The notes under the pieces were generated by a model. That model saw only the letters and a list, made by a program, of their open reading frames with translations, was not told the origin of the DNA and searched no databases. A DNA stretch of 41,187 bases, taken from positions 1-41,187 of the forward strand of contig JAKSLB010000030.1 in assembly GCA_024401435.1 (NCBI GenBank), read 5' to 3'. Origin of the DNA: Paludibacteraceae bacterium. Lineage in GTDB: Bacteria > Bacteroidota > Bacteroidia > Bacteroidales > Paludibacteraceae. Of this stretch, positions 1 through 41,187 are shown piece by piece (the first letter of the stretch is position 1; the number at the start of each line of letters is the position of its first letter). Position numbers and translations under genes: made by a program.

Positions 1-292
1 ACCCTAGGCTGTGGGAAAACTGCCCTTTCAGGGCGTCTGCGAGAAAAGAGACTCCTATTCAGCTCTCGTTGTTTGATTAGGGGGGCTTGGTTTTCAAAAA
101 AGAATCCGCAACACCGTATTTACTGGCATTGCGGACTATTTTTGTATGTCTTTTTAAGTTTAGCGGACAGTAATAATCTCAAAATGATTAATGTGGACGT
201 GATAATTTTTATTGTTATGTTTGCAACATTGATTAATCTAAAAGTGAATGATTAATGGGATGTGATTATTTAACAAATTTTATTCAATCTTT
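1..292. other. Leading intergenic stretch with two hairpins
   Basis: No convincing gene is seen. A perfect small hairpin (GCCCT, 3-base loop, AGGGC) lies at 22-34, and a second inverted repeat (TCCGCAA at 105-111, TTGCGGA at 129-135, then a short T-rich stretch) could be a weak terminator. The first 80 bases are more GC-rich than their surroundings and look like the dispersed intergenic repeats common in Bacteroidota genomes; that resemblance is from memory. The 60-codon open frame at 73-255 begins at TTG and has no recognisable features. Confidence 0.4.
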
Positions 293-664
293 ATGATAAA
301 ATCAAATATAATGAAGAGTAATGTTGGAACATTAGAACAAGAGCTATCACAGAAACAACAATCTTCGGTGTTATGTTATGATGGTACAGTGGACACGGGT
401 ATGTTGGTTGGAAAACGTGTCAGTATAAAGGTGTATTCAGATGATCGTTTGGATATAATTCTTGACGGATTTATTACAGATGCAATAAGTGTCACGAACG
501 GCATTCTATTGAAAATGAGTGAAAAAGGTAAGGAACATTTCGTGTTTACAATTGAAGTAAAGACAGCCAATATAGTAGAGAAGGACGGATGTTTGATCTG
601 TATTTTTGATGAACATAAAGACGATACTGATTATCGCTGTGACGTTAGAATATTTGTTGCATGA
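293..664 (+). CDS. Hypothetical protein, 123 residues
   Basis: I do not recognise this protein. It has no signal peptide or membrane segment and is probably cytoplasmic. From about residue 30 it alternates short hydrophobic and charged stretches, suggesting a small mostly beta fold. The acidic C-terminal part (DEHKDDTD near residue 105) is notable. ATG at 293 is used; ATG at 311 is an in-frame alternative that gives 117 residues. It stands alone and converges with the galactanase gene, 11 bases downstream. No function is proposed. Confidence 0.6.
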   Translation: MIKSNIMKSNVGTLEQELSQKQQSSVLCYDGTVDTGMLVGKRVSIKVYSDDRLDIILDGFITDAISVTNGILLKMSEKGKEHFVFTIEVKTANIVEKDGCLICIFDEHKDDTDYRCDVRIFVA

Positions 665-680
665 GTCTGCTCATTTTATT
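661..680 (+). terminator. Weak hairpin terminator overlapping the stop codon
   Basis: ATGAG (661-665) and CTCAT (670-674) form a 5-bp stem with a 4-base loop, followed by a T-rich stretch. The stem includes the TGA stop of the upstream gene. It is short, so the call is tentative. Confidence 0.3.
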
Positions 681-1866
681 TAACAAAGTCTCCTAAAATG
701 TAAAGTGCAGGTAAGGCTTTGCCGTTATTGTCATCGAATAGACCTCTATTCACCCAGTTGTCAATTACGCCATTTCCATTTTCTTCTGGAAACCACCAAT
801 ACAATCCATTTACGTTTGAATGTTTTTTCAATGTCTTTATGAGATCCTCCAAGAATTTCTTTTGCCCATCTGCGGATATTGGCCATGTGGAACTGAAATC
901 ATAATCTACTTGAGGAAGCCATTGATAATAGTAGGCTGTTTCTACAATTTGTATTTTCTTGTTAGGAAAGTTTTGTTCTAATACCGACAAGGTGTTTTCT
1001 AATGTACTTAAATTGTTGTGCCAAAATGGATAATAACTTAATCCGATTATGTCATAATCAATACCATAATCTTTGATTTTTTGATAGTATTGTTTACTGA
1101 CATCAGGTTTTCCAGAACGCTCCGTATGGATGACAATCTGTGCATTGGGACATTCTTCACGACATGCTTTGCTTGCTGATTTAAGAAAGTTTGAAAAGAC
1201 GTTCCAATTGTTGTCATTGTTGGGATACACTTTCCCTGTATTCCATAACATTCCGTATGAGATTTCGTTACCGATTTGTATAAAGTCTGGCGTGGCGCCA
1301 TTTTGGTTCATCACTTTTAAACATCTTTTTGTATAGTTGTATAATGTATCACATAAAGCGGTAGCGGATGCATTTTTCCAAGAATCAGGTGTGGTCTGTT
1401 GTGCAGGATCTGCCCATGAGTCGGAATAATGAAAATCTAACATTAATTTGAATCCAGCTTGTTTGATTCTCTTACTTAGATTTACGACAAAATTGAGGTC
1501 TTGAACTACACCGGAACCGATGTTTTCACGAGTAGCTTTGGTTGGATCTACAAATAGACGTACACGCATACTGTTGAGACCTAACTGACTGAAGAAGGGT
1601 AGAACCTCCACTTTATTACCATTGATATCGTAGTAGGTATTCCCGTGTGCTTCGTATTTAGGTAACATGGAAATGTCGCCACCTACATACATAGAGGGTT
1701 CTTGAATGGGTTGTTGGGGTTCATTCCATTTAAAAGTGATGCTATCAACATCCTCGATATTGTATTGTGTGGTTTCTGAGCCATGGTGTACATACATGGT
1801 TTGTGCAATGATTATCTGACAGCTTAAGAATAGGACTGCAGATAGTTGGAAAATAATCCTTTTCAT
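676..1866 (-). CDS. Secreted arabinogalactan endo-beta-1,4-galactanase (GH53)
   Basis: This is a glycoside hydrolase family 53 enzyme, which cuts beta-1,4-galactan side chains of pectin. A signal peptide covers about residues 1-21. Residues 30-58 carry the short IEDVDSITF segment often seen at the N-terminus of secreted Bacteroidota proteins. The catalytic barrel runs from about 59 to 394, opening with GGDIS and an LNSMRVRLFVDP strand. The GNE motif gives acid/base Glu201, and IQIVETAYYY gives nucleophile Glu309. Length (396) is normal for the family. No SusC/SusD pair is adjacent, so it is not part of a visible polysaccharide utilisation locus here. ATG at 1866 directly precedes the signal peptide. 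Family call is strong; exact substrate is inferred. Confidence 0.92.
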   Translation of the reverse strand: MKRIIFQLSAVLFLSCQIIIAQTMYVHHGSETTQYNIEDVDSITFKWNEPQQPIQEPSMYVGGDISMLPKYEAHGNTYYDINGNKVEVLPFFSQLGLNSMRVRLFVDPTKATRENIGSGVVQDLNFVVNLSKRIKQAGFKLMLDFHYSDSWADPAQQTTPDSWKNASATALCDTLYNYTKRCLKVMNQNGATPDFIQIGNEISYGMLWNTGKVYPNNDNNWNVFSNFLKSASKACREECPNAQIVIHTERSGKPDVSKQYYQKIKDYGIDYDIIGLSYYPFWHNNLSTLENTLSVLEQNFPNKKIQIVETAYYYQWLPQVDYDFSSTWPISADGQKKFLEDLIKTLKKHSNVNGLYWWFPEENGNGVIDNWVNRGLFDDNNGKALPALYILGDFVK

Positions 1867-1894
1867 GGTAATAGTCTGTTGTTTATAAACGATA

Positions 1895-1902
1895 CAAATA
1901 TA
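1895..1902 (-). promoter_or_regulatory. Putative -7 box for the GH53 gene
   Basis: On the minus strand this reads TATATTTG, matching the Bacteroidota -7 consensus TAnnTTTG, 28 bases before the start codon. No clear -33 TTTG was found at the usual spacing. Confidence 0.4.
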
Positions 1903-2097
1903 TAGTTAAGAATTAAAATGAAGAATTAAAAAAGAAGATTTTTCCGAAGTGTGCGAGAAGAGATTGCAGTTCAAGATAAAATTCTTAGGAATCAAATTAT
2001 AGTAATCATCTTAATTTTGTCTGACATTCCAATAAGTAAGATTTTTTCTTTTAGTCTTTTGTTTCAATATGTATATTTGCGAGTTCTAAAAAATATA

Positions 2098-2119
2098 GGG
2101 GATTTCTATAAATTCCCTT
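2098..2119. repeat. Short palindromic unit, member of a dispersed repeat family
   Basis: GGGGATTT, CTAT, AAATTCCC forms a near-perfect palindrome ending 19 bases before the helicase start codon. Its first 17 bases are identical to the left end of the element at 23210, and in reverse it matches the right end of the element at 9780-9978 (9958-9978). It may act as a 5' UTR hairpin or be the remnant of a small mobile element. Confidence 0.6.
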
Positions 2120-2138
2120 ATAATATTTTCTTTGTTTG

Positions 2139-3974
2139 ATGAATACCAATCTTTCTATGATATCCCTCCAAAAGCATCGTGATTTGTTGCAGATGGAGTA
2201 TGAGTTTGATAAAAAGAGCTTTGAACATCAATCGAATTTTATTTCTATTGATAAAAAAGTATCAGCGGGTATATGTCGTTATCCCATAACGATATGTCGT
2301 TCGTATTATAATTCTCTGAATCAGTATGTTGTGGAGATTCATTCTTCTGTAGAAGAGGAGGATGATCATTTTGAGTATGGAAAATCGGTTGAGTTTTTTC
2401 GTGTCAATTTAAATGATGAGGTAAAACCGATTAAGATTACGGCGCAGGTGAGTTATGCGACGCCTGATACACTGGTAGTCGTTTTGCCCAATCGGGATGC
2501 TGTCTTGGCATTAGAAAATGCTGACAGAGTGGGCGTGCAATTGAGTTTTGATGAGAGTAGTTACCGAGCCATGTTTGATGCGCTCGATCGTGTGATGAAG
2601 GTGAAAGATGGACGGTTGTTCGATTTGCGTGAGATTTTGTTGGGATGTAAAGAGCCTGAGTTCCTTACTTTCAGTCCGATTCGATTTCCATGGTTGAATG
2701 CATCCCAGGAAGAGGCGATAAATAAGATATTGAGGGCAAAAGATGTTGCTATTGTGCATGGACCTCCTGGTACGGGTAAGACAACTACTTTGGTGGAGGC
2801 TATTTATGAGACATTGCGTCGAGAAAGTCAGATTATGGTATGTGCACAAAGTAACATGGCGGTGGATTGGATTTCAGAGCAATTGGTGGATCGAGGTGTG
2901 AATGTGTTACGAATAGGGAATCCGACACGTGTGGATGACAAGATGCTTTCTTATACCTACGAACGCCAATTTGAGTCTCATCCAAAATATGATACTTTGT
3001 GGGGAATGCGTAAGACGGTGCGTGAACTGTATCGTACCAATAAAGACAAGGCGATGGCGGTGAAGGAAAAGGCTGAAGCATTGGAATATGAGATTAGAGA
3101 ATCTCTTTTTGCAGAGGCTCGTGTGGTTGCTTGTACGTTGGTGGGGGCTGCTAATAACTTACTATATGGTCGTACATTTCAATCGCTGTTTGTAGATGAG
3201 GCTGCGCAAGCGATAGAGGCGGCTTGTTGGATACCTATTGCAAAGTCTCATCGTGTGATTTTTGCAGGTGATCATAAACAACTACCGCCTACTATAAAAT
3301 GTTTTGAAGCGGATAAAGCGGGATTGTCTCATACTTTGATGGAGAAACTGACGGAGAGTAAACCGAATGTGGTCTCCTTGTTGAATATTCAGTACCGAAT
3401 GAATGAGAAGATTATGAAGTTCTCATCGGAATGGTTTTACGAAGGAAAATTGAAGGCAGCGGATGAAGTTCGTTTTCGGGGAATTTTAGACTTTGAAAAA
3501 CCGATGGAATGGATTAATACTGAATGTTTTGCATTTTCAGAAGAGTATATAGAGCAGACCGCAGGACGAGTTAACAAACAAGAAGCAAATTTGGTCATAC
3601 AAGTCTTGGAAAATTTTATTGAGAAGATTGGAACACATCGAGTCTTAGACGAACGCATAGATTTTGGTGTGATTTCTCCTTATAAAGCACAGGTTTGTTA
3701 TTTGCGACATTTAGTAAAGCAAAATAAGGTGTTGAAACCTTTCAGACATCAGATTACCATCAATTCAGTAGATGGTTTTCAGGGACAGGAACGTGATGTG
3801 ATTATCATCAGTTTGGTTCGTTCGAATGATGAAGGAAATATCGGATTCTTACGTGAGTTACGTCGTATGAATGTGGCTATGACACGTGCAAAGATGAAAC
3901 TATTTATTATTGGTAACGTGGCAACCTTGACAAAACATCCGTTTTATCGGAAATTATACGAGAGTATGGAATGA
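2139..3974 (+). CDS. Superfamily 1 helicase, UPF1/IGHMBP2-like (DNA2/NAM7 family)
   Basis: This is an ATP-dependent DNA or RNA helicase of the UPF1-like branch. Visible motifs in order are Walker A GPPGTGKTTT (from about residue 208), motif II DEAAQA, motif III GDHKQLPPT, motif IV QYRMNEKI, motif V VDGFQGQERDVIIIS, and motif VI RRMNVAMTRAK. About 200 residues precede Walker A, as in IGHMBP2-type proteins where this part binds nucleic acid. Total 611 residues, no nuclease domain, probably cytoplasmic. ATG at 2139 is preferred over the in-frame TTG immediately before it. It is monocistronic and converges with the DUF4250 gene. Its cellular role is unknown; such housekeeping helicases are widespread in Bacteroidota. 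Confidence 0.9.
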   Translation: MNTNLSMISLQKHRDLLQMEYEFDKKSFEHQSNFISIDKKVSAGICRYPITICRSYYNSLNQYVVEIHSSVEEEDDHFEYGKSVEFFRVNLNDEVKPIKITAQVSYATPDTLVVVLPNRDAVLALENADRVGVQLSFDESSYRAMFDALDRVMKVKDGRLFDLREILLGCKEPEFLTFSPIRFPWLNASQEEAINKILRAKDVAIVHGPPGTGKTTTLVEAIYETLRRESQIMVCAQSNMAVDWISEQLVDRGVNVLRIGNPTRVDDKMLSYTYERQFESHPKYDTLWGMRKTVRELYRTNKDKAMAVKEKAEALEYEIRESLFAEARVVACTLVGAANNLLYGRTFQSLFVDEAAQAIEAACWIPIAKSHRVIFAGDHKQLPPTIKCFEADKAGLSHTLMEKLTESKPNVVSLLNIQYRMNEKIMKFSSEWFYEGKLKAADEVRFRGILDFEKPMEWINTECFAFSEEYIEQTAGRVNKQEANLVIQVLENFIEKIGTHRVLDERIDFGVISPYKAQVCYLRHLVKQNKVLKPFRHQITINSVDGFQGQERDVIIISLVRSNDEGNIGFLRELRRMNVAMTRAKMKLFIIGNVATLTKHPFYRKLYESME

Positions 3975-4035
3975 TGAGTTGGGTTGATTCTATGTGAGAT
4001 ACACTATTTGTTCTGGAGTTTTTAGTTAGAAAAAA

Positions 4036-4215
4036 TTACCAGAATTTATTCAAATTTTCATTGTATTCAAAACCAGCAGAAGCAAGTTTACTGATGAGTT
4101 CTTCTTTCTTGATGTTTAAATCATCGCAAAGAATATCGAGCGAAGGATATTCATCTCTTAGTTTCATATTGATGAAACTGAAAAGCATGTTAATGTCTTG
4201 TGGTAAATTGTCCAT
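4036..4215 (-). CDS. DUF4250 domain protein, 59 residues
   Basis: A very small protein matching my memory of the DUF4250 family: an N-terminal LPQD segment, INMKLRDEYPSLDILCDDL in the middle and a C-terminal GFEYNENLNKF. The middle looks like a short helix-turn-helix-like bundle; function is unknown. ATG at 4213-4215 is chosen because the family begins there. A longer open frame in the same phase up to 4395 would overlap crcB on the same strand and has no family support. It starts 2 bases after the crcB stop codon, so the two are very likely co-transcribed and translationally coupled. Confidence 0.85.
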   Translation of the reverse strand: MDNLPQDINMLFSFINMKLRDEYPSLDILCDDLNIKKEELISKLASAGFEYNENLNKFW

Positions 4216-4217
4216 TT

Positions 4218-4583
4218 TTAAATAGAAAAACGTTTTCCTACCCAGATGCCTATCCATGTGAATAAAAGGCAGACGAAAAGGGTAGAGATGATATAAAGAA
4301 ATGCTGTTGAATATTTCCCGCATTGTAGGAGGTTGAGTGATTGCGCGGAAAAGGTTGAATAGGTGGTGAATCCACCACATAGACCGACAGTACATAGAAG
4401 TAATGTAAAGTCTTTACTAATCAGAGAAGCAAAGAGTCCGAAGAGGAATGAACCGATACTATTGACGCACAATGTTCCGATAAAAGCGGGATAAACAGTA
4501 GAGGCGAAAAGGCATGTCACTGCATAACGTAGCATACTACCGATGGCACCTCCTAATCCTACTAACAAGAAATTTTTTAGCAT
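4218..4583 (-). CDS. crcB: Fluoride channel FluC/CrcB
   Basis: This is a dual-topology fluoride exporter of the inner membrane; two copies form the pore. The 121 residues hold four hydrophobic helices. Family signatures are GGAIGSMLRY (Arg19), the pore Asn in VNSIGSF (Asn41), and GGFTTYSTFS (residues 70-79) with the Phe and Thr/Ser residues that line the ion path. One gene of full length is present, so a homodimer is expected. It is followed by the DUF4250 gene. No fluoride riboswitch was recognised upstream; a TAATTTTG -7 box lies at 4601-4608 on the minus strand. Confidence 0.95.
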   Translation of the reverse strand: MLKNFLLVGLGGAIGSMLRYAVTCLFASTVYPAFIGTLCVNSIGSFLFGLFASLISKDFTLLLCTVGLCGGFTTYSTFSAQSLNLLQCGKYSTAFLYIISTLFVCLLFTWIGIWVGKRFSI

Positions 4584-4600
4584 ACACTTATTTTTGAATG

Positions 4601-4608
4601 CAAAATTA
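4601..4608 (-). promoter_or_regulatory. Putative -7 box for crcB-DUF4250
   Basis: Minus strand TAATTTTG matches TAnnTTTG and lies about 18 bases before the crcB start codon. The -33 element is not clear. Confidence 0.35.
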
Positions 4609-4748
4609 TCAATTTTTTTGGTTCTGTGATGAATTTAAATCTCTTTTGTCCAAATCTCAATGAGTTCATTCTCTTGTTGAAGTGTGCATTTTCAAAATAT
4701 TTCTTTTGAGTATTTAAATATCGTTTTGGCCATTTATTATTTTTTCTC

Positions 4749-7700
4749 TTATTTCACAATCACCTTTTTACCATTTGCTATGTAGATTCCGGCATTAATT
4801 TGTTTTTCAACTTTCATGCCTGCTTGTATATAGAATTGGTCTATTAACTGTCCGTTTATCGTATAGATGGTAATCCAATTCCCGTTTCCATATGTTTCAA
4901 AGATTAGAGAACCTTCGCCTTCATAAACAAGTAGTGATGATGTATTGCTTGTATTCTCTTGTAGTTCAGAAAAGTCACCAGCTAAAGCTTTCACTTCTTT
5001 CTTTGAAAGAATGATCCAACGTTGTTGACTGGCTGAGTTTTGATGGTCGAATTGAGTGGCAGATATGGAAATGTTTCCATTATTGATGGTAGCGGTCAAA
5101 GCCATTGGTCTGTTACTTCTTCTATCATTGAAAGTTATCCAATAAGATTTCAGATTGAAGTAATTGTTCACAACGTTTTGTCTAGATCCTAATAATTGTA
5201 TTTTGAAATTCTCGTACATACTTTGTAAGATACTCTCATTGTTGTTGTTTAGCGTCACATTGTTTAGAATGTTGCGGAATTCATACATTTGTGAACTTGC
5301 ATTGAAACAAATTTGCCATTCCAATGATTTGTCGGATAATGCCTCTTTCCAATCTGTTGATTTTATACTGATTCCGTTAGATAATGTTGATTGAAGCATG
5401 GTTGGAATACTACCGATGTTTTCATTTGCTGTTAATATATAGTATGTCTCATTATCATCATGCATGAATGTGTAGGCTGGGGAAGCGAAGGCTCCAGAGA
5501 CAGGTGGCAAGTTGTCTTCTCCTAATGCTTGCATGATTAAAGCGTTTGCATAGTATAAGATGCGTGTTCCATCATCTTCATGTGCACCATTGATTCCGTA
5601 AGGCCAGAAATGGGTGTTATCACCATGTAGTTGAGCACTGTTGTCATTATCAAGGAAACGGACCACCTGATCGGTTCTTTCTCCTAACCAGAATCCTTTG
5701 CTTGTCTCTTGTCTGTAGATGGCTGAGTTGTACCATGTCTCGGTTGTACCCACACCTGCAGCGTGACACATCTCGTGTTGAATCGTTCCTGTACGTTGGT
5801 AACTGGCATTCGGTCCTACACGCATAGAGCCTCCATAACTACAATCTGCGGTTTCTGTATTTGCTCCATACGAAACAGAAAGGTGAAGACCTTGTATGCT
5901 GGTGATATTGTTCCATACATTAACGGCATCGTCGATGGCACTATTGATTCGTTTGTTCTCATCTTCGGATCCTCCATTGTTATAGGTCCATGTGATATTT
6001 CCCATAGGAAGAGTACAGATCCTGATGCTTTCTCCGTAGCCTACAGCGTAACCGTTGGTGATAGCGTATGGACGAATATAATAGAGTGAGGAGGGTAGTA
6101 AGCCATCCATCACGTAGATACTTCCATTGTTGTTATAAGAAAGGGTGGAACGATTGTCTAATACGGTTGGATTCTTATGTGTACTCCAACAGAATCCTTT
6201 TTCAATGATGTTGTTTCCAGAGAAAGAGGCACGACCGAAAGCCATAGTAGCTCCTCGTGCGTGGCGCGGATCTGTTGTAACGGATGGAACGGGTCCTGTG
6301 GCATTCTCCAGTTTTTCTCTGAATTCAGCTTGTGCAAGAGAATTTTGAGCCTCTTTTATAGCTCTGCGTAAGGAGACTGAAATGTCAGAAATAGTTTCCA
6401 TGGAAGGATGGTTCATCCAATTTTCTGCTTCCGTAATAACGTCGGATAAGGTTTCCTGACACTTGCTACCGATATTCTTTTGAATGAGATCTTTTGCCAC
6501 GTCAATCCTCTTTTGAAGTTCTGCTTTATAATCATCTATTGTGGCAGCTATGTAATAGAGACGGAAGTTATCCACTGCAATCCAGTTTCCTGTGGCATTG
6601 CGAGCAATAAATCCAAGGGTTAACTCATCTTCTATATGAGTGAATTGAAGTGTGTATTCTTTTGTGTCGGAAACTTGTACACTATCGTTTTCTGCTGTAA
6701 TCCATGCACCTGATTGACCACCTTTACCATCTTGTGTGTTTTGTGCATTGACTTTCAAAATGTAGATTCCTTTAGGAACATCTTTACCAAGTGTTTGGAG
6801 AACACTGGCATTACCGACTTGAGAACCTGTGGAAATCCATTTTTCAACGTAAGTATTACCTGATTTTTGTGTGAAGGATGTATTAGTTTGTGTTTGTAGT
6901 TCGCTTTGACTCCAACCTGTGAATCCTTTTTCAAAACTTGGATTGATGATGAATTCTGTTACATCCGAAGGATTGTCAGAAGAGGCATTTGCCCATTCAT
7001 ATAAAACTAACTGTTTTTGGATGTTTTCATTCGCTTTGAAAAGGTCTGCGTAGGAGGCTGAGGCGTTATCATTTACACTTTGGGCATCATCGATGGCTTG
7101 TTTAAGGTTTGCTGCATCGTTTCCTGTACCTGTTCCGTATGCGGAATTTGCGGTTGAAAGGGAGGTGCTTAAAACAGAGCGCATATTGGAAGTCAGTGTG
7201 TTATCATTTCCAACAAGAAAAATTTTCACAAAATCAACCACCACCTTGGCAGAGTTGGCAGAACCACCTGATGCACCTTTGAAACCTATTTGAATGCGAC
7301 CTTCTGTAGACGAGGAGAGAGAGAATGTTACTTCGTCTAAGGTCCAACTATTCATATTGAAAGAGGATACTGAGGAAAGATGTGAAGAAGCATTGCTATT
7401 GTCGGGTATCCAACCCAATAAACTCGATCCACTGGCAGAGTTGCTACCGTTATAGAATGCTGCTTGTAGTTTGTAAGAACCCGATGGAAGGGTAACATTC
7501 TGGTAGTATTTAAGTGATTCATCCCAACCTGTACTAAGGACGAGACAACCACCTTTCGAACCATTGTAACCCGAAGATGGAACTTTACCATTGGTATTGA
7601 AGGTTTTAGATGTACCTAATTCATAAATTCCTGTAACGGTATAATCAACACCGATATCTTTATTCCAACCATAGATGGATAGAATTTCCTGCGCTACATT

Positions 7701-7844
7701 TCCGTAGTCGGAAGCTTTATAGTCGTAGTAGTTAGCATTATCGAAGCCTGCATTTTCCAAATAAAGGTCTGTGACATCAATATCAGCCCACGCGAAAGAG
7801 CTCGCTAAGATAAATGTAAGAATGGTTAAAATGCGTGTTTTCAT
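4749..7844 (-). CDS. Large secreted multidomain protein with putative zinc metallopeptidase domain
   Basis: The protein has 1031 residues with a signal peptide at about 1-20. Two jelly-roll-like, carbohydrate-binding-type segments (about 22-210 and 295-430) are each followed by a helical FIVAR-like linker. A fibronectin-III-like stretch lies near 510-610. The next domain contains HEMCHAAGVGT starting at His690, the HExxHxxG signature of zinc peptidases, although the usual third His or Asp ligand position holds Thr. A ricin-like beta-trefoil segment (about 770-950) follows. The final 65 residues (IYTINGQLIDQ, then GIYIANGKKVIVK) look like a type IX secretion sorting domain. It is monocistronic, with a TATCTTTG box at 7901-7908. 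Extracellular location is well supported; peptidase activity is inferred. Confidence 0.75.
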   Translation of the reverse strand: MKTRILTILTFILASSFAWADIDVTDLYLENAGFDNANYYDYKASDYGNVAQEILSIYGWNKDIGVDYTVTGIYELGTSKTFNTNGKVPSSGYNGSKGGCLVLSTGWDESLKYYQNVTLPSGSYKLQAAFYNGSNSASGSSLLGWIPDNSNASSHLSSVSSFNMNSWTLDEVTFSLSSSTEGRIQIGFKGASGGSANSAKVVVDFVKIFLVGNDNTLTSNMRSVLSTSLSTANSAYGTGTGNDAANLKQAIDDAQSVNDNASASYADLFKANENIQKQLVLYEWANASSDNPSDVTEFIINPSFEKGFTGWSQSELQTQTNTSFTQKSGNTYVEKWISTGSQVGNASVLQTLGKDVPKGIYILKVNAQNTQDGKGGQSGAWITAENDSVQVSDTKEYTLQFTHIEDELTLGFIARNATGNWIAVDNFRLYYIAATIDDYKAELQKRIDVAKDLIQKNIGSKCQETLSDVITEAENWMNHPSMETISDISVSLRRAIKEAQNSLAQAEFREKLENATGPVPSVTTDPRHARGATMAFGRASFSGNNIIEKGFCWSTHKNPTVLDNRSTLSYNNNGSIYVMDGLLPSSLYYIRPYAITNGYAVGYGESIRICTLPMGNITWTYNNGGSEDENKRINSAIDDAVNVWNNITSIQGLHLSVSYGANTETADCSYGGSMRVGPNASYQRTGTIQHEMCHAAGVGTTETWYNSAIYRQETSKGFWLGERTDQVVRFLDNDNSAQLHGDNTHFWPYGINGAHEDDGTRILYYANALIMQALGEDNLPPVSGAFASPAYTFMHDDNETYYILTANENIGSIPTMLQSTLSNGISIKSTDWKEALSDKSLEWQICFNASSQMYEFRNILNNVTLNNNNESILQSMYENFKIQLLGSRQNVVNNYFNLKSYWITFNDRRSNRPMALTATINNGNISISATQFDHQNSASQQRWIILSKKEVKALAGDFSELQENTSNTSSLLVYEGEGSLIFETYGNGNWITIYTINGQLIDQFYIQAGMKVEKQINAGIYIANGKKVIVK

Positions 7845-7900
7845 GGTATGAGATGTAAATATATAAAGTTAGAAGGTTGAATGATAGCAATTTGTTGAGA

Positions 7901-7908
7901 CAAAGATA
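7901..7908 (-). promoter_or_regulatory. Putative -7 box for the 1031-residue secreted protein
   Basis: Minus strand TATCTTTG fits TAnnTTTG and lies 56 bases before the start codon. A 6-bp inverted repeat (TCTGAT/ATCAGA, 7924-7941) sits just upstream of it. The remaining bases of the gap to 8112 show nothing. Confidence 0.4.
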
Positions 7909-8112
7909 TATGTTTTATTTGAGTCTGATATGAAAATCAGATTTTTATTTAACGATATCTTTATGAGGATAGATTCGTACATCAAAACTTTTTGTGTTTA
8001 TTAGATTCGCAGTCGTACATCATTGAACCTTAGTGGGGCTTCATATCTATGGCAATTAATTTTTGTGTTTAACGGATAGAAATAGCAAAAATTCTTAATT
8101 CTTTTTCTTTCA

Positions 8113-9396
8113 TTAGAGTGCAATAAGAATGATTGTAATATTGGAGATACAGACAATGCTGAATCCAATTAACAATTCCTTCCAGATTCTTTTGTTAGAG
8201 AAGAATATGCCATACAACATTTGAACGAAGTTGTTACTGATGATAGCTTGTAGAGCCGATAGTACCAATGTTGCCCCTGATATTTGTGTGTAATCAGATT
8301 GAAACAAGTTGATAATGAATGGATTTATATCGGTTACACCGACTAAAATGGATAATACTTTCAATCCTGCGTCACCAAAATACATAAGGGTATAATGGGT
8401 GGCTAAGGTGAAACAAACGAATAGTACGGCAAATAGGAGAGCCACTTTGAATTCAAGAGGGTTCTTATCTTCTATTTCACTGGGTTTGCATAACGATTTG
8501 TTTTTGTTGCTCTTGTAATAGTAAAACAGAGCGATACCACCAGTAACACAGACCATAATGACAAATACGAACCAGTATTGAGTCATTAGGGCGAAATTAA
8601 ATATACCTAGTAAAATAAGAATTCGTAGATATAGCATAGAGATGGCGCAGAAGATTGCGGAGACATATTCGTATTCCTGTCCGATGGCATCTTTCGCCTT
8701 TTTAGCAAGAATGATGGTTGTGGCGGTACTACTATACAAACCACCTAAAATACCCGTGACAATAACGCCGCTATTTTTGAATATATATTTTTTAGCCAGG
8801 TAACTTATGTAGGAGATACCCGAGATGACGACTGTAGCCAACCAGATGTTGTAGGGAGTCAGTCCGGAACCTTCGATGATTTCAATTTTAGGAAGAAGCG
8901 GTAGAATGATACCTGCGATGATTAGGAACTTCGCTAAGTTGATAAATTCTTCATCGTTCATTGTTTGGGTGAAACGGGCGAATTTCTCCTTCATCTCTGT
9001 TAGGATCAATACAGCTACAACAACCAGTAGTGTAATGGTGATAGACATTTTGTAGGTGATTGGAGCTAAACAATAGGTGATGAGAGCGATCACGATGGAG
9101 GTGATACCCATGTGGTTACGGACGAATATCTTATGCGCGTAGGTGATACTGAGTAGTACAGCTAATGCAGCGCCACCGCAAAGAAAAGGTGTAAGACTGC
9201 CATCACCGATGACAAAAAGAATGTATCCAAGAATTCCAATCAGTGTGAAGGTTCGGTCAGAACCAAAAGTTTTGGATTCCTCAGCGTTTTTTGAAAATAA
9301 TTTTCGTTGAGAAAGACCGATAACCAGTGACATCAGTGAGACAACAATAAAATTTATGAAGTCCGTGGAAAGTATGTTTGTCGTTGCAATATCCAT
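8113..9396 (-). CDS. MgtC/SapB-DUF4010 family integral membrane protein
   Basis: The 427 residues carry about a dozen hydrophobic helices, so this is an inner-membrane protein. The N-terminal third (FIVVSLMSLVIGLSQRKLF, then RTFTLIGILGY) matches the MgtC/SapB N-terminal fold. The second half (about 190-425), including a GGLYSSTATTIILAKKAKD segment, matches DUF4010. Function is not established for the family; MgtC relatives are linked to magnesium limitation and ATP synthase control, which should not be transferred with confidence. It is monocistronic with a good promoter at 9419-9449. Confidence 0.85.
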   Translation of the reverse strand: MDIATTNILSTDFINFIVVSLMSLVIGLSQRKLFSKNAEESKTFGSDRTFTLIGILGYILFVIGDGSLTPFLCGGAALAVLLSITYAHKIFVRNHMGITSIVIALITYCLAPITYKMSITITLLVVVAVLILTEMKEKFARFTQTMNDEEFINLAKFLIIAGIILPLLPKIEIIEGSGLTPYNIWLATVVISGISYISYLAKKYIFKNSGVIVTGILGGLYSSTATTIILAKKAKDAIGQEYEYVSAIFCAISMLYLRILILLGIFNFALMTQYWFVFVIMVCVTGGIALFYYYKSNKNKSLCKPSEIEDKNPLEFKVALLFAVLFVCFTLATHYTLMYFGDAGLKVLSILVGVTDINPFIINLFQSDYTQISGATLVLSALQAIISNNFVQMLYGIFFSNKRIWKELLIGFSIVCISNITIILIAL

Positions 9397-9418
9397 AATG
9401 TTATATTTTATTTATATA

Positions 9419-9449
9419 CAAATATAGCAAGGCGCTTTGATAAATCAAA
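9419..9449 (-). promoter_or_regulatory. Bacteroidota-type promoter for the DUF4010 gene
   Basis: On the minus strand a -33 TTTG (9446-9449) is followed after 19 bases by a -7 TATATTTG (9419-9426). Both elements and the spacing match the sigma-ABfr consensus, and the start codon lies 22 bases further on. It is one of the two best promoters in the window. Confidence 0.7.
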
Positions 9450-9486
9450 ATATTAGGGTGGAGAAGTTACATTCTGACCACGGCTC

Positions 9487-9660
9487 TACTGGTTCGTGGC
9501 GAATACGTCTTTACAATTTTCTACACCAAACATTTCGTTTTGTTTCTGATAGTCTATATTTTTGTATCAGCCTTACGATTAAGTCTTGCTTGCACTCTTA
9601 GAGGATCGTCCAGTTTTGTAAGAGTGATTTGCACAATTTTCAATGTCGTACGGGGTAAAT
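9487..9660. repeat. 174-bp direct repeat, copy 1 (leader of a YhcG-type gene)
   Basis: This segment aligns without gaps to 11071-11244. The first 118 bases differ at about three positions; the last 55 are clearly more diverged but keep the terminal GGTAAAT just before a start codon. It contains TATTTTTG (9557-9564), a plausible -7 box. In copy 2 the repeat runs directly into the second nuclease gene. Here it is followed by about 120 bases of unassigned sequence, where an ATG at the equivalent place is closed after nine codons, then by a fold-back element. It therefore looks like a leader separated from its gene. Confidence 0.85.
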
Positions 9661-9779
9661 GACAGGACAAAAAACTTCGTTTTGCTAGAAAAAAGCGAAT
9701 TTCTGAGTTGGAGTAGAAAATCTGCCAAATACAATTGCTAAATGACAATGTGGACATTTGCATGCTTTTAAGATTTTAA

Positions 9780-9978
9780 GGGGATTTCAATAAATTGCTT
9801 TGTAGTGATTTTGAAAGTTTTGTCAGACAGATTGTCGATTTGAACGAAGGTGCAGTACGGGCACTGTGACTGAGTGAAAATCAGCAAGATGGCGACAAAA
9901 ATTCAAAAGCGCACAAAAGATGAAAGAATAACCTCTATTAAAAAATATTTAATAATCGGGGAATTTATAGAAGTCCCC
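9780..9978. mobile_element. Fold-back, MITE-like element of 199 bp
   Basis: The ends are inverted repeats: GGGGATTTCAATAAATT on the left, and on the right AATTTATAGAAGTCCCC. An inner pair of imperfect inverted arms lies at 9818-9841 (TTTTGTC...GATTT) and 9877-9900 (AAAATCAG...GACAAAA). No coding capacity is evident. The left 55 bases are nearly identical to the left end of the 74-bp element at 23210-23283. The structure fits a non-autonomous mobile element or large REP-like hairpin inserted between the copied leader and the first YhcG gene. Confidence 0.65.
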
Positions 9979-10001
9979 TTAAATAAAAAGATGAAAAGAA
10001 A

Positions 10002-11057
10002 ATGAAAAAAATTACCATCATCGACAAAGATTACAAACAATGGATTAGCGAACTCAGCAGCCGTTATCGCCAAAGTCAGGTTAAGGCCGCCGTCAAGGTA
10101 AACTCAGAAATGTTGCGTTTCTATTGGTCGCTTGGACATGATATTGTTGAACGGAAAATGGAGAACACCTATGGTAGTGGATTTTTCAATCGCCTTAGTG
10201 CTGATTTACAACGTGAACTACCTGATGCAAAAGGCTTTTCGCCCATTAATACAAGATATTTTAAAGCATTTTATGAATTATACTCTCCATTGCAGCAAAA
10301 TCTTCCGCAACTTGCGGAAGAATTGTTTTTTATTCCTTGGGACCATCACCGTCGTATCATTGATAAATGTAAGGACAATCCTCAAAAAGCATTATTTTTT
10401 GTTCAAAAGGTAAAAGATAATAATTGGAGCAGGGCAGTGCTACTCAATTTTCTTGATACAGACCTTTATGAGCGCGAAGGAAAGGCAATGACGAACTTTA
10501 AAATATCATTGCCAGCACCCAATGGTGATTTAGCACAACAAATAATCAAGGATCCATATTGTTTTGATTTTCTGTCTCTCTCGAAAAAATATACCGAAAA
10601 AGAACTTAAGGATGCACTTATGGACAACATACAGAAATTTCTGCTTGAATTGGGAAACGGCTTTGCTTTTGTAGGTAGAGAGGTTCGTGTTGAAGTTGGA
10701 GAAACTGAAAAGTTCATAGACATGCTGTTTTACAACATAAAACTTCATTGTTATGTAGTACTGGAAGTGAAAGTTGAAAAGTTCGATTTTTCAAATGTTG
10801 GACAACTTGGCGGGTACATTGTTGCAATAAATCATCAACTAAAGGGCGAGAACGATAACCCGACCATCGGACTTCTGGTTTGCAAGTATAAAGATAGTGT
10901 GGAAGCCCAATATGCGTTGGAATCCTCGTCACAACCTATAGGCGTGTCTGCATACCAACTTTCCAAACTGATACCAGAAAATTTTAAGTCGTCGCTTCCT
11001 GCTATTGAAGAACTTGAAAATGCATTGGAACACACAAACGAAAATGTGAAAAAATGA
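10002..11057 (+). CDS. YhcG/DUF1016 family PDDEXK nuclease, first paralogue
   Basis: The 351 residues show an N-terminal helical DUF1016 domain (about 10-165; RFYWSLGHDIV, YGSGFFNRLSADLQRELPD) and a C-terminal YhcG-type nuclease domain (about 180-325). The restriction-like active site is visible as Asp240 in KFIDMLFYN and Glu255-Val-Lys257 in VVLEVKVEKF, followed by GQLGGYI. These proteins are DNA nucleases frequent in defence islands and next to restriction systems; the target here is unknown. The gene starts 23 bases after the fold-back element. It is separated from the second paralogue by the leader repeat, so it is probably its own transcription unit. It is only distantly similar to its neighbour, so duplication is old or they arrived separately. 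Confidence 0.88.
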   Translation: MKKITIIDKDYKQWISELSSRYRQSQVKAAVKVNSEMLRFYWSLGHDIVERKMENTYGSGFFNRLSADLQRELPDAKGFSPINTRYFKAFYELYSPLQQNLPQLAEELFFIPWDHHRRIIDKCKDNPQKALFFVQKVKDNNWSRAVLLNFLDTDLYEREGKAMTNFKISLPAPNGDLAQQIIKDPYCFDFLSLSKKYTEKELKDALMDNIQKFLLELGNGFAFVGREVRVEVGETEKFIDMLFYNIKLHCYVVLEVKVEKFDFSNVGQLGGYIVAINHQLKGENDNPTIGLLVCKYKDSVEAQYALESSSQPIGVSAYQLSKLIPENFKSSLPAIEELENALEHTNENVKK

Positions 11058-11070
11058 GTATATAAGTTTT

Positions 11071-11244
11071 TATTGGTTCGTGGCGAATGCATCTTTACAA
11101 TTTTCTACACCAAACATTTCGTTTTGTTTCTGATAGTCTATATTTTTGTATCAGCCTTACGATTAAGTCTTGCTTGCACTCTTAGAGGATTTATCGGTTT
11201 TATAAGAGTAATTTGCAAATTTCTCAGTGTCGTGTGAGGTAAAT
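11071..11244. repeat. 174-bp direct repeat, copy 2 (leader of second YhcG gene)
   Basis: Gap-free partner of 9487-9660. It contains TATTTTTG at 11141-11148 and ends with GAGGTAAAT two bases before the start codon at 11247, so here it serves as promoter region and ribosome binding region. Its extreme left end (11061-11090) also resembles bases 12378-12406 inside the HNH gene. Confidence 0.85.
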
Positions 11245-11246
11245 AG

Positions 11247-12281
11247 ATGAAAAAAAACAGAAAGATGAACGATACTATTGATCAAATGATACCAAACGCT
11301 TTGATTGACGATGTCCGCACAATCATAGCAAACGCTCGTGCGAATGCCGTGCGAAGTGTTGATTTTTGCCGTGTGCAAATGTATTGGAACTTGGGTAGAA
11401 GAATATTCGAGGAAGAACAACAAGGAAAGGACAGAGCCGATTATGGAGCATACATTGTGAAAACCCTTGCTGAGAATTTGGAAGCCGAGTATGGAAGCGG
11501 ATTTTCGAAACGTCAATTGGAATTATGTCGACAATTTTACCGCATTTATCCAATTGCGAACGCAGTGCGTTCGCAATTAAATTGGACACAGTATCGTCTT
11601 CTTATTCAAATTGATGATCCCGACAAACGGGAATATTACGAATTAGAATCAGTGAATCATGCATGGACGGCGCGGGAGACGGAACGTCAGATTAACAGTC
11701 AGTTGTACGAATGGCTTCTGTTGAGCAACGACAAAGAAGCAGTGCTTGCTGTGGCACGCAAGGAAAGAATTCCGGAAACACCACAGGAAATTATCAAAGA
11801 CCCGATGGTGCTGGAATTTCTGGGATTGGAACGCACCCCATCCTATTACGAAAAAGATCTTGAAAGTACCATCATCACGCATATCACTGATTTCCTTTTG
11901 GAAATGGGCAATGGTTTCACTTTTGTGGCACGTCAGAAACGTATTCTTTTGGAAGATGATGAGTTTTTTGCCGACCTTGTTCTTTATAATCGACTCTTGA
12001 AATGTTTTGTCATTGTCGAACTCAAGACGGGCAAACTCACCCATCAGGATCTGGGACAGTTACAAATGTATGTTAACTACTATGACCGTACCGAAAAATT
12101 AGCAGAAGAAAACCCGACAATAGGCATTCTGCTATGTACAAGCAAGAACGATACTGTCGTGAAGATGGCTTTGCCAGAAAACAACCAAACGATTCTTCCG
12201 AGTGAATACAAACTCTATCTTCCAACCACGGAGCAACTTGTAAAAGAGATCAATGAAGTGAAAATGCTTGCTCAAAAATAA
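11247..12281 (+). CDS. YhcG/DUF1016 family PDDEXK nuclease, second paralogue
   Basis: Same architecture as the previous nuclease: helical DUF1016 part (about 15-165; QMYWNLGRRIFEEEQ, YGSGFSKRQLELCRQFY) and PDDEXK domain (about 180-325). The active site reads Asp243 in FFADLVLYN and Glu258-Leu-Lys260 in FVIVELKTGKL, with HQDLGQLQMYVNYYDR after it. ATG at 11247 is used; ATG at 11265 is an in-frame alternative. The stop is 24 bases before the HNH gene, so this is probably the first gene of the long operon ending with jetD. It is closer to the standard YhcG consensus than the first paralogue. Confidence 0.9.
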   Translation: MKKNRKMNDTIDQMIPNALIDDVRTIIANARANAVRSVDFCRVQMYWNLGRRIFEEEQQGKDRADYGAYIVKTLAENLEAEYGSGFSKRQLELCRQFYRIYPIANAVRSQLNWTQYRLLIQIDDPDKREYYELESVNHAWTARETERQINSQLYEWLLLSNDKEAVLAVARKERIPETPQEIIKDPMVLEFLGLERTPSYYEKDLESTIITHITDFLLEMGNGFTFVARQKRILLEDDEFFADLVLYNRLLKCFVIVELKTGKLTHQDLGQLQMYVNYYDRTEKLAEENPTIGILLCTSKNDTVVKMALPENNQTILPSEYKLYLPTTEQLVKEINEVKMLAQK

Positions 12282-12305
12282 GTCGAATAATAATTACAAA
12301 AATTC

Positions 12306-13358
12306 ATGATATTACCACAAAACAACAAACTTCCGATTTCCTATCTTGCTGAAATTTTCAACAACACCACTGCTACATATAAGTTTTACTGGTTCGTGGC
12401 AATGCTTGATATCCTTGTAAAAGAGCGTAAGACGAGAATATCGTTTTGGGAAATCATTGCTGGGATGGTGTCGGAATCATGGTATCCGATTCATTATTTC
12501 AAACTCTCATTTGGCAAGGCCGATTCATTGTTTGATAGATCACTTGAAATCCAAAATGCATTTCAAATTTCAATTGAATCTGACAAGAAAATAATTAAGG
12601 AATATTTGCTTGATAATCTAGATAATACAAAAAAGTATCTGCGTGTTTTTACACTCAATGTGCCATATCGATTCCTTTCGCCTTGGATAAAATACACTTA
12701 CGATGAAGACGTGATAAATAAATCGCAAGATTTTGAAAACCAATGCCTTTATGCAATCTATGGAGATGAAATCGTAATCAATGATATTTGGGTTGATTAT
12801 CTTACGGAGAATTACATAATTCTGCGGGATTTTGCTTTTTGGAACCTGGCCGAATTTCTGCAGAAACGCAATCCGAATGTGCCTGACGTGCCATCGAAAC
12901 TTATAAAGCCGATTTTGCGAGACTCTCTTACGAAGCAGCATAAGTTTTGGGACACCTACATTGAAACAGTTGGAAGTATCAATTGCATATATACTGGCAA
13001 ACCGATTTTTGCGAAACAATACGATTTAGACCATTTTGTGCCTTGGAGCTTCGTTTCACACAATCTTTTGTGGAATTTGATTCCTGCTGATCCGAGTGTC
13101 AACTCGTCGAAAAGTAATAATCTGCCTCCGTTGGACGTCTATTTAAAACCATTTGCAGATGTTCATCATGACGCATTGAAAATATTGTACACTAAAAATC
13201 CAAACAACACTTTATTGGAAGATTATCTTATGGTTTATGACTCTGTTCCTAACTTGATAAATCTTTCCGATGAGGAATTTTACAATGTTTTCAAAAAGAC
13301 ATTTTCTCCAATGGTTCAAATAGCGGAAAATATGGGATTTAAAAATTGGAAACTATGA
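12306..13358 (+). CDS. HNH endonuclease domain protein
   Basis: The 350 residues carry a C-terminal HNH nuclease motif: IYTGKPIF, then YDLDHFVPWSF (metal-site Asp242-His243), HNLLWNLIPAD and NSSKSNNLPP. The N-terminal 200 residues (starting with ATYKFYWFVAMLDILVKERKTRISFWEIIAGMV) are helical and resemble the specificity part of HNH proteins in restriction and defence loci. Such enzymes cut DNA; the recognised feature is unknown. The stop codon overlaps the next ATG (ATGA, 13355-13358), indicating translational coupling to the methyltransferase-HIT fusion. Confidence 0.85.
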   Translation: MILPQNNKLPISYLAEIFNNTTATYKFYWFVAMLDILVKERKTRISFWEIIAGMVSESWYPIHYFKLSFGKADSLFDRSLEIQNAFQISIESDKKIIKEYLLDNLDNTKKYLRVFTLNVPYRFLSPWIKYTYDEDVINKSQDFENQCLYAIYGDEIVINDIWVDYLTENYIILRDFAFWNLAEFLQKRNPNVPDVPSKLIKPILRDSLTKQHKFWDTYIETVGSINCIYTGKPIFAKQYDLDHFVPWSFVSHNLLWNLIPADPSVNSSKSNNLPPLDVYLKPFADVHHDALKILYTKNPNNTLLEDYLMVYDSVPNLINLSDEEFYNVFKKTFSPMVQIAENMGFKNWKL

Positions 13359-14227
13359 AAAAGATAAAAAACAATCCTCATCTTACAGCCAAAGAAAGAA
13401 CATCGATTTCTTTTCCTACTCGTTGGCTAAAACAAAACAATCTTTTGAAAGGCGAAATTCTTGATTTCGGCTGTGGTTTTGGTTTCGATACCGACCAACT
13501 TCAAAAAGAAGGTTTTGACATTGTCGGTTACGACAATTACTATCGTCCAGAATATCCCGCAAAACGTTTTGACACCATTATATGTAATTATGTTCTCAAT
13601 GTGCTTGAACCAGAAGAACAGGCGGATGTGCTGATGTCGGTTTCGGAATTGTTGAAGCCAACAGGAACGGCATATTTCACGGTTCGCCGTGACCTGAAAA
13701 GCGAAGGTTTCCGTATGCACTTTGTACACAAACAACCAACATATCAATGCAATGTAGTACTACCGTACAAGAGCGTGTTTTCAAACGAAAACTGTGAAAT
13801 TTACGAGTACAGACATTTCAACAAGACTGATTACAAAAAGAAATATGTTATAGAGCAAGATTGTCCATTTTGCAACTTGAATCCGAATGTGGAGTTGCTG
13901 AGCGAAACGGCAACTGCTGTAGCATTTTTCGACGGCTATCCAGTCAGCAAGGGGCATACACTGATAATTCCTAAACGTCATGTAGCTGATTATTTCGAGC
14001 TGACCACTCACGAACAACGAGCTTTGTGGCTTTTGGTAAATCACTGCAAGAAAATCCTCACAGAACGCTACAACCCCGATGGTTTCAATGTTGGCATAAA
14101 CGTTGGCGAATCTGCAGGACAAAGTATCTTTCATGTACATATCCACTTAATTCCTCGCTACAAAGGCGATGTTGAGAATCCGAAAGGTGGAGTGAGGGGA
14201 GTAATACCATCAAAACAGAAGTATTGA
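13355..14227 (+). CDS. Bifunctional SAM-dependent methyltransferase / HIT domain protein
   Basis: The 290 residues combine two domains. Residues 1-155 form a class I methyltransferase: FPTRWLKQNNLLKGEILDFGCGFG gives the SAM-binding glycines (Asp37, Gly39, Gly41, Gly43). NYVLNVLEPEEQ resembles, from memory, the methyltransferase associated with DNA phosphorothioation loci. Residues 168-290 form a HIT domain with a CPFC pair, a GHTLIIPKRH strand and the catalytic HVHIH (His260, 262, 264). HIT proteins hydrolyse or transfer nucleotidyl groups. ATG at 13355 overlaps the HNH stop; an in-frame TTG at 13346 is less likely. The stop is one base from jetA. Substrates are unknown. Confidence 0.88.
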   Translation: MKKIKNNPHLTAKERTSISFPTRWLKQNNLLKGEILDFGCGFGFDTDQLQKEGFDIVGYDNYYRPEYPAKRFDTIICNYVLNVLEPEEQADVLMSVSELLKPTGTAYFTVRRDLKSEGFRMHFVHKQPTYQCNVVLPYKSVFSNENCEIYEYRHFNKTDYKKKYVIEQDCPFCNLNPNVELLSETATAVAFFDGYPVSKGHTLIIPKRHVADYFELTTHEQRALWLLVNHCKKILTERYNPDGFNVGINVGESAGQSIFHVHIHLIPRYKGDVENPKGGVRGVIPSKQKY

Positions 14228-14228
14228 T

Positions 14229-15683
14229 ATGGGAAATCGCATAAATATATTGGAAATTTTAGAAACGTCTCCAAGCATCATCTTGCTAAGAGCAAAGAAG
14301 TGTGATATAATACTTGAATTTTTCTCAAGCGTTTTTGATACGAATTCTGTAATCTCGTATGAAAATATTCGTACTCAATTGGTCGACTTTTTAAATAACC
14401 GTGAAGTAGTAATCGATGAAGAAAGTGATATTCAAATTTCTGATACATTAGAAGAAAGGGCAGAGAAATATATAAAAAAATGGACGGAGAACGGATTCTT
14501 AACAAATTATAGAAACGAAGATGGAGAGATATATTATGAACTTTCTTCTCATTCAAGCAAGGTTATTGATTGGGTATCAGGATTAAAACAAGAAGAATAT
14601 GTAGGAACAGAATCTAAATTCAAAACGATAATCACGCAACTTAAAGAGTTGGCGGAATACACAAATGAAGATAAAGAGAAGCGCTTGCAATTATTGGAAG
14701 AAAAAAAATTGGAAATCAATCAACAAATTCAACGAATGAAGATGGGTGAAGATGTTAATGTGTTTGAAGAGTTCCAAATTATTCCTCGTTTTCAGCAAAT
14801 TACTAAGTTGGCTAAAGAACTACTATCTGACTTCAAAGATGTTGATGATAATTTCAAGGTTATTATCAAAGAAATATATAAGAAACAGATAGACCCTTCA
14901 TTGAACAAAGGTGGAATACTGCAATTTACATTTGATGCATTGAATGAGTTGAAATCAAGTTCACAAGGAAAAAGTTTTTATTCATTTTGGGAGTTTTTAC
15001 AAACACGCGAAATGCAAACTAATCTGGATTCGCTTATTACGGATTTGTTTCAGACTTTGGAAGAAAGAAATATTGTTGTAAATGATACATTCTTACAAAA
15101 TATGGTATCATACCTGTATAATTCAGGGAGAAAAGTATATCAGACTAACGATAAAATGGCTGTAAAATTAAGCCATATCATTCGTGAAAGCGAGGTGTCA
15201 AAGTCGGATGACACAAAACGCATTATTCAAGGAATCAAAAAGATATTAATTGATGCTTCTATAAAAGATACAAATCCTGACATATCGTTGGACGTTGATG
15301 ATGGGTTGGAAATAAACATTCCTTTTGATAGGAAGATTACATTTGAACAAAGTGAAAACAAGGAATACACTTTGAAACCAGAATCAAGTGTTCTTTCAAT
15401 TGAAGAATTGAGTGAGTTGGGAAAAGTGTTTGGAAATGTAATAATCAACAAAAAAGAGTTGGAACATAATATTAAACAGATTTTGAATAATCAAAGTCAA
15501 ACAACATTGGTCGATGTTATTACGCAAAATCCTTTAAAACAGGGACTGTCAGAGCTTTTCGCATATTTCAGCATATTAAACAAATTTCAGCATACGGTCA
15601 ACGAAAAAAAATTGCAACCTATAATGTTTGATTATGAAAATAATAAACAGATTCAAATTCCAGAAATAATTATTTCACTATGA
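14229..15683 (+). CDS. jetA: Wadjet type I kleisin-like protein JetA (DUF3375)
   Basis: The 484 residues match the DUF3375/JetA pattern: an N-terminal SPSIILLRAKKCDIILEFFSSVF segment, a long helical middle with charged repeats (about 140-200), and a mixed C-terminal part. JetA is the kleisin (MukF-like) subunit of the Wadjet SMC complex that recognises and cleaves small circular DNA such as plasmids. It begins one base after the methyltransferase-HIT stop codon and its own stop overlaps the jetB start (ATGA, 15680-15683). Identification rests on fold pattern plus perfect gene order with jetBCD. Confidence 0.9.
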   Translation: MGNRINILEILETSPSIILLRAKKCDIILEFFSSVFDTNSVISYENIRTQLVDFLNNREVVIDEESDIQISDTLEERAEKYIKKWTENGFLTNYRNEDGEIYYELSSHSSKVIDWVSGLKQEEYVGTESKFKTIITQLKELAEYTNEDKEKRLQLLEEKKLEINQQIQRMKMGEDVNVFEEFQIIPRFQQITKLAKELLSDFKDVDDNFKVIIKEIYKKQIDPSLNKGGILQFTFDALNELKSSSQGKSFYSFWEFLQTREMQTNLDSLITDLFQTLEERNIVVNDTFLQNMVSYLYNSGRKVYQTNDKMAVKLSHIIRESEVSKSDDTKRIIQGIKKILIDASIKDTNPDISLDVDDGLEINIPFDRKITFEQSENKEYTLKPESSVLSIEELSELGKVFGNVIINKKELEHNIKQILNNQSQTTLVDVITQNPLKQGLSELFAYFSILNKFQHTVNEKKLQPIMFDYENNKQIQIPEIIISL

Positions 15684-16249
15684 ACGGCATACAACCATAT
15701 TCAAAAGCCATCGTCGGTTTACTGAAGAAAACCGTCGAGAAGAACTCTCCGATTTGGAACGATATTATCAATTATCAAATTGAAATTCAAGACTATTTGT
15801 CTGTTATTGGATTGGAACTAATTGTCAAAAAAGATGAAGGATTTGCTTTTGTCAAACAAACTGTTAGTGACGATGATACTACTCTAAATTTGGTTTCACG
15901 GCGTCAAATCGGCTTTGAGGCTTCTATTGTCCTTGTTGTATTGCGTCAAATTCTCGAAGATTATGATAGTAATCCAACGGAAACACAGTCAATGGACAAG
16001 ATAATAACCAACAATGAGATTAAGGATGAAGTCAGGTTATTCTTGCCAGAAAAATATGACAAGGCTAAGTTGGAAAAGGATTTAGATAGATATATTCAGA
16101 CTATTGCTGATTTAGGATTTTTAAAAGAAGTTAAGCGTAATAATGATGAAATTCGTTATAAAATACACCGAATCATTAAAGATAAAGTTACGCTCGAAGA
16201 TTTAGATAGGTTCAAAAAAACATTGGAAGAATATGCAAATGCAATATGA
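15680..16249 (+). CDS. jetB: Wadjet KITE-like protein JetB (DUF4194)
   Basis: The 189 residues form a winged-helix-rich DUF4194 protein. Typical stretches are LLKKTVEKNSPIWNDIINYQ, DEGFAFVKQ, SRRQIGFEASIVLVVLRQIL, and near the C-terminus IADLGFLKEVKRNNDEIRYKIHRIIK. JetB is the MukE/KITE-like partner that joins JetA to the JetC ATPase. The start overlaps jetA by four bases and the end overlaps jetC by 17 bases, as usual for this operon. Confidence 0.9.
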   Translation: MNGIQPYSKAIVGLLKKTVEKNSPIWNDIINYQIEIQDYLSVIGLELIVKKDEGFAFVKQTVSDDDTTLNLVSRRQIGFEASIVLVVLRQILEDYDSNPTETQSMDKIITNNEIKDEVRLFLPEKYDKAKLEKDLDRYIQTIADLGFLKEVKRNNDEIRYKIHRIIKDKVTLEDLDRFKKTLEEYANAI

Positions 16250-19200
16250 TTTATTTACAACTGATTCGGATAAAGCAGGATACCGATTGAATTATATGGA
16301 AATATTCAATTGGGGTACATTCAATGGGAAAATATATAAGATTGCACCTCAGGGCAATAACTCGTTGCTTACAGGTGCCAATGCATCAGGTAAAAGCACA
16401 TTGATTGATGCTTTGCTGACATTGTTTGTCCCTTCTAAAAAAGATAGATTTTATAATCAATCGTCAGGAGTTGAGAAAAAAGGAGACAGAACAGAAGAAA
16501 CATATGTGTTGGGAAACTATGGCAACATTCTATCTGAAGGCGAAGTGACCACTAAAAGCCAACAACTTCGAGACAAAAACACATATTCAGTTATATTGGC
16601 ATCATTTGTAAATAATCGTGAAGATGTAGCTACATTATTTCAAGTTCGTTGGTTTTCTAATGGAGATTTGAAATGTTCATATGGCTTTTCATATAAACCT
16701 CTTACTATTAAAAATGATTTTTCGGAATTCAGCGGAAGCAAAGGCGAGTGGAAAAAGGTATTAGAGAAGCGATACAACACAAATGTTCCAAAAAAACAAA
16801 TAGACTTTTATGACACCATAAAAGATTATAAAGACAGAATTATTAATATTTTAGGATTACATTCTGAGAAGGCACTAACGCTTTTTAACCAAATTGTTGG
16901 AGTTAAAGTGCTAAATGATTTGGATGAATTTATTCGCAATAATATGCTTGAACAACGTGATGCAGAAAATGAATATATCCAATTAAACGAAAGTTTTTCT
17001 ACACTAATTGAAGCCCAAACGAAAATTGAAAAAGATAAAGAGCAAATTGCGCAGTTGGAACAGATAGACCAAAAAGCGAAACAATTAGAATCTATCAATT
17101 CTGCACATTACAAAATAAAAGAAACCAAAGAATATGCTGATTATTGGTTCGCTCAAAAGAGTGTTGAACTGGCTAATTCAAAATTAGTTGAATTGAATAA
17201 CAAAGTCGTAGAATTAAAAGAACAACTCGCAAAATTGAATGATGAAAAAGAGCAATTGAAACAACAAGAAAGGACTTTGTCAATAGACATAGAAAATGAC
17301 AATGTCGGTAGACAAATAAAAGATTTGGAACGAGAGATTAGAGGTCTTGAATCTACGAAACAGAATCGTCAAAGAAAACTTGAAGAATACAATAAAAAGG
17401 TGATTGTTGTTGGACTTGACAAAGATCCATCAAATGAGAAATTTAATGAAACCCGAGAAAACGCTAGAAAAGAAAAAGTCAATTGCCAATTAGAATTAGA
17501 ATCTCAAAATGAAAAAATGCGATTGGCAAAGAACAAAGCAGATTCATTGAAAGATGATATTGACGATAATATTGAAACTCTTAATATATTACAGAAAAAT
17601 AGAAACAACATCTCTGGTCGTGAAGCCGAAATTAGAGATATGATTTTGCAAGAAATCGGAGCGACACCTGCAGAAATTCCATTTATAGGTGAACTTATCA
17701 GAGTTAAAGAAGATGAAAAAGATTGGGAAAATACTATTGAAAAGATTCTGCATAATTTTGCCCTTCGTCTAATAGTTCCAGAAAAGTATTACAAGGTGGT
17801 AAACCAGTTCGTCAACTCAAACAATTTGAATGGTAGAATAGTGTACCACAAGTATTCAGAAACAGCATCATTAAGAAGTTTTCAAAAATCATCCCCCAAT
17901 TGTTTATTGACAAAAATAGAATTCAATTCAAAAAGCAAATATTCAAATTGGGTCGAGGATATTATTTCCGACAACTATAATTATGCCTGTGTTTCAAGTC
18001 TAGATGAATTTGCCAAATTTAATGAGAAGGTGGCAACAATTGAAGGTTTGATAAAGTCAACCCATAACAAGCACGAGAAAGATGACCGTCCGCACACAAA
18101 CAAGCGAGAAAACTATGTTTTAGGTTGGGATAACAAAGAAAAACTATCATCAATTCGTGAATTGGTTAAAAACTTGCAAGAACAACAGACTCAAAATTCT
18201 AAAGAAATACGCAATATAGAAGATGAAATCAAAGATATAAATAGAAAAAAAGATTGTTTTGAGTACATTTTCAATGTTTTTACAAAATATGATGATATAA
18301 ATTGGGCAGAAACAGCACGAGTAATACAAGATAAGACGGAAAAGAAAAGAGAGTTGGAAGAAACCAATGATAAGGTAAAAAAAATGGAAGAACAACTAAA
18401 AATTGTTCAAGAATCATTGTCAAAACTTGAAAACGAAACGATAAAAACAAAAGAAAGAGAAATATATCAAATTGAACAAGTTAATGTTGTTGAAGCAAAG
18501 AAAAGGCTGTCAGATAGCAACGAATTTCTTTCCAAATTTGGGACTATTGATGTGTCTACTTTTGAAACCGAAAATGTTAAATGGCTTGATGTCAATTACG
18601 AGAATATTGAATTCAAGCAAAAGGATTTTCAGAAAGATATTCTGCATCAAGAAGAAACGAACAAATTAAAAAAAGAGCAGACAGATCGTGAAGTTTCTAA
18701 CTTGATGATTAAATTCAAGACACCTTCGGACGATATTATTTCAAAATTTAAAGACTGGCGTTCTGAAGTACATAATCTACCAGAAAATATTGATTTTGTT
18801 GGTGAGTATCAAAAACTTTATGCTAGATTAAAAAACGATGATTTGGTAAAACACGAAAAGGAATTTGACAATTATTTGAAAGAAACTATTACAAATAAAG
18901 TTTCTGATTTTAGAATGTTTTTTACCAATTGGGAAAGATCAATAAAAGAAACGATCAGGTCGCTTAATGAGTCACTCAAAGAAATTGATTTCAACACTTC
19001 TCCTTCTACCTATATTCAACTTGTAAACACAAGTAAAATCAATGAAGATATAGCAGTCTTTAAGAAAGAATTGGAGAACGCCATGCCTAATTTCCACCTA
19101 AATGACACTATTGATGGCAAACGAACACATTTTGAGAACAAAATACGACCATTTATAGAACACCTTAAGGAAGAACCTTGGCGCAAAAAAGTTATGGATG

Positions 19201-19640
19201 TAAGGAATTGGTTCTCATACAAAGCCGAAGAATTTTTCAAAGAGACAAACCAAAAATACAAGACCTACGAAAGTATGGGGCAATTGTCAGGCGGAGAAAA
19301 AGCACAGCTCACTTATACGATTTTGGGTTCTGCCATTGCCTACCAGTTTGGTTTGACAAAAGATGGATTACAAGCCAATTCATTTCGTTTTATTGCTATT
19401 GATGAAGCATTTAAAGCGCAAGATGAAGACAAGGCCCGTTATCTAATATCATTATGCAAACAATTACACTTGCAACTTTTGGTTGTAACTCCAAGCGACA
19501 ACATTCATATTGTCGAAAATGACATTTCTTTTGTCCATTATGTTGAACGATTTGGCAATGAATCTCGTTTATTCAATATGCCAATCGAAATTTTTAAACA
19601 AGAACGAGAAAAAAACAATGCCAATGATAACACCAACTGA
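16233..19640 (+). CDS. jetC: Wadjet SMC-like ATPase JetC
   Basis: The 1135-residue protein is the MukB/SbcC-like motor. Walker A is GANASGKST (residues 48-56, Lys54). The ABC signature LSGGEKAQ is near residue 1018, and Walker B FIAIDEAF near 1053. Between them lie two very long charged coiled coils (about 260-470 and 650-960), with a hinge-like globular part near 480-640 (IPFIGELIRV). JetC uses ATP to extrude DNA loops and, with JetA, JetB and JetD, leads to cleavage of circular DNA. ATG at 16233 is used; ATG at 16239 is an in-frame alternative. All ATPase motifs are intact, so the motor itself appears functional. Confidence 0.93.
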   Translation: MQMQYDLFTTDSDKAGYRLNYMEIFNWGTFNGKIYKIAPQGNNSLLTGANASGKSTLIDALLTLFVPSKKDRFYNQSSGVEKKGDRTEETYVLGNYGNILSEGEVTTKSQQLRDKNTYSVILASFVNNREDVATLFQVRWFSNGDLKCSYGFSYKPLTIKNDFSEFSGSKGEWKKVLEKRYNTNVPKKQIDFYDTIKDYKDRIINILGLHSEKALTLFNQIVGVKVLNDLDEFIRNNMLEQRDAENEYIQLNESFSTLIEAQTKIEKDKEQIAQLEQIDQKAKQLESINSAHYKIKETKEYADYWFAQKSVELANSKLVELNNKVVELKEQLAKLNDEKEQLKQQERTLSIDIENDNVGRQIKDLEREIRGLESTKQNRQRKLEEYNKKVIVVGLDKDPSNEKFNETRENARKEKVNCQLELESQNEKMRLAKNKADSLKDDIDDNIETLNILQKNRNNISGREAEIRDMILQEIGATPAEIPFIGELIRVKEDEKDWENTIEKILHNFALRLIVPEKYYKVVNQFVNSNNLNGRIVYHKYSETASLRSFQKSSPNCLLTKIEFNSKSKYSNWVEDIISDNYNYACVSSLDEFAKFNEKVATIEGLIKSTHNKHEKDDRPHTNKRENYVLGWDNKEKLSSIRELVKNLQEQQTQNSKEIRNIEDEIKDINRKKDCFEYIFNVFTKYDDINWAETARVIQDKTEKKRELEETNDKVKKMEEQLKIVQESLSKLENETIKTKEREIYQIEQVNVVEAKKRLSDSNEFLSKFGTIDVSTFETENVKWLDVNYENIEFKQKDFQKDILHQEETNKLKKEQTDREVSNLMIKFKTPSDDIISKFKDWRSEVHNLPENIDFVGEYQKLYARLKNDDLVKHEKEFDNYLKETITNKVSDFRMFFTNWERSIKETIRSLNESLKEIDFNTSPSTYIQLVNTSKINEDIAVFKKELENAMPNFHLNDTIDGKRTHFENKIRPFIEHLKEEPWRKKVMDVRNWFSYKAEEFFKETNQKYKTYESMGQLSGGEKAQLTYTILGSAIAYQFGLTKDGLQANSFRFIAIDEAFKAQDEDKARYLISLCKQLHLQLLVVTPSDNIHIVENDISFVHYVERFGNESRLFNMPIEIFKQEREKNNANDNTN

Positions 19641-20761
19641 AATAAAGCAGAAAGCTGAGAATAAATATTGTTTTTATTTACAGTCGATTGTGAATAGAGA
19701 ATCTTTTTTCCCAATTGTTATTTCTGGCAACAAAAAGCCTGATGAAGATACAGTTAGGTTCGAAAAAGAATTAACCGATTTGATTAATCATTCAAAAGAG
19801 AAAAAAGAATATGGTTACACAATTGACTATCAAACCATAAAAACAAAAAAACATGGTGAGCAAGACATACCTGTTTCAATTAGTTTTCAAGCCGAATCTG
19901 ATTATTTGAAATACATACAAAAAGAAAAAGATACAGAGAAATTCAAATCGGATGTAACAAACATTATCTCGTTGTTTCCTGAATTGAAAGATTGGATTAT
20001 CAAATATCCAAAGAAGGTGATTGAAAATGATTGGAAAAGTATATTGAAGGTATGCCAATATTTTAAGAACACTCCAAATCCACAACTTTATATTCGAGAA
20101 TTACCAATACAAGTTCATACAAAATTCATTGAAAATAATAAAGGTATTCTTAAAGAGTTATTAGATATAATATTAGTAGATAACATTGATGAAAGTGAAA
20201 AGCGTTTTGAAACTCGGTTTCATCTCAAATATGATGAGCCAATTGTACGCTTAAGAATATTAGACACGTCTATTAGTGAATCGTTTTTTTCTGGTGTTGA
20301 TGATTTAAGTATTCCAATCAGCAGATTTCAGTATCTATCTTTGCCTATACAAGCGGTGTATGTCGTTGAAAACAAAATAAACATGTTGACATTTCCAAGA
20401 ATAAAAGATAGTATTGTAGTTTGGGGACATGGTTTTGGAGTGGATGTAATGAAAGATGTAGAATGGATGAAGTCAAAAAAAAATATTTTACTGGGGAGAT
20501 TTGGATGCACAGGGATTTCAAATTCTTTCAGAAATCAGAACACACTTCAAACAGGTTAAAAGTTTTCTGATGGACAGATTAACATTTGACCGTTTTTTTG
20601 AAAAAGATTCAGGTACAAAAACTAATGTAGAAAAAGATCTGGTTCTTACGCAAGATGAAAATGAAATGTTCAAATACTTAAAAGAAAACAACTTTCGATT
20701 AGAACAAGAAAAAATTCCATTTGAATACGTATTAAAACATATTCCAATTGTTTGCTGTTGA
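19618..20761 (+). pseudogene. jetD: Wadjet nuclease JetD (Toprim, DUF2220) with a one-base frameshift
   Basis: Two reading frames together encode a full JetD of about 380 residues. The first runs from ATG 19618 (overlapping jetC by 23 bases) to a stop at 20559. The second supplies the C-terminus, ending at 20761. The switch is in a run of nine A (20475-20483). With eight A the frame would read through as KKIFYWGDLDAQGFQIL. The Toprim glutamate (VVENKI, about Glu251) lies before the break and the DxD pair (GDLD, about 294 and 296) after it. The product of frame one alone would lack the metal site. This may be a true inactivating mutation, a phase-variable or slippage-rescued gene, or a sequencing error. 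JetD is the subunit that cuts DNA in Wadjet. Confidence 0.88.
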
Positions 20762-20845
20762 CATACTGATGCAAACAATGGAAGTATACGCTAACTATGG
20801 TTTCCATTTCATGGAAGATAAGCTTATTAGATCGATAACATCATC

Positions 20846-20880
20846 AAAAAAAAACGGACATCATCCCATGTCCGTTTTTT
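20846..20880. terminator. Bidirectional terminator between jetD and der
   Basis: ACGGACAT and ATGTCCGT form an 8-bp stem with a 6-base loop, flanked by an A-run on the left and a T-run on the right, so it can end both the Wadjet operon and the minus-strand era-der unit. Nothing else is seen between 20762 and 20900. Confidence 0.85.
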
Positions 20881-20900
20881 CCCTTTTATATCAACTAGAA

Positions 20901-22214
20901 TTATTTCTGTCTAATAAATATATTGATAGGAGTACCTGTGAAATTCCATTCCTCACGTAATTTGTTTTCCAAAAAGCGTTTGTATGGCTCCTTTACGTAT
21001 TGTGGTAAGTTGGCGTAAAAAACGAATGTTGGAATCTGTGTGTCTGGTATCTGACTGACATATTTAATTTTGATATACTTACCTTTGATGGATGGTGGCG
21101 GATAGTTTTCGATAATTGGTAAGAAGAATTCATTTAATTTACTAGTCGAAACCTTTCTTTTCTTATTATCATACACCTCTTTTGCCGTTTCCAACACTTT
21201 GAATATACGTTGTTTGGTTACTGCTGACGTGAAGATGATTGGAAAATCATCAAATGGGGCGAAACGTTCACGAACAGCTTTCTCCATGGTAAGAGTACTT
21301 TTAGAATCCTTGTTTGTAATCAAATCCCATTTGTTAATACAAACGACAATTCCTTTTTTGTTCTTCTGAATGAGTTGAACAATGTTCATATCTTGTGCTT
21401 CGATACCACGTGTGGCGTCAATCATCAAAATACATACATCGGAATCTTCGATGGAACGGATGGATCGAATGACAGAAAAATATTCCAAGTCTTCTGTCAC
21501 TTTCCCTTTCTTACGAATACCTGCTGTGTCTACTAAATAGAAATCAAACCCGAATTTAGAAAAACGTGTGTTGGTGCTGTCTCTGGTTGTACCCGCAATA
21601 TCTGTCACAATATATCTGTCTTCACCGATGAATGCATTGATAATCGATGACTTACCTGCGTTTGGACGACCAACTACAGCAAAACGAGGAAGATCATCTT
21701 CTTCAGTTTCTTCCACCTTCTTAGGAAGTGCTTTGAGTACCAAATCAAGTAAATCTCCCGTTCCAGAACCTGAGATAGAAGAGATATTGCTCGGATCTCC
21801 CAATCCTAGTTTGTAAAACTCGGCAGAGTAGTATTGTGCATCAATATTATCTACTTTATTACAAATCAGAATGACAGGCTTTTTATTTCTTCTAAGAATT
21901 TGTGCCACTTGTTCGTCTAAGTCTGTTACACCGCTCATAACATCCACAACGAAGAGAATAACATCAGCCTCTTCAATGGCAATTTTTACCTGTTTGCGTA
22001 TCTCTTCCTCGAAAATATCATCAGAGTTGACAACCCATCCTCCTGTATCTACGATGGAGAATTCTTGTCCGCACCATTCCACTTTACCATACTGACGGTC
22101 ACGGGTAGTTCCAGCCTCCTCGTTAACGATAGCACGACGAGTCTGTGTGAGACGATTGAATAATGTGGATTTTCCCACATTAGGTCTTCCTACTATAGCT
22201 ACTAAATTACTCAT
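20901..22214 (-). CDS. der: Ribosome biogenesis GTPase Der (EngA)
   Basis: Der has two tandem GTPase domains and a KH-like C-terminal domain and acts in maturation of the 50S ribosomal subunit. The first domain begins [15 protein letters not shown] with DTGG and NKVD motifs. The second begins [15 protein letters not shown] with DTAG and NKWD. The C-terminal part holds the GKYIKIKY strand and ends in [15 protein letters not shown] at 22212-22214 is chosen because the protein family starts at MSNLVAIVG; an upstream in-frame start adds 30 residues with no family support and overlaps the era end. 437 residues, normal length. It lies 38 bases downstream of era in the same operon. Confidence 0.97.
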
Positions 22215-22252
22215 AATACATAATCTTAGGGTTAGTGAATGGAAAAGATTTT

Positions 22253-23134
22253 TTATTCTGGTTGATAGCCAAACTCTTTCAGTTTTTTGTCTTTGTTTCG
22301 CCAATCTTTTTCAACCTTGACATATAATTCCAAGAAGACTTTTTTCTCGAAGAAAGCTTCAATGTCTTTTCTGGCTTCCGTACCAATCTTTTTCAACATT
22401 TTTCCGCCTTGACCGATGATAATGCCTTTTTGAGAATCTCTTTCCACAAAAATAACGGCGTTGATACGAATCAGTTTATTGTCTTCCTTAAATTGCTCAA
22501 TAGCAACCTCTACAGAATAAGGAATCTCTTTGTCATAATTGGTCAGAATCTTTTCCCGTATGATTTCAGTCACAAAGAAACGTGCAGGCTTGTCTGTTAA
22601 TGCATCTTTTTCAAAGAATGGAGGAGAGTCGGGTAGAAGATCCTTGATTCTTTTGAGAAGATAGTCTAAATTAAAGTTGTTTTTGGCGGAAATGGGAATG
22701 ATTTCAGCTTCTGGAAGAAGAACTTTCCATTTGTCTACCAATTCAATCAACTTAGGTTGGTCTGTCAAATCAATCTTGTTGACAACTAATATGACAGGAG
22801 CCTTTTGTTTCTTTACTTTTCCTAGAAAATCTGCATTTTTTTCTGCGTTTTCCACTACATCTGTCACATATAGAATGATATCGGCATCCGTAAGAGCACT
22901 GTTGGAGAAATTGAGCATGGACTCTTGTAGCTTGTAATTAGGCTTTAAAACACCCGGAGTGTCTGAATAGACAATCTGGAAATCTTCTCCATTGACGATT
23001 CCTAAAATTCTATGACGTGTAGTTTGCGCTTTAGAAGTGATAATAGATATCTTTTCACCAACTAAAGCGTTCATAAGTGTGGATTTTCCAACATTGGGAT
23101 TCCCCACAATATTTACGAAACCGGATTTATGCAT
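22253..23134 (-). CDS. era: Ribosome assembly GTPase Era
   Basis: Era binds the 3' end of 16S rRNA and is needed for 30S assembly. The 293 residues show G1 GNPNVGKST, switch region [13 protein letters not shown]3 DTPG, G4 NKID, and a C-terminal KH domain with [22 protein letters not shown] at 23132-23134 ([11 protein letters not shown]) matches the family start. The TTG seven codons upstream overlaps the -7 box and is rejected. First gene of the era-der operon. Confidence 0.97.
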
Positions 23135-23152
23135 TTTAATAGAAAATTTTTG

Positions 23153-23160
23153 CAAAGATA
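23153..23160 (-). promoter_or_regulatory. Putative -7 box for era-der
   Basis: Minus strand TATCTTTG fits TAnnTTTG and lies 18 bases before the era start codon. No clear -33 element. Confidence 0.45.
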
Positions 23161-23209
23161 ACGAATTTTGTTGGGTAAGGAAAAAAATGAACTTGAAAAA
23201 CTCTATATT

Positions 23210-23283
23210 GGGGATTTCTATAAATTGCTTTGTAGTGATTTTGAAGATTTTGTCAGACAGATTGCTGATTATAGAAGTCCCCC
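23210..23283. mobile_element. Short fold-back element, 74 bp, related to 9780-9978
   Basis: The ends are inverted repeats (GGGGATTTCTATAA at left; TTATAGAAGTCCCC at right). The left 55 bases match the left end of the 199-bp element at 9780 with only a few differences, including GCTTTGTAGTGATTTTGA and TTTTGTCAGACAGATTG. It looks like a deletion derivative of the same family. It sits in the gap between the divergent era and aspS genes. Confidence 0.65.
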
Positions 23284-23329
23284 ATTATAAATTCTTGCTG
23301 TATAAATATATCATTTCCTCTTTTATTTG

Positions 23330-23337
23330 TATTTTTG
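23330..23337 (+). promoter_or_regulatory. Putative -7 box for aspS
   Basis: TATTTTTG matches TAnnTTTG, 31 bases before the aspS start codon; the -33 element is not clear. Confidence 0.45.
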
Positions 23338-23368
23338 CAGTACGAATATAATAAAAAACAATATAAAA

Positions 23369-25129
23369 ATGTTCAGAACAAAAACATGTGGCGAACTCAC
23401 AATCGCAAATGTGGGTGAAGTCGTTACTTTGGCTGGTTGGGTTCAAAAATCCAGAAAAATGGGAGGTATGACCTTCGTTGATATGCGTGACCGTTATGGT
23501 ATCACTCAAGTTGTGTTTAATGAAGAGAATGATGCAGCTTTGTGTGAACAAGCCAATAAATTGGGCCGTGAATGGGTAATCCAAGTAGAGGGCGCAGTCG
23601 CTGAAAGAAGTAACAAAAACAAAAATATCGCCACGGGTGATATTGAAATCATTGCTAAAAAATTGGTTGTCTTGAATGCGTCTGAAGTTCCTCCTTTCAC
23701 TATCGAGGATAATTCAGATGGTGGTGATGACCTTAGAATGCAATACCGTTATTTGGATATTCGTCGTAACCCTGTTCGTGAGAACTTGGAATTACGTCAT
23801 AAAATTGCATTCGAAGTTCGTCGCTATTTGGATAGCCAACATTTCTTGGAAGTTGAAACTCCGGTGTTGATTAAGTCTACTCCTGAAGGTGCTCGCGATT
23901 TCGTTGTCCCTTCTCGTATGAATCCCGGACAATTCTATGCTTTACCTCAATCTCCTCAACAGTTCAAACAACTTTTGATGGTGGCTGGTATCGACCGCTA
24001 TTTCCAAATCGTTAAGTGCTTCCGTGATGAAGACCTTCGTGCTGACCGTCAACCTGAGTTTACTCAGATCGACTGTGAGATGTCTTTCATCGAACAAGAA
24101 GATGTTATCAATATGTTTGAGGGTATGATTAAACATATCTTTAAATATGTAAAAGGGGTAGAGTTTGATGGTCCATTTCCTCGTATGACTTGGCACGAAT
24201 GTATGCGCCTATATGGTTCTGATAAACCAGATATGCGCTTTGGAATGACGTTCGTTGAATTGAAAGATTTGACAGAAGGACGTAATTTCTCTGTCTTTGA
24301 TTCTGCTAAATTTGTTGTGGGTATCTGTGCGGAAGGTTGTGCAGATTACACAAGAAAACAATTGGATGGCTTGACAGAGTTCGTGAAGAAACCACAAGTG
24401 GGAGCTAAAGGTTTGGTTTATGTGAAATATGAAGCAGATGGCTCTTTGAAATCAAGTGTGGATAAATTCTATTCTCAGGATGATTTGAAAAAATGGGCTG
24501 AGCGTTTCAATGCAAAACCAGGTGATTTGATGTTGATTCTTTGTGGTGAAGATGCTGATAAGACTCGTAAGCAAATGAATGAACTTCGTTTGGAGATGGG
24601 TGAACGTTTAGGTCTTCGTGATAAAAACAAGTTCGCTCCATTATGGGTTATCGACTTCCCATTGTTTGAGTGGAGTGAGGAAGATCAACGTTTCTATGCA
24701 ATGCACCATCCATTTACAAGTCCTAAGTTGGAAGATGTTCCATATTTGGATAGCGATCCAGGACGAGTTCGTGCAAATGCATACGATTTGGCTATGAATG
24801 GAGTAGAGTTGGGTGGTGGATCGATTCGTATTCATGATTCAGAATTACAGAATAAGATGTTCCAATTACTTGGATTCACTCCTGAGAAAGCAATGGATCA
24901 ATTCGGTTGCTTAATCAATGCGTTTAAGTTCGGTGCACCTCCTCATGGTGGTTTGGCATTCGGTTTGGATCGTGTCGTTTCTATGTTAGCTGGATTGGAT
25001 TCTATTCGCGACTGTATCGCATTCCCTAAAAATAATGCAGGTCGTGACGTGATGATCGATTCTCCTTCTGCTATTGACGATCAACAATTGAAAGAATTGT
25101 GTTTGGAAGTTAAGAATGTGGTGAAATAA
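23369..25129 (+). CDS. aspS: Aspartyl-tRNA synthetase
   Basis: This is a class IIb synthetase that charges tRNA-Asp in the cytoplasm. The 586 residues begin with an OB-fold anticodon-binding domain ([28 protein letters not shown]). Class II motifs follow: [25 protein letters not shown], then [16 protein letters not shown] (motif 2), and [15 protein letters not shown] (motif 3). The bacterial GAD insertion lies between motifs 2 and 3 (about 290-420). ATG at 23369 ([10 protein letters not shown]) is chosen because this is the family start; the upstream TTG in frame would overlap the promoter. Monocistronic, ended by a strong terminator. Confidence 0.98.
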
Positions 25130-25149
25130 TTTACATTATATGAGTGAAA

Positions 25150-25180
25150 GGGATGTGTTGGAATGGCACATCCCTTTTTT
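25150..25180 (+). terminator. Terminator after aspS
   Basis: GGGATGTG and CACATCCC form an 8-bp stem with a 9-base loop followed by seven T. The rest of the gap to 25460 is very AT-rich and shows no gene. Confidence 0.9.
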
Positions 25181-25468
25181 ATTTTTAGAGGACATGATTA
25201 GTTCAAAATAACCGTTACAGTTTTTATACTTGAATTTTATTATTTGGACACCAATAATTGATTTGTCCGAAACTTAAAAAAAATCTGTGCAAGAAGTTGA
25301 AACACGCTCGTGGAATTTCTCGTGGTTTTATAATTGATATTCTTTACTTTAATATTTATATTGAATATGTGCTAATTTATGTTGTTGATTAATAGGTGCT
25401 TATGGATTAGTTGTTGAAAAATGAAGAAAAAACTTCATGATAATTTTGTATTATTAAAATAAATGGTA

Positions 25469-25485
25469 ACTTTGCAGTACAAAGT
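25469..25485. promoter_or_regulatory. Operator-like inverted repeat at the promoter of the creD locus
   Basis: ACTTTG, five bases, CAAAGT. The left half overlaps a TAACTTTG -7 box (25467-25474), so a bound protein would block transcription. It partly overlaps the perfect palindrome AAAGTACTTT (25481-25490). The same inverted repeat with the same spacing precedes creD at 26491. The winged-helix protein encoded between the two sites is the obvious candidate binder. Confidence 0.6.
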
Positions 25486-25507
25486 ACTTTTAAAGTGTAA
25501 TAGAAAT

Positions 25508-26110
25508 ATGGAAAACAAAGAAGTAATAAATACATTATCAGAAATTAGAAATATGATGGCAAAGTCCACAAAGGTATTGTCTTTGAGTGGAATATCATCT
25601 ATTGTTGTCGGATGTTTTGCTTTGGTGGCATCTTTTATTGCTAATATGATTATCAATAATGAATGGCCACATTATTATAAGGTGAGAGTCTTAATGATAA
25701 TGTCGGTTGTTTTGTTTCTGTTGTGTTTTGGTACTGTATTGTTTTTTTCAAAAAGAAAAGCAGAAAAGAGTGGAATGGTATTTAAATTTAATCAGACAGT
25801 AAAGAAGATGCTTTGGAACTTCTTTTTACCACTGATGATTGGCGGTATCGTTTGTGTGGGTTTGATCTATCAAGGGCATTATGGGTTGACCTCTTCATTT
25901 ATGTTGCTTTTTTATGGATTAGCGTTGATCAATCTTTCAAATTATACATTCTCGAATATTAAATATTTGGGTTATATTCAATTGATACTTGGTATTATAG
26001 ATTTTTTGATGATTAAATATTCCCTTTTATTTTGGGCATTGGGATTTGGTATCAGTCATATAGCATATGGTATCTTTTTCTATTGTTACATTGAAAAGAA
26101 AAATGAGTGA
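25508..26110 (+). CDS. Six-helix membrane protein of the creD locus
   Basis: The 200 residues hold six hydrophobic helices (about 22-49, 58-80, 104-121, 127-146, 152-168, 171-194) with a short cytoplasmic N-terminus (KEVINTLSEIRNMMAKST) and a charged loop near residues 81-100. I do not recognise a named family, but membrane proteins of this size commonly precede the winged-helix regulator and creD in Bacteroidota. ATG at 25508 is preferred; a longer frame from 25463 runs through the operator. The regulator gene follows after 55 bases. Confidence 0.7.
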   Translation: MENKEVINTLSEIRNMMAKSTKVLSLSGISSIVVGCFALVASFIANMIINNEWPHYYKVRVLMIMSVVLFLLCFGTVLFFSKRKAEKSGMVFKFNQTVKKMLWNFFLPLMIGGIVCVGLIYQGHYGLTSSFMLLFYGLALINLSNYTFSNIKYLGYIQLILGIIDFLMIKYSLLFWALGFGISHIAYGIFFYCYIEKKNE

Positions 26111-26165
26111 ATATTAATGAATTAACTATTATTGAGATAGTTACAATTAAGTAAATGATTCTATA

Positions 26166-26468
26166 ATGGAAATCGATTTAAAAAATATAAATAAGGCGTT
26201 CGAAAGCAAGGTTCGTTTGGGCATCATGTCTGCATTGATGGTGAACGAAGAGTTGGATTTCTCCACTTTGAAGTCACTCATGGAACTTACGGATGGTAAT
26301 TTGGCCAGCCATACGAGAAGTTTGGAGGAGATGGGGTACATCGAATCGAAAAAGCAATTTATTGGACGTAAACCTAATACCACTTTCCACATTACAGAAA
26401 ATGGTCGTAAGGCTTTTACCGAACATTTAAATGCTTTAGAACAGTTCTTAAAAATATCAATGAAATAA
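26166..26468 (+). CDS. Winged-helix transcriptional regulator
   Basis: The 100-residue protein is one winged helix-turn-helix domain of the MarR/ArsR-like type: NKAFESKVRLGIMSALMVNEELDFSTLKSLMELTDGNLASHTRSLEEMGYI is helices 1-3, KQFIGRKPNTTFHIT is the wing, and the C-terminal helix probably dimerises. There is no metal- or ligand-binding domain. It probably represses the two flanking transcription units through the shared inverted repeats. It lies between the membrane protein gene and creD, with creD starting 59 bases downstream. Confidence 0.85.
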   Translation: MEIDLKNINKAFESKVRLGIMSALMVNEELDFSTLKSLMELTDGNLASHTRSLEEMGYIESKKQFIGRKPNTTFHITENGRKAFTEHLNALEQFLKISMK

Positions 26469-26489
26469 TAAAAATTTTTTTTAACCACA

Positions 26490-26508
26490 TACTTTGAATT
26501 TCAAAGTA
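26490..26508. promoter_or_regulatory. Operator-like inverted repeat upstream of creD
   Basis: TACTTTGAA, one base, TTCAAAGTA is a perfect 19-bp inverted repeat. Its core, ACTTTG-N5-CAAAGT, equals the one at 25469. It also partly overlaps the palindrome AAAGTACTTT (26503-26512) and ends 19 bases before the creD start codon. Probable binding site of the upstream regulator. Confidence 0.65.
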
Positions 26509-26527
26509 CTTTTAAAATTTTAGAAAC

Positions 26528-27874
26528 ATGGAAAATCAGAATTTGAAATTAAACGAAGAACGTAATACGAAATTTGTTAGTTCTTTTAATAAGAAATTAG
26601 GTCTTAAATCCTTGCTTATTGGTGTGTTCATTTTATTGTTGTTGATTCCTATCAAGATGATAGAAAGTCAGATTGAGAATCGAGAAAATACTGCACGTTA
26701 TGCGATGGATGAAGTTTTCAATCAGTGGAGTAACAAACAATTAATTATGGCTCCGAACATAAGTTATAATGTCACTTCTTATTATAAAGATAAGGATGAT
26801 AAAAAAACTTATTCAACTACAGTAACAAAGCGGGTGCTTCCTAATTCTTTACGAATTAACGGAGAGATTACTTCACAAAAGTTGAAAAGAGGTATATATG
26901 AGATAGTTACGTATAATGCGCCATTGGAAATAACAGGTGATTTCTTGTTTACAAATGAAGAATTACAACAACTCCATGAGGCTACATCCAATATGAAAAT
27001 TAATATTTCATTGTCTGATTTGAAGGGAGTCTCAGAAGAGATTGTATTAACCTTGGATTCTCAGAAATGCACGCTAATTCCTAATGGTGAAGGAATTATC
27101 GAAAGATCAAAAGAGTTTTCTTCTTCGATCAATGTCGAAGAATGGAAAGCTGGAGTTTCGATACCATTTAAGATGGTATTGAATTTGAAAGGTTCTCAGT
27201 CGTTGAAATTTGTTCCGATAGGGAAGGTGACAAGCGTTAATATAACATCCAATTGTCAGACACCAAGTTTCACGGGTGAATTTTTACCGATTAACAGAGA
27301 GGTTAAAGAAGATGGTTTTTCAAGTGAATGGAAGGTTTCATATGTGAATAGATCCTATCCGCAGATGTTTTCAGTGTCAAAAGAATATAAATCATCTTTA
27401 GAAGATTCATCTTTTGGTGTAAATTTGTTATTACCAGTTCAGCATTATCAGAAGTCGTTGCGATGTGTGAAATATGCAGAGTTGTTTGTTGTCCTCACAT
27501 TTGTCATCTTCTTTTTCATTGAAATCATTCAAAAGAAAAAGGTTCATCCGATACAGTATATATTAGTTGGATTGGCATTGACATTGTTTTATTCTTTATT
27601 GTTGTCTATATCAGAACATTTAGGATTCACGCCAGCTTATATGATTTCTTCCGTTATGACCATATTGATGTTGACAGTCTATTCAGCGGCAATTCTCAAA
27701 ATTCGTAAAACGGCCTTTTTTATAGGTGGTGCATTATCCGTTCTTTATATGTATATCTTCATATTGATTGGAATGGAGACGTATGCGTTACTTGCTGGTA
27801 GTTTGGGATTGTTTGTCATATTAGCATTGTTGATGTATATTTCACAACGTGTTGATTGGACTCAGGCGGAGTGA
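26528..27874 (+). CDS. creD: CreD-like inner membrane protein
   Basis: The 448 residues have the CreD layout: an N-terminal transmembrane helix (about 26-43, SLLIGVFILLLLIPIKMIES), a large periplasmic part (about 45-315) beginning QIENRENTARYAMDEVFNQWS, and about five or six helices from residue 318 to 442. CreD is a stress- or colicin-related envelope protein in E. coli, where it is controlled by CreBC. In Bacteroidota it lies instead beside a winged-helix regulator, as here. Biochemical function is unknown. Expression is probably governed by the operator just upstream. Confidence 0.9.
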   Translation: MENQNLKLNEERNTKFVSSFNKKLGLKSLLIGVFILLLLIPIKMIESQIENRENTARYAMDEVFNQWSNKQLIMAPNISYNVTSYYKDKDDKKTYSTTVTKRVLPNSLRINGEITSQKLKRGIYEIVTYNAPLEITGDFLFTNEELQQLHEATSNMKINISLSDLKGVSEEIVLTLDSQKCTLIPNGEGIIERSKEFSSSINVEEWKAGVSIPFKMVLNLKGSQSLKFVPIGKVTSVNITSNCQTPSFTGEFLPINREVKEDGFSSEWKVSYVNRSYPQMFSVSKEYKSSLEDSSFGVNLLLPVQHYQKSLRCVKYAELFVVLTFVIFFFIEIIQKKKVHPIQYILVGLALTLFYSLLLSISEHLGFTPAYMISSVMTILMLTVYSAAILKIRKTAFFIGGALSVLYMYIFILIGMETYALLAGSLGLFVILALLMYISQRVDWTQAE

Positions 27875-27907
27875 CCATTTTCCCCCAATATTTAAATTAA
27901 ACAACGT

Positions 27908-27943
27908 AACAGGATGTGTCGGAAGATGCGTCCTGTTTTTTTT
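27908..27943 (+). terminator. Terminator after creD
   Basis: AACAGGA and TCCTGTT pair (7 bp, 16-base loop) followed by a run of T. Confidence 0.75.
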
Positions 27944-28025
27944 GATGGAAGATTTCTTAGAATGTCATTTGGCAAATGTCAACAAGAAATTCTTCGTTTA
28001 TGATTTCCCATTTGTTCTGAATAAG

Positions 28026-28058
28026 ACAAAAAAAAAGGAAAGTTATAAACTTCCCTTT
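28026..28058 (-). terminator. Terminator of the small winged-helix gene
   Basis: On the minus strand an 11-bp stem with one mismatch and a 3-base loop (stem arms about 28034-28044 and 28048-28058) is followed by a T-run. It ends the gene at 28081-28281. Confidence 0.75.
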
Positions 28059-28080
28059 GGTTTTGTTAGTCAAGTAAAAA

Positions 28081-28281
28081 TTACTTACAACCGAAGAATG
28101 TTTTCTTTTCTTCGTCATGACTATAGATTGCATTTTCTCTAAGCAACCAGCCTATAGCCATATAAAGTTCTTCGTTTTTACCTTCAAGTTCTTTCTTGAT
28201 TTGAGCAAATGTCAACTCACCTTTTTCGTTTAGCAAACGCCAAACTTTTCCTGCGTTTTCTCCAATAGAATGTTGTAACAT
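28081..28281 (-). CDS. Small winged helix-turn-helix protein (DUF2582 family)
   Basis: The 66 residues form one winged-helix domain: IGENAGKVWRLLNEKGELTFAQIKKEL, then LYMAIGWLLRENAIYSHDEEKKTFF. This matches the DUF2582 family of very small Bacteroidota proteins, which lack any effector domain. They are presumed DNA-binding but no target is known. Monocistronic, with a TATATTTG -7 box at 28313-28320 on the minus strand and a good terminator. Confidence 0.88.
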   Translation of the reverse strand: MLQHSIGENAGKVWRLLNEKGELTFAQIKKELEGKNEELYMAIGWLLRENAIYSHDEEKKTFFGCK

Positions 28282-28854
28282 ATCAATATATTATGGTTGT
28301 TAATATTTATTGCAAATATAGGAATTTATTTTTATTAGTCTAAAAATATCCTTGTTTTTTTTATAAAATTGCTAAAAATAATCGTAAAAAAATGTTAATA
28401 TAAAGGTAAAATGATGATATAGTCATATATTTGTTGTTGAGTTTGATTTTTATCTAGTTAAATGAATGTTTCTTTTTGATTCATTTTTTGTTTCTAATCA
28501 ATAATCCTATTTTGTAGTTATGAAAAAGAAAATTAGGAAAAAGGTTATACGTGTTAATGAGAAATAGGGAAGACTTGTATTCGTTAATAAGATGTAAAAA
28601 GCAAGAAGGTTTTTGCAGAAAAATGTTGTTAAATAGTTGAAATCGGGAATTTTTGAATAAATTTGCGTGAATTTAGAAATTCATTTAATGAGATGGGTGC
28701 TTCTGTGTGTTGATTTTTAGTTTCGATGAAGGATTTTGAAGATAGTTTCGGAAAGGCTGAAAATAGTAAGAATGCGCTTGTGAAGAGAGGTATAGAAATA
28801 CCCGAGAATAAATTAGTAAGAAAATTTTGTTTCTAAACTGTAAGTAAAAAGCAA
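28282..28854. other. Long intergenic region between divergent genes
   Basis: This 570-base AT-rich gap holds two promoters facing away from each other. The minus-strand -7 box is at 28313-28320. On the + strand, GTTG (28636-28639), 18 bases, then TAAATTTG (28658-28665) would give the acyltransferase operon a leader of about 180 bases. A 36-codon open frame at 28726-28836 (starting MKDFEDSFGKAEN) and a 15-codon one near 28520 are present; neither has family support and both may be chance. Confidence 0.5.
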
Positions 28855-30411
28855 ATGAAAGCACAACATACGTTGATTTTTCTTTGTGGCGTTCTGTTGA
28901 TCTTGATAGGAATGTGCATTTTTTATCCAGAAGATGGAATTACAATAGGAGAAAAAACATTTCGATTCCCTTCGTTGACGGAGGCAATGACGAAAGGATA
29001 TCAAGATAAGGAGTCGGCAGAAGAGAAGTTAAAACGTGCAGAGGAAGAGTTGCGTTTGAAAATTGAACAAGACTCTTTGAATCGAGTATACGAAGCTGAA
29101 TTGGCAGATTCTATTGCCTATACTGATACATTAAAATCTTATCAAAAATTACTTTTCGAGACGACGGCTAAGATTGATTATCCCAATAATGATCCTTCCG
29201 TTTTATATTCCTTTTTTGATTGCTTAGACAAATGTGCACAAGGTAAGGAGTCGATCCATATCCTTCATTATGGTGATTCTCAAATTGAACAAGATCGTAT
29301 AACAGCATATATTCGTGAAGAATTGCAAAATAAGTTTGGTGGTTGGGGACCAGGTTTGGTACCTGCCATTCAACCTATACCTTCTATGTCTGTTGCTCAG
29401 TCGGCATCAGATAGTATTCCACGTTATATTGCAGATGGTACGTTAAGACAAAAATTAGACGGCGATCATTATGGAGTGTTGGCTCAAATGGCGCAAATGA
29501 ATGGTCGCTTGAGTTTGAATCTATCTTCTAGAAATTGGAAAAAGACCTTTCCTCATGCAAAGAAATTTTCAAAAATCTCTTTGTTAGTGGGTAATACAGA
29601 TGAAGGTTTTTCTGCTACATTGGTTGCTAATGGAAAAGACTCTGTCCAGACCATTAAGAAAGAGGTGTTAGGTATGACTAAATTAACGTGGCAGTTAAAT
29701 TCTCCCGTATCTTCTATCTCTTTAAAATTATCAGGAAAAGCTGAATTGTATGGTGTATCAATGGATTCGAAAAGTGGTGTGTTTGTGGATAATATTCCTC
29801 TTAGAGGGTCGTCTGGTACATTCTTCACCAAAATTTCCTCTCATTTGCTTTCCGAATCTATGAGCAAAATGAATGTGAAACTAGTCTTAATGGAGTTTGG
29901 TGGAAATGCTACTCCATATTTGAGAGATAGTACAAGTATATCTAATTTTAAGAATAGCATTGGTCGTCAGATTGCATATGTTAAGAAATTGAATCCGAAA
30001 GCCAATATAATCTTTATTGGTCCTGCCGATATGAATACAATGGTGGATGGTAAGTTGCAATCTTATCCTAAGTTAGAAACAATCATAGATTCTTTAAGAA
30101 GTGTTGCATTGGCGAATGGAGCCATGTTCTGGAATATGTATGATGTAATGGGTGGTAAAAACTCAATGCAAAAATGGGTAAGTCATAGTCCTGCTTGGGC
30201 AACCACAGATTATATTCATTTTACGGAAAAGGGTGCTAGTCGAATTGCTGAGGTGTTTATGCAATCGTTAAATAATAGTTATGACTATTATCAGTTCTTG
30301 AAACGAAATGATAAATGGAGTAAGATAAACTCCAAGACGGAAAATAAGTCAAAGACTAAGACAAAAAAACATTCTAAAAAAAGTACTAGTCAGAAAGCAA
30401 AGACTAAATGA
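28855..30411 (+). CDS. SGNH/GDSL-family envelope esterase or acetyltransferase, first of pair
   Basis: The 518-residue protein is anchored by an N-terminal helix (about 5-24). A charged helical stretch (about 45-95) follows, then an SGNH hydrolase fold with nucleophile motif HYGDSQIEQD (about residue 141), the Asn-containing block EFGGNATPYL and the C-terminal DYIHFTEKG (Asp/His of the triad). A lysine-rich tail of about 28 residues ends the protein. With the next two genes it makes a surface O-acyl transfer system in which SGNH proteins receive acetyl groups from the MBOAT partner or remove them. Target polymer (peptidoglycan, capsule or other glycan) is not visible. 17 bases from the next gene. 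Confidence 0.8.
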   Translation: MKAQHTLIFLCGVLLILIGMCIFYPEDGITIGEKTFRFPSLTEAMTKGYQDKESAEEKLKRAEEELRLKIEQDSLNRVYEAELADSIAYTDTLKSYQKLLFETTAKIDYPNNDPSVLYSFFDCLDKCAQGKESIHILHYGDSQIEQDRITAYIREELQNKFGGWGPGLVPAIQPIPSMSVAQSASDSIPRYIADGTLRQKLDGDHYGVLAQMAQMNGRLSLNLSSRNWKKTFPHAKKFSKISLLVGNTDEGFSATLVANGKDSVQTIKKEVLGMTKLTWQLNSPVSSISLKLSGKAELYGVSMDSKSGVFVDNIPLRGSSGTFFTKISSHLLSESMSKMNVKLVLMEFGGNATPYLRDSTSISNFKNSIGRQIAYVKKLNPKANIIFIGPADMNTMVDGKLQSYPKLETIIDSLRSVALANGAMFWNMYDVMGGKNSMQKWVSHSPAWATTDYIHFTEKGASRIAEVFMQSLNNSYDYYQFLKRNDKWSKINSKTENKSKTKTKKHSKKSTSQKAKTK

Positions 30412-30428
30412 TGGTGGAGATTTGAGCG

Positions 30429-31685
30429 ATGAAACGTAAATGTTTGTTTATATTATTTCTTTTCTTTGAAATTGTAAATCTTCAAGCGAAGGGGTTTCTT
30501 GTAAAAGATTCCGCCGCGTATTATGATTTTATAGTTGATTCATTGAAATATATTCAATATCCTGATTCAATTAATCATCATAGGAGAGATCTCTTTTTTG
30601 ATAAATTGGACTCTATTGTTTTATGTAGACAAGGGAAAATCAATATTCTGCATATTGGTGGGTCTCATGTTCAAGCGGATTTCTTTTCACATACGGTTAG
30701 ATGCCATTTGGATTCTATCAATGATGACTTTTTCCCTTCAAGAGGAGTGATTTTTCCTTATAAGGTGGCAAAAACAAACAACCCGACTAATTATAAGGTG
30801 ACTTCAAAAGGAACTTGGGTTACCTCTAAAAATGTGAAAAAGGAACGTATGGCGCAATTGGGTATGACGGGTATAGCGGTAACAACCACTGATCCTAACG
30901 CAGAAATTTCAGTTAAGATGGATGTGGATACAACATATCGTTGGAATTTTACGAGAATCTGTTTGTTAGGCTATTCTGATTCTCTTTGCATACCTTATAT
31001 GGTAGATACAGATAGTACGTATGTCTATCCAACGTACGATGAGTGTACTGAATCATATATGTTCCAGTTTAACGGTCCTCGCGACTCATTCGTATTGCGA
31101 TTTAAACAATTGGATTCATCTCCTCATCCTTTTACCGTTTGTGGTTTTATAACTGAAAATGATGAGAATGGCATTGTTTATCATTCTATCGGGGTGAATG
31201 GGGCTTCTGTTCCGTCGTATTTGTCATGTGAGAATTTTCAACGTGATTTAAATCTAATCAAACCAGATATGGTTATATTTGGTATTGGTATCAATGATGC
31301 TGTACCTCAGAATTTTTCAGAAGAGAGATTTATTGCTCGATATGACTCTTTGATAGGAGAAATAGAGAAGATAAATCCTAATTGCTTTTTCATATTTGTG
31401 ACGAATAATGATTCGTATAGAAAGGTTCGTCAGAATAAACGTGTTTCTTATGTTGTTAATCGTAATGGGTTAAAAGCAGAACATGCCTTTTATACTTTAG
31501 CAAAAAAGTATGAAGGAGGTTATTGGAATTTGTTCGGATGGATGGGTGGATTGGAATCAATGCGCCAATGGGAAATAAATGGATTAGCACAGAAAGATAA
31601 AATTCATTTTACCAAAAAAGGTTATAAACTAATCGGAGATGTGTTTTATAATGCTCTGATTTTATCTTATTTAGAAAAAGAATAG
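30429..31685 (+). CDS. SGNH/GDSL-family periplasmic protein, second of pair
   Basis: The 418 residues begin with a signal peptide (about 1-20, ending QAKG). The SGNH motifs are HIGGSHVQAD (nucleophile Ser in GGSH), FGIGINDA (the Asn block), and DKIHFTKKG (Asp and His). It is related to the preceding protein but has GGSH in place of GDSQ and lacks the charged region and Lys tail. The start lies 17 bases after the first gene and the stop three bases before the MBOAT gene, so one operon is clear. Confidence 0.82.
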   Translation: MKRKCLFILFLFFEIVNLQAKGFLVKDSAAYYDFIVDSLKYIQYPDSINHHRRDLFFDKLDSIVLCRQGKINILHIGGSHVQADFFSHTVRCHLDSINDDFFPSRGVIFPYKVAKTNNPTNYKVTSKGTWVTSKNVKKERMAQLGMTGIAVTTTDPNAEISVKMDVDTTYRWNFTRICLLGYSDSLCIPYMVDTDSTYVYPTYDECTESYMFQFNGPRDSFVLRFKQLDSSPHPFTVCGFITENDENGIVYHSIGVNGASVPSYLSCENFQRDLNLIKPDMVIFGIGINDAVPQNFSEERFIARYDSLIGEIEKINPNCFFIFVTNNDSYRKVRQNKRVSYVVNRNGLKAEHAFYTLAKKYEGGYWNLFGWMGGLESMRQWEINGLAQKDKIHFTKKGYKLIGDVFYNALILSYLEKE

Positions 31686-31688
31686 CTT

Positions 31689-33545
31689 ATGTTGGATACA
31701 TTTATAAATTTCATATGTGATACGTTCTCGTTTGATCCACAATCACCGTTGCTCTTTACGCAACTCTATTTCTGGATCTTTTTCTTGGCGGTCTTTGCTG
31801 TGTTCAGTAGAATACATAGCAAGGTATTGATGCGTAACACCTTTTTATTTTTCGTTAGTGTCTTTTTCTATTATAAAACAAGTGGTTGGTTTACGCTTAT
31901 CCTTGTTTTTGCCACTATTTTCAACTTCTTTGATGGTGCACTCATCTATCGAGCCAAGAAAGATGGGGGAAAGTTGGCATGGTTGATTTTAGGTTTGATT
32001 GTTAATTTGATGACACTATGCTATTTTAAGTATTCTTATTTCTTCGCAGATATGATTAAAGACCTTTTTGGTATTGAAATAAAGGTGTTTAATGCATTTG
32101 CAATGATTGGTAATCGTATAGCAGGACGACCAGCCTTTACGGTAGATCAGATATTGTTGCCTGTAGGTATTTCATTCTATACTTTCCAGTGTATTAGTTA
32201 CTTGATGGATATTTTTAGAAATAGAGTGGAACCCGTGAAAAATGTTCTGAACTTTGGTTTCTATGTTACATTCTTCCCTCAGTTGGTTGCTGGTCCGATT
32301 GTTCGTGCAAGTGATTTTATTCCTCAGATTTATAAAAAATATTTCTTGTCTCGTCGTCAGTTCGGAATCGCTATGTTCTGGATTCTCAATGGTTTGGCTA
32401 AGAAAATAATTTTGAGTGATTATATTGCTGTTAATTTTATCGATCGCGTTTTTGATAATCCAACCATGTATACTGGATTTGAAAATCTGGTAGCTTTGTT
32501 TGGTTACTCACTTCAGGTATATGCCGATTTCTCTGGTTATACGGATATCGCTATTGGTGTGGCAATGTTGATGGGCTTTTATTTACCGAAGAACTTTAAT
32601 TCACCTTACAAGGCAACGAATCCAGGAGGATTTTGGAAACGTTGGCATATCTCATTGTCTAAATGGTTGCAGGATTACCTGTATATTCCATTAGGAGGAA
32701 ATCGTACAGCCTCTTTTGGTACTTATGCTTGTATCTTAACAATATCATTGGTCGGTACGATTCTTTCTGGTAGTATTTGGGTCGCTATTATTGTAATTAC
32801 CATCGCTTTGATTGTGACAATCAATTGTTATAAATATCCAGAGAAGAAAAAGAATTTAACTTCTAATATGAACCGCTTGAATACAATGTTGTTGGGTGGT
32901 TTGTGGCATGGAGCCAGTTGGAATTTTATGATTTGGGGTGGTTTGAATGGATTGGGTATGATAGTTTACCGTTTTTGGAAAGATTGGGATGTCTTTGCTC
33001 GTACGGCCATTATTATGGCGTTGACTATCTTGATGTTGGCAGTTGCCTGTTGGTTCCCAGCACCAATTTGGAATATCGCTTTTGTATGGTGTCTCATCAT
33101 CTTCATTGGTACATTCATACGTTTGATATATGCTTATTTTGAAGGAACGTATGAGTTTAAATTCTTGCAGACCTGTTGGGCTGTCTTTCAGACTTTTGTG
33201 TTTATCACGTGGACACGTTTGTTCTTCCGCGCAGGCTCTAATTTGGATCCTGCAGAAGCAAATGAAAAAGCATGGGATACTGCTAAAAACATGGTAAATC
33301 AGATTGGTGGACATTGGGATGTCTCTCTGATTCCTCAAATCTGTGCTGGCTATAAGAGTGTCTTTATCTTGATTGTTTTAGGTATGCTGATTCATTGGAT
33401 TCCTGAGAATATAAAGCGTAGATATCGATTTACATTTGCGGCTCTACCATTGCCTGTTATGGCTGTATTTGTTGCAATTTTTGTATTTGTCATTTACCAG
33501 TTTATCACAGCTGATTTACAGAAATTCATTTATTTCCAATTCTAA
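31689..33545 (+). CDS. MBOAT-family membrane O-acyltransferase (AlgI-like)
   Basis: This 618-residue polytopic protein carries AlgI/DltB-like MBOAT signatures: LPVGISFYTFQCISYLMDIFRN, QLVAGPIVRASDF, YADFSGYTDIAIGVA, FNSPYKATNPGGFWKRWHISLSKWL, YIPLGGNR, and the catalytic His in GGLWHGASWNF. It would move acyl (probably acetyl) groups across the inner membrane to the SGNH partners. It is longer than typical AlgI (about 480-520), with an extra hydrophobic segment after GGNR (about 345-375) and added C-terminal helices. Last gene of the three-gene operon. Confidence 0.93.
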   Translation: MLDTFINFICDTFSFDPQSPLLFTQLYFWIFFLAVFAVFSRIHSKVLMRNTFLFFVSVFFYYKTSGWFTLILVFATIFNFFDGALIYRAKKDGGKLAWLILGLIVNLMTLCYFKYSYFFADMIKDLFGIEIKVFNAFAMIGNRIAGRPAFTVDQILLPVGISFYTFQCISYLMDIFRNRVEPVKNVLNFGFYVTFFPQLVAGPIVRASDFIPQIYKKYFLSRRQFGIAMFWILNGLAKKIILSDYIAVNFIDRVFDNPTMYTGFENLVALFGYSLQVYADFSGYTDIAIGVAMLMGFYLPKNFNSPYKATNPGGFWKRWHISLSKWLQDYLYIPLGGNRTASFGTYACILTISLVGTILSGSIWVAIIVITIALIVTINCYKYPEKKKNLTSNMNRLNTMLLGGLWHGASWNFMIWGGLNGLGMIVYRFWKDWDVFARTAIIMALTILMLAVACWFPAPIWNIAFVWCLIIFIGTFIRLIYAYFEGTYEFKFLQTCWAVFQTFVFITWTRLFFRAGSNLDPAEANEKAWDTAKNMVNQIGGHWDVSLIPQICAGYKSVFILIVLGMLIHWIPENIKRRYRFTFAALPLPVMAVFVAIFVFVIYQFITADLQKFIYFQF

Positions 33546-33742
33546 AATGAATTAATGTATGATTCTTCTCTGTTGTACATTCTTGTACCCTGGAGAGGTT
33601 TCATATCGGTAGAATAATGGATTTGTTTCCTTTTAAATGCGTGTAATTCCGTACATGTTAAATTCAAAGGGCGAAAATGGAGGGAAGAGAGAAAAAAAGG
33701 AGTCATCACGACAATCCATTCTCATGTTCGTACGCCGGTGTA

Positions 33743-33785
33743 GGGGCGAATTGCATTCGCCCAAAAAACGAATTGCATTCGCCCA
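33743..33785. repeat. Dispersed GC-rich palindromic repeat, one full and one partial copy
   Basis: GGGCGAATTGCATTCGCCC (33744-33762) is a perfect palindromic hairpin, and a second partial copy (CGAATTGCATTCGCCC) follows after six bases. It lies in the 324-base gap 33546-33869, which otherwise holds only the terminator at its right end. From memory, this motif is widespread in bacterial intergenic regions as a REP-like element. Confidence 0.65.
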
Positions 33786-33810
33786 AAAGATGAAAAGTTT
33801 TACGGACACC

Positions 33811-33850
33811 AATAAAAAAAACTCTGCAAAATGAATTGCAGAGTTTTTTG
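33811..33850. terminator. Bidirectional terminator
   Basis: ACTCTGCA and TGCAGAGT form an 8-bp stem with an 8-base loop, with an A-run before and a T-run after. It ends the minus-strand CotH-family gene and could also end the acyltransferase operon. Confidence 0.85.
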
Positions 33851-33869
33851 ATGAAAAACGTTACAAAGA

Positions 33870-36800
33870 TTACTTCTTAATAATCTTTGTTGAATATTTA
33901 CTATTATTAATGGTTAGGTTCAATGCATATAAATCAGTAGGAAGGTTTCCAACAAAGATACTGCTTCCGTTTGTTACATATTCGTTGATCAAAATTCTAC
34001 CACTTAAATCTGCAATAGTGACAAGAGCTTTATCAGCATCGAATGAGAACCACAAGTAATCCTCTGCTGGGTTAGGGTATACGTGGGTTACTTGAACATC
34101 ATTAGCAATAATTTCAAGATCGTTTGTAGATGAAGAAACAGGTGCATAAGCATTTACTTTTGCGAAAGTAGGAATGCTGGTTACAGTCCACGAACCATTA
34201 CCTGAATAAGAGAATCTACTGTAAGATTGTCCGTTCTTATGAGGAATGTAGGCGATGGAATCGATCACTTGAATAGTGTTATTCACCATTTGAGACAAGC
34301 AAACGGTTTGACTCTTCTTTTTATTTAGTTTGAAATTTGTATGAAGAGGACCTTGGGTGGTTGAATCAGCATCTGCCCAAATAACAAGGTATCCTTTAGC
34401 AGGAACGGTTGTTACTTTAGAGTTTCCTGTAGGTATTTTATATCTTGTAAGATTGTCTCTTTGGTCACTGATATACATACCAGCTAAATCAACGGCTTCT
34501 GTACCATCGTTATAAATTTCAATCCAGTCATTTTCTTCTCTGTATTCGTCAACGTATTGTTTGTTAGCAGCACAAACTTCATTGATGTACAACTTAACAT
34601 CTGATGGATTCCAATAGTTGTCTTTTTCGTATACGGCACGGATGGTCAAGTTGTTATTGACTGTTGTCGTATATTCAGCATTGTTAGAAGAATTTATCAC
34701 AGAAACACCTGTGTTTTCATCCAACAGTGATAAGTCGAATAGAAGAGAACCTGAGTTCTTGGCGTTGTGAAGTTCCACAGCAATTACGTTGGTACCACTT
34801 GTGAAGTTGGATCTTGGAATTTCGAAGTTGAGCGTAGCATAGGAGTCCATTTCATAAATGGCTTTCATGGTATCATTGACCATGTTTGGCATATTATATC
34901 TGTAGACTTCTTTACCATTGACATAGATGATAGCACCATCATTGAGATGAACTGTGCATTGTAAGTTTGTAGCAAGAGAGTTCACTTGGCTGATAGTGAA
35001 AGTTTTTCTTAGATAGGTAGTCGTATTGGCAGAAGAACCGAAGAACATGCCACCGCCGGTCCAGTCACCCATACCACCGCCAGTCCAGTCACCCATACCA
35101 CCGCCAGTCCAATCACCCATACCTCCGCCAGTCCAACCGCCTGGATTGATACCTGTATTACCTTGACCAGGTGTTTGATTTCCTCCAGGAGTTCCAGGGT
35201 TTGTACCAGGATTAGTTCCAGGGTTCGTGCCAGGATTTTCTTGTTGATTGTTATTGGTTGAGGTAAATGTAGTTTTTAATAAGTTATTACCTAAACCGAT
35301 ACCAAGGGGAGCTGTACCAGAAAGCCAATCGTTATCATTGAAAGAAACTTCTTTCCAAGAATAGTCGGCAGCGTCTGTTTGGTACAAATATTTCCAAGTA
35401 TCATTTTTTTGAATTAGGTAATTTTCACTGCAAACTTCCCATTTGCTGAATTTATATCCTGCAGGAGCTTCTGCTTTGACAGTGATGGCAGAACCAGTGA
35501 AATATTTACTTCTAAAATTACTCTTCTTGATGGTTTCCAATCCGTTCAAGGTATACATGCCACCATTTAGATTTGAATAGATATGAAGATCAACAGGACT
35601 TCCTAATTTCAAGGAGTCGGCAACATGTTTAAAGACGAAAGCTTCACGAGCAGTAAGGAAATTACGAACTTTTTCAGCTTCTTCTTGCCAAGATGATTTT
35701 TCGTTTAATCTTTTGGATGTTAAGAAGTTGAAGAAATAATCAGCTTCGTCACTTAATATGTTCTTCATACTATCCAATACAAACGATACATGTTCAGATT
35801 CAAAGGTGGTACCTGCGTGAGCCACGAATTTTGTCATCAAACGTTTTTTGATTTCATCGTTTTTGATAAACTGAGGGAAGAACTTGCATTTAGCTGAATA
35901 GACAAATCCGTTTGTACTTAAATAGTCTTGGTACAAAGATGTGGAGTAGTCTGTGTCGTATAGAATCCATCTCCATTTACCATCAGATGTGCGGTGCCAT
36001 GCTTTGATGTTACCTTCAGACCAGTCTTCGTTACAGATGTAAATTTCAGTCATGAAATAGTTGAGACATTCGTTTACATCAATTGTTTTGTCAATCTGAT
36101 CGAATACACCAGCTGCATTCATATTTGAATTTTTAGTCAGGTTTAGAACAGCTTGATAGTCATCGCATTCGGTAGCTCTGGCAGAGGTCTCTTCGATACA
36201 AATTTCCTCTTCGTCTAATCCGTAGTTAGAGTATACAAAGTCTTTGTTTGTCCTCTCTCTGATACCGAGCATACCATAATATTCGCCATTCATAAATATA
36301 ACAGCAGGTTCGTAAGCTTGGTGGTCGATATCCATTGCGGTTGCCACTAATGATTGTAGGTAACCGTCGCGGAACAACATTCTACCGAAATCGTTTCCTG
36401 AGTTACGTAGTACGAAACTTTTCCATTTTAAGTTTGGCTTTTCTTTGAATATAGCATAGTCGAGTTTGTTATTGCCATATATTTTGTTAGCCTTTACTTT
36501 AATGGATTTTATCGATTTTGTACGAGAGCAAGCTCCGAACACACCAATTTTTACCTCTTGATTGATTTGAGATGTTTTGTTTTCGTCGAACAACTCAATG
36601 TTACAAGGTCTGTCCCAATCGTTCATATAGTTTGCGGTTCTATCCATTGATCCGCATTTAGAGGGAACCGTGCTACCATTTCTACCGATTACGAATGCAC
36701 CTAATTCATCACCATATACATAATCTCTATCTGTTACCAAAGAGATAACTTTTGTAGAGGTAGGTATGTTGTTACCATTGTTAATAAAGTAAGTAGCAGT

Positions 36801-37517
36801 CGTTACATCACTACTGATTTCTCCGTCTACAACAGCAATTGCACGAATAGGAGTGGTGGTGCTGACTGTAAATGGAGAGCTGTATTGCATACTTGAATTA
36901 GCCTTTGGTTCACTACCATCTGTGGTATAGAAAATTTTTGCAGAAGGATTTTCTGCATTAATTGTGATGCTTTGACTGGAAGAGAAAAATCCGCCTTGTG
37001 TACCGAAAGAAGGGGCTGCTGTTTGTTGTGTGGCAGTAGCTGAATTGTTGTTGGTGGTACCTTGGGTTGGTGTGATAAAGAAGGCAAAATTGTCTTCTCC
37101 ATCATTTGTACGACCATACGAGGCGTTACGTATTGGCTTAGGATACTTGACCATATCTAAAATGGTTCCACTTTGATCGGACAAGATTAGGATACCTCCG
37201 TCACTATCTAATTTGAAACTAGCATGGTTGTTTTGGTCTAGTTCATCAAAATAGAAAATGGCGAACTCTCCAGGTTGAAGTATTGTTTGTGCTTTGTTTT
37301 GCCATAGATAAATATCTTCTTGATTGTCAGAAAAAAAACAATTACTTAAATCTACAGCTTGAGCACCTGAATTGTATAATTCAACCCAGCCTTCAAAATT
37401 GTAATTCTCATTTATCTTAGATGATACGTTTCGAACCATCATCTCATTGATATTGACAGATGCGTAGACAGAAAAGGTCGTAAGCATTGCCAACAACGGA
37501 AGTATTTTTTTCTTCAT
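33870..37517 (-). CDS. Secreted lamin-tail / CotH-kinase surface protein with sorting domain
   Basis: The 1215-residue protein has a signal peptide (1-19), then a lamin-tail domain (about 20-135: NINEMMVRN, GWVELYNSG). A chitobiase-type C-terminal domain follows (about 168-245: IFYTTDGSEPK, PIRAIAVVDG). A CotH kinase-like region (about 290-640) contains KVKANKIYG, FVLRNSGNDFGRMLFRDGY, GEYYGMLGIRERTNKDF and RWILYDTDYS. A Pro/Gly/Asn linker (about 762-824) holds NPGT and GDWTGGGM repeats. A second lamin-tail domain (about 985-1105, LYINEVCAANKQ) and a type IX-like sorting domain (about 1145-1215, THVYPNPAEDYLWF) end it. CotH-like enzymes phosphorylate protein or other targets; activity here is inferred. 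The -7 box TATCTTTG lies at 37615-37622 on the minus strand, giving a leader of about 90 bases. Confidence 0.85.
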   Translation of the reverse strand: MKKKILPLLAMLTTFSVYASVNINEMMVRNVSSKINENYNFEGWVELYNSGAQAVDLSNCFFSDNQEDIYLWQNKAQTILQPGEFAIFYFDELDQNNHASFKLDSDGGILILSDQSGTILDMVKYPKPIRNASYGRTNDGEDNFAFFITPTQGTTNNNSATATQQTAAPSFGTQGGFFSSSQSITINAENPSAKIFYTTDGSEPKANSSMQYSSPFTVSTTTPIRAIAVVDGEISSDVTTATYFINNGNNIPTSTKVISLVTDRDYVYGDELGAFVIGRNGSTVPSKCGSMDRTANYMNDWDRPCNIELFDENKTSQINQEVKIGVFGACSRTKSIKSIKVKANKIYGNNKLDYAIFKEKPNLKWKSFVLRNSGNDFGRMLFRDGYLQSLVATAMDIDHQAYEPAVIFMNGEYYGMLGIRERTNKDFVYSNYGLDEEEICIEETSARATECDDYQAVLNLTKNSNMNAAGVFDQIDKTIDVNECLNYFMTEIYICNEDWSEGNIKAWHRTSDGKWRWILYDTDYSTSLYQDYLSTNGFVYSAKCKFFPQFIKNDEIKKRLMTKFVAHAGTTFESEHVSFVLDSMKNILSDEADYFFNFLTSKRLNEKSSWQEEAEKVRNFLTAREAFVFKHVADSLKLGSPVDLHIYSNLNGGMYTLNGLETIKKSNFRSKYFTGSAITVKAEAPAGYKFSKWEVCSENYLIQKNDTWKYLYQTDAADYSWKEVSFNDNDWLSGTAPLGIGLGNNLLKTTFTSTNNNQQENPGTNPGTNPGTNPGTPGGNQTPGQGNTGINPGGWTGGGMGDWTGGGMGDWTGGGMGDWTGGGMFFGSSANTTTYLRKTFTISQVNSLATNLQCTVHLNDGAIIYVNGKEVYRYNMPNMVNDTMKAIYEMDSYATLNFEIPRSNFTSGTNVIAVELHNAKNSGSLLFDLSLLDENTGVSVINSSNNAEYTTTVNNNLTIRAVYEKDNYWNPSDVKLYINEVCAANKQYVDEYREENDWIEIYNDGTEAVDLAGMYISDQRDNLTRYKIPTGNSKVTTVPAKGYLVIWADADSTTQGPLHTNFKLNKKKSQTVCLSQMVNNTIQVIDSIAYIPHKNGQSYSRFSYSGNGSWTVTSIPTFAKVNAYAPVSSSTNDLEIIANDVQVTHVYPNPAEDYLWFSFDADKALVTIADLSGRILINEYVTNGSSIFVGNLPTDLYALNLTINNSKYSTKIIKK
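35051..35146. repeat. 24-bp tandem repeat, four copies, inside the CotH-family gene
   Basis: Four head-to-tail 24-bp units (35051, 35075, 35099, 35123), the first three differing at one or two positions, the fourth diverged. On the minus strand each encodes TGGGMGDW. Copy number could change by slippage without shifting the frame. Confidence 0.9.
35191..35238. repeat. 12-bp tandem repeat, four copies, inside the CotH-family gene
   Basis: Four 12-bp units at 35191, 35203, 35215 and 35227 encode NPGT on the minus strand, a flexible linker next to the 24-bp repeats. Confidence 0.8.
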
Positions 37518-37882
37518 GGTATTTAGTTTTATTTGTTTTCTTTGTAATAAAAAATTATACTTTTTACACCTTTACACTTACGACTTGATTTACACTTTTC
37601 TTATTACATCAAAGCAAAGATAGAAGATATTTTTGGAAATGAAAGAGATTTAAAAAGCATTTTAAGTGAAAAGTTGTTTTTATTCAGTGAAAACGCCGTT
37701 GTCTACGATTTTCGGAAAACTATATTGCCTGAAATCGTGGATATCGGAGACTTCTAACAAAAAATATATATATTTGTGAATTCCTTGTGGTGAGTTCTAT
37801 AAATTCATCGTGTGAAAATTAAATATAACAAAATGAGCAATATAAACGTTTCAAGACAAAATTCTTTGAAATCATTCAGTCT
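37518..37882. other. Intergenic region between the CotH-family gene and dgt
   Basis: The region is AT-rich. It holds the minus-strand -7 box at 37615-37622, a weak inverted repeat (ACGATTT at 37705, AAATCGT at 37732), and at 37790-37806 a sequence sharing TTCTATAAATTC with the palindromic units at 2098 and 9958. No gene is seen. Confidence 0.45.
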
Positions 37883-39112
37883 ATGAAAAATAAATTATTT
37901 GAATCCGTTGCTGCTACAGAGTCTCCCGAATTAATAAGAAGAGAACATCTTATCTATTCAAGACAAGATGATATTCGAAGTGAATTTGCCCGTGATTATA
38001 CGCGTGTGCTTCATTCTTGGGCTTACAGACGATTGAAACATAAAACACAAGTCTTTTTCAATGGTGCGGATAATGACCATATCTGCACGCGTATCGAACA
38101 TGTGGCTCATGTGGAATCTGTGGCTAGTACCATAGCAAAAGAGTTGGGACTAAATTCGGAACTGACTCTCGCTATTGCCTTTGCCCATGATTTGGGACAT
38201 GCTCCGTTTGGTCATCAGGGAGAGTATGTGATTGACGAATTGGCACAAAAACATTTGAATAAGAATTTCTGGCATGAACAGAATGGTCTCTATTTCGTTG
38301 ATAAGATAGAACTGTTGGCTGATAATGAGGAGAACTATCAGAACTTGCAACTTACCTATGCGGTTCGTGATGGCATCATCTCTCATTGTGGGGAATTGGA
38401 CGAAAACGTTCTTTGTCCTAGAACACAGTATATCGATTTGAAAGAGTTTGATTCGAAAGGTAAGTATCAGGCTTATACATGGGAAGGTTGTGTTGTGAAA
38501 TTGGCTGATAAGATTGCTTATTTGGGTCGTGATATCGAGGACGCTAAGATGTTAGGCTATTTCTCGAAAGAACAGTTGTCGGAACTCCGAGAAATGGCTC
38601 GTGTGAATGATGAGAAAGCTATTAATACCACTGTCATTATGCATAATCTGATTATTGACTTGTGTGAAAATAGTAATCCTGAGGTGGGACTGAGGTTAAG
38701 TAAGAAAATGTCCGATCAATTGAATCGTATCAAAAGGTTTAATTATGAAACGATTTACAATAATCCTCGTTTGGAACCTTATAAGGCTTATTCTCATTTA
38801 ATTGTAAATCAGATTTTTGACTTTTTATATCGTTTGTACAAGGGGTGTGATACGATCTCAAGTTGCATTCGTCAGAATTACGAAGAGAAACAATTTGTGC
38901 GTGATTTCATTTCTTATTTATCCAAATATTGTAACCCGGATTTAATTCAAGAGCAATCTTTGTATGAGGAGGTGAAAAATAAATATAAGAATGAAAAAAT
39001 ATATGGTGATTTGTCTGATGAGAAAGTTTACATACAAGCTATTTTGGATTTTATTGCAGGTATGACGGATACTTATGCGGTGAAATGTTTTGATGAGTTA
39101 TTGCGCTGCTAA
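37883..39112 (+). CDS. dgt: Deoxyguanosinetriphosphate triphosphohydrolase-like protein
   Basis: This is an HD-domain dNTPase that releases triphosphate from dGTP or other dNTPs. The metal-binding HD residues are His73 (RIEHVAHVESV), His102-Asp103 (FAHDLGHAPFGHQGE) and a later Asp in LADKIAYLGRDIEDA. The N-terminal block RSEFARDYTRVLHSWAYRRLKHKTQVF is characteristic. 409 residues, close to family length. The ATG at 37883 is the natural start. The MGMT-family gene follows after 41 bases, probably co-transcribed. dNTPases can restrict phage by depleting dNTPs, but this one looks like the housekeeping type. Confidence 0.92.
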   Translation: MKNKLFESVAATESPELIRREHLIYSRQDDIRSEFARDYTRVLHSWAYRRLKHKTQVFFNGADNDHICTRIEHVAHVESVASTIAKELGLNSELTLAIAFAHDLGHAPFGHQGEYVIDELAQKHLNKNFWHEQNGLYFVDKIELLADNEENYQNLQLTYAVRDGIISHCGELDENVLCPRTQYIDLKEFDSKGKYQAYTWEGCVVKLADKIAYLGRDIEDAKMLGYFSKEQLSELREMARVNDEKAINTTVIMHNLIIDLCENSNPEVGLRLSKKMSDQLNRIKRFNYETIYNNPRLEPYKAYSHLIVNQIFDFLYRLYKGCDTISSCIRQNYEEKQFVRDFISYLSKYCNPDLIQEQSLYEEVKNKYKNEKIYGDLSDEKVYIQAILDFIAGMTDTYAVKCFDELLRC

Positions 39113-39153
39113 TTTTGTTAGAAAAATACCATTGTTTTTATCTTTATAGGATT

Positions 39154-39486
39154 ATGAATGAGGAACCCTTGACGAAGACAACCCAATTTGCGAAGAAAGT
39201 CTATGAGGTGCTTAAGTCGGTACCCAGTGGTCGTGTTGTTACGTATGGAGATGTGGCGCGTGTATTGGGAAACAGTTGTTATGCCAGAGCGGTGGGAAAT
39301 GCATTGCATCATAATCCGAAAAAAGGCGAAATCCCTTGTCATCGTGTGGTGAATGGAAAGGGTGAATTGGCCATACATTTTGCTTTTGGAGGATTGAAAG
39401 GACAACAAAGTATGTTAGAGTCAGAAGGTGTTTGGGTGGAGAATGGAAGGGTGGATTTGAACAAATTTCAGTATAAGGGTTTGTGA
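39154..39486 (+). CDS. MGMT-family DNA-binding domain protein (alkyltransferase-like)
   Basis: The 110 residues form only the C-terminal DNA-binding and active-site domain of O6-alkylguanine-DNA alkyltransferases: VYEVLKSVPSGRVVTYGDVARVLG is the helix-turn-helix region and RAVGNALHHNP the recognition helix with its arginine. PCHRVV contains the acceptor cysteine (Cys62), so it is not an alkyltransferase-like protein of the Cys-less type. Missing the N-terminal domain is normal for this short subfamily. ATG at 39154, preceded by ATAGGA, is chosen over a TTG at 39115 inside the leader. Confidence 0.9.
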   Translation: MNEEPLTKTTQFAKKVYEVLKSVPSGRVVTYGDVARVLGNSCYARAVGNALHHNPKKGEIPCHRVVNGKGELAIHFAFGGLKGQQSMLESEGVWVENGRVDLNKFQYKGL

Positions 39487-39510
39487 TAAAATGTATGATG
39501 TGAAAAATGA

Positions 39511-39562
39511 AACGTCATAATATGGTGTAATAAAAAGAGACGCCATGATATGACGTCTCTAC
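39511..39562. repeat. REP-like inverted repeat after the MGMT and rubrerythrin genes
   Basis: AGAGACG (39536-39542) and CGTCTCT (39554-39560) form a 7-bp stem. A larger imperfect inverted repeat pairs ACGTCATAATATGGTGT (39512-39528) with ACGCCATGATATGACGT (39540-39556). It lies between convergent genes and may act as a terminator for both. From memory, sequences of this type are scattered through Bacteroidota genomes. Confidence 0.6.
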
Positions 39563-39572
39563 GGTTCGTTGT

Positions 39573-40115
39573 TTAATAATTTTCCTTGTGAATTTCAAAA
39601 TAACTCTGTGGATGATCGCATGTGGGACATGTGAGGGGTGCAGATTCACCTACGACGATATGACCACAGTTGCGACATTCCCAGATTTTGATGGATGATT
39701 TTTTGAACACTTCTTCCATTTTTACGTTTTTGAGTAATGTGCGGAAGCGTTCCTCGTGTCTTCGCTCGATGGCGGCGACTAGCCGAAACTTCTGAGCTAA
39801 GTTGTAGAATCCCTCACGTTCGGCTGTCTCTGCAAAGGAGTCGTACATTTCTGTCCATTCATATTGTTCACCTTTAGCTGCGTTCTCGAGGTTCTGTTCC
39901 GTGTTTTCGATATCATATAATTCCTTGTACCATAGTTCTGCATGTTCTTTTTCGTTGTCTGCTGTTTTCTGAAATAGTTCTGCAATTTGTTCGAATCCCT
40001 CTTTCTTAGCTTTGGAAGCGAAGTAGGTGTATTTGTTGCGTACTTGAGACTCTCCGGCAAATGCGGCTAAAAGGTTCTTTTCGGTTTCTGTACCAGCATA
40101 TTTTGAATTTTTCAT
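39573..40115 (-). CDS. rbr: Rubrerythrin
   Basis: The 180-residue protein is a non-haem di-iron peroxidase that reduces hydrogen peroxide in anaerobes. The ferritin-like domain (about 8-135) has the iron ligands Glu22, Glu55-x-x-His58 and Glu117-x-x-His120. The C-terminal rubredoxin domain binds a single iron through two pairs of cysteines (Cys147/150, Cys163/166; ECRNCGH and CPTCDHP). Length is typical. It begins 13 bases after trxA on the same strand and is probably co-transcribed, so the two likely work together in peroxide defence. Confidence 0.96.
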
Positions 40116-40128
40116 AAAGTAGAATGTG

Positions 40129-40494
40129 TTAGTTGTTGTTTAATAAAAGTTCTTGGATGGTCTTCCTTAAATCAGATTTGGAGACCAGTCCCTGAAGAAT
40201 GTGAGGTTCCCCTTTGATAGGACAGAACAAGAGGGAAGGAATCCCTTTGACGTTGAAGTGGTTGGATAACTCTGGTTGCAAGTCTACGTTCACTTTGTAG
40301 AAGTCCACTTTTTCGAAATATTCGTCTGATAGTTCATCGAGAATAGGAGCGAGAGCTTTACATGGACCGCACCAAGAGGCGTAAAAATCGACAATAGCGG
40401 GTCGATTACTTTGAAATCTCCATTTTTTAGGAGAGATGTTGAAATTCCAAACCTTGTTTAGAAAATCGTTTTTACTAAGATCTAAATTTGCCAT
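40129..40494 (-). CDS. trxA: Thioredoxin
   Basis: The 121-residue cytoplasmic thioredoxin has WCGPC at residues 41-45 and the cis-proline block KGIPSLLF near residue 83. The first 30 residues ([15 protein letters not shown]) are a normal extended start in Bacteroidota. ATG at 40494 is chosen; a longer same-frame stretch to 40677 runs through the promoter and has no signal peptide. First gene of the trxA-rbr pair. Confidence 0.93.
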
Positions 40495-40514
40495 AATTGT
40501 AATTTTTGATATGT

Positions 40515-40546
40515 CAAAAGTAGATAGTGCTATTGATTGAAACAAA
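40515..40546 (-). promoter_or_regulatory. Bacteroidota-type promoter for trxA-rbr
   Basis: On the minus strand -33 TTTG (40543-40546), 20 bases, -7 TACTTTTG (40515-40522), then 20 bases to the start codon. Strong match in both elements and spacing. Confidence 0.65.
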
Positions 40547-40736
40547 TTGAATGTTTGTATGTGTTTATTGATGAAATCGAAGGGGAGGTAATGGATGTTA
40601 TGATGTTTTATTGTAGCATTTTTTTTACTTTTTGATAAAGCAATTTTTGAGGGGAATTTCAATTGTATTATATACAAATTTTAATTAATTTAGAAACATT
40701 TATATTTTATCGTATGATAATCATTGCTAACTAAAG

Positions 40737-41187
40737 ATGCAAGCAGGAAAACTTGATTTAAAAGTTATGAGTGAAACTTCTAATTTGCTTACCTTTACAG
40801 TTGTAGGCATCTCCTTTAATATGATAAAGGTAGAACCCAGCACCTTTATGATGGGTTGCGCACCCAACCAAGAAGAGGATGCATATGATGATGAACAACC
40901 ACGTCACCAGGTAACCCTCACCCAATCTTATTACATAGGAGAGGCGCAGGTGACGCAAGCTTTGTGGCAGGCGGTGATGGGAAATAACCCAAGTTACTTC
41001 ACTGGGGATTTGCAACGTCCGGTAGAAAGAGTAAGTTGGCACGACTGTCAGGAGTTCATAGAAAAACTGAATCAGCTTACGGGAAAGCAATTCACCTTAC
41101 CGACGGAGGCACAGTGGGAATATGCCGCTCGTGGAGGGAACAGGAGCAAAGGATTCAAATATGCAGGTTCTGATGATTTGGATGAGG
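40737..41187 (+). CDS. Formylglycine-generating enzyme (SUMF1/FGE) family protein, partial
   Basis: The gene runs off the window end; 150 codons are visible. The FGE-sulfatase domain begins with VEPSTFMMGC, then DEQPRHQVTL, YYIGEAQVTQALWQAVMGNNPSYF, RVSWHDCQEFI, and LPTEAQWEYAARGG. The visible part has no lipoprotein or clear signal peptide. Two or three ATGs are possible (40737, 40767, 40794). Members of this family in Bacteroidota are often not sulfatase activators but carbohydrate- or ligand-binding C-type-lectin-like proteins, so the enzyme name is a family label. The catalytic cysteines lie beyond the window. Confidence 0.88.
   Translation, partial: MQAGKLDLKVMSETSNLLTFTVVGISFNMIKVEPSTFMMGCAPNQEEDAYDDEQPRHQVTLTQSYYIGEAQVTQALWQAVMGNNPSYFTGDLQRPVERVSWHDCQEFIEKLNQLTGKQFTLPTEAQWEYAARGGNRSKGFKYAGSDDLDE

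Follow-up and report, generated by a model that had tools for sequence, protein, structure and literature searches.

The closest described counterparts of the locus analysed here are the type I Wadjet systems (JetABCD, also MksBEFG or EptABCD), which are recognized by four adjacent genes on one strand, by an SMC ATPase that carries the Walker A, signature and Walker B motifs, by a JetD whose full Toprim site (Glu, DxD and E-Q-E) lies in one frame, and by restriction of small circular plasmids. The amino acid replacements E236A and D279A drastically impair the nuclease activity of MksG, and two C-terminal glutamates of this protein are the proposed nucleophiles (PMC10123090). Loss of Wadjet function has precedents in a Mycobacterium smegmatis Ept null strain (PMC10586767), in a deletion in Clostridium cellulovorans (PMC12287153) and in the jetA and jetC pseudogenes of Xylella fastidiosa (PMC9148166).

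A second point of comparison is provided by genes with A runs of at least nine at which slippage occurs, i.e. Citrobacter rodentium tssM1, Shigella mxiE and Thermus dnaX (PMC4256274, PMC1088944). The A9 run of Thermus dnaX slips so strongly that about half of the product is altered (PMC1088944). In C. rodentium the interrupted tssM carries an A11 tract before a premature stop while the downstream frame is intact; it is rescued at 20-25% via an added A, and the cDNA contains 10 to 15 A (PMC4256274).

The operon described here shares with type I Wadjet the gene order, best matches to JetA1, JetB1, JetC1 and JetD1, and an alignment to the solved MksG and JetD structures, but its jetD lies in two frames and the in-frame product lacks the DxD and E-Q-E motifs. 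With the inactivated Wadjets it has in common a presumed loss of function, which in this case would stem from a shift of jetD by one frame at its A9 run, JetABC being intact. In contrast to the poly-A slippage genes, the commonest slip would run into a third-frame stop, the tract is unconserved and has nine A instead of the 11 of tssM1, and the case is known from sequence alone. We consider it reasonably probable that this is a recent loss-of-function allele of jetD that arose from A-tract expansion as an ordinary accident.

Results

A type I Wadjet operon with intact jetA, jetB and jetC

The window, by which we mean the whole analysed stretch of 41,187 nucleotides, sits on contig C129 of a 3.83 Mb draft genome (204 contigs, 93% complete). 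The host is probably a gut commensal, judging from its relatives, which include rumen assemblies. The type I Wadjet operon jetABCD spans positions 14229-20761 in the order jetA-jetB-jetC-jetD with all genes on the + strand, and the best PADLOC models for the four genes are JetA1, JetB1, JetC1 and JetD1. The kleisin gene jetA (DUF3375; 14229-15683, +) encodes 484 amino acids and matches PF11855 (2.6e-85) and PDLC00444 (1.2e-181). Reading of the sequence shows an A8 run inside this gene (14701-14708, +) that is in frame. The KITE gene jetB (DUF4194/MksE-like; 15680-16249, +) encodes 189 amino acids (PF13835, 4.9e-34; PDLC00487, 1.9e-59). The product of jetC (16233-19640, +), an SMC-like ATPase of 1135 amino acids, aligns over residues 7-1129 to positions 8-1121 of the 1123 in PDLC00512 (E=0) and has the Pfam matches PF13555 and PF13558. 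Its translation contains GANASGKST, LSGGEK and FIAIDEAF, which we take to be the Walker A, signature and Walker B motifs, respectively. Thus the operon shows both the four adjacent genes on one strand and the SMC ATPase of a type I Wadjet. JetA, JetB and JetC are each encoded by one open frame with a family-profile match, in agreement with the sequence-only reading, which had called these three genes intact. Only one jetC was located in a search of the 93%-complete draft. The operon end is marked by a terminator-like hairpin (20849-20880, +) of 13 pairs that is A- and T-tailed, one such hairpin being found compared to a mean of 0.3 in shuffles.

The next long frame past jetD is an EngA-like GTPase gene in the opposite direction (20901-22304); in the relative L036 this place is taken by a Fic/DOC domain protein gene (L036:9359-10300, +). 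A T9SS sorting domain is present elsewhere in the window and, like the five named relatives listed below, assigns the host to Bacteroidota. Upstream of the Wadjet operon lie two neighbouring YhcG/DUF1016 PDDEXK nuclease genes (10002-11057 and 11247-12281, +) with best PADLOC matches to PDC-S02, and because of these two genes the region resembles a small defence island. An HNH gene (HNH_4, with a weak match to Cas9; 12306-13358, +) overlaps a gene for a methyltransferase-HIT domain fusion (13346-14227, +). A near-full-length HNH gene is found in 12 of 101 genomes, that of the window included, and the fusion gene directly adjoins it in all 12. The 11 other pairs show identities of 49-81% (HNH) and 65-87% (fusion), with one fusion gene cut by a contig end, and Wadjet is detected in only two of the 12 genomes (G000 and G002). 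This pair looks like an independent two-gene module, to which no function is assigned.

The jetD gene is split between two frames at an A9 run

The first jetD frame (19624-20559, +) starts at ATG 19624, with an alternative ATG at 19618, ends with the TAA at 20557-20559 and comprises 311 codons from 19624, covering DUF3322 and the first half of the Toprim domain. The rest of the Toprim domain is found in the second frame (20471-20761, +; codon starts 20471, 20474 and so on), which is preceded by an in-frame TGA at 20468-20470, contains no stop in its 95 codons, and is open to 20758 with a TGA at 20759-20761. The point of frame change is an A9 run (20475-20483, +); the genome contains 161 A or T runs of exactly this length, this one included. 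In Pfam profile searches the first frame covers all of DUF3322 and positions 2-86 of the 179 in JetD_C, while the second frame matches JetD_C positions 84-177 (87.2 bits, E 1.1e-24). Likewise, the two pieces cover positions 1-292 and 286-376 of the 382 in the PADLOC JetD profile PDLC00522, the first piece being placed at 19624-20493 in the genome by the profile search. As the pieces abut in the profile they represent one gene in two frames, and a chance arrangement is ruled out. The sequence-only reading had proposed that the jetD frame closes at 20559, that the family sequence continues in the next frame, and that the A9 run at 20475-20483 splits the gene; the Pfam and PADLOC pieces bear this out. 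Its estimate of about 380 residues for the restored frame agrees with the 374 and 376 residues of two intact relatives. The observation is correct in every detail that we tested.

Two other arrangements were considered. Between the TGA at 20468-20470 and the first Asp codon at 20498 the second frame contains no ATG, GTG or TTG. A separately started second half-protein is thus unlikely, and the idea of a split gene, in which two polypeptides jointly form the Toprim site, was discarded. A profile search of the 93%-complete genome found no second jetD or jetD piece elsewhere, and a second working copy acting in trans was therefore rejected.

The break separates the Toprim glutamate from the other catalytic residues

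To place the catalytic residues, a profile of three intact relatives was aligned to the solved structures of MksG (8b7f) and JetD (8q72 and 7til). The Toprim Glu codon, within VVENK (20368-20370, +), is kept in the first frame and aligns with A248 of JetD(E248A), chain 8q72_M. The DxD metal-ligand motif (GAT TTG GAT; 20498-20506, +) and the proposed nucleophile glutamates of E-Q-E, within RLEQEKI (20702-20710, +), are present in the second frame only. The alignment thus confirms the earlier placement of the break between the Toprim Glu, which precedes the A9 run, and the DxD ligands, which like E-Q-E follow it. No single frame of the window jetD contains the complete Toprim site. With DxD and E-Q-E located beyond the break, the 311-residue product is expected to be nuclease-dead.

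Intact relatives lack a comparable tract

One uninterrupted jetD is present in all eight nearby loci that were read, i.e. in the same-genus genome G002 (L003), the same-family genome G045 (L004), the same-order genome G076 (L005) and five named relatives (L036-L040), which include a rumen Bacteroidales assembly, a yak-rumen Paludibacteraceae assembly and Paludibacter sp. 221. The eight loci represent about five distinct genes, as the L036 and L037 proteins are 100% and 98% identical to that of L003 and the L039 site equals the L004 site. The break therefore disrupts a conserved and needed part of a gene whose orthologues are intact elsewhere, as expected for a pseudogene.

The sequence-only reading had suggested comparing the tract length in related jetD genes. 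Scanning 51 loci yielded 39 distinct sites other than that of the window, four of them from frame-split copies (L081-L084). The 12 loci without an entry of their own are eight repeat sites, the off-motif loci L052 and L053, L085, which is a broken copy with an A run of four, and the window itself, scanned as L057 with its nine A. Directly before DxD, A runs reach seven in two of the 39 sites (L005 and L040) and no more than six in the other 37; none exceeds seven. This outcome goes against a tract shared with relatives, and a conserved slippery tract, as programmed slippage would have among orthologues, is not seen. A 26-mer of the A9 site had no match in the viral contigs searched. The slot before DxD is lysine-rich in several relatives, which explains how an A tract can lengthen there.

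As the tract is absent from the 39 other sites, A9 is no conserved switch, and contingency loci usually have tracts longer than nine A. We therefore regard it as very unlikely that the tract has evolved as a switch turning the nuclease on and off in sub-populations, even though a run of nine is mutable (PMC1088944) and phase variation has been reported for restriction-modification genes (PMC6789123). The sequence-only reading had left three options, namely inactivation, phase variation and low-level production through slippage. Inactivation is best supported, while the absence of the tract from relatives leaves a phase-variable or programmed slippage site unsupported.

The second frame shows no decay

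We then compared the two parts of jetD on either side of the break. With L040, the nearest relative, the second part shares 77.0% identity and the first 75.7%, with NG86 pN/pS values of 0.121/0.71 and 0.146/0.643, respectively. Compared with G002, the window shows 60.5% identity in the second part and 70.3% in the first. The corresponding values for L040 and G002 are 61.6% and 71.0%, so that the lower identity of the second part is no peculiarity of the window. Relaxed selection past the break, which would appear as further stops or raised pN, is not found: the 95 codons contain no stop and pN/pS is unraised. This lack of decay is expected if the break is very recent. It indicates either that the break is recent relative to the divergence from L040 or that the second frame remains in use, and the dating is rough as synonymous sites are near saturation between the window jetD and its relatives. 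The conservation of the second frame fits a still-used gene equally well.

Homopolymer runs in the assembly

Indel errors commonly occur at homopolymers. The true tract length may thus differ from the consensus, with jetD intact in the cell, and the 204-contig draft state of the genome and the undecayed second frame are in line with this. To see how such runs behave in this assembly, coding potential was scored on both sides of tracts in 441 kb of the genome (20 stretches of 20 kb and the window) using a 150-base window. Among 138 A/T runs of at least eight, 20 (19 of eight and one of nine) are in frame inside genes, and frame changes were flagged at five. Apart from jetD these are L091, L093, L096 and L100, all four of which proved to be gene boundaries by reading. 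A lower threshold flagged one more run of eight (L106:3949-3956), a possible frame change in an orphan gene that speaks for consensus errors. On the other hand, the 20 runs that stay in frame and the A8 run retained in frame by jetA in the same operon speak against them. Homopolymer breaks are no general feature of this assembly, although the bound is weak for A9, as the 441-kb sample holds one other in-frame coding A9. Scan sensitivity was limited, since a 120-base scoring window missed jetD itself while the 150-base window flagged it. Taken together, a consensus error is an unlikely explanation of the break, though one that carries appreciable weight.

A coding-potential scan for which the jetD site served as calibration produced 100 clusters, many with an ATG beside the upstream stop; full reading covered 13 of them. 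The orphan gene at L106:3688-4271 (-) is membrane-protein-like, lies near T runs of seven and eight and may change frame. It has no homologue in 100 other related genomes and only one weak Pfam match. In the same genome a C-5 cytosine DNA methylase gene (L099:658-1190, -) looks broken, with two pieces in different frames that match DNA_methylase over 99-197 and 268-323 of 324, the intervening part being in neither.

Slippage at the A9 run

Slippage on the A run, during transcription or on the ribosome, might provide a minority of full-length JetD, so that the operon works at low dose. The length of the run is compatible with this: beyond the strong slippage of the Thermus dnaX A9, a large proportion of genomes avoids A/T runs of nine in coding sequence (PMC1088944). 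In the 441-kb sample the share of runs that are in frame and coding falls from 83/261 for seven and 23/105 for eight to 1/28 for nine, the pattern that avoidance of such long runs in genes would produce. Homopolymer deletions in Buchnera also increase with run length (PMC5574713), transcripts one A short are among the products of the rescued C. rodentium tssM A11 (PMC4256274), and the second jetD frame is still conserved.

The direction of slippage argues against such a rescue. In genome-wide RNA data insertions prevail in A/T runs and such deletions are rare in E. coli (PMC5574713). With one extra A, reading passes into the third frame and stops at 20568-20570, so that the favoured slip misses the JetD frame; the preference for insertions is taken from hosts other than this one (PMC5574713, PMC4256274). 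The classical minus-one ribosomal slip on A-AAA-AAA was rejected, as it leads to the same third frame and stop, while a plus-one ribosomal slip is feasible on paper. The tract is moreover missing in the relatives that were read. The sequence-only reading had called A9 a slippage site. Nine is indeed a known slippage length (PMC1088944), and in combination with the one-A-short transcripts of the A11 case accidental slippage or reversion is possible, while an evolved use is unsupported. Slippage rescue of the operon is thus not favoured, and we judge it improbable.

A related idea is that the A9 run could serve as a reversible control that limits the dose of the DNA-cutting effector. Most molecules would then yield a nuclease-dead JetD, which may sit on JetABC as a dominant brake, and rare slippage in replication or transcription would yield the active form, with plasmid restriction limited to a minority of cells or to a low level. 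This appears still more doubtful to us.

Broken Wadjet genes elsewhere in the phylum

A JetD match is found in 55 of the 395 genomes of a phylum draw. Among the 76 JetD matches listed, 50 cover at least 345 of the 382 profile positions, three of these with an internal stop, and 14 short or edge matches were left uncounted. Six jetD copies are split between frames, namely that of the window and those of G694, G550, G757, G749 and G484, the last five all belonging to family f136, another family of Bacteroidota. G694 provides the nearest parallel, with an intact jetC directly upstream and a break that likewise falls between the Toprim Glu and DxD. The break of the G484 copy has the same position; this copy is located at a contig end and the second Asp of its DxD is changed. 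The split copies differ from the window jetD in the run at the break: no run of at least six is listed for the G694, G757 and G749 copies, the only one in G550 lies away from its break, and that of G484 is a C7 run. G757 and G484 each hold a near-full-length jetD elsewhere.

The other Wadjet genes were compared with these. In 58 genomes searched for JetA, 52 have one match each and six have none, and no frame split is seen among the 52; exceptions are an internal stop in G609 and clearly shorter matches in G714 and G546. For jetC, the match coordinates indicate a split between frames in G496 and G765, next to jetD in both genomes, as well as in an extra copy in G633. As jetC is split as well, preferential breakage of jetD is unsupported. 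Breakage of the Wadjet operon is ordinary and, in this sample, gives no sign of being aimed at jetD.

JetABC of the window might also have been freed from the nuclease and retained as an MksBEF-like condensin, and its three intact genes are compatible with this. The break is however too young to reveal retention of JetABC without JetD, and the split jetC genes of G496 and G765 in the wider sample leave a jetD bias unsupported. We consider such a conversion extremely unlikely.

Extra jetD copies or remnants, several of them preceded by the 3' end of jetC only, were seen at G633:C33 (L109 and L110), G694:C86 (L112), G730:C39 (L113) and G757:C5 (L114 and L115). The repeated units of jetC end and jetD at G633:C33 share about 90-92% DNA identity. 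These extra copies in another Bacteroidota family, several of which are at contig ends, look like partial tandem duplications or cassettes.

Discussion

We favour, as the probable explanation, a recent and accidental loss of jetD function. An A-rich lysine stretch before the DxD strand would have grown to nine A, probably by replication slippage, which would have put jetD out of frame. The 311-residue product being predicted to be nuclease-dead, the cell would no longer cut plasmids via this operon, while JetABC may continue to be produced and to translocate on DNA. Because the tract is mutable, such a young event may occasionally be reversed without an evolved switch. The allele is known from one genome, i.e. 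one strain of its species. A literature search that covered mainly open-access papers turned up no description of a jetD frameshift at such a run.

If slippage yields some JetD, the A run would offer a simple means to restrain the dose of a self-endangering nuclease. For annotation, a defence-system caller that counts genes would score a complete Wadjet here, though the nuclease is very probably not made. A natural JetABC without a working JetD would correspond to the state from which MksBEF-type condensins have been proposed to descend (PMC10586767).
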